64,000 nt of DNA, from assembly GCF_002855515.1 (NCBI RefSeq), contig NZ_PKRP01000001.1, forward strand, positions 186,001 through 250,000, written 5' to 3'. Both the position numbers and the translations under genes were made by a program. The notes beneath the pieces were generated by a model, which saw only the letters and a program-made list of their open reading frames with translations, made no database searches and had not been told where the DNA came from. Positions 1 through 64,000 of the stretch are shown one piece after another; positions within the stretch are counted from its first letter, which is position 1; each line of letters begins with the position of its first letter. Source of the stretch: Rhizobium sp. TH135. Its GTDB lineage: Bacteria > Pseudomonadota > Alphaproteobacteria > Rhizobiales > Rhizobiaceae.

Positions 1-81
1 GCACCAGATTACTGTCCTCAGCCGCCATGGCCATCTTCCCTGCAGATGCGAGTGAATTGCAGCAGCAATTCCAAAAACGAC

Positions 82-113
82 AAAACCGCCCGGCAAAGCG
101 GGCGGTTCGTTTG
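82..113 (+). terminator. Rho-independent terminator of an upstream gene outside the window
   Basis: A 9-bp perfect stem (AACCGCCCG at 84-92 with CGGGCGGTT at 99-107) and a GCAAAG loop is flanked by A-rich sequence on the left and a short T-rich stretch on the right, so it could work in either direction. I see no coding sequence in bases 1-81; this is probably the 3' trailer of a gene that ends before the window. Confidence 0.6.
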
Positions 114-207
114 AATGTCGGCAGTGTAATGGCGAAGGGTTAAGGCGAGGTCAAGGCGAAAGGGCGGGTGTGCACAGGGGGATGTGTGACGAGAATTGAG
201 CAGGTCC

Positions 208-236
208 TTGCTGCAATACGGTGATTTTGAGATACT
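208..236 (+). promoter_or_regulatory. Putative sigma-70 promoter of parDE
   Basis: TTGCTG at 208-213 and GATACT at 231-236 are separated by 17 bp and end 26 bp before the parD ATG. The -10 region lies beside a short inverted repeat (GATAC/GATATC, 231-246) that could be an autoregulatory ParD operator, as is usual for type II toxin-antitoxin operons. This is a motif match only. Confidence 0.35.
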
Positions 237-262
237 ACCGATATCAACAAGCGGAGACGGCC

Positions 263-514
263 ATGTCGACGATCACCATCGCGATTACCGACGCCATGAA
301 GGAGTGGATCGACGCGAAGGCGCAGAGCGGTGACTTCCAAGGTCCGGCTGACTATGTCGTTGATCTCATCAGGCGGGAGCAAGAGCGCGCCAACAAGATC
401 ACATCAATGCAGACATTGGTGGACGAAGGCCTAGCCAGCGGCATTGGCCACCGATCCAAGCAAGAGTTGCTCGAAGCCGCCCTCACCAACGTCCGGGCGA
501 GGCGCGAAGGATAA
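263..514 (+). CDS. parD: ParD-like antitoxin (type II toxin-antitoxin)
   Basis: This 83-residue protein is the antitoxin of a ParDE pair. It begins MSTITIAITDAMKEWID, the ribbon-helix-helix DNA-binding strand typical of ParD/CopG antitoxins, and continues with a charged, helical C-terminus (about residues 45-83) that in this family wraps the toxin. The ATG at 263 is preferred over an in-frame TTG at 221 because it gives the family-typical N-terminus and has GGAGACGG just upstream. The stop codon is 1 bp from the parE start, so the genes are co-transcribed and translationally linked. The assignment rests on the motif and on the neighbour. Confidence 0.85.
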   Translation: MSTITIAITDAMKEWIDAKAQSGDFQGPADYVVDLIRREQERANKITSMQTLVDEGLASGIGHRSKQELLEAALTNVRARREG

Positions 515-515
515 C

Positions 516-803
516 ATGGTGTATCGGCTAACATCAAAAGCCGAACTTGACATCATCGCCATTGCGGAAGTGGGCCTGTCCAAATGGGGCCGAGCACTGG
601 CGGAGGAGTATATAGATGGGCTCTATGCACTCTTTGACCGGATTGCCTCCTCACCGCGCATGGCGAGAGAGCGAAACGAACTAGCTCCGCCAGTTCGGGT
701 CCAGCGCTACAGGGCGCATCTGGTTCTCTATCTAGTGGAAGGCGACGACATCCTCATTGTACGCCTTCGCCATGGCCGGGAAGACTGGCAGTCAGACCCG
801 TAG
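516..803 (+). CDS. parE: ParE/RelE-superfamily toxin
   Basis: This 95-residue protein has the ParE layout: a helical N-terminus (SKAELDIIAIAEVGLSKWG), a central Arg-rich segment and the C-terminal strands VQRYRAHLVLYLVEGDDILIV ending in RLRHGREDW. Chromosomal ParE toxins poison DNA gyrase, whereas RelE relatives cut mRNA; the primary sequence alone does not decide the target, although the order parD-parE and the length favour ParE. The ATG at 516 follows the parD stop at 514. The gene looks intact. It converges on trpE with 50 bp between the stop codons. Confidence 0.85.
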   Translation: MVYRLTSKAELDIIAIAEVGLSKWGRALAEEYIDGLYALFDRIASSPRMARERNELAPPVRVQRYRAHLVLYLVEGDDILIVRLRHGREDWQSDP

Positions 804-816
804 AGAAGCTGTCTCA

Positions 817-838
817 GCGCGGCCTTTTCAAGCCGCGC
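817..838. terminator. GC-rich hairpin between convergent parE and trpE
   Basis: GCGCGGC (817-823) pairs with GCCGCGC (832-838) around an 8-base loop in the 50-bp gap between two convergent stop codons. There is no clear T-run on either side, so intrinsic termination is only likely, not certain. Confidence 0.4.
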
Positions 839-853
839 CCCGCCCTCGCCTCC

Positions 854-3037
854 TCAGGCCGCCTTGACCTTCTTCCGCTTTGCGAGCTTCTCCACGACGT
901 TTTCAATCATCCGCATGCCGGCGTCGCCGCCGAGCGTCATGATCGATTCCGGATGAAACTGGACGGCGGCCACCGGTTCCTTCGCGTGTTCGATGCCCAT
1001 GATCGTGCCGTCCTCGCTTTCCGCGGTGATCACGAAATCACGGTGCAGCGTTGCCGGATCGGCAAAGATCGAGTGGTAGCGGCCGACGGTCACTTCCTTG
1101 CCCAGACCTTCGAAGACGAGGCCGGGTTCGAGCACGCGGATGCGCGACGGCTTACCGTGCATGGGAACCGCCAACTGGCGCAGGTCGCCGCCATAGGCTT
1201 CGGCCAGCGCCTGCAGGCCGAGGCAGACGCCGAAGATCGGCAGCTCGCGGGCGCGCGCCTTCTTGATCGTCGCCTTGCAATCGAAATCCGTCGGTGACCC
1301 CGGACCGGGCGACAGCACCACGAGATCCGGATTGAGACGGTCGAAGATCTCCTCCGGCACCGGCGTGCGCACGGTGTTCACCGTTGCCCCCGTCTGGCGG
1401 AAATAATTGGCGAGCGTGTGGACGAAGCTATCCTCGTGGTCGACGAGCAGGATGTTGACGCCCTCGCCCACGCGGGCCACGCCGCGCTTGGACTTCGGAT
1501 CGGACTTGGCGTCACGGATGGCGGCGATCATGGCGGAGGCCTTCAATTCGGTTTCGGCTTCTTCTTCCTGCGGGTCGCTGTCATTGAGCAATGTGGCACC
1601 AGCGCGCACCTCGGCAATGCCGTCCTTGATGCGCACGGTGCGCAGCGTCAGCCCCGTGTTCATGTCGCCGTTGAAGCCGACCATGCCGATCGCGCCGCCA
1701 TACCAGGCGCGCGGGCTCTTCTCGTGCTTTTCGATGAAGCGCATGGCCCAGAGCTTCGGCGCACCGGTGACGGTGACGGCCCAGGCATGGGAGAGGAAGC
1801 CGTCGAAGGCATCCATGCCGTCGCGGAGCCGCCCCTCGATGTGGTCGACGGTGTGGATGAGGCGCGAATACATCTCGATCTGCCGGCGACCGATGACCTT
1901 GACCGAGCCCGGCTCGCAGACGCGAGACTTGTCGTTGCGGTCGACGTCGGAGCACATGGTCAGCTCGCTCTCGTCCTTCTTGGAGTTGAGGAGCTTCAGG
2001 ATCTGTGCCGAATCCTCGATCGGGTCGGCACCGCGCTTGATCGTGCCGGAGATCGGGCAGGTCTCGATGCGGCGGCCGTTCACCCGCACGAACATCTCCG
2101 GCGAGGCGCCGACGAGATATTCCTGGTTTCCGAGATTGATGAAGAAGGAATAGGGCGACGGATTGATTTCCTTAAGCCGCTTGGAGATCTGCGATGGCTT
2201 TGAATCGCAGCGTTCCATGAACTTCTGGCCGGGAACGACCTCAAACAGGTCGCCCTTGCGGAAGCTCTCCTTCGCCTTGGTGACCAGTTCGGCATATTCG
2301 CCCGGACGATGATCACCGCGCGGCGGGATCGTGTCCGTATGCTTGAATGGCTCAGGCGCGATCTCTTCCGACTGGCCGACGGTGGTCACATCGCCCTTGG
2401 TGAAATCGTAGCGATCGATCCAGGCCTTGGCGGAATAGTGGTCGACGACGAGGATCTCGTCGGGGAGGAAGAGCACCATGTCGCGCTGGTCGTCGGGACG
2501 GATGAGCTTTAGGTCGATAGCGTCGAACTGGAATGCGAGATCGTAGCCGAAGGCGCCGAACAGGCCGATGGCGGCGTCTTCTTCCGAATAGAAGAGTGCG
2601 GTAATGGCGCGCAGCACGGTAAAGACCGTCGGCATCTTCGAGCGCTCTTCTTCGGTGAAGACGCGCGACGGCAGCTTCACGTCAAGATCGAGACGCGTGG
2701 CGGTACGCTCGCCCAGCGCCAGGTCTTCGACGGAGGCAAGAGCCTCGGCGATCATGGTGAGCAGCGCTTCGCCGCGGCCGTTATAGGCTTCGATCCAGAC
2801 CTTGCGGCCGAAGGAGGAAATGCCGAGCGGCGGATCGACGATCGCCGTATCCCAGCGGGTATAGCGACCGGGATATTCGTAGTTCGAGGAAAAGACAGCA
2901 CCACGCCGCTCGTCGAGCTTGTCGACATAGCTGGAAACGGCATCGGCATAGGGCGTCGGGCGGCGCTTGCGCGAAACGGTGACACCGCCGCGCGTCTGAT
3001 AGGCTTCCGCACCGTCTTCCTGCAAAATCGTCGACAT
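854..3037 (-). CDS. trpE(G): Fused anthranilate synthase TrpE(G)
   Basis: A 727-residue fusion that makes anthranilate from chorismate and glutamine, the first committed step of tryptophan synthesis. Residues 1 to about 510 are component I, with the chorismate-enzyme motifs PISGTIKRG and DVDRNDKSR (near residue 366). Residues from about 530 are the TrpG glutaminase, with LSPGPGSP, the nucleophile Cys in GVCLGLQ (near 604) and the catalytic His in VQFHPES (near 696). The fusion is the usual form in Rhizobiaceae, where it stands apart from the other trp genes. Expression is expected to be set by the trpL attenuator just upstream. No defect is visible. Confidence 0.97.
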
Positions 3038-3085
3038 GTCAGTCCTTTTCCGTTCTTCGAGGCCCTCTCCCGGCGCCTTGAATAC

Positions 3086-3121
3086 AAAAAAGCCGCCTCA
3101 GGAGTGTGTCCGGGCGGCTTT
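3086..3121 (-). terminator. trp attenuator (intrinsic terminator in the trpE leader)
   Basis: On the minus strand a GC-rich stem (AAAGCCGCC, 3113-3121, with GGCGGCTTT, 3089-3097) is followed by a T-run, between the trpL stop and the trpE start. This is the classic position of the terminator that forms when ribosomes read through the tryptophan codons of the leader. Low charged tRNA-Trp stalls the ribosome on the leader and lets transcription reach trpE. Confidence 0.9.
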
Positions 3122-3160
3122 GGGGTCAATCGTCTGAAGACATGACTGGTCAAGGCCGCG

Positions 3161-3205
3161 TTAGCGTGCCCACCACCATGCAAAGGTCTTCGATACGATC
3201 TTCAT
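3161..3205 (-). CDS. trpL: Tryptophan leader peptide TrpL
   Basis: A 14-codon ORF encodes MKIVSKTFAWWWAR, with three consecutive Trp codons one Ala-Arg before the stop, as in other rhizobial TrpL peptides. It lies 124 bp upstream of trpE and just ahead of the terminator at 3086-3121. The role as attenuation sensor follows directly from this arrangement. In Sinorhizobium meliloti the terminated leader RNA (rnTrpL) and the peptide have also been shown to act in trans; whether they do here cannot be seen. Confidence 0.93.
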   Translation of the reverse strand: MKIVSKTFAWWWAR

Positions 3206-3319
3206 GGGCGATTTGATAACCCGAGGCGCAGCCGCGCGCAAGCGGGATTTCAGCGGAGAAAAATCGAACCTTTTGCGGCTCGCGCCGTTGTCGCCACGGG
3301 GCCAAGCATGGGAGCGGCG

Positions 3320-4252
3320 ATGAGGACTGTAACGCGCCTGACACTGATATGGCTGGCAGCAACCGGCGTGACCCTGCCGCAAACCGGTCCAGCGCCCGTG
3401 CCGAAACCCGGTGAGCCGACGGTCGAAAGCGGATCCGAGACCGTGACCAAGCCGGAGGACGGGACAACGGCAGCAGATCCCGGCGAGCAACCCGCCCTGC
3501 CCTCCGGCAACGCTCCCAAACCCTTGGCCGACCCTCGCGACGAGGCCGATCCGGCGCCAGCGGACGCGGAGAAACCCGAAGCGAAACCTGAGACACCCAG
3601 CCGTGATCACGAAGCCGACGTGAAGGAAAGGCCGGCAAAGCCCGAGGCCGCTGCACCGCCGCCCCCTCCCGACCCCGCTCCAGTCGCGGAAACTCCGGAA
3701 GACCTGGCGCTCTGCCTGAAAGACCTGAAGGCGATTGGCGCTGATTTCAGCCAGGAACAGACAATCGACGGAGAATTCGGCTGTGGCATCGCTAACCCGG
3801 TCACCGTTCGCCGCATCCTGCCCGAGGTGGCCCTGGAGCCGGAGGCCACGCTTCGCTGCGACACGGCGCTGAGCCTTGCCCGCATGACCCGCGACATGCT
3901 GATCCCGGCAGCGGCCCGCGCCTTTCCGGACAAGCCAAAGCTCTCGGGCGTCGGCCAGGCCTCTGGCTATGTCTGCCGAAACCGCAACAGCGCGGACGAC
4001 GGCAAGATTTCAGAGCACGCCTATGGCAACGCCGTGGACATCGCAGGCTTGAGCTTCGGCGATGAAAAGATGCCGGTGATGATCGCGAGACAAGACGACG
4101 GCACGGCGGAAGCGGCTTTCCAACGCGCCTTCAACGCCCTCGCCTGCCTGTATTTCACGACGGTGCTCTCACCCGGCAGCGACGCGACACATCAGGATCA
4201 CATGCATCTGGATGTGATCGAGCGAAAGAGCGGGTTTCGGTATTGCCGGTAA
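3320..4252 (+). CDS. Extensin-like C-terminal domain protein, secreted
   Basis: The protein has 310 residues. An N-terminal hydrophobic segment (MRTVTRLTLIWLAATGV) is a probable signal peptide. A Pro/Glu/Lys-rich low-complexity linker follows (about 20-125), then a globular domain with several cysteines and the motif SEHAYGNAVDIAG (near residue 230), diagnostic of the extensin-like family that resembles D-Ala-D-Ala carboxypeptidase folds. Members are common in Rhizobiales and are presumed periplasmic or cell-wall proteins; no activity is firmly known. The ATG at 3320 is chosen because GGGAG stands 5-6 bases before it; an ATG at 3308 is in frame but has a poorer ribosome site. It is divergent from trpL. 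Confidence 0.85.
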   Translation: MRTVTRLTLIWLAATGVTLPQTGPAPVPKPGEPTVESGSETVTKPEDGTTAADPGEQPALPSGNAPKPLADPRDEADPAPADAEKPEAKPETPSRDHEADVKERPAKPEAAAPPPPPDPAPVAETPEDLALCLKDLKAIGADFSQEQTIDGEFGCGIANPVTVRRILPEVALEPEATLRCDTALSLARMTRDMLIPAAARAFPDKPKLSGVGQASGYVCRNRNSADDGKISEHAYGNAVDIAGLSFGDEKMPVMIARQDDGTAEAAFQRAFNALACLYFTTVLSPGSDATHQDHMHLDVIERKSGFRYCR

Positions 4253-4311
4253 ACGAAAAACGGCGGCGCCCGGATGGGACGCCGCCGCAGGCGGTGGAAA
4301 CGAAGGGTGGG

Positions 4312-6591
4312 TTAGAACTTCTGGGTGAGCGAGATTTTGAAGGTACGGCCTGGCTCGGAGTAGTAGTCAGCTGGCTGATATGAGGTGCCGGTGGTCTGGA
4401 CGTCCCGCGTAGCGACTGCATTCCAGTAAGTCTTGTCAAAGATGTTGTAGACCCCGGCCTGAATGCGCAGCCCCTGGAACTGCTCGGGCGCCCACCATCC
4501 AGAAAGATTGAAAACTCCATATCCGGGTGCGTCAAAGGTCTCGTATGCTGTGGCCGTGCTTGTGTATTGCGTGCCATCGTCACGCATGCCCGCCGAGAAG
4601 ACACCAGAGAAATCAGCGCCCCAGGTTGCCGTCTCGTAGCCGACGCCGATGACAGACTTGAACGGTGCGACGGAGCGCAGGTACTCGCCTGTGCTTTCGT
4701 CTTCGCCATAGGTATAGGCGAGCGACGCATGCACCAAGAAGCCGCTGTCGAACCGTTTGCTGGCAGACGCCTCAACCCCTGCAATCCGGACCCGGTCGAG
4801 ATTGCGATAGGTATAGAGCGTTCCATCTCCACCCGTGAACGGGTTCGAGAAAGCATCCGTCGTCGTTTCGTACTGTTCGATGAAGTTGCGGTACTTGTTG
4901 TAGAAGCCCACAACACGGGCAGCATTCGCCCCATCTTCGAAATTCGCCCCGATCTCGAAGCCTTGTCCGGTTTCGGCCTCAAGGTCTGCATTGCCGACCG
5001 TTGCATAACCGCTCGATGCATTAGTGAAGTTTAGGTAGAGTTCGTTCACCGTTGGGGCACGATAAGCCATAGACCATTGGGCAAAAAGCTGCAGATTGGG
5101 TGTCAGGTCGTAGCTTGCCAGAAGCTTCGGCGAGAAGGCGGAACCATTTGCATCATCGGGGAGCCCGAAATAACCGGAGCCGGTATTATTGGAATAGCCG
5201 TCCGATGGCTCGGTGTTATAGTTATATAGGTCGAAGCGAAACCCGGGCGTCAGGGAGAAAGGCCCTCCGTTGAAGGTGATCTTGTCCTGGAGGTAGGCAC
5301 CGAAGCGCACGCCGTCGACATCCGGGATGTCGGACTGAGATACTGTCGTCGTGGGAACGGCACTGAGGAAACTTTCAGCGCCGAAGAGAGCGACATCACC
5401 ACCAACGGTGATTTCATGCGCCAGACCTCCTGCCTCGACGCTCGCATTGACCTGGCCCGTCAGACCATAGTCATTTTCCGAGAGGCTGTTTTCGCGTTCG
5501 TAAAGATAGGAGACGTTGGTGGTCGTTCTGAGGCGCGTTCCCGACGAGCCAGCCACCTTCTCAAGCCGCTGCCAGTAAGCGACCAACGAAGCACTGTCGA
5601 TCAACGAGTCGGCAGCGATCGCTTCATAGGTATAGTCAACCGAGACCCGGTCACGGGCCGTCGTGTCGAAACCCACATAGTCGCGCTGGTAGACGCCGGT
5701 ACTCGCCGAGCCGGTGCCCTGGATGGTGTTAAGCGTGGTGTCCGTATCGCGATGGAAACGCTCCGCGGTCAGGCCAATGCGATGGCCACCTTCGAGATCC
5801 TGACGGAGTTTGAGCAGCATGTTGTATTGCGTGTAATCAGCCGGATTGACCTCTGTGCGCATCACACCCGTGCCACCAACATCGCCCTGGCCTTGCAGTT
5901 CATGCCCCTTTTTGTATCCAGCCTGAAAGAGCACGGACGTGTTTTCGACCTTCTTTGCGGCAGCCACCGAACTGCCAAAACTGCTGTCGGCGCTGTCATA
6001 GTTGGTCTTGCTGACGACACCCCAATCCTTGCTTTCGCCGATGAGGTCTTCGGGTTCCAGCGTGCGCAAGATGACGCCACCCGCAAGACTTCCGCCACCA
6101 AGACGGCTGGAATCGGCACCCTTTACAATGTCAATCGACGACAGTGAGGAGAAGTCGTAGCTGTCCGAACTGTCACCGGTTGTGGTCGTCGGTGATTGCG
6201 TGCCTGAACGTGCGGTGTTCTCGATATACGGTATCGGCACGCCGTCGATCAGCGTCGAGATGCGAGCGCCGGTCAGGCCGCGAATATAGAGCCCTCCCGA
6301 AGCCCCTGGTCGGGTGCGGACATAGTCGACCGACGGATCCTCATTCGACAACTGACGCGGATCAGTGATCTCCTTCTGCCTGATCTCCTCAGCCGTCGTT
6401 TCCGTCGCCAGCGGTGTATCGACCACCGAGCCTGCCGGCACGCGTTTGCCCTTGACCACAATCGTCTGCAGCTGCGTCTCGTCGCCCGTGGTCGCCGTCG
6501 TGGCGTCCTGGGCATAGGCGGGAAGGATGGCAGAGCTGGCCATAAGAGCCGTGCAGGCAAGCAGGAGGGGGCGGAGAGACCGGGAGCCCAT
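4312..6591 (-). CDS. TonB-dependent outer-membrane receptor, heme/hemoglobin type
   Basis: A 759-residue receptor for active uptake across the outer membrane. It has a signal peptide ending in AYAQ (about residue 28), a TonB box near LQTIVVKG, a plug domain (roughly 60-190) and a beta-barrel ending in an aromatic residue (SLTQKF). Length and order match the hemoglobin/heme receptor group (ShmR/HmuR/HemR). The barrel carries YRAPTVNEL and NADLEAET, matching the FRAP and NPNL boxes, but the stretch between them has no histidine, where many heme receptors keep a ligand His. Heme is therefore likely but not certain. Two iron boxes precede it (6723-6737 and 6750-6764). No hmu transport genes are adjacent. 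Confidence 0.85.
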   Translation of the reverse strand: MGSRSLRPLLLACTALMASSAILPAYAQDATTATTGDETQLQTIVVKGKRVPAGSVVDTPLATETTAEEIRQKEITDPRQLSNEDPSVDYVRTRPGASGGLYIRGLTGARISTLIDGVPIPYIENTARSGTQSPTTTTGDSSDSYDFSSLSSIDIVKGADSSRLGGGSLAGGVILRTLEPEDLIGESKDWGVVSKTNYDSADSSFGSSVAAAKKVENTSVLFQAGYKKGHELQGQGDVGGTGVMRTEVNPADYTQYNMLLKLRQDLEGGHRIGLTAERFHRDTDTTLNTIQGTGSASTGVYQRDYVGFDTTARDRVSVDYTYEAIAADSLIDSASLVAYWQRLEKVAGSSGTRLRTTTNVSYLYERENSLSENDYGLTGQVNASVEAGGLAHEITVGGDVALFGAESFLSAVPTTTVSQSDIPDVDGVRFGAYLQDKITFNGGPFSLTPGFRFDLYNYNTEPSDGYSNNTGSGYFGLPDDANGSAFSPKLLASYDLTPNLQLFAQWSMAYRAPTVNELYLNFTNASSGYATVGNADLEAETGQGFEIGANFEDGANAARVVGFYNKYRNFIEQYETTTDAFSNPFTGGDGTLYTYRNLDRVRIAGVEASASKRFDSGFLVHASLAYTYGEDESTGEYLRSVAPFKSVIGVGYETATWGADFSGVFSAGMRDDGTQYTSTATAYETFDAPGYGVFNLSGWWAPEQFQGLRIQAGVYNIFDKTYWNAVATRDVQTTGTSYQPADYYSEPGRTFKISLTQKF

Positions 6592-6713
6592 GCGAATGTC
6601 CTTTCAAAAGGCCAGCAGAAACTGATCCCGCACCCGGGGTTGGGGTGCAGGCTGGCCGAACGTGATTGCGTCAAAATCGGGGCGGAGCTGAAATTTCCGC
6701 CGTAATCACGCCG

Positions 6714-6766
6714 TATAAAACATGATTATCTGAGTCAACATATAAAACATGATTCTTTTAATCATG
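6714..6766 (-). promoter_or_regulatory. Iron-responsive promoter with two tandem TGA-N9-TCA boxes
   Basis: Two exact TGA-N9-TCA motifs, the rhizobial iron-responsive operator bound by RirA, lie at 6723-6737 and 6750-6764. Each is entered by the same 14-bp direct repeat TATAAAACATGATT (6714-6727 and 6741-6754). The second sits inside a palindrome, CATGATT-N5-AATCATG (6748-6766). On the minus strand a TTGACT -35-like hexamer overlaps the first box, so bound repressor would block the promoter. The boxes are about 130-175 bp upstream of the receptor start. Confidence 0.7.
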
Positions 6767-6824
6767 AATTGTGATCTGCGTCACCGTGGCGGAAATATCA
6801 CAAATACCCGTTAGTTTCCGGAGG

Positions 6825-8498
6825 CTAGAACAGTCCCTCGATCGCCCCTTGCGCATCGAGGCGGATACGCTCGGAGGACGGTACGCGCGGCAGACCCGGC
6901 ATGGTCATGATCTCGCCGGTGATCGCCACGATGAACCCGGCACCAGCGGAAAGACGGACTTCCCGCACATGCACGGCATGGCCCTCAGGTGCGCCGCGCA
7001 GGGTGGGATCGGTGGAGAAGGAATACTGCGTCTTCGCAATGCAAACCGGGAGATCACCATATCCCTGGCGTTCCCAGTCGGCGAGTTGCTCACGCACCGC
7101 CTTGTCGGCCGTCACCTCGCCAGCCCGATAGATCTCGGCGGCAACCCGCTCGATCTTGGAAAGGAGCGGCATGGCATCCGGATACAGCGGATGGAAGCTG
7201 GACGGGCTGTCGGCGATCCGCACCACGGCCTCGGCAAGATCCGTGATGCCGGCGGAGCCATCCGCCCAGTGTCGGCAGAGCACAGCCTCGGCGCCGAACC
7301 CCTTGGCAATCGCCTTGACAGCGGCAATCTCGGCGTTTGTATCGCTGGTGAAATGGTTGATCGCAACGACCGCCGGTACGCCGAACTTGGCGAGGTTTTC
7401 CAGATGCCGCGCGAGGTTCACGGCGCCACGCTCGACGGCAGCGACATCCTCGTGGGAAAGATCCTCCTTGGCGACACCGCCATTCATCTTCAGCGCCCTG
7501 ACCGTCGCGACGATGACGACGGCGGAGGGTTTGAGGCCTGCCTTACGGCATTTGATGTCGAAGAACTTTTCCGCGCCGAGATCTGCACCGAAACCGGCTT
7601 CGGTCACAACATAATCGCCGAGCTTCAGCGCCGTCTTCGTCGCGATCACCGAATTGCAGCCATGCGCGATATTGGCGAAGGGACCGCCATGCACGAGCGC
7701 CGGATTGTTTTCGAGCGTCTGCACGAGGTTTGGCTGAAGCGCCTCCTTGAGCAGCACAGCCATGGCGCCGTCAGCCTTTAGATCCCGGGCAAAGACCGGC
7801 GTCTTGTCGCGCCGATAGCCGACGATGATCGCGCCCAACCGCCGCTCCAGATCGTCGAGATCGGTCGCGAGACAAAGGATCGCCATGACTTCCGAAGCCA
7901 CAGTGATGTCGAAGCCGGCCTCGCGCGGGAAACCGTTCGAGGCGCCGCCGAGCGAGGTGACGATCTGGCGCAGCGCCCGGTCGTTCATATCCATCACCCG
8001 CCGCCAGCTGATGCGGCGCGTGTCGATCTCGAGGTCATTGCCCCAGTAGATGTGATTGTCGATAAGCGCCGAGAGCAGATTATGCGCCGAAGTGATGGCG
8101 TGGAAATCGCCGGTGAAGTGGAGGTTGATGTCCTCCATTGGCACGACCTGCGCATAACCGCCGCCAGCCGCCCCGCCCTTCACCCCGAAACAGGGCCCGA
8201 GCGAGGGTTCGCGAATGCAGATCACGGCCTTCTTGCCGATCCGGTTCAAGCCATCGCCGAGCCCGACCGTGGTTGTCGTCTTGCCCTCGCCTGCCGGTGT
8301 CGGGTTGATGGCGGTGACGAGGATCAGCTTTCCGTCCGGCCTCTCAGCGAGCGACTGAATGAACGCAGCCGAGATCTTTGCCTTGTCATGGCCATAGGGA
8401 ATGAGGCTTTCGGAGGGAATGCCGAGCTTGCAGCCGATCTCCTGGATCGGCCGCTTGGACGCCGCACGGGCGATATCGATGTCGGATGCTACGGTCAT
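6825..8498 (-). CDS. fhs: Formate-tetrahydrofolate ligase
   Basis: A 557-residue cytosolic enzyme that joins formate to tetrahydrofolate with ATP, giving 10-formyl-THF for purine and formyl-Met synthesis or for C1 assimilation. The P-loop-like motif [11 protein letters not shown] lies at residues 67-77, and the family stretches [21 protein letters not shown] (near 98-118) and [14 protein letters not shown] are intact. The length equals that of bacterial FTHFS (about 555-560). The gene is monocistronic: the next gene upstream is divergent and the receptor downstream has its own regulated promoter. Confidence 0.97.
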
Positions 8499-8687
8499 GG
8501 TTCCCCCCTGCCTTCTGTTGGCCGGAGGATCGGACGGCGCGGCCCAACTAGCAAGCAGTTAGGCCGACTTTATTCACAACGAAACAGATTTGCCCAAAAC
8601 CGACATGCCGCCGAAATCGCCCTCTTGCCTGAGAAGGCAACGATGTAATATTTGCGCCGCAACAATTGCCCTTAAGAGGACGCCTTG

Positions 8688-9209
8688 ATGAAATCGCTGG
8701 AACTGCTGATCGAGAAAATCATCCTGTCGAGCCGCTGGATCCTGGTGGTCTTCTATCTCGGCCTGGTCGCAGCGCTGGCCGTCTATGCCGTCTCCTTCGG
8801 CTACAAATTCCTGAAGATCGCCCAGAATGTCTTCGTCTACGAAGACTTCGAGATGATCCTTGCCATGCTCGCGCTGATCGACGCCGCCCTGGTGGCGAGC
8901 CTGATCGTCATGGTGATGATCTCCGGCTATGAGAACTTCGTCAGCCGTTTCGACGAGGCCGATGATCAGGTTTCCTTCCTCGGCAAGCTCGACGCCGGCA
9001 GCCTGAAGATCAAGGTCGCCTCCTCGATCGTCGCCATCTCCTCGATCCACCTGCTGCAGGTCTTCCTCAACGCCAACCAGTATACCGATGGCAAGCTGAT
9101 GTGGCTGACTCTGATCCACCTCGCCTTCGTCGTCTCGGCGGTGATGCTGGGCTATCTGGAAGTGATGATGAACGGCAAGAAGAAGGGCAGCGACGCAGAC
9201 AAGATCTGA
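8688..9209 (+). CDS. UPF0114/YqhA-type inner-membrane protein
   Basis: A 173-residue protein with three or four hydrophobic segments (about residues 15-37, 57-80, 105-125 and 135-155) and the conserved segment VYEDFEMILAMLALIDAALV. This is the YqhA/UPF0114 family (TIGR00645), whose function is unknown. The ATG at 8688 follows AAGAGGAC; a TTG just ahead is not needed. It is divergent from fhs and convergent with putA, from which it is separated by a strong hairpin. Confidence 0.85.
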   Translation: MKSLELLIEKIILSSRWILVVFYLGLVAALAVYAVSFGYKFLKIAQNVFVYEDFEMILAMLALIDAALVASLIVMVMISGYENFVSRFDEADDQVSFLGKLDAGSLKIKVASSIVAISSIHLLQVFLNANQYTDGKLMWLTLIHLAFVVSAVMLGYLEVMMNGKKKGSDADKI

Positions 9210-9244
9210 GATCTCCTCGCTGGCTGCCCTCTCTCGAGACACAG

Positions 9245-9273
9245 GACAAACCCGCCTTTGCAGGCGGGTTGTC
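9245..9273. terminator. Bidirectional terminator between convergent genes
   Basis: GACAAACCCGCC (9245-9256) and GGCGGGTTGTC (9263-9273) form an 11-bp stem with one bulged A and a 6-base loop. It lies between the stop codons of the UPF0114 gene and putA, so it can serve both strands. Confidence 0.7.
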
Positions 9274-9282
9274 TATTGACGA

Positions 9283-12200
9283 TCAGCCCTCGCCGATCGC
9301 GATCAGGCTGGCATTGCCGCCGGCAGCGGCCGTATTCACCGAGATCACCTGCTCGACTGCAAACCGGCTGAGGTAAGCCGGACCACCGGCCTTGAAGCCG
9401 GTGCCGGACATGCCCGAACCACCGAATGGCTGGGTACCGACGACAGCGCCGATCATGTTGCGGTTGACGTAGATATTGCCGGTGTCGAGCGCTTCCGTCA
9501 CGGTGCGGATCGTCGCCTCGATGCGGCTATGCACACCGAGCGTCAGGCCATAGCCTGTAGCGTCGATCGAGGCGATGACCTGGTCGAGAGCCTTGGCCTT
9601 CCAGCGCACGACATGCAGAACGGGGCCGAAGATCTCCTTGGTCAGCGCCTCGGGGCGGTCGAGCTCGACGATATGCGGGGCGAAGAAATTGCCGGTCGCG
9701 GGCACCTTTCCGGCATAGCGCACCTTCTGGCTCCGCTTCATCTCGGCGATATGAGCCTCCAGCATCGCCTTCTGCTTCTCGTCGATGACAGGGCCGATAT
9801 CAGTGGTGATCTCGAGCGGATTGCCGAGATTCAGTTCGCGGGCAGCGCCCTCGATCATCTCCAGCATGCCATCGGCAATATCTTCCTGCAGATAAAGGAT
9901 GCGAAGCGCCGAGCAGCGCTGGCCGGCCGATCGGAAGGCGGAAAGCACGACATCGTCGGCCACCTGTTCGGCAAGCGCCGTCGCATCGACGATCATGGCG
10001 TTGAGACCACCGGTTTCGGCAATCAACGGCACGATCGGGCCGTCCTTGGCAGCGAGCGTCCGGTTGATCGCCTGGGCGGTTGCCGTCGATCCGGTAAAGG
10101 CAATGCCGGCGAGCTTCGGATGGGCAGCGATGGCAGCCCCGACATCACCGGCACCGGGCAGCAGCATAAGCACATCCTCGGGCACACCGGCCTTGTGGAA
10201 GAGCTTCACAGCCTCAAACGCGATCAGCGGCGTCTGCGGTGCCGGCTTGGCGACAACCGCATTGCCGGCAACGAGGGCGGCAGAGATCTGACCGAGGAAG
10301 ATGGCGAGTGGGAAATTCCATGGTGAGATGCAGGCGAAGACACCACGGCCGCGCCAGGACAGACGGTTGAGTTCGCCCGTCGGGCCCGGCATCACTTCGG
10401 CGTCGCCGAACTGGCGGCGCGCCTGATCGGCATAATAGCGGCAGAAATCGACCGCCTCGCGGATTTCGGCGACGCCATCATCCAGCGTCTTGCCTGCTTC
10501 GTGTGCTAGCAGCGACAGCAGCCGGTCACGATCGGCCTCCATCAGGTCGGCCATCTTGTCGAGGGTGGCAGCACGCTCCTCGATGGGCAATCGCGACCAG
10601 CCGGCAAAGCCCTTTCGGCCGGCGGCAAAGGCCCGGTCGACATCGGCGGGTGTCGCGTTGCGCACGGTGCCCACCTTGCGGGAGCGGTCGGCGGGCGAGA
10701 GCACCGGCTCGTCGCTCGTCGCGCCGGTCGCGCCGGGTACCAGCGGATGAGCCGCGATCTCGGCCAGCGGCTGGCCGATGCGGGCCATCAGCCGTTCCAG
10801 ATTGTCGCGATGGCCGAATTCGAAGCCGGCGCTGTTCTTGCGGTCGCCGTAGAGCCCCAAGGGCATCGGGATCTGGCTGTGGCGGGCGCTGTGACCGTTG
10901 CCGAGGCCGAGCTTTTCCGTCGGGCGTTCGAGCAGCGCCGAAACCGGAATATTCTTGTCGCCGGCAACGGCGACGAAGGACGAGTTCGCGCCATTCTCAA
11001 GCAGACGACGGACGAGATAGGCGAGCAGATCGCGGTAGCCGCCGACAGGCGCGTAGATGCGGCAGGCAATGCGATCATTGCCGGAGAGAAGCGTGTCGTA
11101 GAGCGCCTCACCCATGCCATGCAGGCGCTGGAATTCGAAGCCGGTGCGGTCAGTGCCGGCCAGTTCGATGATGGTCGAGACGGTGAGCGCATTGTGGGTC
11201 GCAAATTGCGGGAAGATGCGCGCCCGCTTTTCCATCAGCTTGGCAGCGCAATGCAGATAGGAAAGATCGGTCGCAGGCTTGCGGGTCCAGACCGGGTAGT
11301 CGTCGAGACCACGCTCCTGGGCGCGCTTCACTTCTGTATCCCAATAGGCGCCCTTGACCAGACGCACCATCATCCGTCGACCATATTGCTGGCAGAGGGT
11401 GTCGATGTAGTCGATCACCTGCGGCGCGCGCTTCTGATAGGCCTGGATGGCAAGACCGAAGCCGTCCCAGCCTGATAGCGAGGGATCGGCAAAGACGGCA
11501 GCGATCACGTCGAGCGAAAGTTCAAGACGATCGGCCTCTTCGGCGTCGACGGTGAAGTCGAGCTGATGCGCCTTGGCCATCTGCGCGAGCTTCAGGAGAT
11601 CCGGCACCAGCTCGCGCATGACACGATCGCGATGGGTTGCGAGATAACGCGGATGCAGCGCCGAGAGCTTGACCGAGATGCCCATGCGGTTTGGCAGCTG
11701 CTGGCTCTTGCCATGCTTGGCCATATGCGCGCCGATCGCCTCGATGGCGCTGGCATAGGACTGGAAGTAGCGCTTGGCGTCTTCAGCCGTGCGGGCGCCT
11801 TCGCCCAGCATGTCGAAGGAGTGGCGATAGCCGCGTTCTTCGCTCTTTGCCGCACGCGACAGGGCGTCCTTGATGGTTTCGCCGAGCACGAAGTGGTGGC
11901 CAAGGAAGCGCATTGCCTGCTTGGTGGCGGAGCGCACGGTGGGCAGGCCCAGGCGCTTCACGAGACCACGCATGACGCCCTCAGGCGTTTCGCCAGGACG
12001 AATGACGCGGGCCGACAGACCAAGCGCCCAGGCCGAGGCCGAGACGAACCAGCTGTCGCCATGCGCCTCGTGTTCGCTCCAGCCGCCCTCTTTCAGCTTG
12101 TCCTCGATCAGCCGGTCCTGGGTCAGCGCATCAGGCACGCGCAGCAGCGCTTCCGCCAGCACCATAAGCGCCAGACCTTCACGGGTGGAGAGACCATATT

Positions 12201-12402
12201 CGCGCAGAAAATCCTCGACGCCGCCGATCGAGCCGGAATTATTCCTGATGGCATCGATATAGGTCGTGGCGCGACGGTCGATGGCGCCGTTTTGGCTCTC
12301 CGACAGCGTCAGACGTGACGCAAAGTGGCGCATGAACTGGTCGTCGTCGCCGGCATAGGGGGCTTCGAAACGCGGAAAATCTGTCGTGGCTGGCTTGATC
12401 AT
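9283..12402 (-). CDS. putA: Bifunctional proline dehydrogenase / L-glutamate-gamma-semialdehyde dehydrogenase PutA
   Basis: A 1039-residue enzyme that oxidises proline to glutamate in two steps at the inner membrane face. The N-terminal half is the FAD-dependent proline dehydrogenase (MVRLVKGAYWDTEVKRAQ near residue 360). The C-terminal half is an NAD-dependent aldehyde dehydrogenase with the general-base Glu in AETGGLN (near 796) and the catalytic Cys in AGQRCSALR (near 830). It lacks the N-terminal ribbon-helix-helix repressor domain of enteric PutA and a long C-terminal extension, so it is a short 'type A' form that cannot regulate itself. The ATG at 12402 is chosen because GGAGGT is 4 bases upstream; a GTG at 12408 overlaps that site. 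Confidence 0.96.
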   Translation of the reverse strand: MIKPATTDFPRFEAPYAGDDDQFMRHFASRLTLSESQNGAIDRRATTYIDAIRNNSGSIGGVEDFLREYGLSTREGLALMVLAEALLRVPDALTQDRLIEDKLKEGGWSEHEAHGDSWFVSASAWALGLSARVIRPGETPEGVMRGLVKRLGLPTVRSATKQAMRFLGHHFVLGETIKDALSRAAKSEERGYRHSFDMLGEGARTAEDAKRYFQSYASAIEAIGAHMAKHGKSQQLPNRMGISVKLSALHPRYLATHRDRVMRELVPDLLKLAQMAKAHQLDFTVDAEEADRLELSLDVIAAVFADPSLSGWDGFGLAIQAYQKRAPQVIDYIDTLCQQYGRRMMVRLVKGAYWDTEVKRAQERGLDDYPVWTRKPATDLSYLHCAAKLMEKRARIFPQFATHNALTVSTIIELAGTDRTGFEFQRLHGMGEALYDTLLSGNDRIACRIYAPVGGYRDLLAYLVRRLLENGANSSFVAVAGDKNIPVSALLERPTEKLGLGNGHSARHSQIPMPLGLYGDRKNSAGFEFGHRDNLERLMARIGQPLAEIAAHPLVPGATGATSDEPVLSPADRSRKVGTVRNATPADVDRAFAAGRKGFAGWSRLPIEERAATLDKMADLMEADRDRLLSLLAHEAGKTLDDGVAEIREAVDFCRYYADQARRQFGDAEVMPGPTGELNRLSWRGRGVFACISPWNFPLAIFLGQISAALVAGNAVVAKPAPQTPLIAFEAVKLFHKAGVPEDVLMLLPGAGDVGAAIAAHPKLAGIAFTGSTATAQAINRTLAAKDGPIVPLIAETGGLNAMIVDATALAEQVADDVVLSAFRSAGQRCSALRILYLQEDIADGMLEMIEGAARELNLGNPLEITTDIGPVIDEKQKAMLEAHIAEMKRSQKVRYAGKVPATGNFFAPHIVELDRPEALTKEIFGPVLHVVRWKAKALDQVIASIDATGYGLTLGVHSRIEATIRTVTEALDTGNIYVNRNMIGAVVGTQPFGGSGMSGTGFKAGGPAYLSRFAVEQVISVNTAAAGGNASLIAIGEG

Positions 12403-12509
12403 TGTCACCTCCGTGGTATCCGCAACATATCTTCGCGTTTACCGATTTTCTCGCTATTCTTCATTCATTTTTCTGGCATATTCACTACAGAACTGGAGTC
12501 TGGTAGAGA

Positions 12510-12974
12510 ATGAGCAAGGAAATCGACCGCCTCGACCGCAAGATCCTGCGCGCCTTGCAGGCGGAGGGCCGGCTGACCAACATCGAGCTTGCAGAACGCG
12601 TGAATCTCTCGGCCACCGCGACCGCCGAGCGGGTTCGTCGGCTGACTCGGGAGGGCTACATCACCGGCTACATGGCCATGCTCTCACCGCAGAAGCTCGG
12701 TCGCAACCTCCTGGTATTCATCGAAGTGAAGCTGGACCGCACGACGGCGGATGTCTTCGACACCTTCGCCGCGGCCGTAAAGCGTTCGGACGATGTGATG
12801 GAATGCCATATGGTGGCGGGCGGCTTCGATTATCTAGTCAAGGCGCGCGTGGCCGGCATGGAAGCCTACCGGCAATTCCTCTCGGAAGTGATTCTGCCCC
12901 TGCCCGGCGTGCGCGAAACCCACACCTATGCCGTGATGGAAGAAGTGAAGGCTGTGTCGGCTTTGCCCGTATGA
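12510..12974 (+). CDS. Lrp/AsnC-family regulator, probably of putA
   Basis: The protein has 154 residues. An N-terminal helix-turn-helix (KILRALQAEGRLTNIELAERV, then the recognition helix SATATAERVRRL) is followed by an AsnC/RAM effector domain (from about residue 65). It is transcribed away from putA across a 107-bp gap, the arrangement of PutR, the proline-responsive activator of putA in Agrobacterium and Rhodobacter. Since the PutA here has no DNA-binding domain, this protein is the natural candidate for its regulator. The proline response is inferred from position. Confidence 0.88.
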   Translation: MSKEIDRLDRKILRALQAEGRLTNIELAERVNLSATATAERVRRLTREGYITGYMAMLSPQKLGRNLLVFIEVKLDRTTADVFDTFAAAVKRSDDVMECHMVAGGFDYLVKARVAGMEAYRQFLSEVILPLPGVRETHTYAVMEEVKAVSALPV

Positions 12975-13129
12975 AGATCACGATAATAGGCAAATGCCAT
13001 TTTGATCGGCAGCGGTCAGACATTAGTCATATTAATAGTGACAACCCCCGAAAAACTGCTAGCTTTTCGACCGCACTGATATATTGGTCATAAACTTCCG
13101 ATTTGTTGTCAACTTTCGAAATTGATAAA

Positions 13130-13846
13130 ATGTTGTCAGAACGACAGACGCTCTTGAGCCAGGACATCGGGGGCTGTCAGAACCGCGCCGATTTGATGGA
13201 TTGCTGGTCACGGGCGACGCGTGAATACGGCCTCGACTATGTGACCTTGGCGGCGGCACCGACCTCGCACGACAGGCTCCTCGGGCCATTGGTGCGGGAA
13301 ACGACCCTGCCGACCGAGTATTGCCGTGAGTTCGACCGGCTGGAATTTCTGCGGCAGTGCCCGACAGTCCCGCACATCAGCAAGTCGATCATGCACAACC
13401 AGTGGACGATCGGCTCCGACGGCCAGACGCCGAGCTTCGATTGCCCACCCGAATTTGCCGCGCTGATGCGCAAGTTCCGGCTGATTTCGGGCATTCTCTT
13501 CTCGATGAATTCCGTCGATGGCAGCCGTTTCGTGGTGCGTTATGACGGCGACCGCGGCATGCTGAACATGGCGGAGATCAACGAACTGTCGATGCTGAGC
13601 ATCCAGGCGTTTGATGTCTTCGATCGCCTGCGCCGCACGGCGACCAACACCAACGTCCTCTCGGCGCGCGAACTGGAAGTGGTCCGCTGGACCGCCCAGG
13701 GCAAGACCTCGCTGGAGATCGGCCAGATCCTGTCGCTCTCAGACCATACGGTCAACGCCTACATGACCAATGCCATCCGCAAGCTGGACTGCGTCAACCG
13801 CACCCAGCTCGTGGCCAAGGCCATCCGGATGAAGATAATCAGCTGA
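13130..13846 (+). CDS. Orphan LuxR-type regulator with autoinducer-binding-like domain
   Basis: A 238-residue protein. The N-terminal two thirds align in layout with the acyl-homoserine-lactone-binding domain; the C-terminus is a LuxR helix-turn-helix (LSARELEVVRWTAQGKTS through TVNAYMTNAIRKL, about residues 172-222). The usual ligand-pocket signature (W-x3-Y ... D-P) is not clear: the corresponding region reads YCREFDRLEFLRQCP. No luxI gene is in the window, so this is a LuxR solo with uncertain ligand. The ATG at 13130 is preferred to the TTG at 13103. The 5' region is AT-rich and could hold its promoter. Confidence 0.8.
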   Translation: MLSERQTLLSQDIGGCQNRADLMDCWSRATREYGLDYVTLAAAPTSHDRLLGPLVRETTLPTEYCREFDRLEFLRQCPTVPHISKSIMHNQWTIGSDGQTPSFDCPPEFAALMRKFRLISGILFSMNSVDGSRFVVRYDGDRGMLNMAEINELSMLSIQAFDVFDRLRRTATNTNVLSARELEVVRWTAQGKTSLEIGQILSLSDHTVNAYMTNAIRKLDCVNRTQLVAKAIRMKIIS

Positions 13847-13859
13847 GGCGGACGACGCC

Positions 13860-14510
13860 TCAGTACATCGTCTGGCGGTAAGCGACCTCGAGATTTTCGT
13901 CCATCCGCGTCATCGCCTCGGGGTCATCAGGCGCACCCGTGGTATCGTCGAGGATCATCTGCATCAAGGACGGCATCTCGCTGCGATCCTGCCTGCTTCC
14001 CGGATCCCAGAGATGCGAGCGCCGGAATGCCTTCGCGCAGTGCAGGAAAACTTCGTCCACCTCGACCACGATGGCGAGTTTCGGAAGCCTCTCCCCGACC
14101 GCCATCTCTTCCAGCAGATCCCGCTGCGTCGTTAGACGCGCCCGCCCATTGACCCGCAATGTCTCGTCATATCCCGGGATCAGAAACAGCAGCCCGACCG
14201 ATGGATTGGCGATGATATTGTCGAGCGTATCGAGCCTGTTGTTGCCCGGTCGGTCAGGAATGGCCAGTGTACTGTCATCGAGAATACGGACAAAGCCCGC
14301 CGCATCACCCCGCGGACTGACATCCGCCCTGCCCTCGTTCCCCTGCGTGCCGATGCACAGAAAGGGCGAACGGCGGATGAAGGCCTGAGCGTTCGGACCC
14401 AGCGTGTGGCGTTGCTTTTGCAACGCTAGGGCATGGGTCGGCTCGTAAAGACTGCGGAGCGAACCCGCGTCCTTGATCAGAAAATCCGGCTGTAGTTCAA
14501 ATGTCGACAT
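13860..14510 (-). CDS. FMN-binding PPOX-fold protein (pyridoxamine-phosphate oxidase-like)
   Basis: A 216-residue protein of the pyridoxamine 5'-phosphate oxidase-like split-barrel superfamily, with the segments SPFLCIGTQGNEGRADVSPRGD and ALPDRPGNNRLDTL-like (IPDRPGNNRLDTLDNI), NPSVGLLFLIPG and LRVNGRARL typical of the 200-residue MSMEG_1061-type subgroup. Such proteins bind FMN or F420; their substrates are mostly unknown, and this is not PdxH. The ATG at 14510 starts MSTFELQPD; an upstream in-frame start at 14561 adds an atypical tail. A perfect 16-bp palindrome lies 81 bp upstream. Confidence 0.8.
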   Translation of the reverse strand: MSTFELQPDFLIKDAGSLRSLYEPTHALALQKQRHTLGPNAQAFIRRSPFLCIGTQGNEGRADVSPRGDAAGFVRILDDSTLAIPDRPGNNRLDTLDNIIANPSVGLLFLIPGYDETLRVNGRARLTTQRDLLEEMAVGERLPKLAIVVEVDEVFLHCAKAFRRSHLWDPGSRQDRSEMPSLMQMILDDTTGAPDDPEAMTRMDENLEVAYRQTMY

Positions 14511-14590
14511 CACGGCGCCTCCCACGCAGCGTTGACACACCTCATCACAGCTGGTCCGCACCGGCGATCGTCAGCCTTGCGAATGCGCAA

Positions 14591-14606
14591 TGAGGTACGT
14601 ACCTCA
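14591..14606. promoter_or_regulatory. Perfect 16-bp palindrome, candidate operator
   Basis: TGAGGTACGTACCTCA is a perfect inverted repeat, upstream of the PPOX-fold gene that begins at 14510 and in otherwise unassigned sequence. Its size and symmetry fit a dimeric repressor site. No regulator gene that would obviously bind it is adjacent; the LuxR protein at 13130-13846 is the nearest, on the far side of the PPOX gene. Confidence 0.4.
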
Positions 14607-14687
14607 GGAGATCTTTAGCGCACTTAGCGAGTGGCAGCAAGCGGATTTGAACGAGATAGTTGAGCGTGAAACAGCAGCGACAACCTT

Positions 14688-14720
14688 CGCTCGCCCGGCA
14701 GCCGGAGCAGCGGGCGAGCG
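14688..14720 (-). terminator. Hairpin at the 3' end of the five-gene operon
   Basis: A perfect 10-bp stem (CGCTCGCCCG at 14688-14697, CGGGCGAGCG at 14711-14720) with a 13-base loop starts 13 bp after the stop of the last operon gene. The minus-strand sequence beyond it has only a weak T-run, so it may terminate inefficiently or protect the mRNA 3' end. Confidence 0.5.
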
Positions 14721-14732
14721 ATCAGGAAGGTA

Positions 14733-15848
14733 TCAGCGATCCAGGATGGACTGTATCTCCACCATGTTGGAGCGCACCCGCAGGATGTAGAAACCCATGG
14801 TCGCGAGATGCGTCGGCATGATCCAGCCGTCCTCGCTGCCGTTCGAGATGATCGCCGGCTGGATGCGGAGCGCGCCCTGCAGCTGGCGTTCCATCTCGGT
14901 CCAGATGGCAGTCAGGTTACGCTCGCGGATGACGCCGCTGAAGTCGGCGCGCGTTGCCTGCAGCAAGGCATACTGGGCGTAGAGCTGGCCATAGGCGAAC
15001 CAGAAACGGTCGTCGGCACGCGTGTCGAACCAGCCGGCATTGAACTCTTCCGAGCGGCGACGCAGGATATCGGAGGTATTGCCGAGATCGCTCGCCATGC
15101 CGTCCAGGAGCTGCAGCAGGTTGTCGGAGCGGGTGTCGAAGATTGCATCACAGCTGGCAAGCGATGTGTTGAAGCGGTTCCAGCTTTCGACCGCCGCCCG
15201 GTAGTAGCTCGGGGTCGGCGTCTTGAAGCCAAAGGGGTCGGTGCCGAAATACCAGGTGCTTTCGTCGAACTGAATGTTGCCACGCGCATCCTGCAGGTCA
15301 TTGTTGATGCCCGATGTGCCGCGCACGCGACCAAGATTGTCGGCGAGCTGGATGCCGGTACGGCGCACCACCTGGTTCACGCCGCGCTGGAAGGACGCCT
15401 TGTTGTCCATGTAGGGCGTGTTGTCCCAATCGATCCCGAAGAGACCCAGCTTGTAGAGCAGCGTCGAGGAGATCCAGACGTTCTGGTTGACGTTCTGGTC
15501 GGTGAGCGCGGCACTGATCATCACCACCGCCGAATCCTGGCAGCGGTTGGCCTCGCCGGGCAGCGCAGTTCCCGCCGGCACCGTGCGTTCCTCGAACTTG
15601 TAGGCCTGGACGAAGGCCGGATCGAAGGCATACCAGACCTGGGTGCGATAGATGAACTGGCCATAGAAGATCACCAGCAGCACGAGCACGGCGAGGATCG
15701 GCCCCTTGATGATCCAGCTGCGGTCGCGATACCAGCCGTGAGCGGCGAGGAACGGCCAGAGGAACCACGCGACCACCATGCCGATGCCGCGCCCGATGGC
15801 GGCAAAGACGCGCTGGAAGAACGCGATGATCGGGTCAAGCATGGTCAT
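14733..15848 (-). CDS. DUF2333-type membrane-anchored protein, last gene of the unknown operon
   Basis: The protein has 371 residues with a hydrophobic N-terminus (WFLWPFLAAHGW, about 27-38, and a clear membrane span GPILAVLVLLVIFYGQFIY, about 49-67). The remaining 300 residues are soluble and rich in Trp/Tyr, probably periplasmic. It contains TALPGEANRCQDSAVVMISA and ends in SNMVEIQSILDR. I recognise it as the DUF2333 family, which has no known function. Its start overlaps the 3' end of the preceding gene by 14 bp, so the two are translationally coupled. It would be the membrane anchor of the system encoded at 14733-21370. Confidence 0.8.
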   Translation of the reverse strand: MTMLDPIIAFFQRVFAAIGRGIGMVVAWFLWPFLAAHGWYRDRSWIIKGPILAVLVLLVIFYGQFIYRTQVWYAFDPAFVQAYKFEERTVPAGTALPGEANRCQDSAVVMISAALTDQNVNQNVWISSTLLYKLGLFGIDWDNTPYMDNKASFQRGVNQVVRRTGIQLADNLGRVRGTSGINNDLQDARGNIQFDESTWYFGTDPFGFKTPTPSYYRAAVESWNRFNTSLASCDAIFDTRSDNLLQLLDGMASDLGNTSDILRRRSEEFNAGWFDTRADDRFWFAYGQLYAQYALLQATRADFSGVIRERNLTAIWTEMERQLQGALRIQPAIISNGSEDGWIMPTHLATMGFYILRVRSNMVEIQSILDR

Positions 15849-17130
15849 CTCCTAGTCCATAGAGGCGTTTGCGGAAGGCTGCCTTGTCCTTCAGATAAGT
15901 GTCGGACAGGCGGGATACAACATAATCGCGATAGGCTTCCGGATACTGGTCATAGGCCCGGTAGAAGCCCTGCTTGTCGAAGACGAAGCGCGAGACGAAA
16001 TCGTCTGCCGTCAGATGCGCGATCAGCCTGTTGGTCAGCCACTGGTCGGGATGGCCGGGCTCGGCGCGCACGAGCCAGAGCCTGAGCTTCGGATCGATAT
16101 CCGCCATCCGGAGATTACCAGTGCGCGCCAGGGTCCTGAGCGCTTCCTGGAGCAGCGGATAGACCCCGCGCTCGTTGATCGCCTTGGCATTGCGATGCAG
16201 GAAGGTCTGCATCCAGACCGCATCGATGCGGGTGAGGTCCGGCACCGGATCGAGCGTGGCCGCCACCGACAGCAGCGCCATTTCCAACCGATGGGCAAAC
16301 AGACCCGAACTCTCGACCCAGCTCGCCCGCGGCAGCTCGAGCCGGTTCGTGCGCGCCAGGAAGTCGCCGACCTGTGCCCCGTCATGGATCGAGATATAGC
16401 TCACCTGCCAGGGCCGCGACCGGCGAAAACCGGGCGCGCTTGGATCGCAGATGACGGTGGTGATCTTCTCGTCGACAAAGACGAAGACACCGCCGAAATG
16501 ATCGGCCCAGAAAGCGTCGTGGCGGAAGACGAGTTTATCCGGCACCAGCGTATTTTGCCGAATGTCGCCGGTCTCTTTCGCCAGCGACACCATGCGCTCC
16601 AGCATCGCGTCGTCACGCCAGGCATCCGGGCTTGTGACCAGCGCATCGCAAAGCTGCCGGAGCTGCCCCGCCTTGCCGAGCAGGTCTTCCGCCGAGAGGA
16701 CCTTAAACTTCACCTCGTTGATCGACAGCAGATCGTCGAGCGTCTTCACCTCGGAGACGCTATCCTCGATCTCGCCATAGAGCGTGTCCTTGAGCGTGAT
16801 CGCATGGATGGCGCGGGCATTGGCGGCGAAGAACTCGTGCATCAGCCCGGCGGTGTTGGAAAAGCTCGTATGCACCACCGGCAGGCTGTCCTGCTCCGGG
16901 GTCAGGATGATGAAGCGACGGTTGACCTTCAGCGGATCAAGATAGTCGGGATCGCCGAGCTCAGCCGCCACCTGCGGCGAGAAACCGGTGATGTCGATGT
17001 TGAATTCGGTGAGCTTGGTCGCCGGCAGACCAAAGGCGACCAGCGCCTTGTTGTAGCGGGCAATCAGATGCGGCTCGCGAATGGGCAGCAGGCGGCCATA
17101 GATGAGTTCGGCTTCGAGGAGGCGGTTCAT
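15835..17130 (-). CDS. Conserved protein of unknown function (probably DUF6638), operon gene 4
   Basis: This 431-residue protein is soluble, with no signal peptide or membrane segment. It begins MNRLLEAELIYGRLLPI and includes FVFVDEKITTVICDPSAPGF and a helical C-terminal half (QTFLHRNAKAIN, RLIAHLTADDFVSRFVF). I recognise no catalytic motif. From memory it corresponds to a Rhizobiales-wide family labelled DUF6638; that name is not certain. It begins 4 bp after the AAA+ gene and overlaps the DUF2333 gene, so the three are one translational unit. Confidence 0.75.
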   Translation of the reverse strand: MNRLLEAELIYGRLLPIREPHLIARYNKALVAFGLPATKLTEFNIDITGFSPQVAAELGDPDYLDPLKVNRRFIILTPEQDSLPVVHTSFSNTAGLMHEFFAANARAIHAITLKDTLYGEIEDSVSEVKTLDDLLSINEVKFKVLSAEDLLGKAGQLRQLCDALVTSPDAWRDDAMLERMVSLAKETGDIRQNTLVPDKLVFRHDAFWADHFGGVFVFVDEKITTVICDPSAPGFRRSRPWQVSYISIHDGAQVGDFLARTNRLELPRASWVESSGLFAHRLEMALLSVAATLDPVPDLTRIDAVWMQTFLHRNAKAINERGVYPLLQEALRTLARTGNLRMADIDPKLRLWLVRAEPGHPDQWLTNRLIAHLTADDFVSRFVFDKQGFYRAYDQYPEAYRDYVVSRLSDTYLKDKAAFRKRLYGLGDDHA

Positions 17131-17134
17131 GGCT

Positions 17135-19048
17135 TTACCATTTCCCCTCCCCCTTCATCCTCTCGATCTCGCCGATCGCCCGCTCGCGCTGGCGCTCGCG
17201 GCGGATGATCTCCGTTACAGCAGCATCATCCGACTTTTCAGCATAGCGGAATTCGCTGTCAGCGTAGCGGTTGATCTCTTGGCAGATCATCTCCATCGTC
17301 ACCGGGCCGCGAAGCTCCGCAATCATCGCCTTCTTCTCGTCGTAGCTCTTGTGAACGAAAGCGTCAGGCTTTTCGAACCAGGCGTCGGGCAGCTCGACAT
17401 CCATCGCCCGCATCTTGATCGCATCGGTGATGTTCTTGATGGCGCGGCCGGTAAAGCGCGGTTCGGCGAGCTTGATGGCATGCAGATAGGCGCCGACATC
17501 GGCCAGCGTCTCTATTCTGCCCTCTGCCTTCTCGTAGCGTTCCCAAACAGCAACAAGCCCGTCTTCCTTGGGGCGGTCATGCTCTCCATAGGAGCGGCTG
17601 ACGGCCTTCTGGATCTCCTGGCCGGCAAACAGCTGGTGTTCACCAAGCGGGATCTGGTGGTTCTTGCCGACCAGCAGCGAGAAGATATCGATATAGTCCT
17701 CGCGGGTCTGCGGCCCGTCGACGAGCCAGCGGGCGCCGGCGCGCTGGCGCAGGGCATCGTCGACATTCTCAGGGTAGTTGGAGAACATGCCGAAGGTGGC
17801 GTTGCCCCGCACGACGGTCGAGGCGCCGGCGAAACTCTCCATCAGCACAGCCGTCACCTCGTGCTGGCCGGCCGAGGCCCGGTCGTCGGAGCGCTTGGCC
17901 GTAACCTGGTCGACATCGTCGATCGTGCCAAAGCCAATGACGCGCGGGTTGAGCACGTTGTTGACGAAGCTTTTGCAATTCTGGCCGGACTTGCCCTGAT
18001 AGGACGAGATCTGGTCGACGCCGAAATTCTCGTAATGGAAGGCATAACCCGCCATCTTGCAGTAGTCGTTGAGCAGCCCCGCCAGCATCTGGATCAGGAT
18101 CGTCTTGCCCGTCCCCGGCATGCCATCACCGATGAAGGTGAAAAGGAAGCCGCCGAGATCGACGAAGGGGTTCATCTGCCGGTCGAAATCATAGGCCATC
18201 AGCATCTTGGCGAGCTTCAGCGCTTGATACTTGGCGATGTGGTTGCCGATGATCTCTTCGGGCTTCTTGAAACTCATCGAAAGCGGCTTCGATTTGACGC
18301 CCGGTACGCCATCGAAACCGTCGAGGGTGAAATCATCCTGATCGACGCGGATATGGGCGTTTTCGAAGACGCCAAGATGCTCGAAGCGGGCCTTGCGAGT
18401 GAGCAGCCCGTCGAGCGCGAGATCGGCAAGGCCGCGGACCCGGCCGATCAGGGTCGCATCGTCACCCGCCCCCTTCACTGCCGTATCGATGCCGGCGACC
18501 ATGCTCTTGAGCGCGTCCTGCGCGGTGTCGAACAGGAAGTCCGGCTCGCGGATGCCGTCGAGTTGCTCGCCCTCGCCTGCGACGGTGGACTTCAGATAAG
18601 CGGCAAAGGCAAAGGCCGCGAGATAGGCCTGCGAGGCGAGAAGCGCCTTAAAACGGGCGGCCTCCTCGCCTTGCAGCGGCGCGCTGATGTTACGCGCCTG
18701 CAAGGGCTCAAGCTCGCTCTGCCGGGCAAAGACATCCGATATCGCAAGCGCCACCTGCGCACCGCGCCGCACGCGGTAGAGCACGGTATGCTGAGCAGGC
18801 GTCAACAGCGGATCGGCAGTCCCGGTCGCCTGGATGGTCTTGGAAAGCTCGATCTCGCGGGTGCGCCGCACCGATCCGGTCGAGACCGTCGAGACGAACC
18901 GGCGTCCCGTGCCGGCGATCGGAGCACCGGATGCGCCCTCGCCCTGGTCGAGAACCACGACGCGCGTCACCAGTCCCTGGGCGACAGCCATATGCTTCGC
19001 AATGTCTTCTTCACGCAGCGTCGTCAGCCCTGCCGTCAATTCACTCAT
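17135..19048 (-). CDS. AAA+ ATPase of the unknown operon
   Basis: A 637-residue protein. The N-terminal 290 residues are an uncharacterised domain beginning MSELTAGLTTLREEDIAKHM. An AAA+ module follows: Walker A GDGMPGTGKT (near residue 305), Walker B VIGFGTIDDVD (near 370), a sensor-1-like Asn in FGMFSNYPENVDD and paired arginines in DALRQRAGAR, the pattern of classic AAA proteins such as FtsH or proteasomal ATPases. No protease motif (HExxH) or helicase motif is visible, so it is likely a remodelling ATPase acting on its operon partners. A charged C-terminal tail ends in RERQRERAIGEIERMKGEGKW. Confidence 0.85.
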   Translation of the reverse strand: MSELTAGLTTLREEDIAKHMAVAQGLVTRVVVLDQGEGASGAPIAGTGRRFVSTVSTGSVRRTREIELSKTIQATGTADPLLTPAQHTVLYRVRRGAQVALAISDVFARQSELEPLQARNISAPLQGEEAARFKALLASQAYLAAFAFAAYLKSTVAGEGEQLDGIREPDFLFDTAQDALKSMVAGIDTAVKGAGDDATLIGRVRGLADLALDGLLTRKARFEHLGVFENAHIRVDQDDFTLDGFDGVPGVKSKPLSMSFKKPEEIIGNHIAKYQALKLAKMLMAYDFDRQMNPFVDLGGFLFTFIGDGMPGTGKTILIQMLAGLLNDYCKMAGYAFHYENFGVDQISSYQGKSGQNCKSFVNNVLNPRVIGFGTIDDVDQVTAKRSDDRASAGQHEVTAVLMESFAGASTVVRGNATFGMFSNYPENVDDALRQRAGARWLVDGPQTREDYIDIFSLLVGKNHQIPLGEHQLFAGQEIQKAVSRSYGEHDRPKEDGLVAVWERYEKAEGRIETLADVGAYLHAIKLAEPRFTGRAIKNITDAIKMRAMDVELPDAWFEKPDAFVHKSYDEKKAMIAELRGPVTMEMICQEINRYADSEFRYAEKSDDAAVTEIIRRERQRERAIGEIERMKGEGKW

Positions 19049-19050
19049 GC

Positions 19051-20202
19051 TCAGACCTCACTCACGACCTGGTTGCCCGAAATCACATGCACCTTGAAAT
19101 TGCCGAAGATCGGCTTGATCTCGCCGGCAGCATAGAGCGCCTGATAGGCGTCATGCGGCACCAGCGCGTGCTTCTCGTAGGTCGACACACCCATGCGCGC
19201 GGCCTCAAGATCATGCGTCTCGATGTGGAACTCCTGGGTGGCCGGCGTGGACGAAAAGAAGCCCTTCACCGCCGGCTGCTCGCGCTTGGAAAACACCTCC
19301 TGCACCGTCCAGGTCATCACCCAGGCGTTCTCAGGCTTGCGCACCCGGTCGAGGATCTCGGTCACCCGGCCGGAATTCTGGGTAAGCCCCGTCGAATAGA
19401 GCGGCCCGAGCACCACGCGCCGGATCGACTTCGGATGCAGGGTCGGGAAATCGCGGTCCATATTGGTCGCGATGGTGGCCGGCGTCAGTGAGTAAGCCGA
19501 GTTCTTGGCGCAGAAATCGTCGAATGTGCGGGCAAGCTCCGGATTGAGCAGACCGCCGACCGGCAACGGGATCTCGACCTCCTCGTTGAGCTTGCCGTCC
19601 TCGGTCACCAGGATCTTCGTGACGTTTTCGGCGGAATCCTCGATCGTCGCCAGATAGATCATCGGCAGCGTGCTCACGCCATCGAAGGCAGCCCAGCTGA
19701 CGAGATAGGACGGTCGGCGTGACTGCGGATTGACGCTGACGGCAACTGTGGTCGGCAGCACGAAGGGCGAGAAGATCTCCCCGGCCTGAACCTGCTCCAG
19801 ATAAAGCCGCTCGGCAATCTGCTGCTGCAGCGCCGCCGGAAACTCCTTCTGCCGCAGGATGAAATCGACCATCTCGGCGCGCAGCTTGCCGACATCAGGG
19901 ATGGTGGAAAGTCTGGAGGCGGCTCCCGCGCGATCGTTTTCCAGCTCCAGCACGTTCTGGAAGATCGGAAAGCCGCTCTCCGCCTGGGCGATCTTGAACT
20001 GACCAGTAAAGCCGATGCGGTTCTGCCAGGAGTTGAAGGAGTTCCGCAGGCGATCGAGATAAGGCAGCAGATGCAGTGTCGGCGGCCCCTTCTCGCCGAA
20101 GCGGCGATCGGACTGGCCGAAGAACTGCTCGAGGCCCGCGAGCGCCGAGGCCATGGTGCTGAAATAGTGCGTCACGGCACTGTTGCGATCGACGACGTTC
20201 AT
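19051..20202 (-). CDS. Conserved protein of unknown function, operon gene 2
   Basis: The protein has 383 residues when begun at the ATG at 20202 (MNVVDRNSAVTHYFSTMASAL); an upstream in-frame start at 20268 would add 22 low-quality residues. It is soluble, with no signal peptide, no recognised domain and no obvious catalytic cluster. Features include a helical N-terminal half and a beta-rich middle (FVLPTTVAVSVNPQSRRPSYLVSWAAF). It ends 2 bp before the AAA+ gene, a sign of obligate co-expression, and could be an adaptor or substrate of that ATPase. Confidence 0.7.
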   Translation of the reverse strand: MNVVDRNSAVTHYFSTMASALAGLEQFFGQSDRRFGEKGPPTLHLLPYLDRLRNSFNSWQNRIGFTGQFKIAQAESGFPIFQNVLELENDRAGAASRLSTIPDVGKLRAEMVDFILRQKEFPAALQQQIAERLYLEQVQAGEIFSPFVLPTTVAVSVNPQSRRPSYLVSWAAFDGVSTLPMIYLATIEDSAENVTKILVTEDGKLNEEVEIPLPVGGLLNPELARTFDDFCAKNSAYSLTPATIATNMDRDFPTLHPKSIRRVVLGPLYSTGLTQNSGRVTEILDRVRKPENAWVMTWTVQEVFSKREQPAVKGFFSSTPATQEFHIETHDLEAARMGVSTYEKHALVPHDAYQALYAAGEIKPIFGNFKVHVISGNQVVSEV

Positions 20203-20281
20203 GCCCCTCCCCCCATCGACAGGACCGCGCACCGCAAGAGCGGCACGCGGCCTGATGGCCGCGTCCACGTCATGGGCACGA

Positions 20282-21370
20282 TCAAGGCTTCACGTAGTTG
20301 GCCGCATTGTGCTTGTCGAGAACCGACTGGAAGCGACGCGCAAAAGCGTCGTCGGCAAGCTTCTTGCGGCGCTGGATGTCCTGCGTCGAGAGCATGTTCT
20401 TCTCGTGCAGTTCCAAGAGATCGCCGATATGCCGCTGGGCGGCGGCACCAATGCCGGCCATCGTTTCTTCGGCCGCCGTATCGACCTGCGAACCCAGCGT
20501 GTTGATCCGGTGGGCGACTTCCTGCTGGGCAGCGGTCTTCAACGAATCTTCCAGCGCCTTGTAGAGCACGATGCGCTGCTCAGTATCGATCGTCAGCTTG
20601 TTGATCAGCGTGTTCTGGGCAGCGATCTGGTTGTTCAAGCTGTCGACGAAGGTCTGGAACATCGAGGTGTAGCGTTCCAGCGTCTGGCTCTCGGCAAGAA
20701 GCTCCTGCTCGCGGGCCTGCGCCTGATTGTAATCGGTCGCAAGCTTCGAGCGTTCGGCTTCCAGATCCGTGCGTTCCGAGGTGTCTGTCGAAGCGGCGAT
20801 CTTGTTTTCGATATCGAGCAGCGCCGGATTGAGCGTTTCAATGCGCTTCTGGGTCTCTTCCAGATTGGCGATCGTTTGCTTGCGCCGCTCGATCACCTGC
20901 ACGAGGCTGGCCTCGGAGGTCTTGTAGCGCTCTTCGAGAACCGTCTTCTGTTCCTTGAGAATGCCGACAATGCTGTCGGACTTGGCGAGCAGTTCCTGCA
21001 GATTGCCGGCAAGCGACATGTTGCGGACGCGCTCGGTGCGCATGCTCTGCGCCTTCTGCTTGGAAAAGATCCCGATGAATTTTTCCATGCCGGTCAGGCT
21101 CTTCATGCTTTCGAACTCGGCACCGAAGACATTGGTCGCGTCTTCCAGCCCGATGATCAGGTCAGCGATGTTCGCCTCCATCACCTTCTGCTGGTTGAGC
21201 ACATCCGAGATCCGGGCATTCTCGATATCGAAGTCCTGGCCGACGAGCTTGGAATCGCTCTTGGCGAGCGTATCCAGCACCACACCGGACTGTTCGATCT
21301 TGCCGCGCATCTCCGACACGATCTTGCGCGTCTTCTCGATCTCGCTGTCGAAGGATTGCAAAGTCGCCAT
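20282..21370 (-). CDS. Long coiled-coil protein, first gene of the unknown operon
   Basis: The protein has 362 residues and is almost wholly helical, with heptad-like spacing and long runs rich in Glu, Gln, Lys and Leu (for example VLEERYKTSEASLVQVIERR and RTDLEAERSKLATDYNQAQ). It has no membrane span or signal peptide. It contains one short non-coiled, Gly/Met-containing segment (SLTGMEKFIGIFSKQKAQSM). It resembles structural or scaffold coiled coils (the TelA-like and phage-shock-type helical proteins come to mind) without a definite match. The operon starts here; 79 bp separate it from the next gene, the largest gap in the cluster. Confidence 0.75.
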   Translation of the reverse strand: MATLQSFDSEIEKTRKIVSEMRGKIEQSGVVLDTLAKSDSKLVGQDFDIENARISDVLNQQKVMEANIADLIIGLEDATNVFGAEFESMKSLTGMEKFIGIFSKQKAQSMRTERVRNMSLAGNLQELLAKSDSIVGILKEQKTVLEERYKTSEASLVQVIERRKQTIANLEETQKRIETLNPALLDIENKIAASTDTSERTDLEAERSKLATDYNQAQAREQELLAESQTLERYTSMFQTFVDSLNNQIAAQNTLINKLTIDTEQRIVLYKALEDSLKTAAQQEVAHRINTLGSQVDTAAEETMAGIGAAAQRHIGDLLELHEKNMLSTQDIQRRKKLADDAFARRFQSVLDKHNAANYVKP

Positions 21371-21574
21371 GTTGTCTCCCTGTCCCTCATGCCGGCGGCG
21401 CGCCGGACTCGTTGCCTACCACCATAGCGCGTTTCCCGTTGCGGGAAAGTATCGCAGCGCACAGGAGCAATCGCCTTCATCCGATATGGATGGTCGCAGC
21501 CCCCACACAAGAGGCGCTATCAGAGAAATGCGACAGCCGCGAAACGGCTGCCGCATCGGGGAGTTGTGTCGAGA

Positions 21575-21961
21575 TCACTGGCCGCCGGCAGCGGGGTCCT
21601 TGAGATAGGCGATGATGTTGGCGAGATCATCGTCCTTCTTGACGCCGGCATAGGCCATCTTGGTGCCTTTCACGACGGCCTTGGGCGCCTTCAGATATTC
21701 GGAAAGCAGCGCCTCATCCCAGACCTTGCCGGCACCGAACTCGGTCATGGCAGGCGAATACTTGTAGTCGGCGATCGAAGCGACCGGGCGACCGACGACG
21801 CCCTGCAGCGTCGGGCCGACCTTGTTCTTGGCTTCGGTCGCGATGTGACAGGCCTGACAGGCCTTGAAGGCCTTGGCACCGGCAACCGGATCACCATCGG
21901 CAAAGGCGGGAAACGGTGCTGCGGCAAGCGCGAGCAGCATAACCAGAGATGACGTCTTCAT
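21575..21961 (-). CDS. Periplasmic cytochrome c (class I, cytochrome c2-like)
   Basis: The protein has 128 residues: a signal peptide (MKTSSLVMLLALAAAPFPAFA), one heme-attachment site CQACH (near residue 34) and a Met axial ligand in KGTKMAYAG (near 100). It is an electron carrier of the cytochrome c550/c2 type, likely linking the bc1 complex to an oxidase. AGGAGTTCCG before the ATG at 21961 fixes the start. The gene stands alone between the coiled-coil operon and the choline importer. Confidence 0.92.
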   Translation of the reverse strand: MKTSSLVMLLALAAAPFPAFADGDPVAGAKAFKACQACHIATEAKNKVGPTLQGVVGRPVASIADYKYSPAMTEFGAGKVWDEALLSEYLKAPKAVVKGTKMAYAGVKKDDDLANIIAYLKDPAAGGQ

Positions 21962-22215
21962 CGGAACTCCTGTATCCAAACAACGGGCGCGGAGGCGCCG
22001 CATTCATCGCATCACCAATTCGCATGGCACGCAATCCAACACTTTGACGGCCATCAAGATCCCGAACTTTTTTTGAAATGCGGCTGCCCCCTGCGCAGAA
22101 AGGGCCTCAGGTCGCAAACAGGGCCGTTCCTGCGACGCAAACGCGCGGGCATCCTTGCATTTCTCCGGTATTGAATGTTGACTTGGGAACATCATAAAAA
22201 ACCGGGAGCCTGCAA

Positions 22216-23172
22216 ATGACGTATCGTACCTCTTGTCGCCGAACACTCGTAGCCGCCGTTTCGCTGATCGCGATCAGCGCGGTGCCTCTCGCCGCCCAGG
22301 AAGCCGAGAGCTGCTCGACCGTGCGCTTCTCCGACGTCGGCTGGACCGACATCACGGCGACCACCGCCACTGCCACCGTCATCCTGAAGGCTCTCGGCTA
22401 CGAGCCGACGACCACGGTCCTCTCCGTCCCGGTCACCTATTCTTCGCTGAAGAACAAGGACATCGACGTCTTCCTCGGCAACTGGATGCCGACCATGGAA
22501 GCCGACATCGCCCCTTACCGCGAAGAAAAGTCGGTCGAAATCTTCGGACCGAACCTGGAAGGCGCGAAATATACGCTCGCCACCAATGCCAAGGGCGCCG
22601 AACTCGGCATCAAGGACTTCGCGGACATCGCCAAGAACAAGGATGCGCTCGAAGGCAAGATCTACGGCATCGAGCCGGGCAATGACGGCAACCGCCTGAT
22701 CCTCGACATGATCGACGGCAACAAGTTCGAGCTCGGCGACTTCGAAGTCGTCGAATCCTCCGAACAGGGCATGCTCGCTCAGGTCGCCCGCGCCGAAAAG
22801 GATGGCACGCCGGTCGTCTTCCTCGGCTGGGAACCGCATCCGATGAACGCCAACTTCAAGCTGACCTATCTGTCCGGCGGCGACGATGTCTTCGGCGCGA
22901 ACTTCGGTGGCGCGACCATCTTCACCAACACCCGCGCCGGCTACACGACCGAATGCCCGAATGTCGGCAAGTTCGTCACCAACCTCAAGTTCTCGCTCCA
23001 GATGGAAAACGAGATCATGGGCAAGATCCTCAATGACGGCCAAGATGCCGAAGTGGCAGCAAGCGACTGGCTGAAGGCCAATCCGGCTGCTGTCGAGCCC
23101 TGGCTCGCCGGCGTCACCACCAAGGATGGCGGCGACGGCCTCGCAGCGGTGAAGACGGCCCTCGGCCTCTGA
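22216..23172 (+). CDS. choX: Choline ABC transporter substrate-binding protein
   Basis: The protein has 318 residues. A signal peptide ends in PLAAQ, followed by a periplasmic binding protein of the OpuAC type. The aromatic motifs expected for a quaternary-amine cage are present: GWTDI (near residue 42), LGNWMPTM (near 90) and FLGWEPHPMN (near 205), matching the Trp positions of Sinorhizobium ChoX, which binds choline rather than glycine betaine. With choW and choV it forms a complete importer. Choline would serve as osmoprotectant precursor, carbon and nitrogen source, and substrate for phosphatidylcholine synthase. GGGAG precedes the ATG. Confidence 0.93.
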   Translation: MTYRTSCRRTLVAAVSLIAISAVPLAAQEAESCSTVRFSDVGWTDITATTATATVILKALGYEPTTTVLSVPVTYSSLKNKDIDVFLGNWMPTMEADIAPYREEKSVEIFGPNLEGAKYTLATNAKGAELGIKDFADIAKNKDALEGKIYGIEPGNDGNRLILDMIDGNKFELGDFEVVESSEQGMLAQVARAEKDGTPVVFLGWEPHPMNANFKLTYLSGGDDVFGANFGGATIFTNTRAGYTTECPNVGKFVTNLKFSLQMENEIMGKILNDGQDAEVAASDWLKANPAAVEPWLAGVTTKDGGDGLAAVKTALGL

Positions 23173-23266
23173 TCCCTGTCCATCGATCGTGGAACCGCGC
23201 GACCGGAAGGGGGATCCGGTCGCGCGGCCTCCCAGGCATTAAACCTGTGGCCAATCGGGGACTTCA

Positions 23267-24136
23267 ATGGATTTTCTGACCGACAACAAGCTGCCCATCG
23301 GGCCCTTGTCGAAAAGTTTCGTCGATTGGCTGACGGCCAATGTCGATTTTGTATTCGATTTCATCGCGACCATATTGAGCGCTTCCATCAACGCCATGCT
23401 CTTCGTGCTGCAGGCGCCCTTTCTCAAGGGAACGGCAGTGGAAGCCTTCTATCCGCTGTTCATGATCCTGGTGTTCTCGCTGATCGCCTGGGTGATGCGC
23501 CGCTCTCTCGGCGTCACCGTCTTCACCTTCCTCGGCCTACTCCTGATCTATAACCAGGGCTACTGGAAGGAAACGATGGAGACGCTGGCACTTGTGCTCG
23601 CCGCGACAGGGGTCTGCATGGTCATCGGCGTGCCGATCGGCATTGCCTGCGCCCGCCGTCCCTGGCTCTATGCAGCCGTGCGGCCCGTGCTCGATCTGAT
23701 GCAGACGATCCCGACATTCGTCTACCTCATTCCGGCGCTCATCCTCTTCGGTCTCGGCATGGTGCCTGGCCTGATCGCGACCGTGATCTTTGCGATCGCA
23801 GCCCCGATCCGCCTGACCCGCCTCGGCATCATCTCCACCCCGCCTTCCCTGGTGGAAGCCGCCGTCGCCTTCGGGGCAACACCGATGCAGGTGCTGCGCA
23901 AGGTTGAGCTGCCCTTTGCCACGCCGCAGATCATGGCAGGCCTCACCCAGACGATCATGCTCTCGCTGTCGATGGTCGTCATCGCGGCACTGGTCGGCGC
24001 AAGCGGCCTCGGTGTGCCGGTCGTGCGTGCATTGAATACCGTCAACATCGCCCGGGGCTTCGAGGCAGGTCTCTGCATCGTCATCCTCGCCATCATCCTT
24101 GACCGGATCTTCCGCATTCCCGGAGAAGACACATGA
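23267..24136 (+). CDS. choW: Choline ABC transporter permease
   Basis: The protein has 289 residues and about seven membrane spans. It has the permease-ATPase contact (EAA) motif EAAVAFGATPMQVLRKVEL (near residue 205) and the long N-terminal region of the ProW/ChoW type. It lies 94 bp after choX and its stop overlaps the choV start (ATGA), showing coupling with the ATPase gene. Confidence 0.93.
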   Translation: MDFLTDNKLPIGPLSKSFVDWLTANVDFVFDFIATILSASINAMLFVLQAPFLKGTAVEAFYPLFMILVFSLIAWVMRRSLGVTVFTFLGLLLIYNQGYWKETMETLALVLAATGVCMVIGVPIGIACARRPWLYAAVRPVLDLMQTIPTFVYLIPALILFGLGMVPGLIATVIFAIAAPIRLTRLGIISTPPSLVEAAVAFGATPMQVLRKVELPFATPQIMAGLTQTIMLSLSMVVIAALVGASGLGVPVVRALNTVNIARGFEAGLCIVILAIILDRIFRIPGEDT

Positions 24137-25176
24137 CCGACGCCGTCATCTTCGACAATGTCGACATCGTCTTCGGCGACAACCCGCAACGCGCGCTTGA
24201 TATGGTCGACCAGGGCAAGACCCGCGATGAGATCGGCGCTGAAACCGGCCTCGTCCTCGGCGTGGCCAAGGCATCGCTTGCGGTCAAGGAAGGCGAGATC
24301 CTCGTCCTCATGGGCCTTTCGGGCTCCGGCAAGTCGACGCTCCTGCGCGCCGTCAATGCGCTCGCCCCTGTGGTTCGCGGCAATGTCAGCGTTCGCACCG
24401 AAAGCGGCTATGTCGATCCCTACAAGGCGTCCGCCCAGGTCCTGCGCGATCTGCGCATGCACACGGTCTCCATGGTCTTCCAGCAGTTCGGCCTCCTGCC
24501 CTGGCGGACGGTTGCCGACAATGTCGGCTTCGGCCTCGAGCTCGCAGGCGTTCCGGAACCCGAGCGCAAGGAACGGGTGGCTGCCCAGCTCGAGCTCGTC
24601 AACCTGTCGAAATGGGCCGAGCGCCGGGTCAACGAGCTCTCGGGCGGCATGCAGCAGCGCGTCGGCCTTGCCCGCGCCTTTGCGACCGGCGCCCCGATCC
24701 TTCTGATGGACGAGCCCTTCTCGGCGCTCGACCCGCTGATCCGCACACGCCTGCAGGACGAGTTGCTCGAATTCCAGGCGCGGCTGAAGAAGACCATTCT
24801 CTTCGTCAGCCACGATCTCGACGAAGCCTTCCGCATCGGAAACCGCATCGCCATCATGGAAGGCGGGCGCATCATCCAGTGCGGCACCCCACAGGAGATC
24901 GTCCAGAACCCGACGAACCAGTATGTCGCGGATTTCGTTCAGAACATGAACCCGATCAACATGCTGATCGCCTCCGACGTCATGCGCCCCGGCGTCAGCG
25001 GCGAACAGGGCCAAGTGACCGGCACGACGGCTCCGCGCACGCCGCTGGTCGACGTGCTGGATGCGCTGGCACGACAGCCCGGGACGATCGGCGTCGTTGA
25101 CAATGGCGTCGTCATCGGCACCATCGACGCTCAGGATGTGGTGAGCGGACTGACGAAGCACCGCCGCAAGGCGTGA
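24133..25176 (+). CDS. choV: Choline ABC transporter ATP-binding protein
   Basis: A 347-residue ATPase with Walker A GLSGSGKST (near residue 59), Q-loop FQQFGLLPW, signature LSGGMQQRVGLARA, Walker B ILLMDEPFSALD and the switch His in VSHDLDEAFR. The C-terminal 80 residues resemble the regulatory tail of ProV-type ATPases (VIGTIDAQDVVSGL). It ends the choXWV operon; a HugZ-like gene follows after 45 bp on the same strand. Confidence 0.93.
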   Translation: MTDAVIFDNVDIVFGDNPQRALDMVDQGKTRDEIGAETGLVLGVAKASLAVKEGEILVLMGLSGSGKSTLLRAVNALAPVVRGNVSVRTESGYVDPYKASAQVLRDLRMHTVSMVFQQFGLLPWRTVADNVGFGLELAGVPEPERKERVAAQLELVNLSKWAERRVNELSGGMQQRVGLARAFATGAPILLMDEPFSALDPLIRTRLQDELLEFQARLKKTILFVSHDLDEAFRIGNRIAIMEGGRIIQCGTPQEIVQNPTNQYVADFVQNMNPINMLIASDVMRPGVSGEQGQVTGTTAPRTPLVDVLDALARQPGTIGVVDNGVVIGTIDAQDVVSGLTKHRRKA

Positions 25177-25221
25177 CGGCCCAGGCCCCGCATCGAAGAC
25201 AGACGCATGCGGGAGACGGAC

Positions 25222-25950
25222 ATGAACGACAAGCCCCAGGTTATGAGGGACACGGACGACGATGCGCGCCGACAGGCGCGCATTTTGCTGCGCGGTGCGC
25301 GCTTTGCAGCGATCGGGGTGATCGAGCCCGAGACGGGCTTTCCCTTCGTCAGCCGCGTCCTGCTGGGCACGGACACTGACGGCGCAGCCGTGATCCTCGT
25401 CTCCGGCCTGTCGGCCCATACGACCGCCCTTCTGGCCGATCCGCGCGCTTCGCTGTTGACCGGCGAACCGGCCAAGGGCGACCCGCTTGCCCATCCAAGA
25501 CTGACGCTGCAGTGCACGGCCGAAAGCGTCGAGCGGGACTCGCCGACCCATGCGAGACTGAGGGCCCGCTTCCTTGCCCGCCACCCCAAGTCGCAGCTCT
25601 ATATCGATTTTCCGGACTTCCGCTTCTTCCGATTGAACCCAGAACGGGCGAGCCTGAATGGCGGCTTCGGGCGTGCCTACCATTTGAGCAGCGCCGACTT
25701 TTTCATACCGAAAATGGACGATGATTTGCTCGGGGACGAGGAAGCGCGACTGCGAGATTTAGGGGGTCGCCATCCCGATCTCGCATCACACATCGCTATG
25801 AAAATTTATGGGGCGACAGAGGGTGGCTGGCGCATTTCCGCCATTGATTCGCATGGATTGGACATTGTTTTCAAAGACTTGCTCATTCGGCACGAATTTG
25901 TGACGCCCATCACAAAAACAGAAGACCTGCTATTAGAGTTACCTAAATGA
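25222..25950 (+). CDS. HugZ/HutZ-like heme-utilisation protein
   Basis: The protein has 242 residues. An N-terminal FMN-binding-like split barrel (LLRGARFAAIGVIEPETG, then LSAHTTALLADPRASLL) is fused to a C-terminal domain with HPDLASHIAMKIYG and the closing VTPITKTEDL. This is the HugZ layout of proteins that bind and degrade heme to release iron. It is the second heme-linked gene in the window after the receptor at 4312-6591, yet it sits behind choV. The ATG at 25222 follows GGAGACGG. The base composition drops at its 3' end, which runs into an AT-rich intergenic region. Confidence 0.8.
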   Translation: MNDKPQVMRDTDDDARRQARILLRGARFAAIGVIEPETGFPFVSRVLLGTDTDGAAVILVSGLSAHTTALLADPRASLLTGEPAKGDPLAHPRLTLQCTAESVERDSPTHARLRARFLARHPKSQLYIDFPDFRFFRLNPERASLNGGFGRAYHLSSADFFIPKMDDDLLGDEEARLRDLGGRHPDLASHIAMKIYGATEGGWRISAIDSHGLDIVFKDLLIRHEFVTPITKTEDLLLELPK

Positions 25951-26083
25951 GTATACGCAGTACCTTAAATTTAGGCATATACAATTTTGATGATGCTGGT
26001 AGAGTTTGATTTCCAGTTAAGTCATGGATTTTTCAACGACTGCCACTCCCCCACGGCACTCGACCAAGGAAAGTTGAAGTGAG

Positions 26084-26401
26084 ATGAAAACAAAAGCATT
26101 GTCCGAACAATCGACTGTCGCAGCCGGTTTGCTCTCCGCCATGGCAAACCCGAAGCGACTGATGATCCTCTGCAGCCTCGTTGAGGGAGAGGTTCCTGTC
26201 GGCGTTCTGGCGACCCAAGTGGGCCTGAGCCAGTCGGCTCTGTCGCAGCATCTGTCCAAGCTTCGTGCCCAGAAGCTTGTCAAGACGCGTCGTGACGCCC
26301 AGACCATCTACTATTCCTCGACCTCCGAGTCGGTGATCAAGATCCTCTCCACGCTGGAAAGCATCTATTGCCCCCCGGCAGCGAGCAAATCCGCCGCCTG
26401 A
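26084..26401 (+). CDS. ArsR/SmtB-family transcriptional regulator
   Basis: A 105-residue winged-helix repressor: LLSAMANPKRLMILCSLVEGE, then the recognition helix LSQSALSQHLSKLRAQKLV and a wing (TRRDAQTIYY). The CxxC metal site of ArsR/CadC is absent (the single early Cys is in the LCSL helix), so it is more like the NolR/HlyU/BigR group that senses redox, sulfide or growth state. An AT-rich 130-bp region upstream probably holds its promoter. No target gene is adjacent on the same operon. Confidence 0.88.
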   Translation: MKTKALSEQSTVAAGLLSAMANPKRLMILCSLVEGEVPVGVLATQVGLSQSALSQHLSKLRAQKLVKTRRDAQTIYYSSTSESVIKILSTLESIYCPPAASKSAA

Positions 26402-26750
26402 TGACAGCGCTCCCAAAGGCGTGACGATCGAGGGTGGGGAGCGATCGGCGAACACTCGCAACAGCGCGTGGAGCCTTTGATGCACGACGATTTTCAAAGC
26501 CCCGGATGGCAAACGCCGCCGGGGCTTTTTCGTGACCTGCGGAAGAAGCCGTATCGGCCCTGCCGCACGATCCCGCCTCCCCTCCCATCACCGGAATTCA
26601 GCAATCCATGACCTTTGTTGATGCGGCCCCGGCCATGGCTTGACCGTGCTTTGGTCCCTGCTAACGTGACGGCGCATTCAACAGATCTCGGCGCCTGCGC
26701 CGACAGCCGGGAGAATGGCCGCCCGCGACCAAAGGGCCATGGAGAACACG
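26402..26750 (+). other. 349-bp intergenic region with structured trailer
   Basis: I see no gene in this stretch. It contains an inverted repeat (GCTCCC at 26409-26414, GGGAGC at 26437-26442) close to the ArsR stop and a strong terminator at 26496-26530. Together they could be an ordinary 3' UTR or a small RNA of roughly 100 nt released from it. The rest up to 26750 holds the promoter of the aminotransferase but no clear hexamers. Confidence 0.3.
26496..26530 (+). terminator. Rho-independent terminator downstream of the ArsR gene
   Basis: AAAGCCCCGG (26496-26505) pairs with CCGGGGCTTT (26519-26528) around a 13-base loop, followed by T residues. It ends the ArsR transcript about 125 bp after its stop codon. 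Confidence 0.85.
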
Positions 26751-28079
26751 ATGTCTAACCGCCTGAATTCCACGCCGAACGACCTGCGCGCCTTCTGGAT
26801 GCCGTTCACTGCGAACCGCCAGTACAAGAAGGAGCCGCGCCTCTTCGTCGGCGCCAAGGACATGCATTACACCACCCATGACGGACGCAAGGTGCTCGAC
26901 GGCACTGCCGGCCTCTGGTGTGTGAACGCCGGTCACTGCCGTCCGCTGATCACCGAAGCGATCCGCGAACAGGCGGGTGAGCTCGATTACGCCCCGGCCT
27001 TCCAGCTCGGCCATCCCAAGGCCTTCGAACTCGCAAACCGCCTGATCGACATAGCCCCCGACAACATGGCGCATGTGCTGTACACCAATTCCGGCTCGGA
27101 ATCGGTCGAGACGGCCCTCAAGGTCGCGCTCGCCTATCAGCGCGTGAAGGGACAGGGCTCGCGCACCCGCCTGATCGGCCGCGAACGCGGCTATCACGGC
27201 GTGAATTTCGGCGGCATCTCGGTCGGCGGCATCGTCTCCAACCGCAAGATGTTCGGCACGCTGCTGACAGGCGTCGACCACATGCCGCACACCCATCTGC
27301 CGGCCAAGAACGCCTTCACCAAGGGCATGCCCGAGCATGGCGGGGACCTTGCCGACGAGCTGGAGCGCATCGTCACCCTGCATGACGCCTCGACCATCGC
27401 GGCCGTCATCGTCGAGCCGGTCTCCGGCTCCACCGGCGTCCTGATCCCGCCGAAGGGTTATCTCCAGCGCCTGCGCGAGATCTGCACGAAGCACGGCATC
27501 CTGTTGATCTTCGATGAAGTCATCACCGGTTTCGGCCGCCTCGGCGCACCGTTCGCTTCGCAGTATTTCGACGTGAAGCCCGACATCATGGTCACCGCCA
27601 AGGGCCTGACCAACGGCGTCATTCCGATGGGTGCGGTCTTTGTCACCGCCGAAATCCACGACGCCTTCATGCAGGGCCCCGATCACATGATCGAGTTCTT
27701 CCATGGCTACACCTATTCCGGCAACCCGATCGCATCTGCCGCGGCTCTCGGCACGCTCGACACCTATCGCGACGAGAACCTCTTGACCCGTGCGGCTGAA
27801 ATCGCGCCCTACTGGGAAGAGAAGCTGCATTCCCTGCGCGATTGCCCCAACGTCATCGACATCCGCAACCTCGGCCTGATCGGCGCGATCGAGCTGAAGC
27901 CGATCGACGGCGAACCGACGAAGCGCGCCTTCAACGCCTTCCTCGAAGCCTATAACGACGGCCTCTTGATCCGCACCACCGGCGACATCATCGCGCTCTC
28001 GCCGCCGCTGATCATCACCACGGAGCAGATCGACGAGCTCTTCGACAAGCTGCGCAAGGTGCTCGAGCGCAACATCTGA
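26751..28079 (+). CDS. Omega-amino acid:pyruvate aminotransferase (class III)
   Basis: A 442-residue PLP enzyme of the class III aminotransferases, closest in feel to beta-alanine:pyruvate transaminase. Motifs seen: NSGSESVETALKVA (phosphate-binding region), ERGYHGVNFGG, FDEVITGFGRLG (the Asp holding the pyridine nitrogen) and the Schiff-base Lys in MVTAKGLTNG (near residue 284). It starts FWMPFTANRQYKKEPR, typical of this subgroup. The ATG at 26751 has GGAGAAC before it; two earlier in-frame ATGs (26715, 26739) lack this. Exact amine donor unknown. A strong terminator follows. Confidence 0.9.
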   Translation: MSNRLNSTPNDLRAFWMPFTANRQYKKEPRLFVGAKDMHYTTHDGRKVLDGTAGLWCVNAGHCRPLITEAIREQAGELDYAPAFQLGHPKAFELANRLIDIAPDNMAHVLYTNSGSESVETALKVALAYQRVKGQGSRTRLIGRERGYHGVNFGGISVGGIVSNRKMFGTLLTGVDHMPHTHLPAKNAFTKGMPEHGGDLADELERIVTLHDASTIAAVIVEPVSGSTGVLIPPKGYLQRLREICTKHGILLIFDEVITGFGRLGAPFASQYFDVKPDIMVTAKGLTNGVIPMGAVFVTAEIHDAFMQGPDHMIEFFHGYTYSGNPIASAAALGTLDTYRDENLLTRAAEIAPYWEEKLHSLRDCPNVIDIRNLGLIGAIELKPIDGEPTKRAFNAFLEAYNDGLLIRTTGDIIALSPPLIITTEQIDELFDKLRKVLERNI

Positions 28080-28100
28080 ACCGAGCCTCCGCTCACAGAG

Positions 28101-28130
28101 AAAGGCGGCCCTCACCGGCCGCCTTTTTTT
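28101..28130 (+). terminator. Rho-independent terminator of the aminotransferase gene
   Basis: A perfect 10-bp stem, AAAGGCGGCC (28101-28110) with GGCCGCCTTT (28117-28126), is followed by a run of T, 21 bp after the stop codon. Confidence 0.92.
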
Positions 28131-28333
28131 CGTAGCTTGCGCGAAGCTGACCATGCGCGCCGGCCTCGCTTGTCGACCGATTAGGCATCGCTTATTGTCG
28201 AGGGAATCGCACGTTCGATCCTGGCGCAGATGACCGCGAAAGGCCCGACCGACGACACAGGCACATCCGCAACCGTCATCACCGACATCACGTCGCGAAG
28301 GCCGCAAGCGGATCAGGTCCCGGGAGGAAATCC

Positions 28334-28603
28334 GTGGTCGACCTCTTCAAGCGCATGTTCGGTAAAGAAGCGTCCCCCCAAATGTCAGCCACGCCGGCTC
28401 CTGTCGAACCGGCAGTCCATGCAGCCGCCCGCGCTGACGAAGCGCGTCTCGCTGCCCGCCGCGCCCAGATCAGCAATGATCTCTTCGAACTGCAGCAGAT
28501 CGCCATGGCCGAGCTCGCCTTGCGCCGCGAGCAGGATGCCGCTGCTGCCAAGGCAGGCTTCGAGGCGGAAGACGGCGTCGGCGGACGCGTGCTGACCGTC
28601 TGA
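28334..28603 (+). CDS. Small helical protein, paralogue of 31968-32336
   Basis: The protein has 89 residues and a GTG start supported by GGGAGGAAAT five bases upstream. It has no signal peptide or membrane span. An Ala/Pro-rich N-terminus leads into a helix (AARRAQISNDLFELQQIAMAE) and an acidic C-terminus ending GGRVLTV. The same plan (AARQSQINHDIEERRRTMLEE, ending GDRTLIV) is found in the protein at 31968-32336. Function unknown; I do not recognise the family. It stands alone between the aminotransferase and the LivJ gene. Confidence 0.65.
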   Translation: MVDLFKRMFGKEASPQMSATPAPVEPAVHAAARADEARLAARRAQISNDLFELQQIAMAELALRREQDAAAAKAGFEAEDGVGGRVLTV

Positions 28604-28641
28604 CCTTATCGCCTGAACATCTATCAAACCGCTCTTACAAA

Positions 28642-28730
28642 GCTGTGGCGTCTTCGCACACCACAGCATCGGGTCTTTTGCTGCCCTTCGTTTTTGGCTA
28701 AAGCCATGCCGGGGAGCAACAAAAGAACCC
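28642..28730 (+). promoter_or_regulatory. Structured 5' leader of the LivJ-like gene
   Basis: Two hairpins lie in series before the binding-protein gene. The first is GCTGTGG/CCACAGC (28642-28667). The second is long and imperfect: GGGTCTTTTGCTGCCC (28671-28686) against GGGGAGCAACAAAAGAACCC (28711-28730), with an inner TGGC-TAAA-GCCA hairpin (28695-28706). The ribosome site AAGGAGCAGGAC follows. It could be an attenuator, an RNA-stability element or a target of small RNAs; rhizobial AbcR RNAs are known to repress liv-type binding-protein mRNAs. Confidence 0.45.
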
Positions 28731-28782
28731 GAATGGCGTTCAAATCGACTGAGATCGATCGCGCCGACCCAAGGAGCAGGAC

Positions 28783-29889
28783 ATGAAATTTCAACTTCTC
28801 GCCAGTGCGGCGCTTGCAGCACTGATCGCCACCGCCCCCGCTGCCCGTGCCGAAATCGTGCTCGGCCTGATGGCTCCGCTGACCGGCCCGCTGGCAGCCG
28901 TCGGCGCGCAGATCAAGAATGGCGCCGAAACCGCCGTTGAAGAAATCAACAAGAAGGGTGGCATCAACGGCGAACAGGTAAGCCTGAAGATCGCCGATGA
29001 CGCCGGCGAACCGAAGCAGGGCGTTTCCGCTGCTAACCAGCTCGTCGGTGAAGGCGTGCGCTTCGTCGTCGGCCCAGTCACCTCGGGCGTCGCCGTCCCC
29101 GCCTCCAGCGTTCTCGCCGAAAACGGCGTGTTGATGGTCACCCCGACCGCAACCGCACCTGATCTCACTGCCCGTGGCCTGACGACGGTTCTGCGCACCT
29201 GTGGCCGCGACGACCAGCAGGCCGATGTTGCCGCCAAGTTCGTGCTGGGCGCTTACAAGGACAAGAAGATCGCGATCCTCGACGACAAGGGCCAGTACGG
29301 CAAGGGTCTCGCCGATGCCTTCAAGGCAGCCCTGAACGCCGGTGGCGTCACCGAAGTCTTCAAGGATTCGCTGACCGCCGGCGAAAAGGATTTCGGCGCG
29401 CTCATCACCCGTCTGAAGTCGGAAGGCGTCGAAGTCATCTATTTCGGTGGCTACCACCCGGAAGCCGGCCTCATGGTCCGCCAAATGAAGGATGCAGGTC
29501 TTTCTGCCCAGCTGATCGCCGGTGACGGCCTTTCAAACAACGAATACGTCACGATCGGTGGCGACGCTGCCGAAGGCACGATCTTTACCAATGCGGCCGA
29601 CGCCCTGAAGAATGCCGACAGCAAGGCCGCCGTCGACGCGCTCGCCGCCAAGAACATCCCGGCAGAAGCCTTCACGCTGAACACCTATGCCGCCGTCGAA
29701 GTCATCGCCGCCGGCATCACCAAGGCCGGAAGCACTGACGACGCCGAAGCCGTAGCCGCAGCTCTCAAGGACGGCTCGGAAATCCCGACCGCCATCGGCA
29801 AGCTGACCTATGGCGAAACCGGCGATCTGACCTCGCAGAGCTTCGCCGTCTACAAGTGGGAAGCCGGCAAGACGGTTTCGGCTGAGTAA
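28783..29889 (+). CDS. Branched-chain amino acid ABC transporter substrate-binding protein (LivJ/LivK-like)
   Basis: The protein has 368 residues: a signal peptide ([23 protein letters not shown]) and a two-lobed Leu/Ile/Val-binding fold ([65 protein letters not shown]). Typical of high-affinity branched-chain amino acid uptake; the permease and ATPase genes are not in the window, as is common in rhizobia, where livK-type genes stand apart. A structured leader precedes it and a terminator follows. Confidence 0.92.
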
Positions 29890-29911
29890 GGCTTGGCAAT
29901 CGCTGAAATGC

Positions 29912-29941
29912 AAAAGGCGGCCCACAAGGGTCGCCTTTTTT
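29912..29941 (+). terminator. Rho-independent terminator of the LivJ-like gene
   Basis: AAAAGGCGGCCC pairs with GGGTCGCCTTTT across an ACAA loop and runs into T residues, 23 bp after the stop codon. Confidence 0.9.
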
Positions 29942-29968
29942 GTTTGTGCGGAAGGTTTGGATGATCAG

Positions 29969-30077
29969 CCCTCATCCTGAGGTGGGAGCAAAGTGACCCT
30001 CGAAGGACGAGGGCCGGTGGCGGGGCCTGGGCCTAGATCCTTCGAGGCCTGCTACGCAGGCACCTCAGGATGAGGGG
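29969..30077. repeat. RIME-like intergenic palindromic repeat
   Basis: A 109-bp element with 16-bp perfect outer arms (CCCTCATCCTGAGGTG at 29969-29984 and its complement at 30061-30076) and an inner pair (CCTCGAAGGA at 29998-30007, TCCTTCGAGG at 30038-30047). Size, two nested palindromes and intergenic position fit the Rhizobium-specific intergenic mosaic elements (RIME), which occur in many copies in these genomes. It lies between the LivJ terminator and the 3' end of the SDR gene. Confidence 0.7.
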
Positions 30078-30092
30078 ACACCACGGCGCCAT

Positions 30093-30770
30093 TCACTCCG
30101 CATAGATCATCTTCCGCGACATGCCGCCATCAAGCGTCAGCACCTCTCCGGTCACGAAGCCTGCGCTCGCCAGATAGAGCACGGCCTTGGCGACATCCTC
30201 AGGCCTGCCGACGCGGCCGACCGGGTGCTGGGCGTGGTCTTCCGGTCTGAGATCCGTATCGCGGGTGATCCAGCCGGGCGCAATGCCGTTCACCCGGATC
30301 TTCGGGCCGAGACTGACAGCGAGCGCATGAGTCAACCCGAAGAGACCGCCTTTCGACGCCGCATAGGCTTCCGTGTTCTTTTCCGACATGAAGGCACGGG
30401 TGGAGAGCACGTTGACGATCGAGGCCCCCTCGCCCATCAGCGGCACGGCAGCGCGTGTCATCAGAAATGCGGCGGTCAGGTGACTGTCGGTCACCATCCG
30501 CCACTGGTCCAGCGAGAGATCGGTGATCGGCCCGAAATCGGGGCTGGCGATGCCGGCATTGTTGACGAGAAGATCGAGGCTCTCCCAGCCGAGTTCGGCG
30601 AACCCTGCTGCAACGGCGGCCTCGTCCGAGACATCGCAGAGAAAAGAGCGTATGCCAGCCGGCGCCTGCCGGATATCGAAGCAAGCGACCTCGTAATCGG
30701 CCATCTGAAGGGCGGTGCAGAGTTCTGCGCCGATGAGGCCGGCGCCACCTGTGACGATTGCGTGTTTCAT
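30093..30770 (-). CDS. Short-chain dehydrogenase/reductase
   Basis: A 225-residue SDR with cofactor motif VTGGAGLIGAELC (residues 6-18), LVNNAGIASPD, an active-site Ser region (VNVLSTRAF) and the catalytic YAASKGG; the C-terminus has VTGEVLTLDGGMSRKM. An acidic residue after the second strand (CFDIRQ) suggests NAD preference. The substrate cannot be told. It begins 42 bp before the start-side end of the DCC protein gene's stop, on the same strand, so the two may be co-transcribed. Confidence 0.88.
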   Translation of the reverse strand: MKHAIVTGGAGLIGAELCTALQMADYEVACFDIRQAPAGIRSFLCDVSDEAAVAAGFAELGWESLDLLVNNAGIASPDFGPITDLSLDQWRMVTDSHLTAAFLMTRAAVPLMGEGASIVNVLSTRAFMSEKNTEAYAASKGGLFGLTHALAVSLGPKIRVNGIAPGWITRDTDLRPEDHAQHPVGRVGRPEDVAKAVLYLASAGFVTGEVLTLDGGMSRKMIYAE

Positions 30771-30812
30771 GAGCCCTCAACGGCGGCGGACGGGGAAAGT
30801 TTCAGCCAAGCC

Positions 30813-31226
30813 CTACAGCAGCCGATCGCGATATTCCGGCGCGGGCAACCAGCAGCTCTCGCGCCTGCCGAAAATCCGGTAACGATTGCGCGCGATCAGC
30901 AGATAGAGCGGATCGCGGATTGCACGCGGTATCAGCCGGAAGACGGTGAGCGCCTTCCATGGCCAGCCGAGGCCGCCATAGATCGAGAGAACCGCATCGC
31001 TGTCGCGCAGCATATGCTCGCCATCAACCACGATGATGCTGTCCGGATTGGTGGGATCGATGCCGAAGCGGCGATAGAGGGCAGAGCCAACCTCACCCTG
31101 CATCGATGCGAGACGAAAGCGCTTCTTGCGGTCGTTTAACAGAACGAATTGCGCATTGGCCGAGCAGAGGATGCATTCGGCGTCAAAAAGAATGATCGGG
31201 CCGGCGGTGTCGGGCTTGGCGTCCAT
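30813..31226 (-). CDS. DCC-family thiol-disulfide oxidoreductase-like protein (DUF393)
   Basis: A 137-residue protein beginning ILFDAECILCSANAQFV, which carries the DxxCxxC motif naming the DCC family (YuxK-like), a thioredoxin-related fold. It also has SIIVVDGEHMLRDSDAVLSIYGGLGWPW, the second family block. The role is probably redox, but no partner is known. Confidence 0.88.
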   Translation of the reverse strand: MDAKPDTAGPIILFDAECILCSANAQFVLLNDRKKRFRLASMQGEVGSALYRRFGIDPTNPDSIIVVDGEHMLRDSDAVLSIYGGLGWPWKALTVFRLIPRAIRDPLYLLIARNRYRIFGRRESCWLPAPEYRDRLL

Positions 31227-31353
31227 GGTTTAAAGCTAGGCTTTCGGACCCATCGCTTCAATGGGACAAAGCGTCCTTTCGACCAAGGCAGGTCGTGACA
31301 GACCGAATTGAAGGAATAGGATGGAGAAGCTTGCAGAGCCGAAGCGAGGATCG

Positions 31354-31758
31354 ATGATGAAGAAGGGTTACAAGGACTTGCTGGCGGAAGCCGAGGCGAT
31401 GGTCGAGGCGGTGGATATAACCGAGGCCGCCCGCCTGCACGGCCGCGATAATGTCGTCTTCGTCGATCTGCGCGACCCACGCGAGCGAGAGCGGGAAGGC
31501 ACGATCGCAGAGGCCTTTTCCTGCCCGCGCGGTATGCTGGAATTCTGGATCGATCCGGAAAGCCCCTATCACAAGCCTGTTTTCGCCGAAGACAAGCTCT
31601 TCCTCTTCTACTGCGCCAGCGGCTGGCGCTCGGCACTCGCCACGAAAACCGCCCTGGAGATGGGGCTTGAAAATGTCTGCCATCTCGAAGGCGGCTTCAC
31701 CGCCTGGCGGGATCAAGGGCTGCATGTGGAACCGGTAGTGGTGAAGGCGAAGGGGTGA
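31354..31758 (+). CDS. Rhodanese-domain sulfurtransferase
   Basis: The protein has 134 residues and a single rhodanese domain with VVFVDLRDPRERERE, the active-site loop CASGWRS (Cys near residue 88) and the closing LEGGFTAWRDQGL. It transfers sulfane sulfur to acceptors such as cyanide or a protein thiol. The ATG at 31354 is preceded by GAGGATCG; an in-frame ATG at 31321 is less likely. It is divergent from the DCC gene. Confidence 0.9.
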   Translation: MMKKGYKDLLAEAEAMVEAVDITEAARLHGRDNVVFVDLRDPREREREGTIAEAFSCPRGMLEFWIDPESPYHKPVFAEDKLFLFYCASGWRSALATKTALEMGLENVCHLEGGFTAWRDQGLHVEPVVVKAKG

Positions 31759-31967
31759 GCATTACCCCTCCGGCGGGCGGTCCCGGCGGCAATCGCTTGA
31801 ACCCAGGGGAAAACACCCCATGTAAGCTGTGACAGTCGCACGACTTCAACCGCTGAGCATGATGCCCACCCGGTGAGGTCGATGAAGTGCAACAGTCCGC
31901 CGGTGCCGTGTCGATGACATCAAGTCGTCGACACCGGACCCCGGACCGGTCTCGTCAGGAGACATTC

Positions 31968-32336
31968 ATGGTCGAACGGATCAGCCGCATTTCCCGCAGT
32001 GACGCCACCTCCCCGACAGACGTCAGTCACACCCTGAACATAGGCTCGGACGCCGACAATGCCTGGGTCGCAGCGCGCCAGTCGCAGATCAACCACGACA
32101 TCGAGGAGCGACGCAGGACGATGTTGGAGGAGAAGGCGGAGCACGGCACGCTCGACGACGAGCAAGCCGGCAACATGCACGGACCACCATCGGATCCAAG
32201 CGTGGAGACCTCAGGCACGGATGAGACAGCTGAAAGCGGCGCTGAAGAACCACGCCTCTCGGGCGAAAGCGAGCGCATCGGCACCCAGAACTTTGACGAG
32301 GACACACCCTTCGGCGACCGCACCCTGATCGTCTGA
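31968..32336 (+). CDS. Small acidic protein, paralogue of 28334-28603
   Basis: The protein has 122 residues, with AGGAGAC before the ATG. It is hydrophilic and acidic, with a probably disordered middle (GPPSDPSVETSGTDETAESG). The helix AARQSQINHDIEERRRTMLEE and the C-terminus FGDRTLIV repeat the plan of the 89-residue protein 3.6 kb upstream. Function unknown. A hairpin (GTGTCGATGAC at 31908-31918 with GTCGTCGACAC at 31924-31934) lies in its leader. The first in-frame start, at 31887, lacks a ribosome site. Confidence 0.65.
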   Translation: MVERISRISRSDATSPTDVSHTLNIGSDADNAWVAARQSQINHDIEERRRTMLEEKAEHGTLDDEQAGNMHGPPSDPSVETSGTDETAESGAEEPRLSGESERIGTQNFDEDTPFGDRTLIV

Positions 32337-32436
32337 AGCGGCCATCCGCATGCGCGGTGAACCTGCACCTCGACACATCTGCGTCGCACTTTGCCGGCAA
32401 TCACTCTAGACTGCCGCAAACAGACGAGGATGACCC

Positions 32437-33306
32437 ATGCCCCAGACGATTCGCATCGCCAACGCAGAGCTTGCCGTCGAAGTCTCGACGCTGGGCGCCG
32501 AGATGCAGTCGCTGAAGACGGCGGATGGCCGCGACTGGCTATGGAATGGTAATACCACATGGTGGACGGGTCGCTCGCCGATCCTCTTTCCGATCGTCGG
32601 CAAGGCACCGGGGGACCGATTGGCAATCAACGGCACGACCTATCCGATGGCCCAGCACGGCATTGCCCGCCGGCGCGAATTTGCAATCGTCGAGCAAACG
32701 ACAGCCTTATGCCGTCACGAACTGGTCTCCACCGACGAGACCCGCGAGGTCTATCCCTTCGACTTCCGCCTGACGCTGGAGCATCGCCTCGACCAAAGCC
32801 GCCTCTCGGTAACGGCCGCGGTGGAAAACACCGGCGACAATCTGCTGCCCTTCGGCCTTGGCTTCCACCCGGCCTTCCTCTGGCCGTTGCCCGGCGCAGA
32901 CGGCAAGGCTCACCACGTTACCCTCGACAACGGCGCCGAACCCGGCGTCATCCAGCTCGAAGCCGGCCTGATCGGCGAGACGCTGCCCACCTCACCCTTC
33001 AAGGTGGGACGACTGGAGCTCGCCCACAACCTGTTCGACAACGACGCGCTGATCTTCCCGGAAGGCGCCGGCAACGCGCTCACCTTCGGTGCAGACGGCG
33101 GCCCCTCGCTCCATTTCACATTCGAGAACCTGCCCAATATCGCGCTCTGGCAGAAGCCCGGCGCGCCCTTCCTCTGCGTCGAGCCCTGGCACGGGATGGC
33201 GGCGCATGCCGGCGGCACGGCAGAGCTGGTGGAGCGGCCCTATACGGTGGCGCTGCCGGCTGGCGACACCATGCGCTTCGGCTTCAACGTGGAAGTCAAG
33301 GGATAA
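32437..33306 (+). CDS. Aldose 1-epimerase family protein (LacX-like)
   Basis: The protein has 289 residues of the galactose mutarotase-like fold: STLGAEMQSLKTADGRDWLWNG at the N-terminus, YPMAQHGIARRREF (His), FGLGFHPAFLWPL (His) and VEPWHGMA near the C-terminus. It interconverts sugar anomers; the LacX-type subgroup often acts on phosphorylated or unknown sugars. The methyltransferase gene starts 11 bp later. Confidence 0.85.
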   Translation: MPQTIRIANAELAVEVSTLGAEMQSLKTADGRDWLWNGNTTWWTGRSPILFPIVGKAPGDRLAINGTTYPMAQHGIARRREFAIVEQTTALCRHELVSTDETREVYPFDFRLTLEHRLDQSRLSVTAAVENTGDNLLPFGLGFHPAFLWPLPGADGKAHHVTLDNGAEPGVIQLEAGLIGETLPTSPFKVGRLELAHNLFDNDALIFPEGAGNALTFGADGGPSLHFTFENLPNIALWQKPGAPFLCVEPWHGMAAHAGGTAELVERPYTVALPAGDTMRFGFNVEVKG

Positions 33307-33316
33307 GGAAAGGGCC

Positions 33317-33760
33317 ATGCCGGTCAAGGCATCCAGGCGTCTGACTGAGATTGCGGAGGCCCTGCCGCTTCATCCCGGCATGCGCGTGCTGGAAATCGGC
33401 TGCGGGCCAGGCGTACTCGCAAGGCTCCTCGTCGAGCGCATGCAAGGCGAGGCCTTCGTGCTTGGCATCGACCGGTCGGCGAGCGCGATCGCCATGGCGA
33501 CCGCATCTGTCCCGCAGGCGCCTTATCCCACCGCCCTTGCCTTCCGGCAGTCCGAAGCCGAGCACTTCACGCTTGCGGATGATGAAGCCCCATTCGATCT
33601 CGCCATCGCCATCCGTGTCGGAGCTTTCGATGGGCGCCACCCCGAGGCCGGCCGGCTGGCACTACCACGTGTTCGCGCGGCGCTTACCTCAAAGGCGTTG
33701 CTCCTCATCGACGGCGGCAATCCGCTGCGTGAAGTAACGCTCGACATGGCCGGTGGATAA
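33317..33760 (+). CDS. Class I SAM-dependent methyltransferase, small
   Basis: The protein has 147 residues with the SAM-binding motif VLEIGCGPGVLARLL (near residue 22) and the acidic loop LGIDRSASAIAMA. It stops after the fifth strand (KALLLIDGGNP), so it has little beyond the cofactor fold and is short for the superfamily. It follows the aldose epimerase gene by 11 bp and is probably co-transcribed with it. Substrate unknown. Confidence 0.8.
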   Translation: MPVKASRRLTEIAEALPLHPGMRVLEIGCGPGVLARLLVERMQGEAFVLGIDRSASAIAMATASVPQAPYPTALAFRQSEAEHFTLADDEAPFDLAIAIRVGAFDGRHPEAGRLALPRVRAALTSKALLLIDGGNPLREVTLDMAGG

Positions 33761-33898
33761 CCATGCCAAAACATACTCTACCACTTTGATAGAAAACAAT
33801 TCTCCGCCGACTAGGAAGCCCGCCAAGTGCGCCCCTTGCCGATACCTGCCCTTCGGCTACTCTCCTCAGGTGGATGTCCACGTGGAGAGGGTAGAAAC

Positions 33899-34711
33899 AT
33901 GTGCAATCATTGCGTGATCGAGAATGTGAAGCAGAACATGCTGTCGCGGCGCTCGCTGTTCAAGGGCATGGCGTTTGCGGGCGCAGCCGTGGCCGCCGGC
34001 GGTATGGCCAAGCCGGTGCTGGCGCAACAAAGCGCGAGCAAGGTGGTCGACCTGACCCACGCCTATGACGAGACCTTCCCGACCTTCGACGGCAAACCGG
34101 GCATTGAGTACGAATGGGCCGTGGAATTTGCCGGCAACGGCTATCAGCTGCACAAGCTGACGATCTTCGAACATACGGGCACGCATATCGACGCGCCCTT
34201 CCACTTCAGCGCCGATGGCAAGAGCGTCGACCAGATCGAACCGCAGCAACTGGTCGCGCCGCTCGCCATCATCGACATCACCGATCGCGCCAAAGACGAC
34301 GCGAACGCGACGGTTGAGGCTGCCGATGTCGAAGCCTGGATCAGCGCCAATGGCGAGATCCCGAAGGGCGCTGTTGTGGCGCTGCGCTCCGGCTGGGCAA
34401 AGAAGGTGACCGATCCCTCCTTCCGCAATGACGGCGAAGGCAAGTTCGCCTTCCCGGGCTTTGCCAAGTCAGCGACAGACCTGCTGGCGACCCTCGACGT
34501 CGCGGCGATCGGCGTGGACAGCCTCTCGCTCGACCCCGGCAATTCGGCCGATTTCGCCGTACACAACAGCTGGCTGCCGGGCGGTCGCTACGGCATCGAA
34601 TGCCTCAACAACCTGGAGGAGCTGCCGGTCACGGGCGCGACGATCATCGTCGGCGCACCCAAGCACAAGCGCGGCACCGGCGGGCCTGCCCGCATCCTGG
34701 CGCTGGTCTGA
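33899..34711 (+). CDS. Tat-exported cyclase-family protein (kynurenine formamidase-like)
   Basis: The protein has 270 residues. A twin-arginine signal (SRRSLFKGMAFAGAAVAAGG) ends near PVLAQ (about residue 43). The mature part has the cyclase/formamidase metal motif HTGTHIDAPFHF and a late LPGGRYGIECLNNL block. The family hydrolyses amides or lactones at a divalent metal. The N-terminus before the RR, MCNHCVIENVKQN, has a CxxC and is longer than most Tat leaders; the ATG at 33899 is chosen over one 13 codons later because GAGAGGGT lies upstream. The AhpD-like gene follows after 14 bp. Confidence 0.85.
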   Translation: MCNHCVIENVKQNMLSRRSLFKGMAFAGAAVAAGGMAKPVLAQQSASKVVDLTHAYDETFPTFDGKPGIEYEWAVEFAGNGYQLHKLTIFEHTGTHIDAPFHFSADGKSVDQIEPQQLVAPLAIIDITDRAKDDANATVEAADVEAWISANGEIPKGAVVALRSGWAKKVTDPSFRNDGEGKFAFPGFAKSATDLLATLDVAAIGVDSLSLDPGNSADFAVHNSWLPGGRYGIECLNNLEELPVTGATIIVGAPKHKRGTGGPARILALV

Positions 34712-34725
34712 GGGCGGGCGTTACG

Positions 34726-35142
34726 ATGGCAGTTCTTCCCCTGTTGAACGATGAGGAGGCGAGCGCGGAAGCGCTTGCCGTCTTCGACGACATCCGCAAG
34801 AAACGCGGCACGAATTACGTCAACAACTTCTGGCGAGCGCTCGCCCATGATCCAGACGAGCTGAACTCCGTCTGGAACCGGCTGCAGACGGTGATGGCGC
34901 CAGGAGCCCTCGATCCGCTGGTGAAGGAGCTGATCTACATCGCGGTCTCGGCGACGAACGGCTGCGCCTACTGCGTCCACTCCCACACCGCCTCCGCCAA
35001 GGCGAAGGGCATGACGCCCGAGATGCATGCCGAGCTCTTGCAGGTCGTCGCCATGGCGAGCCGCACCAATGCGCTGGCGATGGCACTCGGTGTGCCTGTC
35101 GATGAACGCTTCGAGGCAGAGGTGCAGGCGAAAGGGCAGTAG
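34726..35142 (+). CDS. Carboxymuconolactone decarboxylase / AhpD-like protein
   Basis: A 138-residue all-helical protein with the AhpD redox motif [18 protein letters not shown] (CxxC and His near residues 85-90). Members are alkylhydroperoxidase-type thiol enzymes or decarboxylases; the CxxCxxxH arrangement favours the peroxidase-related group. It lies 14 bp after the exported cyclase, with which it probably forms an operon, although the compartments differ. Confidence 0.88.
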
Positions 35143-35225
35143 CGCACACGATCATTTCACTCCGTTTCCCTTCGGCTCCGCCAATCGATAGAATACGCTC
35201 GGAACAACAGAATCGGAGACGCTGC

Positions 35226-36920
35226 ATGACCGACCTCGAACGCCGCATCGATCAGGGGACCGGCCGCGAGCCGGCGGATATCGTGCTGAAAGGTGGGCGC
35301 TTCTTCGATCTGGTCACCGGCGAGCTTGTGGCTTCCGACATCGCGATCTGTGGCGAAACGATTATCGGCACCGTGGAGAATTACGAGGGCCGCGAGGTCA
35401 TCGACATCACCGGCAAGATCGTCGTGCCCGGCTTCATCGACACCCATCTGCATATCGAGAGTTCGCTGGTCACGCCCCATGAATTCGACCGCTGCGTGCT
35501 GCCCTATGGGGTCACGACCGTGATCTGCGATCCGCACGAGATCGCCAATGTGCTCGGCACCGAAGGCATCCAGTTCTTCCTCGACAGTGCCGAGGAAACG
35601 ATCATGGACATTCGTGTTCAGCTGTCCTCCTGCGTGCCGGCGACGCATCTGGAAACCTCGGGTGCGGATCTGCCGATCGAGCGGTTGCTGCCCTTCCGCA
35701 ACCATCCCAAGGTCATCGGCCTTGCCGAATTCATGAATTTTCCGGGCGTGATCTACAAGGATCCGATCTGTATGGCGAAGCTCGAGGCCTTCCAGGACGG
35801 CCATATCGACGGCCATTCGCCGCTTCTGTCGGGCCGGGATCTGAACGGCTATCTCTCCGCCCGCATCCGCACCGAGCATGAATGCACAACGGCCGCGGAA
35901 GCGATGGAGAAGATCCGCAAGGGCATGCACATCCTGGTACGCGAAGGCTCGGTGTCGAAGGACCTGCATGCGCTGATGCCGATCCTGACCGAGCGGCTCT
36001 CGCCCTTCCTGGCGCTCTGCACCGATGACCGCAACCCGCTCGACATCGCCGAACAGGGCCATCTCGACTATCTGATCCGCGAAGCGATCCGGAACGGCGT
36101 CGAGCCGCTCGCCGTCTATCGCGCCGCCTCGATCTCGGCCGCCCGCGCCTTCGGGCTGAGAGATCGCGGCCTCGTCGCCCCCGGCTGGCGGGCGGATCTC
36201 GTCGTCATCGACAGCCTGGAAAACTGCAAGGCCGAGATGGTCTTCTCTGCCGGCCGTCGCGTGACCGACGCCCTCTTCGCCACCCGCAAGCCGATCGCCC
36301 CCGTCGGCCTCGACAGCGTCAAGGCGCGCATCGTGAAGGCTGCCGATTTCGGCGTGCCGGTTGCCGAAGGCGAAACGCCCGTGATCGGCGTCATGCCCGG
36401 CAAGATCATCACCGAGCATCGTCGCTACCGCCTGCCGACCTCCGGGAACCAGACCTCCGTCGATCTCGCCAACGACGTGATCAAGGTCGCCGTCATCGAG
36501 CGGCACGGCAAGAACGGCAACCACGCCAACGGCTTCGTCCAGGGTTTCGGCCTGAAGAAGGGTGCGATCGCCTCGACCGTCGGCCACGACAGCCACAACA
36601 TCTGCGTCGTCGGCGTCTCCGAAGAGGACATGGCTCTCGCCGCCAACCGGCTCGGCGAGATCAAGGGCGGTTTCGTCGTGGTCGAAGACGGCAAGGTCAC
36701 CGGCGAGATCCCGCTGCCCGTCGCCGGCCTGATGAGCCTCGAACCCTATGAAAGCGTGCGCGACACGCTGCATCACTTGAGAAAAGCGGCCTATGCCCTT
36801 GGAACGACTCTCGAAGAACCCTTCCTGCAAGTCGCCTTCCTGCCTCTGCCGGTCATCCCGCACTTGAAGATTTCCGACAAGGGCATGGTCGACGTGGACA
36901 AGTTCTGCCTGATCGGGTGA
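35226..36920 (+). CDS. ade: Adenine deaminase
   Basis: A 564-residue amidohydrolase that converts adenine to hypoxanthine. It has the metal motif DTHLHIESS (near residue 72), [19 protein letters not shown] and the C-terminal SVGHDSHN-like block ([12 protein letters not shown]) of the long bacterial Ade family. Length is normal (about 560-590). It supplies hypoxanthine to the xanthine dehydrogenase encoded at 50-54 kb. The remnant of a yoeB toxin gene begins right at its stop. Confidence 0.95.
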
Positions 36921-37079
36921 GGATTGGCAGCGGGCATCGGCAAGACGGAGCCATTAAAAGACACGCTCAAGGGCATGTAGTCCTGCCGCATCACCCAGGA
37001 ACACCGGATCGTCTAAGCCGTTGTCGGCAAGGACGAGGACCAGACACTGGTCATCCCGCAATGCCGCCACCACGACTGA
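36921..37079 (+). pseudogene. Decayed YoeB/Txe toxin gene fragment
   Basis: Read in the frame of 36921-37079, the DNA encodes GIGKTEPLKDTLKGM, stop, SCRITQEHRIV, stop, AVVGKDEDQTLVIPQCRHHD. This is the C-terminal half of YoeB, whose consensus is G(K)PEPLK..L.G-W-SRRI..EHR-V-Y.V ... CR.HY. The two in-frame stops (TAG at 36978, TAA at 37014) fall exactly at the conserved Trp and Tyr. The N-terminal half is missing, cut at the ade stop codon, and no YefM antitoxin is present. It cannot be functional. Confidence 0.85.
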
Positions 37080-37088
37080 CGAGGCTCT

Positions 37089-37877
37089 ATGGCATCCCAG
37101 ACTGAAAGCACTCCATCCAAAACGATCCGCCAGCATCTGGCGCGGCTCTACTACGGCCGCGACACCCCCGCCATCCGTTTCCAGTTCGCGCTGATGGTGA
37201 TCGATCTCTCGATCATCGGCTTCTTTCTCGCGGGACCGTACATCCGAGATCGGCCGAGCTATCTCATTCTGGATTACGCCATCGCCGCATGGATTGCGGT
37301 CGAGATGCTGGCCCAGTGGGGCGCGTCGCGCACCACGCGCGGATTTCTGACGCGACCGATGACCTGGGTCGACCTCTTCGTGCTCGGCACGCTGCTCTTC
37401 CCGCATCTCCTGTTCAACTTCGCCTTCCTGCGCGTTGCGCGCATCTGGGCGGTGGCGCAGCGCCCGGTCTTCAAGCTGATGCTGAACCGGCTCGGCCTGA
37501 AAGAGCAGACGGATGTCGTCACCGCCTTCATTAACCTCTTCGTTTTTCTCTTCCTGGTGACGGGCTTCGTCTACACCTTCTTCTTCTATGCCGAAGATGC
37601 CGGCACCGGGTTCATCGATGCGCTCTATTTCACCGTTGCCACGGTCACCACGACGGGCTTCGGCGACATCACGCTGCCGGGCACGGCCGGCAAGCTCACC
37701 TCGATCGTGACGATGATCATCGGCATCTCACTCTTCGTGCGGCTCGCCCAGGCGATCGTCCGGCCCTACAAGGTGAGCTTCCCCTGCCCCGAATGCGGCT
37801 TGCAGCGGCATGACGCGGATGCCGTCCACTGCAAGGCCTGTGGCCACACTCTCAACATCCCCGACGACGGGCTTTAA
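37089..37877 (+). CDS. Ion channel of the voltage-gated K+ type with C-terminal zinc ribbon
   Basis: The protein has 262 residues and about six hydrophobic segments. The pore loop TVATVTTTGFGDITLPG (near residues 180-196) holds the TTGFGD selectivity filter of K+ channels. After the last membrane span a cytosolic tail carries CPECGLQRHDADAVHCKACG (about 235-254), a four-cysteine zinc ribbon. The fourth segment is poor in arginine (FLRVARIWAVAQR), so voltage sensing is doubtful. The zinc ribbon is an unusual attachment that could sense metal or redox state. It converges on the acetyltransferase, with 1 bp between the stops. Confidence 0.85.
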   Translation: MASQTESTPSKTIRQHLARLYYGRDTPAIRFQFALMVIDLSIIGFFLAGPYIRDRPSYLILDYAIAAWIAVEMLAQWGASRTTRGFLTRPMTWVDLFVLGTLLFPHLLFNFAFLRVARIWAVAQRPVFKLMLNRLGLKEQTDVVTAFINLFVFLFLVTGFVYTFFFYAEDAGTGFIDALYFTVATVTTTGFGDITLPGTAGKLTSIVTMIIGISLFVRLAQAIVRPYKVSFPCPECGLQRHDADAVHCKACGHTLNIPDDGL

Positions 37878-37878
37878 C

Positions 37879-38331
37879 TCAGAGCGCTTTGCGGAAATAG
37901 ACCACGCGCTGCGTCTCCTCGAAACCGAGAGCACCATGCATGGCATGGGAGGCGGTATTGTGCAGTTCAGCATCGGAAGCGAGTTCGCTCAGGCCCTTGC
38001 TACGAGCCCAGTCGCTGACGGCAGCGACCAGCAGAGCTGCGACGCCCCGCCGCCGCATTGCGGGATCGACCACGATGCCTTCGAGAAAGGCGACCGGCGA
38101 GGTTTCGCAGCCATTGACATAGTCGGAGCGGACACTCGCCTCCGCAAGCCCGACCGCAGTCCCATCGGGTGACATACACAAGAAGGCGATGAGCCTCTCA
38201 GGCAGCGACAGCGCGTCGACGATCTCTGCCTCGTGCGCTTCCAGCGACAGATGGGGCCAGAGTTGGTGGCGCAGCCCCGCCCAAGCGCCGAGATCGTCCG
38301 CCGTTGCAACCCTCGCAGCCAGCGCCGTCAT
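37879..38331 (-). CDS. AAC(6')-type aminoglycoside N-acetyltransferase-like GNAT protein
   Basis: A 150-residue GNAT enzyme resembling chromosomal AAC(6')-I proteins: an N-terminal LRHQLWPHLSLEAHEAEI, DYVNGCETSPVAFLEGIVV, the acetyl-CoA loop RRRGVAALL, ASDAELHNTASHAMHGALGFEE and the end VVYFRKAL. These blocks are the ones shared by AAC(6')-Ic/-Iz type enzymes that acetylate the 6'-amino group of aminoglycosides. Whether it confers resistance at native expression, or has another amine substrate, is not visible. Confidence 0.8.
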   Translation of the reverse strand: MTALAARVATADDLGAWAGLRHQLWPHLSLEAHEAEIVDALSLPERLIAFLCMSPDGTAVGLAEASVRSDYVNGCETSPVAFLEGIVVDPAMRRRGVAALLVAAVSDWARSKGLSELASDAELHNTASHAMHGALGFEETQRVVYFRKAL

Positions 38332-38335
38332 CGCG

Positions 38336-39994
38336 TCACAGCCGCGCGCAGAAGCCGTCGAGCGGCCCGAGATGGATTTCGCTCTCCACCTTCCGTCCGA
38401 AAAGACCCGGCATCACGATGCTTTCCTTGACCTTCAGCCCTGCCGGAACCGAGATCTCCTGCGGGCCGCGGCGGAGATTGAAGACGAAAAGCAGCCGCTC
38501 CTCACCCTTGGAACGGGTGAAGGCCAGCACGTCCTCATTGGTCGCCAGGAACTCCATGTCGCCGTCAGCAAGGGCCGGATGCGCCTTGCGGAAGGCAAGT
38601 GTCGCCCGGTAGTGGGCAAGCACCGAAGCCGCATCGGCTTCCTGCGCATCCACGGCCAGCGCCTGATGCTCAGCCGACACCGGCAGCCAGGGCTTCGCCG
38701 TCGAGAAGCCGGCTTGGTCCTTGCTCTTGTCCCAGACCATTGGTGTGCGGCACCCGTCGCGACCCTTGAAGGCTGGCCAGAAGCGAATGCCATAGGGGTC
38801 GCGCAGATCCTCGAAGGAAAGCTCCGCCTCTGGCAAGCCCAGTTCCTCGCCCTGATAGAGGCAGATCGAGCCGCGCAGGGTCGAGAGCACCGAGATCGCC
38901 AGCCGGGCAACGGCTTCGCGTTCCTGCGGCTGCTGCACGAAGCGGCTCACATGCCGCGTCACATCATGGTTGGAGAAGGCCCAGCAGACCCAGCCGTCCT
39001 TCACCTGTTTTTGAAAACTCTCGACGCAATGGCGGATATGGCTCGGCGTGAAGTCCGGCCCAAGCAGGTCGAAGGTGTAGCACATGTGCAGCTTGTCGCC
39101 GCCGGACGTATAGGCTGCCACCGTCTTCAGCGAGCGGGCTCCGTCACCGACTTCGCCCACCGTCGTGCGATCCGGATACTGGTCAAGCAGTGCACGGAAA
39201 CGCTTGAGAAACTCGATATTCTCCGGCTGTGTCTTGTCGAAGAGATGGCTCTGCATGCCGTAAGGATTGACGTCGGGCGCATCGAGGCCGGCATCGTCGC
39301 TGTCGGGCGCATGGGGCGGATTGTCCCGCAGCTCCTTGTCGTGGAAATAGTAGTTGACCGTATCGAGACGGAAGCCGTCGACGCCGCGGTCGAGCCAGAA
39401 CTTCACGGCATCGAGCACGGCGTCCTGAACCTCGCGATTGTGGAAGTTGAGATCCGGCTGCGAGGCGAGGAAGTTGTGCATGTAATACTGCTTGCGCACC
39501 CCGTCCCACTCCCAGGCGGGGCCACCGAAGACGGAGAGCCAGTTGTTCGGCGCCGTACCATCGGGCTTGGCGGCAGCCCAGACAAACCAGTCGGCCTTGG
39601 CATTGTCGCGGCTCGCCCGGCTCTCCTTGAACCACGGATGTTGATCCGAGGTGTGCGAGATCACCTGGTCGATGATCACCTTGAGGCCGAGACGCTTGGC
39701 CTCCGCCATCATCGCATCAAAATCGGCAAGCGAGCCGAACATCGGGTCGACATCGCAATAGTCCGAGACGTCATAGCCCATATCGGCCTGCGGCGAGGTG
39801 AAGAAGGGCGAAAGCCAGATCGCGTCCACCCCAAGCGCTGCGATGTAAGGCAGCCGCTGGATGATGCCCTTGATGTCGCCGATGCCGTCGCCATCCGTAT
39901 CCTGGAAGGAGCGCGGATAGACCTGGTAGATCACGGCGCCCCGCCACCAGTCGGCGGTTGCTGCGTGGGCGGCCTTGGCGGGAGCTTTGGTCAT
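38336..39994 (-). CDS. aglA: Alpha-glucosidase (GH13)
   Basis: A 552-residue cytosolic glycoside hydrolase of family 13. The (beta/alpha)8 barrel has WRGAVIYQVYPRSFQDTDGDG at the N-terminus, the nucleophile Asp in DGFRLDTVN (near residue 208), the acid/base Glu in VGEVGD (near 280) and the third acid in FSNHDVTRH (near 345). It resembles AglA of Sinorhizobium, which splits alpha-1,4 and alpha-1,1 glucosides such as maltose, sucrose or trehalose; however, the usual aglEFGAK transporter genes are absent here. Specificity is therefore open. Confidence 0.9.
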   Translation of the reverse strand: MTKAPAKAAHAATADWWRGAVIYQVYPRSFQDTDGDGIGDIKGIIQRLPYIAALGVDAIWLSPFFTSPQADMGYDVSDYCDVDPMFGSLADFDAMMAEAKRLGLKVIIDQVISHTSDQHPWFKESRASRDNAKADWFVWAAAKPDGTAPNNWLSVFGGPAWEWDGVRKQYYMHNFLASQPDLNFHNREVQDAVLDAVKFWLDRGVDGFRLDTVNYYFHDKELRDNPPHAPDSDDAGLDAPDVNPYGMQSHLFDKTQPENIEFLKRFRALLDQYPDRTTVGEVGDGARSLKTVAAYTSGGDKLHMCYTFDLLGPDFTPSHIRHCVESFQKQVKDGWVCWAFSNHDVTRHVSRFVQQPQEREAVARLAISVLSTLRGSICLYQGEELGLPEAELSFEDLRDPYGIRFWPAFKGRDGCRTPMVWDKSKDQAGFSTAKPWLPVSAEHQALAVDAQEADAASVLAHYRATLAFRKAHPALADGDMEFLATNEDVLAFTRSKGEERLLFVFNLRRGPQEISVPAGLKVKESIVMPGLFGRKVESEIHLGPLDGFCARL

Positions 39995-40088
39995 GGGGCG
40001 GGTCCTTCGGCGGGAATCGATCTCGATGGGCGTCAGCCCCTAGGCAACCGACTTGTGCCGGCAATGTCAAACGGGCGCCGTCCCCGGA

Positions 40089-40106
40089 CTGACATCAAGC
40101 TGTAAT
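40089..40106 (+). promoter_or_regulatory. PHO box upstream of the glycosyltransferase
   Basis: CTGACAT (40089-40095), four bases, then CTGTAAT (40100-40106) match the PhoB-binding PHO box (two CTGTCAT-like 7-mers, 11-bp period) with one mismatch in each. It lies 81 bp before the glycosyltransferase ATG at 40187, so expression under phosphate starvation is expected. Confidence 0.65.
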
Positions 40107-40186
40107 GTTCCGCTCCGATAAGGCGTGCAGAGCTTGTGAAGCAGAATCGCCGCTCCGGCGGCCGTTCGGATGAGGGCGGACGCGCC

Positions 40187-41281
40187 ATGCCGAGACTGAC
40201 CATCGTGACCGATGCCTGGCACCCGCAGGTGAACGGGGTCGTCCGATCCATAGAGACCACCAATCGCGAGCTGAAGAAGCTGGGTGTCGAGGTCTCGATG
40301 ATCACGCCCGAGCCCTTCCGCAGCATTCCGATGCCCACCTATCCGGAGATCCGGCTGTCGCTGGCCTCGCCCGGCCGCATCGGCCGCATGATCGAAGCCC
40401 AACAGCCGGACTATGTGCATATCGCGACAGAAGGCCCGCTCGGCCTGATGGCGCGCCACTGGTGCATCCGCAACAAGCGCCCCTTCTCCACGACCTATCA
40501 CACGCGCTTTCCGGAATATGTGGCTGCCCGCCTGCCCGTACCGCTCTCCTGGCTCTATGCATTTGTCCGCTGGTTCCACAATCGCGGCGGCGCCTGCATG
40601 GTGGCGACCGAGAGCCTGCGCCGGGAGCTTTCAGCGCGTGGCATAAACAATCTCTGCCTCTGGAGCCGCGGCATCGACACCGCCCATTTCCACCCGCGCG
40701 AAAAATCGGAAAAACCCTTCGGCCTTGCCCGCCCGATCTTCATGACGGTCGGCCGTGTGGCGGTCGAAAAGAACCTGCCGGCCTTTCTCGATCTTGATCT
40801 TCCCGGATCAAAAGTGGTGGTCGGGGATGGCCCGGCCCGTGCCGACCTTCAGGCGCGCTATCCGGATGTGCTGTTCACCGGTGTGAAGCATGGCGAGGAC
40901 CTCGCCCGCGCCTATGCAGAAGCCGATGTCTTCGTCTTCCCGTCAAAGACGGACACCTTCGGCAACACGATCCTGGAAGCGCTGGCCTCGGGCGTTCCCG
41001 TCGCCGGCTATCCTGTGACCGGCCCGATCGACATCATTCCGGCAGGCTCCAATGCCGGAGCACTCGATCACGACCTGCAGATCGCCTGCATCGCAGCGCT
41101 TCAGGCATCGCCGGCGTCCGCCCGCAGGCTTGCAGAAACCTATTCCTGGGAAGCGGCGACCGAGCAGTTCTTCGACAATGTCGTGGAAGCCAAGGAGCAG
41201 CGCCGCAAGCGGGGCCTGCGGCAGCGCTTCGGAACTCGCCCGGCAGAGCTGGACGCCCACGGACGTCCTGCCACCGAATGA
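40187..41281 (+). CDS. Glycosyltransferase family 4, probably lipid glycosyltransferase under PhoB control
   Basis: A 364-residue GT-B enzyme: TDAWHPQVNGVVRSIE at the N-terminus, FSTTYHTRFPEYVAARL, GRVAVEKNL at the domain hinge and the nucleotide-sugar site VFVFPSKTDTFGNTILEALASG (the E-x7-E motif, near residue 255-275). In Agrobacterium a phosphate-starvation enzyme of this type (Agt) makes glucosyl- and glucuronosyl-diacylglycerol to replace phospholipids; the PHO box here supports the same role. Lipid specificity itself is inferred. Start at 40187 because the region before it contains the promoter and no good ribosome site. Confidence 0.85.
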   Translation: MPRLTIVTDAWHPQVNGVVRSIETTNRELKKLGVEVSMITPEPFRSIPMPTYPEIRLSLASPGRIGRMIEAQQPDYVHIATEGPLGLMARHWCIRNKRPFSTTYHTRFPEYVAARLPVPLSWLYAFVRWFHNRGGACMVATESLRRELSARGINNLCLWSRGIDTAHFHPREKSEKPFGLARPIFMTVGRVAVEKNLPAFLDLDLPGSKVVVGDGPARADLQARYPDVLFTGVKHGEDLARAYAEADVFVFPSKTDTFGNTILEALASGVPVAGYPVTGPIDIIPAGSNAGALDHDLQIACIAALQASPASARRLAETYSWEAATEQFFDNVVEAKEQRRKRGLRQRFGTRPAELDAHGRPATE

Positions 41282-41291
41282 GCCGCTGAAA

Positions 41292-42719
41292 TCAGCGGCG
41301 TCTCTTGCGACCCTCGAACGGGTTTTCGCCTGCCTTGAAATGGATGCGGATCGGCACGCCCGGCATGTCGAAATCGGCGCGCAGACCATTGGTCAGATAA
41401 CGCACATAGCTTTCGGGCAGCGCATCGGGGCGAGTGCAGGAAATCATGAAGGCCGGCGGGCGGGCCTTGACCTGCGTCATATATTTCAGCTTCAGGCGAC
41501 GGCCCGACACGGCCGGTGGCGGATGCTGGGTCGTGACCGCATCGAGCCAGCGATTGAGCTTGGCGGTCGAGATGCGCTTGTTCCACACCTTGTCGGTGTC
41601 GATAATGTTCTGCATGAGCTTTTCCAGCCCATAGCCCGTCTGGCCCGACATCGGCACAGCGCGAATACCGCGTGCCTGCGGCAGCAGCCGTTCGGTCTTC
41701 TCGCGCAGTTCCGTCAACAAGGCCTGCGGATCGTCGACCAGATCCCACTTGTTGAAGGCAAGCACCGCAGCGCGGCCTTCGCGCAGGCAGAGGTCGACAA
41801 TCTGTAGATCCTGCTTTTCGAACGGGATCGTCGCATCGAAGACGATGACCACCGTTTCGGCAAAGCGGATGGCGCGCAGCGCATCGGCGACAGAGAGCTT
41901 TTCGAGCTTCTCCTGCACGCGCGCCTTCTTGCGCATGCCGGCGGTGTCGAACATCTTGATGGTGCGGCCGCGCCAGTCCCACTCGACGGAGATCGAATCG
42001 CGCGTGATGCCGGCCTCCGGGCCGGTCAGCAGACGGTCTTCGCCAAGGAAACGGTTGATCAGCGTCGACTTGCCGGCATTCGGGCGACCGACGATCGCAA
42101 CACGCAGCGGCTTGGTCTCGTCATATTCCGGTTCGGCCTCGTCTTCCTCGCCTTCGAGGTCGCTGTCCTCAGGAAGCAGGACATCCGTCTCGGCAACGTC
42201 CTCTTCCTCAGGGAAGGCGCGATCCTCGCCGATGGCCTCGACGATCGCGTCGCGCAGATCGATCATGCCCTGGCCGTGTTCAGCCGAGATCGGCACCGGC
42301 TCGCCAAGACCCAGCGTATAGGCATCGTAGAAGCCGGCATCCGAGCCGCGTGCTTCCGACTTGTTGGCGACCAGCACCACGGGCCGGCCACGACGGCGCA
42401 GCATTTCGGCAAGGGTCTGATCGACGGGCGTCAGGCCGAACTTGGCATCGACAACGAAGAGCGTCAGATCCGCCTCGTCGATCGCCATCTCCGTCTGGGC
42501 GCGCATGCGGCCTTGCAACGTCTCCGGCCCTGCCTCTTCGAGACCGGCCGTATCGATGATGGTGAAGCGCAGGTCCACGAGCTTGGCATCGCCCGGCCGA
42601 CGGTCGCGGGTAACCCCCGGGGTATCGTCGACGAGCGCCAGCTTCTTTCCGACCAGACGGTTGAAAAGCGTGGACTTGCCGACATTCGGGCGCCCGACGA
42701 TGGCGACTTTGAAACTCAT
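41292..42719 (-). CDS. der: Ribosome biogenesis GTPase Der (EngA)
   Basis: The protein has 475 residues with two G domains in tandem, the mark of Der: GRPNVGKST (near residue 8), DTPGV, NKSE; then GRPNAGKST (near 211), DTAGM, NKWD; followed by the KH-like C-terminal domain ([24 protein letters not shown]). An acidic linker of about 45 residues ([17 protein letters not shown]) separates the G domains. It is essential for 50S ribosomal subunit assembly. It sits just downstream of the TPR gene. Confidence 0.97.
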
Positions 42720-42755
42720 GGGAACGCTAGCTTTCCGGCCTTGATGGCCTTGTTG

Positions 42756-43427
42756 TTACGGAGCCTTGCCGGAGGCCTTGATGTTGTCGAGCAGCATCTG
42801 GGCACGGTTGGCAACATTGCGCGGTGCTTCCGCGTCTTCGACGATCTGCTCGAACCACTCACGGGCGCGGGCCATGTCGCCGGCCTTGTAGGCGGCGAGA
42901 CCGAGCGCTTCGCGGGCAGCATGGCGCATGGCATTGGTCGGCGTCGCCATGGCCTCGACCATGGCAGAAACTTCCTCATAGGTGCCGGTATCAACCAGCA
43001 GCCATGCGGCGCGCACCTTGGCTGTGTTGCGCACGGCTTCCGGGATCGAGGCATCATCGCCGATCGTCTTGAACGAGGCAACGGCACCAGCCGGATCACC
43101 CTTTTCGGCGAGAACCGAGGCGGCACGGAACCGGGCGAGAATGCCATAGGCGCCGTAGCCGTCCTGTTCGAGCGCCTGCAACGCGGCTTCCGCCTCATCG
43201 CGCTTGCCCTGATCGGCCAGCGTCAGCGCTGCAAGGAACTTGTCGCCGGCATCCGAGGCCTGGGTGGAGTCCCAATGGGTCCAGAGGCGATGGCCAGCCG
43301 TGCCGAGGACGATGACCACGGCAGCACCTATGATGATGCGGCTGTAGCGCTTCCAGGCATTGCGCACCTGGTCGGAGCGGAGCTCCTCGTTCACTTCGCG
43401 GATAAAGCTGTCGTTCTGATCAACCAT
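42756..43427 (-). CDS. TPR-type membrane-anchored protein (YfgM-like)
   Basis: A 223-residue protein with a basic N-terminus, one membrane span (IIIGAAVVIVLGTAGHRLW, about residues 29-47) and a helical TPR-like periplasmic region. It is the YfgM/TPR_21 family, which lies next to the SecYEG translocon and periplasmic chaperones in E. coli. The pairing with der, 36 bp downstream, repeats the conserved yfgM-(bamB)-der neighbourhood of many proteobacteria, although bamB is missing here. Confidence 0.88.
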   Translation of the reverse strand: MVDQNDSFIREVNEELRSDQVRNAWKRYSRIIIGAAVVIVLGTAGHRLWTHWDSTQASDAGDKFLAALTLADQGKRDEAEAALQALEQDGYGAYGILARFRAASVLAEKGDPAGAVASFKTIGDDASIPEAVRNTAKVRAAWLLVDTGTYEEVSAMVEAMATPTNAMRHAAREALGLAAYKAGDMARAREWFEQIVEDAEAPRNVANRAQMLLDNIKASGKAP

Positions 43428-43535
43428 TCATATCCCCGGACAATGCCGGCCTTTCGATGCAGTCTCATGCGTGAGCGGCCTTCTAGCCGATTTTTGCCCG
43501 CTTGTAAGGGGAAAACCGCCAACAGGCTTAAGCCG

Positions 43536-44114
43536 TCACATGGCAAGTGGTGCAACCCCGATCAACAGTTTGTGCAGCCACATGGTGATGACGGCCCAAA
43601 CGACGATACCGCCGATCACCGCAATCGCATCCCAGCGTGCCGACACGAAGGGCTTGAGCACAAGCTCGCCCGCCCGCACACGGCGCTTGTAGCTGATGCG
43701 CAGGACCACACCCCAGGCCAGAAGCGCCACGAACAGCAGAACCGAGGCGAGGTCGCCATTGGCGAGCAGATGGGCGGCAGCCCAGATCTTGATCGACAGC
43801 ACGATCGGATGCTTGGTCTTGGTGGCGATATGCCCGGCCGGCAGGAAGCCGGCGACCAGACAGATCATGGCAAACAGCATCAGCGTCGTCGTCAGATGGT
43901 TCATGCCCATCGGCGGGAACCAGAGATTGATGACGGGTGCTGTCGCATAGCCCCAGATCAGGACCACCAGCGACACAAGGCTCATCACCGAATTGATGAC
44001 CCGCCAGCCGGTCTCGCCGAAGCGACCGATCATCGAGACCCGAAAACCGGGCGCGACGACGCGGATCAGATGGGTGGCCAGAAACAGGATGATGCCGAGA
44101 ATGAGAAGTGTCAT
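43536..44114 (-). CDS. NnrU-family membrane protein
   Basis: A 192-residue protein with five or six membrane segments: LLILGIILFLATHLIRV at the N-terminus, VINSVMSLVSLVVLIWGYA and AIAVIGGIVVWAVITMWL near the end. The short blocks HLLANGDLASVLLF and KTKHPIVLSIKIWA are shared with NnrU, linked to nitric-oxide reduction in Rhodobacter, but no nor or nir gene is nearby. The ATG at 44114 opens directly into the first membrane segment; longer in-frame starts are without support. Confidence 0.85.
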   Translation of the reverse strand: MTLLILGIILFLATHLIRVVAPGFRVSMIGRFGETGWRVINSVMSLVSLVVLIWGYATAPVINLWFPPMGMNHLTTTLMLFAMICLVAGFLPAGHIATKTKHPIVLSIKIWAAAHLLANGDLASVLLFVALLAWGVVLRISYKRRVRAGELVLKPFVSARWDAIAVIGGIVVWAVITMWLHKLLIGVAPLAM

Positions 44115-44243
44115 GAGTGAGAACCTTTCGGGTCGAGTTGCCCAAAGCCTTACTGGTCTGACGTTCGAATATCCAGCCTGTTCAAAGCTTCGCCGCATTT
44201 GGATGGGAGGCAACACACCGAATTGATTGCCGGGTGTTTGCTG

Positions 44244-45263
44244 ATGTTTCGTTCTTTGATTGCCGTTTCCCTTGCCCTTTGCGCCACGACTGCGATCGCA
44301 CAACAGCCCGCCCCTGCGGCAAAAGGCGCTGACGGCACAAAGCCGAGCCAGATCCTGATGATCTCCTTCGATGGTGCGCATGATGTGAGGCTTTGGGCGC
44401 GAAGCCGCGCCATTGCCGAGCGTGCAGACGCGCATTTCACCTATTTCCTATCCTGCACCACCCTGATCCCGCGTGCCCGCGCCGGTGACTACAAGGCGCC
44501 GGGCATTAAGGCCGGTCGCTCGAATATCGGTTTTGCAACGGATGCCAATGAGGTGGCGGTCAGGCTCGACCACATCTGGAACGCCAGAAACGAAGGGCAC
44601 GAAATCGCCAGCCACACCTGTGGCCACTTCGACGGCAAGGACTGGACGAAGGCCGAGTGGCTGACGGAATTTCAGACCTTTGATCGGGTCCTCCTGAACG
44701 CCTGGAAGGACAATGGCCTTAGCGATCGCGAGCCGAGAGACTGGGCGAACTTCGTCAAGAACGACATCACAGGCTTTCGTGCGCCCTATCTTTCCGCCCC
44801 CGACAGCCTGTTCCAGGCGGAGCGCGAGCATGGCTTCCGCTACGATGCGAGCGTGGTGACCCATGACCCGGCCCTGCCGGTGAGAAAAGGCGGACTTGCC
44901 CGCTTCGGCCTGCCGCTGATCCCGGAGGGGCCGAAGGCACGACGCATCATCGCCATGGACTACAATCTCTTCATCCGCCATTCGGCCGGCATCGACCATC
45001 CGTCGAAGGGCGATGAATTCGCCGAGCGCAGCTACAAGGCATTCAAGTCAGCCTTCGAGGCACAATACAACGGCGACCGCATCCCTCTGCAGATCGGCCT
45101 GCACTTCGTCACCATGAACGGCGGCGCCTATTGGGCAGCAATGGAGCGGCTGGTGGCGGAAGTCTGCCCCCGCCCCGATGTCGCCTGCGTCACCTATTCG
45201 GAAGCGCTCGACATGCTGGAAGACCGAGCTGATGCATCTGCCGGAACGCCCGGCGCGATGTGA
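44244..45263 (+). CDS. Polysaccharide deacetylase-family protein, secreted
   Basis: The protein has 339 residues: a signal peptide (MFRSLIAVSLALCATTAIA) then a NodB-like catalytic domain with ISFDGAHD (the first Asp; the second Asp of the usual D-D motif is replaced by Gly-Ala) and HEIASHTCGHFDG (the H-x3-H metal site). The later blocks (GFRAPYLSAPDSLFQ; LQIGLHFVTMNGGAYW) are typical of large family members. Loss of the second Asp may alter metal binding. The substrate could be chitin, peptidoglycan or a surface polysaccharide. The ATG at 44244 begins the signal peptide. Confidence 0.85.
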   Translation: MFRSLIAVSLALCATTAIAQQPAPAAKGADGTKPSQILMISFDGAHDVRLWARSRAIAERADAHFTYFLSCTTLIPRARAGDYKAPGIKAGRSNIGFATDANEVAVRLDHIWNARNEGHEIASHTCGHFDGKDWTKAEWLTEFQTFDRVLLNAWKDNGLSDREPRDWANFVKNDITGFRAPYLSAPDSLFQAEREHGFRYDASVVTHDPALPVRKGGLARFGLPLIPEGPKARRIIAMDYNLFIRHSAGIDHPSKGDEFAERSYKAFKSAFEAQYNGDRIPLQIGLHFVTMNGGAYWAAMERLVAEVCPRPDVACVTYSEALDMLEDRADASAGTPGAM

Positions 45264-45329
45264 TCGCATGACGCATTTACTTGGAAGTCGCGACACCCGA
45301 TATGGACGGACAAAACCTCGAGGTAATCC

Positions 45330-45485
45330 ATGAAGATCCTTTTCCTCCTCGCCTGCGCCTGCGTGATCGCCGCAACCATCGGCGCCGTTGCAATCGGCCT
45401 GTCGCTCTTCACCCAGCCGGAGGCCTACGCGGCGATGCCGGTCAGCGTTGGCTTGTCGGGGCTGATCGTCACTGATCTCGCCTGA
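45330..45485 (+). CDS. Small single-span membrane protein
   Basis: A 51-codon ORF with GAGGTAATCC before the ATG encodes MKILFLLACACVIAATIGAV followed by a short soluble tail. The N-terminus is a clear hydrophobic segment, either a signal peptide or a single membrane span. I do not recognise it. It follows the deacetylase by 66 bp and is followed by a bidirectional terminator, so it may be the last gene of that transcript. The coding claim rests on ribosome site, composition and position. Confidence 0.5.
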   Translation: MKILFLLACACVIAATIGAVAIGLSLFTQPEAYAAMPVSVGLSGLIVTDLA

Positions 45486-45510
45486 AGACACCGCCAGAGA
45501 TCAATGAGAA

Positions 45511-45545
45511 AGGCCGCGCTGGTTTCCCGGCGCGGCCTCATTTCT
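45511..45545. terminator. Bidirectional terminator before the BacA-like gene
   Basis: AGGCCGCG (45511-45518) and CGCGGCCT (45531-45538) form an 8-bp stem with T-rich sequence to the right and an A-rich stretch to the left, between two convergent genes. Confidence 0.75.
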
Positions 45546-45563
45546 TGTTGCAGCCTGTAGTCC

Positions 45564-46844
45564 TCAGTACGGACGGTCGGCAGCAATCTCTCCTTCGGCA
45601 GCTTCACGCTCCAGATAACGCTGGTCAATCGCCGGCAGCGGCTCGCCATCGATCGCAGCCTCGAAGGCAGCAAGACGCTTGTGGATCGACAGAAGCTCGA
45701 TGATGGTCGACCAGTAGCTGACGAGATATTGGAAGCTGTCCGTGACCTGGCCGAAGGCGGTGGCGATCTGCTGCCAGAGGCCCATGGTGATCTTGCCGGC
45801 AACGATCGTCGGGATCAGGATGAAGGTCAGGAAGATCGCGTCGAGCTGGCCATAGGTGTACCGGGCGACGTTGAAGTAGGTGTAGTGCCAGTACATGCGG
45901 AAATAGTTGCGGCGAACGTTCGAGAAGAGCTCCCGCACGGTGACCGGCTCTGCACGATCCGCATTGTCTTCGCCGTAGACGAGTTCCTTACGGAAGGCGG
46001 CCTCGACACGCTGGTTGCGGAACTGCAGCCCCGGCAGCTTGATGCCGGCGACCATCAGCAGGATGGTGCCGAAGGCGGACCAGAAGATCGCCAGCCAGAA
46101 CAGCGCATGCGGTACGGCCCCGATGATCGGCAACTCGCTGACATTTTCCGACATGCGGAACAGGATCGGCAGGAAGACGACCAGCGTCATCACCGAGTTG
46201 ATCAGCGCAACGCCGAGGCCTTCGAGGATATTGGCAAAGCGCATCGTGTCTTCCTGCACACGCTGCGAAGCACCTTCGATATGGCGAAGCTTGTCCCACT
46301 TCGACATGTAGAAGTCGTTCATCGCATTGCGCCAGCGGAAGACGTAGTGGTTGGTGAAGAAGGCAGTCAGCACCGAGAGGGTGACGCCGACCATGCCGAT
46401 TTCGAGGAAGCGCAGCTGCAGCTCGTAGAGCTGGCCAGCGGTCACCGTGCCATCCCCGTTCAGAGCCTTCTGGAAGAGGTCGAAGAAGGGGCCACGCCAG
46501 TTGTTGACCGCCACTGAAATCTGCACGCTGAAATAGGCGATGAAGATGATGAAGGCCGAGCCCCAGATCGACCAGTTGGTCCAGGGATGATCCTTGGCGA
46601 TCACCTGCCAGACGCCTCCGAAGATCAGCACGAAGATCGTGAAGTAGAGGTAGAACCAAAGATTGTCGGGCGTGAAGAAGAAGGCAAGCCCGACTGGCGG
46701 CGTCTGCCCTTCAGCCAGCGGCGGCATGCCGAGGGCAGCACCGATCTGCGGACCCACGGTATACCAGACGATGATGCAGACGAGGGTCCAGAGCGCGGCG
46801 GAGGTGAAGAAGAGCTTGGGCCGCGGGAAGAAGGAATGAAACAC
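45564..46844 (-). CDS. sbmA: BacA/SbmA-type peptide and vitamin B12 transporter
   Basis: A 426-residue inner-membrane protein with about seven spans. It begins HSFFPRPKLFFTSAALW and contains QRVQEDTMRFANILEGLG, KLPGLQFRNQRVEAAFRKEL, VYGEDNADRAEPVTV and PTIVAGKITMG, all blocks shared with Sinorhizobium BacA, needed for bacteroid survival against host NCR peptides, and E. coli SbmA. These proteins import proline-rich peptides, bleomycin and similar antibiotics using the proton gradient. The GTG at 46844 is chosen, since it gives the BacA N-terminus (MFHSFFP) after GAAGG; upstream in-frame starts are unsupported. Confidence 0.92.
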   Translation of the reverse strand: MFHSFFPRPKLFFTSAALWTLVCIIVWYTVGPQIGAALGMPPLAEGQTPPVGLAFFFTPDNLWFYLYFTIFVLIFGGVWQVIAKDHPWTNWSIWGSAFIIFIAYFSVQISVAVNNWRGPFFDLFQKALNGDGTVTAGQLYELQLRFLEIGMVGVTLSVLTAFFTNHYVFRWRNAMNDFYMSKWDKLRHIEGASQRVQEDTMRFANILEGLGVALINSVMTLVVFLPILFRMSENVSELPIIGAVPHALFWLAIFWSAFGTILLMVAGIKLPGLQFRNQRVEAAFRKELVYGEDNADRAEPVTVRELFSNVRRNYFRMYWHYTYFNVARYTYGQLDAIFLTFILIPTIVAGKITMGLWQQIATAFGQVTDSFQYLVSYWSTIIELLSIHKRLAAFEAAIDGEPLPAIDQRYLEREAAEGEIAADRPY

Positions 46845-47058
46845 GGGGGAAACCTTCGTGAAGGAGAAGTCCTGTAGAACCTGGCGGAACCTAGGACAGA
46901 AGGTTCCATCCAGCAATGGCATCGCCAAATTGTGGCAGAATTACCCCCGCGAAAATTAAGGGTTTGTAAGATTAGGCGGAGCCTGGAGATTTACGCTTCG
47001 CTTGCCTCACGCCCAAAAATCGCTAGGGAAGTCCCCAAAGCTTTTTCAGGAGTGCCCC

Positions 47059-47295
47059 ATGAGCGACCTCAGCCTTCAGCAGGCCATCGACAACATCTAC
47101 ACCTCGATCAACAACGACAACGAAGAGATCGACACGCACATTGCAGCCCTGAAGGCCGCGATGGCGAAAGAAGGCGTGAAGGAAGCCGTGTTCGAGACGT
47201 CAAAGCTCGCCCAGTCGAACCGCCAGGGCCGCAAGATCATGCAGTCCTATTTCAAGAAGAAGGGCGTCGTCGTCGCCTTTTCGAAGGCCGACTAA
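47059..47295 (+). CDS. Small conserved protein of unknown function
   Basis: A 78-residue, soluble, helical and basic protein (MSDLSLQQAIDNIYTSIN; ending RKIMQSYFKKKGVVVAFSKAD). AGGAGTG precedes the ATG at 47059. I recall similar short proteins in Rhizobiaceae but no function. It is divergent from the BacA-like gene, with a 214-bp intergenic region, and ends 26 bp before the convergent map gene. Confidence 0.65.
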   Translation: MSDLSLQQAIDNIYTSINNDNEEIDTHIAALKAAMAKEGVKEAVFETSKLAQSNRQGRKIMQSYFKKKGVVVAFSKAD

Positions 47296-47320
47296 CACAG
47301 CGGAAACCAAGGCGCTCGCC

Positions 47321-48073
47321 TCAATCGGCGAGCGTCAATACCAGCGGACCGTTCTTCGTCACCACGATCGTGTGTTCGAACTGGACGGTCGGCGCGCGCG
47401 GTTCGCTGTACAGCGTCCAGTTGTCCTTGTCGCCATCCTCGGCCCATTGGCCACCGAGCGAAAGAAACGGCTCGACGGTGAAGACAAGCCCCTCCTCCAT
47501 GATCCGCGTCTCATCAGGATCCGGCCAGGTCGAAAGCTCGGTCGGCTCCTCGTGCAACGAGCGGCCAACGCCGTGGCTGGCGAGATTGGTGATCAGCGTA
47601 TAGCGGTTCTTGCGGGCAAAGGCGCCGATCGAATTGCCGATATCGGCCAGCGGCCGGCCGGTTTTCACCTGGTTCAGCCCGACCCAGAGCGCGCGTTTGC
47701 CGTCGCGCAGCAGTCGTTCCTGCTTGGCCGTGCCCGGCGGCACGATGAACGACGAGCCGGTATCGCCGAAATAGCCGAGCTTCTCCGCAGACACATCGAT
47801 ATTGACGAGATCACCCGCCTTGATCACCCGGTCGCCGGGAATGCCATGCGCAATCTCCTCGTTGACGGAGATGCAGGTGGCGCCCGGAAACTGGTAGCAA
47901 AGCTCAGGTGCCGATTGCGCCCCATTGTCTTCCAGCAGCTTGCGGCCGATCAGATCGAGTTCGCGCGTCGTGATCCCCGGCTCCAGCGCTGCCGCCATCG
48001 CCTTGACGGCGGTCGCACAGATGCGGCCGATATCCTTGAGACGGACGAGGTCCTCTTCAGTTTCAACGATCAT
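47321..48073 (-). CDS. map: Methionine aminopeptidase, type I
   Basis: A 250-residue metalloenzyme that removes N-terminal Met from nascent proteins. The five metal ligands can be placed: Asp in NIDVSAEKLGYFGDTGSSF (two Asp), His in ASHGVGRSLHEEP, Glu in VFTVEPFL and Glu in PTVQFEHTIVV. The sequence is intact though somewhat diverged; the first ligand Asp of the usual LGYHGD pattern is in GYFGDTGSS. Rhizobia often have more than one map gene, so this may be a second copy. Confidence 0.93.
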   Translation of the reverse strand: MIVETEEDLVRLKDIGRICATAVKAMAAALEPGITTRELDLIGRKLLEDNGAQSAPELCYQFPGATCISVNEEIAHGIPGDRVIKAGDLVNIDVSAEKLGYFGDTGSSFIVPPGTAKQERLLRDGKRALWVGLNQVKTGRPLADIGNSIGAFARKNRYTLITNLASHGVGRSLHEEPTELSTWPDPDETRIMEEGLVFTVEPFLSLGGQWAEDGDKDNWTLYSEPRAPTVQFEHTIVVTKNGPLVLTLAD

Positions 48074-48140
48074 CAGGGGTCCTCGCAGTCTTCGGGGCGC
48101 ACGCCCTCAGGGCAGCAGCCCTCGGGGGCAAGGCCGCTGC

Positions 48141-49187
48141 TTACGCAGCCGACGCCTTCTCCGTCAATGCCTGGCGGACCAGGGGAGCCACTTTCGTACC
48201 GTAAAGCTCGATCCCGCGCATGATCTCGATATGCGGCATCGGCCCGATCGCCATCTGCATCAGGAAGCGATCATTCTTGAAGATGCCATGCATGGCGACG
48301 ATCTTTTCGGCCACGGCTTCTGGATCACCGACGAAGAGCGCACCGCGCGGACCGCGCGAGGCATCGAACTGCGCCCGGTTGGTCGGCCCCCATCCACGCT
48401 CACGGCCAATCCGGTCCATCACCACCGCCTGCGGTGCATAGAAGATGTCGGCCGCCGATTGCGTCGTGTCATGGATGAAGCCATGCACGTTGATGCTCGT
48501 CTTCAGCAGCGCGGGATCAACACCGGCCTTGGCCGCACTCTGGCGATAGAGATCGAAGAAGGGCGCAAAGCGATGTGGCTCGCCGCCGATGATGGCAAGC
48601 GCCAGCGGCAGCCCGAGATAACCGGCACGTGCCGCAGACTGCGGTGTGCCGCCGATTGCGATCCACAGCGGCAGCAGATCCTGCAGCGGACGCGGATAGA
48701 CGCCACGACCCTGGATCGGCTTGCGGGTCTGGCCTTCCCAAGTCACCACTTCGTTTTCGCGGATCTCCATGAGCAGCTGCAGCTTCTCGGCAAACAGCAG
48801 GTCGTAATCTTCGAGGTCATATCCAAAGAGCGGGAAGCTCTCGATGAACGAGCCGCGACCAACCATCAGCTCGACACGACCGCTGGAGAGCAGGTCGACC
48901 GTCGCGTATTGCTGGAAGACGCGCACAGGATCATCGGAGGAGAGCACGGAGACGGCGCTGGTCAGCCGGATATTCTTCGTCTGCACCGCAGCGGCAGCCA
49001 GGATCGTCGCCGGCGAGGATGCCATATAGTCAGGGCGGTGATGCTCGCCGAGACCGAAGACATCGAGGCCGACCTCGTCGGCAAGCTTGATCTCGGCCAG
49101 CAACTCGTCGACGCGACGCTTCGCATCCGCGCCCTTGTTGGCGGCATTGGGATCGACATCGGCAAAGGTGTAGAGGCCGAGTTCCAT
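48141..49187 (-). CDS. LLM-class flavin-dependent oxidoreductase (luciferase-like)
   Basis: The protein has 348 residues of the bacterial-luciferase-like TIM barrel: LGLYTFADVDPN, FGLGEHHRPDYMASSPATI, AVSVLSSDDPVRVFQQYATVD, VELMVGRGSF and PLWIAIGGTPQSAARAG. Members use reduced FMN to oxidise small molecules. The ATG at 49187 follows AGGAGTCTT. Substrate unknown. It lies 67 bp after map on the same strand and is divergent from bdhA. Confidence 0.88.
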   Translation of the reverse strand: MELGLYTFADVDPNAANKGADAKRRVDELLAEIKLADEVGLDVFGLGEHHRPDYMASSPATILAAAAVQTKNIRLTSAVSVLSSDDPVRVFQQYATVDLLSSGRVELMVGRGSFIESFPLFGYDLEDYDLLFAEKLQLLMEIRENEVVTWEGQTRKPIQGRGVYPRPLQDLLPLWIAIGGTPQSAARAGYLGLPLALAIIGGEPHRFAPFFDLYRQSAAKAGVDPALLKTSINVHGFIHDTTQSAADIFYAPQAVVMDRIGRERGWGPTNRAQFDASRGPRGALFVGDPEAVAEKIVAMHGIFKNDRFLMQMAIGPMPHIEIMRGIELYGTKVAPLVRQALTEKASAA

Positions 49188-49418
49188 GGCAAGACTCCTG
49201 ATCACGTGTGTTGCTCCTGACATAGAGATTGAGAGCTGCAGACAAAAGAGCCGAGGATGAAACAGTGTGTCACGCTCTGCACATGGCAACAGTTCGCTTG
49301 AGGGTTGGCTGCGGCAAAACGCCGTTGCTTCGGAACTTCATTTGAGACTAACCTTTGATTTCGCGGGTGCAACAAAACACCCGTCATCCATCGGCATCCG
49401 TCGAGAAGGAAAATTCAG

Positions 49419-50192
49419 ATGAAAAGAACAGTTGTCGTCACCGGCTCCACCAGCGGCATTGGCCTTGGCATTGCCAAGGCATTCGCGGCGGAAGGCGCCA
49501 ATGTCGTGATCAATGGCTTTGGCGATGCAGCCGAAATCGAAAAGGTCCGCCAGTCGCTGGAAACATCCGGTGGCAAGGCGCTCTATCACGCGGCCGACAT
49601 GTCAAAGCCAGCCGAGATCGCCGACCTGATCGCCACCGCCGAGCGCGAGTTCGGTGGCATCGACGTGCTCGTCAACAATGCCGGCATCCAGCATGTCGCG
49701 CCGGTCGAGGATTTCCCGATCGAGAAATGGGACCTGATCATCGCGATCAACATGTCGAGCGCTTTCCACACGATTCGCGCCGCCATTCCCGGCATGAAGG
49801 CAAAGAAGAAGGGCCGCATCATCAACATTGCCTCCGCCCACGGCCTCGTCGCCTCGCCCTTCAAATCGGCCTATGTGACGGCCAAGCACGGCGTGCTCGG
49901 CCTGACCAAGACGGTGGCGTTGGAAACCGCCAAGGACGGCATCACGGTCAATGCGATTTGCCCAGGTTACGTCCTGACACCTCTGGTCGAGAAGCAGATC
50001 CCCGACACCGCCAAGGCGCGCGGCATCTCGGAGGACCAGGTGAAGAACGATGTGATGCTGCATCTCCAGGCGACCAAGGAATTCGTAGAGGTCGATCAGG
50101 TGGCGGCACTTGCCATCTATCTTGCATCGGATGCGGCAGCCCAGGTGACCGGCACCTCGATCTCCATTGATGGCGGCTGGACTGCACAATAA
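49419..50192 (+). CDS. bdhA: 3-hydroxybutyrate dehydrogenase
   Basis: A 257-residue SDR with VTGSTSGIGLGIAKAF (cofactor), LVNNAGIQHVAPVEDF, the catalytic Ser in IINIASAHGL and YVTAKHG, then the substrate-site PGYVLTPLVEKQI. It oxidises D-3-hydroxybutyrate to acetoacetate in poly-hydroxybutyrate breakdown. In Sinorhizobium meliloti bdhA is the first gene of a bdhA-xdhA2-xdhB2 operon, and the same order is seen here. The gap to xdhA is 81 bp. Confidence 0.93.
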   Translation: MKRTVVVTGSTSGIGLGIAKAFAAEGANVVINGFGDAAEIEKVRQSLETSGGKALYHAADMSKPAEIADLIATAEREFGGIDVLVNNAGIQHVAPVEDFPIEKWDLIIAINMSSAFHTIRAAIPGMKAKKKGRIINIASAHGLVASPFKSAYVTAKHGVLGLTKTVALETAKDGITVNAICPGYVLTPLVEKQIPDTAKARGISEDQVKNDVMLHLQATKEFVEVDQVAALAIYLASDAAAQVTGTSISIDGGWTAQ

Positions 50193-50273
50193 GCTTGAAA
50201 GATAAAGCTGCGCCGCCCACCATCACAAGTCGGGCGACGCCGCAGCCAAAGATCGAGGGGACAAGACGTTTTA

Positions 50274-51746
50274 ATGGCAGACAGCATCCGTTTCATCCTG
50301 AACGGCGAGGACATCGCCCTTTCCAGCCTCGATCCGACCGAGACGCTGCTCGATTTCCTGCGCCTGAAGCGCCGGTTGACGGGCTCCAAGGAAGGCTGCG
50401 CGGAAGGCGACTGCGGCGCCTGCACGGTGCTGGTCGGGCGACTGGTCGGCGGCAAGCTGAGTTATGAAACGGTCAATGCCTGCATTCGCTTTGTCGGCTC
50501 GCTGAATGCCACGCACGTGGTCACGGTCGAACACCTCGCAGCCAAGGACGGCACGCTACACCCCGTGCAGCAGGCCATGGTCGACTGTCATGGCTCGCAA
50601 TGCGGCTTCTGCACGCCGGGCTTCGTCATGTCGCTTTACGGGCTGTGGCTGACCTCGGAGAACCCCAGCCGTGCCGAGATCGAACGCGCACTTCAGGGCA
50701 ATCTCTGTCGTTGCACAGGTTACGAGCCGATCGTGAAGGCCGCCGAACAGGTCGGCCACATCAGGCCGTCTGCTCTGTTCGACCCGCTGGAGCGCGAGCG
50801 CGCCGATATCATCGCGCGGCTGGAAGAAATCTCGACCCGCGAAACCATCGCCATCACAGGCCCGGATGGCCGTCGCCTCGTCGTCCCCGGCAGCGTCGAT
50901 GGACTGGCCGAAACCTTGGCCGCCCATCCCAAGGCAACCGTAGTTGCCGGCGCAACCGATGTCGGGCTTTGGGTCACCAAGCAGATGCGCGTGCTGGACC
51001 CGGTCGTCTTCATCAATCAACTGGCAGAGTTGCAGGAGATCACCGTCACGCCTGAAGGCATCACCATGGGCGCCGGCGTCAGCTACAACGGCGCCTTCGA
51101 GGTGCTACGCCAGGAAATCCCCACCTTCGGTCGCCTGATCGAACGCATCGGCGGCCAACAGGTCCGCAACATGGGCACCATCGGCGGCAATATCGCCAAC
51201 GGCTCACCGATCGGCGATAGCCCACCGGCGCTCATCGCGCTCTCCGCCACCGTCACCCTGCGCTCCGCCTCGGGCACACGCACCCTGCCGCTCGAGGACT
51301 ATTTCATCGACTACGGCAAGCAGGACCGCCAGCCGGGTGAATTCGTCGAAAGCATGTTTGTGCCCCGCCCCAAGGCGGACAGCCACGTGGCCGTCTACAA
51401 GATCACCAAGCGCCGCGACGAGGATATCTCGGCGCTCTGCGGCGCCTTCCACCTGGAGCAGGACGCAAGCGGCGTCGTCACCCATATCCGCATCGCCTTC
51501 GGCGGCATGGCGGGCACCCCGAAGCGGGCGCGGTCGGTCGAGGCGGCGCTCTACGGAAAGCCCTTCACCCAGGCGACCATGGAAGCCGCGCGCGACGCCT
51601 TCGACCTCGATTACAAGCCGCTCACCGACTGGCGCGCCACAGCGGAATACCGCCAGCTGACGGCGAAGAACCTGCTGACACGGTTCTTCCTGGAGGTGTC
51701 CGGTACTCCGCAGGAACTGCAGCGCTTCGCGACGGAGGAGGCGTGA
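50274..51746 (+). CDS. xdhA: Xanthine dehydrogenase small subunit (2Fe-2S and FAD)
   Basis: The protein has 490 residues. Two [2Fe-2S] clusters lie in the N-terminus: the ferredoxin-like CAEGDCGACTVLV (residues ~42-54) with a later Cys in VNACIRFVG, then the helical CGFCTPGF and the GNLCRCTGY block near 135-145. The FAD domain is in the middle (TVVAGATDVGLWV; TIGGNIANGSPIGDSPPAL) with a C-terminal CO-dehydrogenase flavoprotein-like domain. It passes electrons from the Mo site of XdhB to NAD. The stop overlaps a GTG that starts near xdhB. Confidence 0.95.
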   Translation: MADSIRFILNGEDIALSSLDPTETLLDFLRLKRRLTGSKEGCAEGDCGACTVLVGRLVGGKLSYETVNACIRFVGSLNATHVVTVEHLAAKDGTLHPVQQAMVDCHGSQCGFCTPGFVMSLYGLWLTSENPSRAEIERALQGNLCRCTGYEPIVKAAEQVGHIRPSALFDPLERERADIIARLEEISTRETIAITGPDGRRLVVPGSVDGLAETLAAHPKATVVAGATDVGLWVTKQMRVLDPVVFINQLAELQEITVTPEGITMGAGVSYNGAFEVLRQEIPTFGRLIERIGGQQVRNMGTIGGNIANGSPIGDSPPALIALSATVTLRSASGTRTLPLEDYFIDYGKQDRQPGEFVESMFVPRPKADSHVAVYKITKRRDEDISALCGAFHLEQDASGVVTHIRIAFGGMAGTPKRARSVEAALYGKPFTQATMEAARDAFDLDYKPLTDWRATAEYRQLTAKNLLTRFFLEVSGTPQELQRFATEEA

Positions 51747-51748
51747 TT

Positions 51749-54085
51749 ATGGATAAGGCGACCTACGAGACGACGAAATACATCAAGGGGCCGATGCACC
51801 AGTCGCTGCGGCATGATTCAGCGCACAAACATGTCGCTGGAAGTGCCGAATATATCGACGATATTCCCGAACCCGCAGGCCTCCTGCATGGCGCACTCGG
51901 CATGGCAGATCGAGCCCATGCTGAGATCCTGTCGATCGATCTTTCGGCGGTGAAGGCTCACCCCGGCGTCGTCTGCGTGCTAACCGCCGACGACATCACA
52001 GGCGTCAACGACGTCTCCTCCGGCGGCCGCCACGACGAGCCCCTGATCGCGACCAACAAAATCGAATTCCACGGCCAGACGATCTTCGCCGTCATCGCCG
52101 AGACCCGCGATGCGGCTCGCAAGGCCGCCCGCCTCGCCAAGGTCGAGTATCGCGACATACCCTTCTGGACCGATATCGACGGTGCGCTGGAGAATGGCAG
52201 CCCGCTCGTGACGCCCGGCATGACACTGAAGCGCGGCACGCCGGAGACCGAACTCGACAAGGCGGCGCACCGCATCCAGAGCTCGATGCGGATCGGCGGC
52301 CAGGAGCATTTCTATCTCGAAAGCCATATTGCGCTTGCCATCCCCGGCGAGGACGACGATGTGACCGTCTGGTCCTCCACCCAGCATCCCTCGGAAATCC
52401 AGCACATCGTCGGCCATGTGCTCGACATTCCGTCCAACGCCATCACGGTCAACACGCGGCGCATGGGCGGCGGCTTCGGCGGGAAGGAGACGCAAGGCAA
52501 CCAGTTCGCGGCACTCGCAGCCCTTGCCGCCAAGAAGCTGAAGCGCGCGGTGAAATTCCGCCCCGACCGCGACGAGGACATGGGTGTCACCGGCAAGCGC
52601 CACGACTTCAAGATGGATTTCGACGTCGCCTTCGATGACGATGGAAAGATCCACGCTATCGAGGCCAATTTCGCCGCCCGCTGCGGTTACTCGTCGGACC
52701 TCTCCGGCCCAGTCACCGACCGCGCCCTTTTCCATGCCGATTCCAGCTATTTCTATCCGCATGTAAAGCTGACCTCGCAGCCGCTGAAAACCCACACCGT
52801 TTCCAACACCGCCTATCGCGGCTTCGGCGGGCCGCAGGGCATGCTTGGGGCCGAGCGGGTGATCGAGGAGATCGCTTATGCGTTGGGCAAGGACCCGCTC
52901 GAGGTCCGCAAGGCCAATTTCTACGGCGAGAAGGGCTCCGGCCGAGACGTGACCCCCTACCACCAGCAGGTGGAGGACAACATCATCCTGAAGGTCGTCG
53001 AGGAACTCGAAACCTCCTGCGACTACCAGGCGCGCCGCAAGGCGATCATCGACTTCAACAAGACGAGCCCGGTCATCAAGAAGGGCATCGCGCTGACGCC
53101 GGTCAAATTCGGCATCTCCTTCACCATGACCGCCTTCAACCAGGCGGGCGCGCTCGTCCATATCTATCAGGACGGCTCGATCCATCTGAACCATGGCGGC
53201 ACCGAAATGGGCCAGGGCCTCTACACCAAGGTCGCCCAGGTCGTCGCCGACTGTTTCCAGGTCGATGTCGACACGGTGAAGATCACGGCCACGACGACCG
53301 CCAAGGTGCCGAACACCTCGGCCACCGCCGCCTCCTCCGGCTCCGACCTGAACGGCATGGCCGCCTATGATGCCGCCCGCCAGATCAAGGAACGGCTGGT
53401 CGCCTTTGCCGCCGAGAAATACGGCGTATCCCCCGCTGAGGTGGCCTTCCTGCCGAACCGCGTGCGCGTCGGCGGTGAGATCTTCACCTTCGGCGACTTC
53501 GTCAAACAGGCCTATTTCGGCCGCGTTCAGCTCTCGGCTGCCGGCTTTTACAAGACACCGAAGATCCACTGGGACCGCGCCGCCGGTCGCGGCACGCCCT
53601 TCTATTATTACGCCTATGGCGCCGCCTGCACGGAAGTCTCGATCGACACGCTGACGGGCGAATATCTGATGGAGCGCACCGACATCCTGCATGATGTCGG
53701 CAAGTCGCTGAACCCGGTCATCGACATCGGCCAGATCGAGGGCGGCTTTGTTCAGGGCATGGGTTGGCTGACGACGGAAGAGTTGTGGTGGGACGGCAAG
53801 GGACGGCTGCGCACCCACGCCCCCTCCACCTACAAGATCCCGCTCGCCTCTGATCGACCGAAGATCTTCAACACGCGGCTCGTTCCCTGGTCGGAAAACT
53901 CAGAGCCCACCATCGGCCGCTCCAAGGCCGTGGGCGAGCCGCCCTTTATGCTGGCGATCTCGGTGCTGGAAGCGCTGTCCATGGCTGTGGCTTCGGTTGC
54001 CGATTACCGCCTCTGCCCGAGGCTCGATGCACCGGCAACGCCGGAGCGGGTGCTGATGGCGGTGGAGAGGCTGAAGCGGGGCTGA
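51749..54085 (+). CDS. xdhB: Xanthine dehydrogenase large subunit (molybdopterin)
   Basis: The protein has 778 residues and holds the molybdenum cofactor and substrate site, oxidising hypoxanthine to xanthine to urate. Seen: QEHFYLESH, RMGGGFGGKE (the Mo-cofactor loop), FRAYRGFGGPQGMLGAE-like (YRGFGGPQGMLGAE), EMGQGLYTKV and the catalytic Glu region VGEPPFMLAISV. The ATG at 51749 is preferred to the GTG at 51743 because GGAGGAGG is eight bases away from the ATG and only two from the GTG. The expected xdhC follows, separated by one inverted gene. Confidence 0.95.
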   Translation: MDKATYETTKYIKGPMHQSLRHDSAHKHVAGSAEYIDDIPEPAGLLHGALGMADRAHAEILSIDLSAVKAHPGVVCVLTADDITGVNDVSSGGRHDEPLIATNKIEFHGQTIFAVIAETRDAARKAARLAKVEYRDIPFWTDIDGALENGSPLVTPGMTLKRGTPETELDKAAHRIQSSMRIGGQEHFYLESHIALAIPGEDDDVTVWSSTQHPSEIQHIVGHVLDIPSNAITVNTRRMGGGFGGKETQGNQFAALAALAAKKLKRAVKFRPDRDEDMGVTGKRHDFKMDFDVAFDDDGKIHAIEANFAARCGYSSDLSGPVTDRALFHADSSYFYPHVKLTSQPLKTHTVSNTAYRGFGGPQGMLGAERVIEEIAYALGKDPLEVRKANFYGEKGSGRDVTPYHQQVEDNIILKVVEELETSCDYQARRKAIIDFNKTSPVIKKGIALTPVKFGISFTMTAFNQAGALVHIYQDGSIHLNHGGTEMGQGLYTKVAQVVADCFQVDVDTVKITATTTAKVPNTSATAASSGSDLNGMAAYDAARQIKERLVAFAAEKYGVSPAEVAFLPNRVRVGGEIFTFGDFVKQAYFGRVQLSAAGFYKTPKIHWDRAAGRGTPFYYYAYGAACTEVSIDTLTGEYLMERTDILHDVGKSLNPVIDIGQIEGGFVQGMGWLTTEELWWDGKGRLRTHAPSTYKIPLASDRPKIFNTRLVPWSENSEPTIGRSKAVGEPPFMLAISVLEALSMAVASVADYRLCPRLDAPATPERVLMAVERLKRG

Positions 54086-54090
54086 AAGGC

Positions 54091-54972
54091 TCAGCGCAAG
54101 GCGGATCGCATCAGGTAGAGCATGGCTGCCAAAATCAGGATCGGCAGCACCAGCAGCTTGACCAGATAGGCCGTGGCAATGCCGATCGAGGCGGCAAACA
54201 GGTCCGTGGAGATCGCGACACCATCGCGGATGATCTGCGCATTGGCAGCGGCAGTTTCCGCCATGTCGGAGGCAGCCTGCAAGGTGCCCGTGAATGCCGT
54301 GCCGAGCCGGTCAAACATGCCGTCCTCTGCTGGCGGGATCCGGTCGGTGGGGGAAAGCGCCCCTGCCGTTGCTGCGGCCTCGTCTACACCGGCAAACGCA
54401 TGCTGGCCCCGCATGCGATCGAAAACCTCAGTCGCATGTGTCCAGGCCCGATCGGTGATCGCATCTCCAGCGTAGAAGGCGATGGTATAGGATGCCGGCA
54501 ACAGAACGGCGCCGAGGACACCCAGCACGATGACCGACCGCGTCAGGCGCTCCAGCATCGGCGGCACCCGCCGGGCGGTCAGCGTCATGCCGGCGCAAAA
54601 CAGCGCGCAGGCCGCAAGCCCGATGGAGGCAACCTTCGCCACCGGCACCAGGATCAGCGACAGGATGCCGGATACGATGGCAAGCCCGAACAGCAGATCG
54701 ACCATGCGCTCGATCGTGTTGATCACAGGCTGCAGCAATTGGCCGGGGCTGGCGGTAACCGAGGCGACGCCCACCCCGCCGGTGATATCGGCATCGCGCG
54801 CCACGCTCATCACTGAATTTGCCACCCGCAAGGTCGTGTAGAGCGCGCCGCTGCCGAGCGTGACGTCTCGGCTGAACTTAGCTGCGATATCCGCCAGCGG
54901 ATTGAAGAGGAATAGAGCCGCGGCGAAAGCTGCCACGAGCAGCCAGACGATCAAGCCTTTGGTTCTGGTCAT
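54091..54972 (-). CDS. Membrane protein of unknown function inside the xdh cluster
   Basis: The protein has 293 residues starting MTRTKGLIVWLLVAAFAAAL, with about six hydrophobic segments and a central soluble part (WTHATEVFDRMRGQHAFAGVDEAAATAGAL). I recognise no family. It is read against xdhB and xdhC and splits the xdhABC cluster. Its stop is 5 bp from the xdhB stop. The ATG at 54972 follows GGGAGCGGGA; a start at 54993 is also possible. The coding potential is high along its whole length. Confidence 0.7.
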   Translation of the reverse strand: MTRTKGLIVWLLVAAFAAALFLFNPLADIAAKFSRDVTLGSGALYTTLRVANSVMSVARDADITGGVGVASVTASPGQLLQPVINTIERMVDLLFGLAIVSGILSLILVPVAKVASIGLAACALFCAGMTLTARRVPPMLERLTRSVIVLGVLGAVLLPASYTIAFYAGDAITDRAWTHATEVFDRMRGQHAFAGVDEAAATAGALSPTDRIPPAEDGMFDRLGTAFTGTLQAASDMAETAAANAQIIRDGVAISTDLFAASIGIATAYLVKLLVLPILILAAMLYLMRSALR

Positions 54973-55102
54973 TCCCGCTCCCGAGCCTCTCATGCCGAAC
55001 CATAACACGTCAGACGTCTTACAGGCGCGGTGAAACCTTGGTGGATTAAACCCGAAGCCCCGCTGTCCAGTTCCCACTGGCTAGTGTTAGGATCAGCCCA
55101 TC

Positions 55103-55900
55103 ATGACCATCGCCACCCTCCCCGCCTTCCTCGCCGCCCATCCTGGCGCCATCCTCGTCGAAGTCGTCGAGGCCAAAGGCTCGACGCCGCGCGAGGCCGG
55201 CACGCTGATGCTGGTGGCTGAAGCAGCACTCTGGGGCACGATCGGTGGCGGATCTCTGGAGTTCATGGCGATCGACCGCGCCCGCAGGCTGCTCGGAGGC
55301 GAAAGTGTGCAACCCGAACTCGATGTGCCACTCGGTCCGGAAATCGGTCAGTGCTGTGGCGGACGGGTCCGTCTATCGCTCCGCCGGATCGATCAATCCG
55401 TCCAGAACGCACTTTTGCAACGTCTCGCGGACGAGCGCGCCACCTTCCCCGAAGTGATGCTTTTCGGCGCCGGGCATGTCGGGCTGGCGCTGGCTCAAGC
55501 GCTTAGCCCCCTCCCGCTCGCCGTCACGCTGATCGACTCGCGCCCTGATATCGACGGCGCCGTACCGGATGGCATCGCCTTCCGCCGCGTCGCCATGCCC
55601 GAAGCGGAGGTCGCGAGGTTGAAGACCGGCGGTGCCGCCGTCATCCTCACCCATGACCATGCATTGGATTTCCTGATCGGAAAGGAAGCGCTCGCCCGAA
55701 CCGACCTTGCCTATGTCGGCATGATCGGCTCGAAGACCAAGCGCGCGACCTTCGCATCCTTTCTGGACCGCGAAGGTATTGGCCGGGCAGCGATCGACAG
55801 GCTGATCCTGCCGATCGGCGGCAGCACGGTCAAAGACAAGCGACCGGCGGTGATCGCCGCGCTGGTCACTGCAGAATTATTGGGCGTCTTGATCAGCTGA
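55103..55900 (+). CDS. xdhC: Xanthine dehydrogenase accessory protein XdhC
   Basis: A 265-residue chaperone that binds the molybdenum cofactor, sulfurates it with a cysteine desulfurase and hands it to XdhB. Seen: EAKGSTPREAGTLML, GTIGGGSLEF, QCCGGRVRLSL (Cys pair) and the Rossmann-like FGAGHVGLALAQAL with MIGSKTKRATF. It is on the same strand as xdhAB but 1 kb downstream, past the inverted membrane gene. Confidence 0.95.
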   Translation: MTIATLPAFLAAHPGAILVEVVEAKGSTPREAGTLMLVAEAALWGTIGGGSLEFMAIDRARRLLGGESVQPELDVPLGPEIGQCCGGRVRLSLRRIDQSVQNALLQRLADERATFPEVMLFGAGHVGLALAQALSPLPLAVTLIDSRPDIDGAVPDGIAFRRVAMPEAEVARLKTGGAAVILTHDHALDFLIGKEALARTDLAYVGMIGSKTKRATFASFLDREGIGRAAIDRLILPIGGSTVKDKRPAVIAALVTAELLGVLIS

Positions 55901-55971
55901 AGCGGCATGCGAGGGCGCGGAATCAACCTGGAAAAGGTCTCCTCTAAGTTTCTGTTGTAAATACGCTTTCC

Positions 55972-56193
55972 TCACATCACCCCTGGCCGCGTGAGATCAA
56001 GCAGCCGCTGGCCGGCAAGCTCCCGACCACGCAACGCGTCGTCTTCCATTTCTAGACCTATGTCACGGCGCAGGTCCGCCGGCAGGTCTTGCAGGCGCAG
56101 CCGCCGAGGGCCTCTACCCCACTGGAAGGCGTCCCGGAGCCATTGCAGAATGCCCCAGGATTTGGCGTTCAGTCGTTCTGTCGCGGATATCAT
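55972..56193 (-). CDS. DUF1127-domain small protein
   Basis: A 73-residue basic protein with RLRLQDLPADLRRDIGLEM, the signature of the DUF1127 family (DLP.HLLRDIGL), common in many copies in Rhizobiaceae; a few members act in phosphate and carbon physiology and RNA turnover. GGAGGCAGAG stands before the ATG at 56193. It is divergent from the LysR gene with 110 bp between them. The C-terminal tail after the motif is longer than usual. Confidence 0.75.
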   Translation of the reverse strand: MISATERLNAKSWGILQWLRDAFQWGRGPRRLRLQDLPADLRRDIGLEMEDDALRGRELAGQRLLDLTRPGVM

Positions 56194-56303
56194 CTCTGCC
56201 TCCACGCGTCTGTTATCGTTCTGGTTTGATGAGGCTTTTATGGCCGTGGTTGCGAGCCCGATCCAATTCAATTACGCTTCTCATGGATAAAGAGAGCTAA
56301 TCC

Positions 56304-57203
56304 ATGAAACTGTCGCGACAATTTCCGCTCAATGCCCTGCGCGTCTTCGAGGCGGTCGGGCGCCTCAACAGTTTCACGCGTGCCGGCGAGGAGCTGGGCA
56401 TGACCCAGACGGCCGTCAGCTACCAGATCAAGCTTCTGGAAGAGCATGTCGGCGAGCCGCTCTTCTGGCGCCGCCCACGCCAGATCGGGCTGACGGAAAC
56501 GGGGGAGCGCCTGCATCCGAAAGTCGCCGAAGGCTTCGATCTTCTGGTCGATGCCGTGCAGCAGGCAAAGCGCAGTGCCGTCGAGACACTTGAGATCCAC
56601 TCGGTGCCGACCTTCGCCTCGAACTGGCTGGCCCGCCATCTCGGCAGCTTTCAGCTCGCCCATCCTGATATTGCGGTTCGGCTGCTGCGTGTCAGCAAGT
56701 TCGAGGACCTGGCAACCAAGAGTGCCGATGTTGCGATCCCCTGGGGTGAAGGGCCCTGGCCGGGCACCATCGCCCATCCGCTAATCCGGCTGGACTTCAC
56801 GCCGATGCTGAGCCCGAAGCTGGCGGAAACCATCGGCGGCGTGCATGAGCCGGCCGATCTGTTGAAGCTACCGATCATTAGCCCCGGCGACCCGTGGTGG
56901 CCGCAATGGTTTGCCGCCGTCGGCATCCACAATCCCACCCTGATCGACACCAAGCTGCACAGCTACGAGGCACAGGATCTGGAAGCCAATGCCGCCATCG
57001 CCGGCTATGGCGCTGCCATCATCAGCCCCTTCTTCTTCAAGGAAGAGCTGGCCTCTGGGCGCCTGATCCGCCCCTTCCCGCTCGCCTGCCCGGCCAATGC
57101 GCCGATCCAGCTTGTCTATTCCCACTCCAGACGTAACGCGCCGAAGATCAAGGCATTCCAAGCCTGGATCACCGCCACGCTCGAAGCCGAAAAAGCGCCC
57201 TGA
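56304..57203 (+). CDS. LysR-family transcriptional regulator (GcvA-like)
   Basis: The protein has 299 residues. The N-terminal winged helix reads FPLNALRVFEAVGRLNSFTRAGEELGMTQTAVSYQIKLLEEHVG and is followed by a periplasmic-binding-protein-like effector domain. The GcvA-type features (FWRRPRQIGLTETGERLHP) are clear. It lies between xdhC and puuD and is read toward puuD, so it is the likely regulator of purine or urate genes here; the effector is unknown. Confidence 0.88.
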   Translation: MKLSRQFPLNALRVFEAVGRLNSFTRAGEELGMTQTAVSYQIKLLEEHVGEPLFWRRPRQIGLTETGERLHPKVAEGFDLLVDAVQQAKRSAVETLEIHSVPTFASNWLARHLGSFQLAHPDIAVRLLRVSKFEDLATKSADVAIPWGEGPWPGTIAHPLIRLDFTPMLSPKLAETIGGVHEPADLLKLPIISPGDPWWPQWFAAVGIHNPTLIDTKLHSYEAQDLEANAAIAGYGAAIISPFFFKEELASGRLIRPFPLACPANAPIQLVYSHSRRNAPKIKAFQAWITATLEAEKAP

Positions 57204-57340
57204 TTTCACCGACTTCTGTGGAAGAAAAGAATCTCTGCATAAATCGACATCAGGAGCCCTCGCCGCACCGCTGAGGGCTTCCCTTGCAGCGCAATATTTT
57301 CCACACTGTCCGGCCGGGAGGACGAAAGGGGAATTCTCGA

Positions 57341-58573
57341 ATGTATGAATATGCGATCGCCTGGGAATGGCTGAACTTCGCAGTCCGTTGGCTGCATGTG
57401 ATCACGGCCATCGCCTGGATCGGCTCGTCCTTCTACTTCATCGCGCTCGATCTCGGCCTCGTGAAGCGCCCGGGGCTTCCCGTAGGCGCCTATGGCGAGG
57501 AATGGCAGGTCCATGGCGGCGGCTTCTATCATATCCAGAAATATCTGGTCGCCCCCGCCTCGATGCCGGAGCATCTGACCTGGTTCAAATGGGAAAGCTA
57601 CGCCACGTGGCTCTCGGGCTTTGCCCTTCTCGCCGTGGTTTACTATGGCGGCGCCGACCTCTTCCTCATCGACCGCACGGTGCTCGACATCGAGCCCTGG
57701 CAGGCCATCTGTCTGTCACTGGCGTCGCTGGCTGTCGGCTGGATCCTCTATGATCTCTTGTGCAAGTCGCCGTTCGGCAAGAACACCTGGGGCCTGATGG
57801 CCTTCCTCTATGTCGTGCTGATCGCCATGGCCTGGGGCTATACGCAAGTGTTCACTGGCCGCGCCGCCTTCCTCCATCTGGGGGCGTTTACCGCCACCAT
57901 CATGTCGGCAAACGTCTTCTTCATCATCATTCCCAACCAGAAGATCGTCGTCGCCGACCTGATCGCGGGCCGCACCCCCGATCCGAAATACGGCGTGATC
58001 GCCAAGCAGCGCTCGCTGCACAACAACTATCTGACGCTGCCCGTCATCTTCTTCATGCTGTCGAACCACTATCCGCTGGCCTTCGCCACGGAGTTTAACT
58101 GGATCATCGCGGCGCTCGTCTTCCTCATGGGCGTCACCATCCGTCACTGGTTCAACACGACGCATGCCCGCAAGGGCAAGCCGACCTGGACCTGGCTGGT
58201 GACGGTGCTCATCTTCATCGTCATCATGTGGCTCTCGACCGTGCCCAAGGTGCTGACCGGCGAGGAAGAACAGGTGAGCCTTTCGACCCGTGAACAGACC
58301 TTTGTTGCAAACGGCCATTTCGAAGCCGTGCGCGATGTCGTACAGGGCCGCTGTTCGATGTGCCACGCTGCCGAGCCCGTCTGGGAAGGCATTGCGCGCG
58401 CACCGAAGAACGTGAAGCTGGAAACGGACGGCGAGATCGCCGCCCATGCCCGTGAAATCTACCTCCAGGCCGGCCGCAGCCATGCCATGCCGCCCGGAAA
58501 CATCACCGATCTCTCGCCCGAAGAGCGCCAGTTGCTCGTCGCCTGGTACGAGACGACGGTTCAAGGCAGATAA
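57341..58573 (+). CDS. puuD: Urate hydroxylase PuuD (membrane urate oxidase with cytochrome c domain)
   Basis: The protein has 410 residues: eight or nine membrane segments in the first 320 residues (FAVRWLHVITAIAWIGSSFYFIAL) and a C-terminal cytochrome c domain with CSMCH (near residue 340) and an axial Met likely in HAMPPG. This is the PuuD type that oxidises urate to 5-hydroxyisourate and passes electrons to the respiratory chain instead of making H2O2. UraH, the next enzyme, is at 62781-63137. The ATG at 57341 begins YEYAIAWEWLNFAVRW. Confidence 0.93.
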   Translation: MYEYAIAWEWLNFAVRWLHVITAIAWIGSSFYFIALDLGLVKRPGLPVGAYGEEWQVHGGGFYHIQKYLVAPASMPEHLTWFKWESYATWLSGFALLAVVYYGGADLFLIDRTVLDIEPWQAICLSLASLAVGWILYDLLCKSPFGKNTWGLMAFLYVVLIAMAWGYTQVFTGRAAFLHLGAFTATIMSANVFFIIIPNQKIVVADLIAGRTPDPKYGVIAKQRSLHNNYLTLPVIFFMLSNHYPLAFATEFNWIIAALVFLMGVTIRHWFNTTHARKGKPTWTWLVTVLIFIVIMWLSTVPKVLTGEEEQVSLSTREQTFVANGHFEAVRDVVQGRCSMCHAAEPVWEGIARAPKNVKLETDGEIAAHAREIYLQAGRSHAMPPGNITDLSPEERQLLVAWYETTVQGR

Positions 58574-58575
58574 GA

Positions 58576-59889
58576 ATGACAGACACCCTGATCCGCGGCC
58601 GCCTCCTTTCCTTTCGACGTTCACCTGAGCACGCCGGCGACCGCGAGAGCTATCTCTATGAGGAAGACGGCGCGCTGCTGGTACGGGACGGCAAGATTGC
58701 AGCCGCTGGCAGCTATTCGGATGTGAAGCAGAAGGCCGGTGCAGAGACATCAGAGATCGACCACCGCCCGCATCTGATCCTTCCTGGCCTGATCGACTGC
58801 CACGTACATTTCCCGCAAATGCAGGTGATCGCCTCCTATGCCGCCAACCTGCTGGAATGGCTAAACACCTACACCTTCCCAGAGGAATGCCGCTTCGTCG
58901 AAAGCGCGCATGCGCAGCGGATCGCCACGCAGTTCTTCGACGAATTCCTGCGTCAGGGCACGACGACGGCGGTGGCCTATTGCTCGGTACACAAGGCCTC
59001 GGCCGACGCTTTCTTCGCCGAGAGCCTGAAACGCGGCACGCTGATGATCGGCGGCAAGGTGATGATGGACCGCAACGCCCCGCAGGGCCTGCTCGACACG
59101 CCGCAGCTGGGTTATGACGAGACGCGCGCCGTGATCGAACAATGGCACGGCAAAGGCCGCAATTACGTCGCCATCACACCCCGCTTTGCCATCACCTCGA
59201 CGCCCGAACAGATGGCGATGACGCAGACGCTGGCGGAAGAATTCCCCGACCTGCATATCCAGACGCATCTGTCGGAGAACCACGACGAGATCCGCTACAC
59301 CTGCGAACTCTATCCGGATGCCAAGGACTACACGGATATCTACGCTCGCTACGGCCTGCTGCGGAAAAAGGCGCTCTTCGGCCATGCGATCCATCTGTCG
59401 GACCGGGAGGCAGATGCCATGGCAGAAAGCGGTGCGGTCGCGGTGCATTGCCCGACCTCGAACCTCTTCCTTGGCTCCGGCCTCTTCCCGCTGAAGGCGA
59501 TCCAGCGCCGCGAAAAGCCTGTGACCGTGGCGGTCGCAACCGACATCGGCGGCGGCTCCAGCTATTCCATGTTCAAGACCATGGACGAGGCCTACAAGAT
59601 CCAGCAGCTGCTCGGCGAGCGGATGAACCCGCTTGAAAGCTTCTATCACATGACGCTCGGCAATGCCGTGGCGCTCGATCTTGCAGACCGGATCGGCACG
59701 CTGGACGAAGGCACGGACGCCGATATCGTCGTTCTCAACGCTGCTGCGACCCCGGCCATGCGACTGCGCATGGAAACCGTGACGTCTCTGTCCGAAGAGC
59801 TCTTCCTCTTGCAGACGCTGGGCGACGATCGCGCTGTGGTCGAGACTTATGTGGCAGGCAAGGCCTCCAAGCCGGGAGCGGAGGCATAA
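58576..59889 (+). CDS. guaD: Guanine deaminase
   Basis: The protein has 437 residues of the amidohydrolase fold. PGLIDCHVHFPQM (the HxH metal motif, near residue 75), YCSVHKAS, IQTHLSENHDEI (His), FGHAIHLSDREAD (His) and VAVATDIGGGSSYSM (Asp) are all present. It converts guanine to xanthine for XdhAB. The start is 3 bp after the puuD stop, so the two form an operon. Confidence 0.95.
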   Translation: MTDTLIRGRLLSFRRSPEHAGDRESYLYEEDGALLVRDGKIAAAGSYSDVKQKAGAETSEIDHRPHLILPGLIDCHVHFPQMQVIASYAANLLEWLNTYTFPEECRFVESAHAQRIATQFFDEFLRQGTTTAVAYCSVHKASADAFFAESLKRGTLMIGGKVMMDRNAPQGLLDTPQLGYDETRAVIEQWHGKGRNYVAITPRFAITSTPEQMAMTQTLAEEFPDLHIQTHLSENHDEIRYTCELYPDAKDYTDIYARYGLLRKKALFGHAIHLSDREADAMAESGAVAVHCPTSNLFLGSGLFPLKAIQRREKPVTVAVATDIGGGSSYSMFKTMDEAYKIQQLLGERMNPLESFYHMTLGNAVALDLADRIGTLDEGTDADIVVLNAAATPAMRLRMETVTSLSEELFLLQTLGDDRAVVETYVAGKASKPGAEA

Positions 59890-59896
59890 GACGGTC

Positions 59897-60316
59897 ATGA
59901 GCGAAAGCGGCTATTCCGGCACCCCTCTTCCGAAGAAACTCGGATTGAAGCCGGAATTTGCCGCTCTCTTCATCGCTCTGCCGCCAGACCTTGACCATCT
60001 GACTGCTGATCTGCCCAAGGCATCACAGGCACCGAGCCTCGAAATCGCAAAGGGCGCCAACCTCGACTACCTCCATGTCTTCGAGACGGATCGTGCTCGC
60101 CTCGAAGATCACGCCCAGCGCTTGAAAGCCATGCTGAAACCATCGGGCATGCTCTGGATATCCTGGCCCAAGAAGGCGTCAAAGGTCCCGACCACGATCA
60201 CCGAGGATGTTCTGCGCACCGTCTTCCTGCCCACCGGCCTCGTCGATGTCAAAGTCTGCGCCGTCACCGAGATCTGGTCCGGCCTCAAATTCATGATCCG
60301 CAAGGACCTTCGCTAA
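59897..60316 (+). CDS. DUF3052-family protein
   Basis: A 139-residue protein starting MSESGYSGTPLPKKLGLKP, with LDYLHVFETDR and MLWISWPKKASKVPT. I recognise this as the DUF3052 family of small cytosolic proteins, which has no known role. It begins 8 bp after the guaD stop, so it travels with the puuD-guaD operon. The short VWSGLKFMIRKDLR end is typical. Confidence 0.8.
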   Translation: MSESGYSGTPLPKKLGLKPEFAALFIALPPDLDHLTADLPKASQAPSLEIAKGANLDYLHVFETDRARLEDHAQRLKAMLKPSGMLWISWPKKASKVPTTITEDVLRTVFLPTGLVDVKVCAVTEIWSGLKFMIRKDLR

Positions 60317-60344
60317 AACAGAGTCATCCGGAGGAGGATGCACC

Positions 60345-60779
60345 ATGCTGGCCACCAATCTTGCGCTGGGCACCCTGATGATCTCGCTGACGGTAGTCAT
60401 CCACACCTTCGGGCTGATGGGCGTGACCCATGTCATGAGCTTTGTCACCGATCGCATCCGCCTGCATGGCCATCGCAGCCGGATGCTGGCCATGAACACG
60501 GTGGTCATCGGGGTCTTTGCGGTGCTGACCGCCGAAGTCTGGCTCTGGGCGGCGAGCTTCACACTGATCGGCGTCGTCGATGATTTCGAAACTGCCCTTT
60601 ATTTCTCGACCATCACCTTCTCCACCGTCGGCTATGGCGATGTCGTGCCCCATTCGGAATGGCGAATGCTGGCAGCGCTCGAAGGGGTCAACGGCTTCCT
60701 CCTGATCGGCTGGTCGACCGCCTATCTGATCGCCGCCGGCATGCGAGTCGGTCCGTTCAAATCGGGAGAACACTTCTGA
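60345..60779 (+). CDS. Two-span potassium-channel-like protein
   Basis: A 144-residue protein with about three hydrophobic segments, the pore loop YFSTITFSTVGYGDVVPHSEW (filter TVGYGD) between the last two. It is of the small Kcs/2TM ion-channel type with no cytosolic gating domain. GGAGGAGG lies before the ATG. It differs from the six-span channel at 37089-37877. The palindrome at 60787-60811 follows it. Confidence 0.88.
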   Translation: MLATNLALGTLMISLTVVIHTFGLMGVTHVMSFVTDRIRLHGHRSRMLAMNTVVIGVFAVLTAEVWLWAASFTLIGVVDDFETALYFSTITFSTVGYGDVVPHSEWRMLAALEGVNGFLLIGWSTAYLIAAGMRVGPFKSGEHF

Positions 60780-60786
60780 AGGACCC

Positions 60787-60811
60787 AAGAGGTAAAATTA
60801 TCTTACCTCTT
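60787..60811. promoter_or_regulatory. AAGAGGTAA/TTACCTCTT inverted repeat
   Basis: Nine-base arms (AAGAGGTAA and TTACCTCTT) with a 7-base spacer lie 8 bp after the channel stop and 75 bp before lldD. It may be the channel gene's intrinsic terminator (a short T-run follows) or an operator for a GntR/FadR-type regulator of lldD. Confidence 0.4.
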
Positions 60812-60885
60812 TCGCGCTCCCCCTGTTCACAGTCGACCGAGTGGCATGATATGCCGAGACAAAGACATTGGCGGAGAGAGAGACA

Positions 60886-62031
60886 ATGGGGCCGATCCTT
60901 GAAATTTCCGATCTGAAGAAGCTCGCACGCAAACGCGTGCCAAAACTCTTCTTCGACTATGCCGACAGCGGCTCCTATACCGAGAGCACCTACCGGGCGA
61001 ACGAGAGCGATTTCTCCAAGATCAAGCTGCGCCAGCGCGTGCTCGTCGACATGAGCGGTCGCACGCTGGAAACCACCATGATCGGCGAAAAGGTGAAGAT
61101 GCCGGTGGCGCTCTCGCCGACCGGCCTCACCGGCATGCAGCATGCCGATGGTGAAATGCTGGCGGCGAAGGCAGCGGAAGCATTCGGCGTACCCTTCACG
61201 CTATCGACCATGAGCATCTGCTCGATCGAGGATGTCGCCTCGGTCACCAAGCGCCCCTTCTGGTTCCAGCTTTACGTGATGCGCGACCGCGATTTCGTCG
61301 TGAACCTGATCGAGCGCGCCCGCGCCGCCAAGTGCTCGGCGCTGGTGCTGACGGCCGACCTGCAGCTGCTCGGCCAGCGCCACAAGGATATCCGCAATAG
61401 CCTCTCTGCCCCGCCGCGCCTGACTCCGAAACACCTCTTCCAGATGGCCATGCGTCCGCGCTGGTGCTGGAACATGCTGCACACCCAGCGCCGCACCTTC
61501 CGCAACATCCACGGCCATGCCAAGAATGTCTCCGATCTCGCCTCGCTCGGCGCCTGGACCAACGAGCAGTTCGATCCGAAGCTCTCCTGGGATGACGTCG
61601 CCTGGATCAAGAAGCAGTGGGGCGGCAAGCTGATCATCAAGGGCATTCTCGACGTCGAGGACGCCAGGATGGCTGCGGAAACCGGCGCCGACGCGATCAT
61701 CGTCTCCAACCATGGCGGCCGACAGCTTGACGGCGCTCATTCCTCGATTGCCATGCTGCCGAGAATTGTCGACGCCGTCGGCGACAAGATCGAAGTCCAT
61801 CTCGACGGCGGTATCCGCTCCGGCCAGGATGTGCTGAAGGCGATCGCACTCGGCGCCAAGGGCACCTATATCGGCCGCCCCTTCCTCTATGGCCTCGGCG
61901 CCATGGGCCAGCAGGGCGTGACCAAGGCGCTGGAGATCATCGCCAAGGAGATGGACGTGACGATGGCGCTCTGCGGCAAGCGACAGCTCGCTGATGTGGA
62001 CAAGTCGATCATCGCAGAAAACCCGTTCTGA
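60886..62031 (+). CDS. lldD: L-lactate dehydrogenase (cytochrome-type, FMN)
   Basis: The protein has 381 residues of the alpha-hydroxy-acid oxidase family. Seen: PVALSPTGLTGMQHADGE, TADLQLLGQRHKDIRN, the active-site block IIVSNHGGRQLDGAHSS (His-Gly-Gly-Arg) and the phosphate-binding LDGGIRSGQDVLKA. It oxidises L-lactate to pyruvate and reduces the quinone pool. The ATG at 60886 is preceded by GGAGAGAGACA. No lldR or lactate permease gene is adjacent. Confidence 0.93.
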   Translation: MGPILEISDLKKLARKRVPKLFFDYADSGSYTESTYRANESDFSKIKLRQRVLVDMSGRTLETTMIGEKVKMPVALSPTGLTGMQHADGEMLAAKAAEAFGVPFTLSTMSICSIEDVASVTKRPFWFQLYVMRDRDFVVNLIERARAAKCSALVLTADLQLLGQRHKDIRNSLSAPPRLTPKHLFQMAMRPRWCWNMLHTQRRTFRNIHGHAKNVSDLASLGAWTNEQFDPKLSWDDVAWIKKQWGGKLIIKGILDVEDARMAAETGADAIIVSNHGGRQLDGAHSSIAMLPRIVDAVGDKIEVHLDGGIRSGQDVLKAIALGAKGTYIGRPFLYGLGAMGQQGVTKALEIIAKEMDVTMALCGKRQLADVDKSIIAENPF

Positions 62032-62037
62032 GCGATC

Positions 62038-62778
62038 TCAGATAATCCAGCCGCTTGAGAGCGCGCTGACCCAATCCATCATGCCATGGCGGCGCGCAAG
62101 CTCTGCCATGGCATGATTGTCGTAGCGCACCTGCCGGAAGCTCGGCTGCCAGCCACGCGGGCTCTTTTCGAGGATCGCATAGCTCGCAAACGGCGTGCCC
62201 GCCTGGGCCTTGTGGTAGACGGGCACGTCATAATCGAAACCGGGGCAGCCAACGCTGCCTGGATTGACGATCAGTCGGCCGTCAGAAAGTTGCACGGCAC
62301 GCGGAATATGGCTGTGCCCGCAGAGGATGAGCGGCGTGTCGATCCCTGCCGCCAGCGCCTCGATCTCGGCGAGCGGCTTCAGATGAAAGATACCGTCTGC
62401 CGAAAGCGTCTCGGTCCAGTAGGTATTGTCGTCCTCAGGCGTCGCGTGGCAGAGGAACACCTCGTCGCCGATCCGGGCCGTTTCCGGAAGGCCGCGGATC
62501 CAGTCGAGCTGGGAAGGCGACAATTGCGGATAGCTCGGCTTCTCCCAATCGCCCATATCCTCGAAAGGTCGATCAATCAGAGCCCGATCGTGATTGCCCC
62601 GCACGGTCAGGGCGTCGAGCGGCATCAGCAGATCCGCCGTCAGACCCGCCTCGAGCGGCCCCGAAAAACTGTCGCCGAGATTGACGATCTGATCAATCCC
62701 CTGTGCGCGGATATCGGCAATGACCGCCTCAAGCGCCAGATGGTTCCCATGGATGTCAGCAATCGCGGCAAAACGCAT
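62038..62778 (-). CDS. Metallophosphoesterase
   Basis: A 246-residue calcineurin-like phosphoesterase: AIADIHGNHLALEAV (DxHGN), NLGDSFSGP (GD), VRGNHDRALI (GNHD), LILCGHSHIPRA (GHxH) and VNPGSVGCPGF. It is most like the YfcE/diadenosine-tetraphosphatase group. It begins 2 bp after uraH on the same strand and is therefore the last gene of the hepT-allA-uraH run. Substrate unknown. Confidence 0.9.
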   Translation of the reverse strand: MRFAAIADIHGNHLALEAVIADIRAQGIDQIVNLGDSFSGPLEAGLTADLLMPLDALTVRGNHDRALIDRPFEDMGDWEKPSYPQLSPSQLDWIRGLPETARIGDEVFLCHATPEDDNTYWTETLSADGIFHLKPLAEIEALAAGIDTPLILCGHSHIPRAVQLSDGRLIVNPGSVGCPGFDYDVPVYHKAQAGTPFASYAILEKSPRGWQPSFRQVRYDNHAMAELARRHGMMDWVSALSSGWII

Positions 62779-62780
62779 GC

Positions 62781-63137
62781 TCAGCTTCCCCGATAAGTCG
62801 AATAGCCATAGGGCGAGAGCAACAGCGGCACATGGTAATGCGCCGTGGTGTCGGAGATCCCGAAGCGGATCGGGATCACGTCGAGAAAGGGCGGCTCGGT
62901 CAGCGCAAAACCCTTGGCCTTCAAATAATCGCCGGCATGGAAGAGCAGTTCATATTGCCCGACCTGAAACGTGTCGCCGATCAACATCGGCCCGCCATCG
63001 ACCCGGCCGTCATCATTGGTGAAGACGGTCTTGATCAACTCCGCCTCCTCGCCATTCATCCTCATCAGCTGGATGCGAAGCCCCTGGGCGGGCTTGCCGA
63101 GAGCGGTATCGAGGACATGGGTGGTGAGACCGGTCAT
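62781..63137 (-). CDS. uraH: 5-Hydroxyisourate hydrolase
   Basis: A 118-residue transthyretin-like enzyme: [15 protein letters not shown] at the N-terminus with the catalytic His, an Arg in the middle and the C-terminal hallmark YSTYRGS. It converts 5-hydroxyisourate from PuuD to OHCU. The start codon overlaps the allA stop (ATGA), showing coupled translation. The next enzyme, UraD, is not in the window. Confidence 0.95.
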
Positions 63138-63634
63138 AGGCTTGGCTCCCGAATCATGAAGGGGGTATCGAAGAAGAATTCCTCGAGATTGTTGCCGGGT
63201 CCGTCACGATCCACAACCAGGAAATCACTCACCTCACCGATCGCCATCAAGGGATGGTGCCACGTGTTGCGCCGATAATTCACGCCCTGATGCGGCGCGG
63301 CGAGAAACACCTGAGGTTCGCCAGGCTTGCCGTCTTCATCGGGCGAAACGGCAACCAGGAACGGCCGGCCCGACAGGGGCGAGAAACTCTGGCTGCCGAA
63401 GGGATGGCGCTCCATCATGCCGATCTCATAGGGAAAGGCGCGCGGCTGACCGCGAAAGATATTGACGATCACCCTTGCACCCTCTCCCGCAATTTCAGGC
63501 GAAAACAGCGCATGGAAACGCTCGGTCGTGCCGCCATTGATCAGCCGCATGGTGGACGGTTCGGCTCCGATGACCTCGCCAAAGGGCGCAAATGCTTGGG
63601 CCGTCAGGGGACGGATGGAGAGTTCGATGGGCAA
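63134..63634 (-). CDS. allA: Ureidoglycolate lyase
   Basis: A 166-residue cupin enzyme that splits ureidoglycolate to glyoxylate and urea. Seen: [42 protein letters not shown] (metal-ligand His), [22 protein letters not shown]. The start appears to be TTG at 63634, supported by GAGGGAG inside the upstream gene's stop; no ATG is near. It follows hepT by 5 bp, an unusual neighbour. Confidence 0.9.
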
Positions 63635-63639
63635 AGGGG

Positions 63640-63999
63640 TTATTCTCCCTCGGGATAAATGTGGATTAGGGAGTCGACGATCCGAACCAGATCAAGCGCT
63701 TCATGTTTCGCAGTCTGGTACACATAATCGAGATTTATGTCGAAATACCCGTGCGCCATCCGGTTACGCATGCCACGGATCGTCACCCAATCGATTTCAG
63801 GATGCTCTGCAACGAAGTCCGGCGAAAACGCTTCGAGTTGGACAACGCTCTCGCTTGCCATCAAAAGGCTCATCCCGACGCCGCGTTGAACAAGAAGATT
63901 CGTGCGGAACTCTTGCAGACCGAGCGCGCCCAACAGCTCATGGGCATCCAAGGATGCGCTACGGATCCGTTCGAGAAGCGAGCGAATACGATGTTCACG
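63640..63999 (-). CDS. hepT: HepT-like ribonuclease toxin, 5' end cut by the window
   Basis: At least 119 residues read from the edge of the window: [14 protein letters not shown], then [28 protein letters not shown] and the RX4HXY motif RNRMAHGY near the C-terminus. This is the HepT toxin of the MntA/HepT (type VII) pair, in which MntA AMPylates HepT. The start and the mntA gene lie beyond base 64000. It reads directly into allA with 5 bp between, so the toxin-antitoxin genes sit inside the ureide operon. Confidence 0.8.
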
Positions 64000-64000
64000 C

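Follow-up and report, generated by a model that had tools for sequence, protein, structure and literature searches.

A conserved AAA+ ATPase operon with an insertion slot of fast-changing cargo in relatives of Rhizobium sp. TH135

Results

The window, a stretch of 64,000 nucleotides from Rhizobium sp. TH135 (contig NZ_PKRP01000001.1), carries five genes that are read in one direction between positions 14733 and 21370 (minus strand). The first (g1, 20282..21370) encodes a coiled-coil protein of 362 amino acids and is followed by genes for a soluble protein of 383 amino acids (g2, 19051..20202), an AAA+ ATPase of 637 amino acids (g3, 17135..19048), a DUF6638 protein of 431 amino acids (g4, 15835..17130) and a DUF2333 protein with an N-terminal hydrophobic (transmembrane) segment (g5, 14733..15848). 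The spacing given in a preliminary description of the locus (one overlap of 14 bp; gaps of 79, 2 and 4 bp) was reproduced from the open reading frame coordinates, and is exact provided that g2 starts at the ATG at 20202. Co-transcription was assessed from this spacing alone; a promoter scan returned 1 promoter-like site (1.5 in shuffles) and 7 terminator-like sites (4.7 in shuffles), and the region had no match in Rfam.

Three of the products exceed curated Pfam cut-offs: g3 for PF00004 (38.7 bits vs 21.2), g4 for DUF6638, PF20343 (240.9 vs 27), and g5 for DUF2333, PF10095 (72.4 vs 22), while g1 and g2 fall below every Pfam cut-off. The score of g4 settles what had been called a probable DUF6638 protein, and the description of g5 as membrane-anchored and DUF2333-type likewise holds, as this protein alone is strongly hydrophobic (19-residue mean of 2.21 at residue 45; peaks of at most 1.28 in the others). 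In g2, the N-terminal half is helical and the C-terminal half mixed beta, with at most a weak resemblance to T-fold enzymes (urate oxidase, DHNA, PTPS). Comparison of folds with the model of g4 (pLDDT 87.6) gave no clear match, and a literature search found no mention of DUF6638; in the retrieved part of the sole DUF2333 paper found, the DUF2333 gene is named as uncharacterised and lies in a T6SS locus alongside genes for an amidase and a NUDIX protein. The preliminary description had recognised no known secretion, defence or division system here. In agreement with this, no operon product matched a known secretion or division system at the curated cut-offs of Pfam and NCBIfam, and in PADLOC-DB 2.0.0 the matches were weak (AAA+ protein to TRIP13, E 9e-4; coiled-coil protein to LmuB, 2.1e-3) or, for g2, g4 and g5, absent at E <=1.

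The ATPase had been described as having complete Walker A and B motifs. The first of these is present (GMPGTGKT, residues 309-316, with G309 and PGTGKT 311-316 invariant in a 32-row alignment); the second is not canonical, ending in Asp-Asp (D377, D378) in place of Asp-Glu, with both aspartates invariant in 32/32 rows. ATP turnover by g3 may therefore be slow or absent. A candidate pore-loop tyrosine (Tyr350) is also invariant in 32/32 rows, and a sensor-1 asparagine (Asn424) and a GRAIKN motif (534-539) were assigned, motif names beyond Pfam being our own reading of the alignment. The nearest solved sequences were the ATPase domain of an i-AAA protease and homologues of 26S proteasome subunit 4 when searched with a profile (best E 1.2e-4), and AFG2 and Fidgetin-like proteins when searched with the single sequence (best E 8.5e-4), all of them weak matches. 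The protein g3 shares Walker A, the sensor-1 asparagine and a tyrosine at the pore-loop place with classical PF00004 AAA proteins (the i-AAA/FtsH-type protease domain, proteasomal ATPases, AFG2, Fidgetin-like), but it differs from them in its Walker B Asp-Asp, its own N-terminal region of 250 residues and its fixed partners g1, g2 and g4, and no protease domain was found in it.

For g1, we considered a distant origin from TelA-type (PF05816) tellurite and stress proteins, which would make the unit part of a Ter/TelA stress network. Both are long, helical, soluble proteins of similar length, and by eye the C-terminal region of g1 is similar to the TelA tail motif. However, when a profile of g1 (with the Vibrio homologue) was compared with nine TelA proteins, its P value of 0.091 was poorer than that of the reversed g1 decoy (0.043), and TelA was absent among the matches listed for 30 g1 members. 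A TelA origin was rejected on this comparison and appears very improbable.

Upstream of g1 lies a promoter-like element of the form CTTG-N18-CC-N2-AT (21484..21511, minus strand) that is kept in many relatives. The pattern was found before g1 in 54/80 Rhizobiales-type loci (mean of 1.2 and maximum of 4 in shuffles), a count that is not independent because the pattern was drafted after inspecting 28 of these upstream regions, and before g2, g3 and g4 in 0/82, 0/82 and 0/83; this putative promoter precedes g1 only. Five of the 54 sites are from Mesorhizobium and differ in the second half. The pattern occurs in 1/16 loci of a second type, in which a DUF1523 gene holds the fifth place (see below), and was not found in Vibrio even in a looser form. 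CTTG-N17/18-CC matches the RpoH1/RpoH2 consensus quoted in the retrieved part of PMC4843759. The rhizobial housekeeping promoter is close to the RpoH-type consensus in the excerpt of PMC4167512, and one listed ‘RpoD’ promoter contains CTTG and CCATAT (PMC6180224); the portions of PMC3616915 and PMC3441632 that were seen do not give consensus letters. Because the housekeeping promoter of rhizobia is similar to the RpoH-type element, heat-shock control from an RpoH promoter before g1 is not claimed. A ChvI-bound fragment of Sinorhizobium meliloti, SMc02733, appears in the part of the PMC3687685 list that was available; this gene tag could not be matched to the operon and was not used.

The genes had been proposed to form a single unit. 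Across 100 loci, 96 of them picked by the AAA+ protein and 4 by DUF6638, they are conserved as one unit: the AAA+ and DUF6638 genes are present in 100/100 and g1 and g2 in 99/100 each, the reverse of genes that are rarely together. As the order is kept across the loci examined, it is not due to chance. In Vibrio, the first four genes are adjacent and in the same order, with identities of 38.6% (g1), 27%, 40% and 34%; since these four adjoin each other there too, we define them as the core. This core of g1, g2, the AAA+ gene and g4 is kept together across Alpha- and Gammaproteobacteria. The fifth gene is lineage-specific: it encodes DUF2333 in 84/100 loci and DUF1523 (PF07509) instead in 16/100 (L153 and its kind), with a small transmembrane gene also seen in 14 of these 16. 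In Vibrio (L184) and in a plasmid copy of Rhizobium leguminosarum (L187), neither family was found next to the core, so the envelope anchor that the preliminary description placed in the joint complex is not supported as a core component.

The distribution of the operon is patchy. DUF6638 was found in 4/240 genomes of a class sample, including the window's own, and the AAA+ protein in the same 4 of 230 drawn; a phylum sample gave 26/398 positive genomes, and the class of genome G400 1/229. At the family level, the operon was found in 71/121 genomes, those without it including the only other genome of the same genus in that set, and in 67/149 genomes of a family labelled f24. Such a distribution counts against a housekeeping role, which predicts wider presence. 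When loci were instead collected by DUF6638 (59 loci), the association with the AAA+ gene was not complete: the end of that gene lay within about 1.5 kb in 50 and beyond a slot of 1.5-3.1 kb in 3. A further 4 end at a contig end (L037, L204, L210, L216), in L222 a rearrangement separates g4-g5 from g1-g3 at the AAA+/DUF6638 junction, and in L223 no AAA+ gene was found on 12 kb.

Median identities over 70 loci make g1 the best-conserved gene of the unit (83.7%) and the only one to exceed all three adjoining choline-transporter genes (77.2, 72.0 and 78.9%), among which the AAA+ protein falls (75.7%) and below which g4 (67.4%), g2 (65.5%) and g5 (61.0%) lie. The lowest identities were 78.7% for g1 and 68.8% for the AAA+ protein, compared to 50-64% for the transporter genes. 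The binding-protein gene of this transporter accompanies the operon on the same stretch in 76/80 loci of named organisms, and in two of the remaining four (L048 and L109) the operon lies near an end of the stretch, a pattern that fits inheritance in place in these loci. All three transporter genes beside the operon were seen in 0/20 loci outside the named set. Movement of the operon between lineages also occurs, as seen in the R. leguminosarum plasmid copy and in the DUF1523-type operons of G400 and G601.

The junction between the AAA+ and DUF6638 genes, 4 bp in the window (17131..17134, minus strand), is an insertion slot in many relatives. Inserts of at least 250 bp are found there in 62/99 loci, whereas the other junctions of the operon have them in 13/98, 3/98 and 0/84, and inserts of at least 300 bp are found at the transporter junctions in 0/76 and 0/73. 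Among 138 non-redundant relatives (from 149, after removing 11 that are >=99% identical in g4 and with the 9/59 DUF6638-first loci without an AAA+ end in the scored stretch left outside), the slot measures at least 180 bp in 91 and is vacant in 47. Locus L160, for which the g4 start had been assigned wrongly, is excluded from the slot counts. Because it is vacant in the window, the slot could not have been seen in the preliminary description. A census on the operon strand alone identified cargo in 77/138 loci, comprising 26 toxin-antitoxin, 29 nuclease (27 DUF559, 1 Mrr, 1 HNH), 6 HEPN/AbiJ/DUF3825, 12 membrane-protein and 4 other cargoes, the membrane labels being assigned by eye. A DUF559-like open reading frame was also seen by eye in L215, an unscored DUF1523-type locus. 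At least 42 changes of state map onto the 100-locus tree, showing that slot cargo turns over fast. No description of such a slot was found among the titles and abstract openings covered by a literature search.

Discussion

The slot may simply be a tolerant landing site that selfish toxin-antitoxin or DUF559 cassettes, themselves unrelated to the core, enter since expression of g4 survives, an alternative to which we give somewhat less than even odds. Palindromic repeats flank the DUF559 insert in Mesorhizobium L100 and L105, and the ‘empty’ slot of L118 retains one such repeat as a scar; toxin-antitoxin inserts in L047, L049 and L052 start with a palindrome resembling an operator, and the slot of S. 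meliloti Ak57 also contains an IS element. The rearrangement in L222 falls at this same junction, and long spacing occurs outside the operon too (>=300 bp between a cytochrome c gene and g1 in 15/56 loci). Against mere tolerance, the other junctions of the same operon seldom carry such inserts, and in a search of both strands the RelE, DUF559 and antitoxin clusters all run in the direction of the operon (a minus-strand cluster over DUF559 loci was taken as antisense frames). In DUF1523-type loci, moreover, DUF559 and toxin-antitoxin pairs are absent from the scored cargo labels, and the cargo is mostly packed against the AAA+ gene. Shared direction could equally be explained by selection against opposed inserts. 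If cargo is unrelated to the core, the junction is a hot spot of rapid insertion within an otherwise tight operon.

We also considered an anti-phage or stress-death role for the unit: its core would sense or handle an attack, and an exchangeable effector encoded in the slot would be released or activated via the AAA+ protein. Defence loci with exchangeable cargo include BREX, restriction-modification and similar loci, and the operon resembles these in having conserved genes that flank an internal position with varying nuclease, toxin and abortive-infection genes. Many of the cargo types identified are typical of defence loci, and 4/10 scanned cargo proteins match PADLOC at E <=0.001: an Mrr piece (1.4e-31 to PDC-S02, 5.7e-23 to a type IV restriction model), a HATPase-like protein (7.6e-9 to DrmA), HNH (2.5e-5) and DUF559 (9.2e-4). 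The patchy distribution would agree, as would the close packing in DUF1523-type loci, where 19/24 labelled cargo open reading frames begin -8 to +6 nt from the AAA+ stop codon, although 4-bp start/stop overlaps are weak evidence because a start codon overlapping TGA often arises by chance. Unlike those loci, however, the operon has a core without Pfam or PADLOC match to such systems except weak ones, and the other 6/10 cargo proteins, including the HEPN-like, AbiJ and DUF3825 ones, have no PADLOC match. Homologues of the AAA+ protein were absent from 50,697 phage records and none was confirmed in viral contigs. Defence genes generally diverge fast, whereas g1 does not, and in most named Rhizobiales loci the operon sits at a fixed chromosomal place. 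Finally, the slot is vacant in 47/138 loci, in the window and in Vibrio, which implies that cargo is not required for retention of the core. We regard a defence role as unlikely.

We favour the reading, at a probability of roughly 0.55, that the products of the operon form a cytosolic AAA+ complex that remodels proteins. In such a complex, g3 would form a ring that pulls a protein substrate via the pore-loop tyrosine; g1, the best-conserved partner, could be its scaffold or the assembly being remodelled; g2 and g4 may act as adaptors; and g5, DUF2333 or DUF1523 where present, would tie the machine to the inner membrane. To this the slot would contribute genes, read in the same direction, for toxin-antitoxin pairs, nucleases, abortive-infection-like proteins or membrane proteins, and the core itself would be a cellular protein-quality or stress machine, not a dedicated phage-defence system. 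A further reading, which we consider doubtful, is that the AAA+ and DUF6638 proteins together provide a docking site where the ring holds, folds or unleashes the effector encoded between the two genes; one conserved ATP-driven controller would then serve many unrelated payloads exchanged among close relatives.

Should cargo depend on the core, the operon would control toxic payloads in a modular, ATP-driven way in common bacteria of soil, symbiotic and marine habitats; should cargo be independent, it remains a conserved and so far undescribed unit for AAA+ remodelling, with uncharacterised partner families. Exchange of payloads between near-identical relatives provides a natural experiment with which cargo dependence can be tested: the slot of the window is vacant, but toxin-antitoxin pairs or DUF559 occupy it in four relatives whose AAA+ proteins are 95-97% identical.

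Conservation of the AAA+ operon and its four-gene core

All five genes of the operon (14733-21370, minus strand) were found exactly at the positions and spacings of the preliminary description, in a 4.8-Mb Rhizobiaceae genome whose nearest relatives bear names including Rhizobium sp., Rhizobium rosettiformans and Allorhizobium. Pfam assigned the third gene to AAA, the fourth to DUF6638 and the fifth to DUF2333, the last encoding the only one of the five proteins with a strongly hydrophobic segment. No Pfam match above cut-off was obtained for the coiled-coil protein (g1) or the soluble protein (g2), and scans of 30 relatives of g1 and 34 of g2 returned only scattered weak matches (best E-values 0.0012 and 0.02, respectively). 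The predicted structure of g2 weakly resembles a T-fold and no fold resemblance was found for that of g4, neither revealing a function. The AAA+ protein carries Walker A and the sensor-1 Asn, but the Walker B motif, previously reported as complete, is Asp-Asp, invariant in 32 alignment rows.

Gene neighbourhoods were then compared at 100 loci: the best 80 of 570 confirmed AAA+ loci from one genome scan, all rather near relatives, and 20 from another genome set, picked so as to cover distant ones. While 96 were selected via the AAA+ gene, four were selected via DUF6638 (genomes G249, G295, G304 and G353). The genes are nearly always kept together, in agreement with their earlier reading as one unit: the AAA+ gene and g4 are present at all 100 loci, g1 at 99 (one a contig-end fragment, L171) and g2 at 99; L109 begins at a contig end. 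In class-wide even genome samples, DUF6638 (4/240) and the AAA+ gene (4/230) were found under the same four handles. Viewed from the DUF6638 side, the AAA+ gene ends no more than about 1.5 kb away at 50 of 59 retrieved loci and farther off at three (L220, L221, L224), and four loci run into a contig end. At L222, a rearrangement has split the operon at the AAA+/DUF6638 junction: g1-g2-AAA+ is on one strand and g4-g5 on the other, separated by the choline-transporter genes. No AAA+ gene was present within the 12 kb examined at L223. The link from DUF6638 to the AAA+ gene is thus strong, not absolute.

The fifth gene varies: DUF2333 at 84 loci is replaced by DUF1523 at 16. A small membrane gene precedes DUF1523 at 14 of these 16 loci, 13 of which belong to family f24 and three come from elsewhere. 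We call f24 Rhodobacteraceae, given that its AAA+ proteins have their nearest relatives in Shimia, Phaeobacter, Leisingera, Roseovarius and similar genera. In two Vibrio records, g1-g2-AAA+-DUF6638 occur in this order, adjoining mfd (V. vulnificus identities to the window: 38.6, 27, 40 and 34%, respectively), and R. leguminosarum plasmid pRlX5 (L187) holds a second, diverged copy of the four genes, for which DUF2333 gave no match. Because these copies hold the same four genes, the core is g1, g2, AAA+ and DUF6638. The most constrained gene is g1 (median identity 83.7%, minimum 78.7%, 70 loci); at the median, the other core genes are conserved about equally to, or less than, the transporter genes. 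The operon is real and conserved and, as far as literature and database searches reach, undescribed, with a function that is only putative: the AAA+ protein would form a protein-remodelling ring, for which g1 may be scaffold or substrate.

Distribution, genomic place and promoter-like element

Counting own or centre genomes, the operon occurs in 71/121 genomes of the window's family, 67/149 of the f24 sample, 26/398 of the phylum and 1/229 of the class of genome G400. Searches of phage records gave no match, and of viral contigs no confirmed match. The neighbouring transporter is annotated in S. meliloti as one for choline (choV and choW). Its binding-protein gene lies on the same stretch in 76 of the best 80 loci, which suggests that the operon was inherited in place at those loci; all three transporter genes are found alongside at none of the 20 further loci. 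One contig titled Arenimonas, a gammaproteobacterium (L072), carries a Rhizobiaceae-type operon with a 79% identical AAA+ protein and probably comes from a mislabelled bin.

A promoter-like element, CTTG-N18-CCATAT, lies upstream of g1 at 21484-21511 and is kept in many relatives. The pattern, composed after part of the data had been viewed, occurs upstream of g1 at 54/80 loci and upstream of g2, g3 and g4 at 0/82, 0/82 and 0/83. Its candidate readers are RpoH and RpoD.

A cargo slot between the AAA+ and DUF6638 genes

The tight operon of the preliminary description holds for the window, where 4 bp separate the AAA+ and DUF6638 genes, but an internal slot could not be seen from it: in most relatives these genes are non-adjacent. 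Inserts of at least 250 bp occupy this junction at 62/99 loci, compared with 13/98 at g1-g2, 3/98 at g2-g3 and 0/84 at g4-g5. Stretches of at least 300 bp were found at neighbouring transporter junctions in none of 76 and 73 loci, and, outside the operon, between the cytochrome c gene and g1 in 15/56. The slot is also borne out by the annotation of S. meliloti Ak57, made independently, in which the AAA+ gene and g4 are separated by an endonuclease-domain gene and an IS element.

In an enlarged set of 138 loci (extra loci added, 11 near-identical ones removed), the slot is shorter than 180 bp in 47 and longer in 91, of which 77 hold recognisable cargo and 14 remain without a label. Labels were transferred from representatives by BLAST, and single loci may therefore be misfiled. 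Toxin-antitoxin cargo occurs at 26 loci (ParE/RelE type with an HTH or RHH antitoxin, 24; PIN with a Phd antitoxin, 1; MqsR-like by our own reading without a Pfam match, 1) and nuclease cargo at 29 (DUF559, 27; Mrr, 1; HNH, 1). Further slots hold HEPN/DUF4145-like (3), AbiJ_NTD4 (2), DUF3825 (1), membrane (12, judged by eye from hydrophobic stretches) and HATPase-like (1) proteins, the HEPN, HNH and HATPase labels being matches below the Pfam cut-off. Three f24 slots (L193, L202, L209) hold members of one family, about 254 residues long, the two scanned (L193, L202) giving no Pfam match. The Mrr-type cargo at L192 may be broken or misassembled, since Mrr_N and Mrr_cat sit in separate ORFs.

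A quick tree built from 100 AAA+ proteins implies at least 42 changes of slot state. This number is only rough, with weak support for 30 of the 97 inner branches, and it uses coarse slot classes. On this tree the window, its slot empty, groups with three toxin-antitoxin loci (L047, L048, L052) and one DUF559 locus (L091), whose AAA+ proteins are 95-97% identical to its own. Rhizobiales-type slots are filled at 62/101 loci, by toxin-antitoxin pairs and DUF559 genes, with palindromes at some cargo edges. DUF1523-type slots are filled at 29/37, mostly by single genes, and 19 of 24 labelled cargo genes start -8 to +6 nt from the AAA+ stop. It is quite possible, at somewhat under even odds, that cargo genes are hitchhikers in the slot; that the cargo belongs to a functioning payload system of whatever kind seems rather unlikely. 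The counts from the DUF6638 side and the control junctions outside the operon leave these odds unaltered.

At other junctions, a gene for a putative SPFH/prohibitin-like membrane protein, read from the sequence without a Pfam call, lies between g1 and g2 at L051 and L115, and a 259-residue ORF that looks Fic-type-like by eye lies between g2 and the AAA+ gene at L122.
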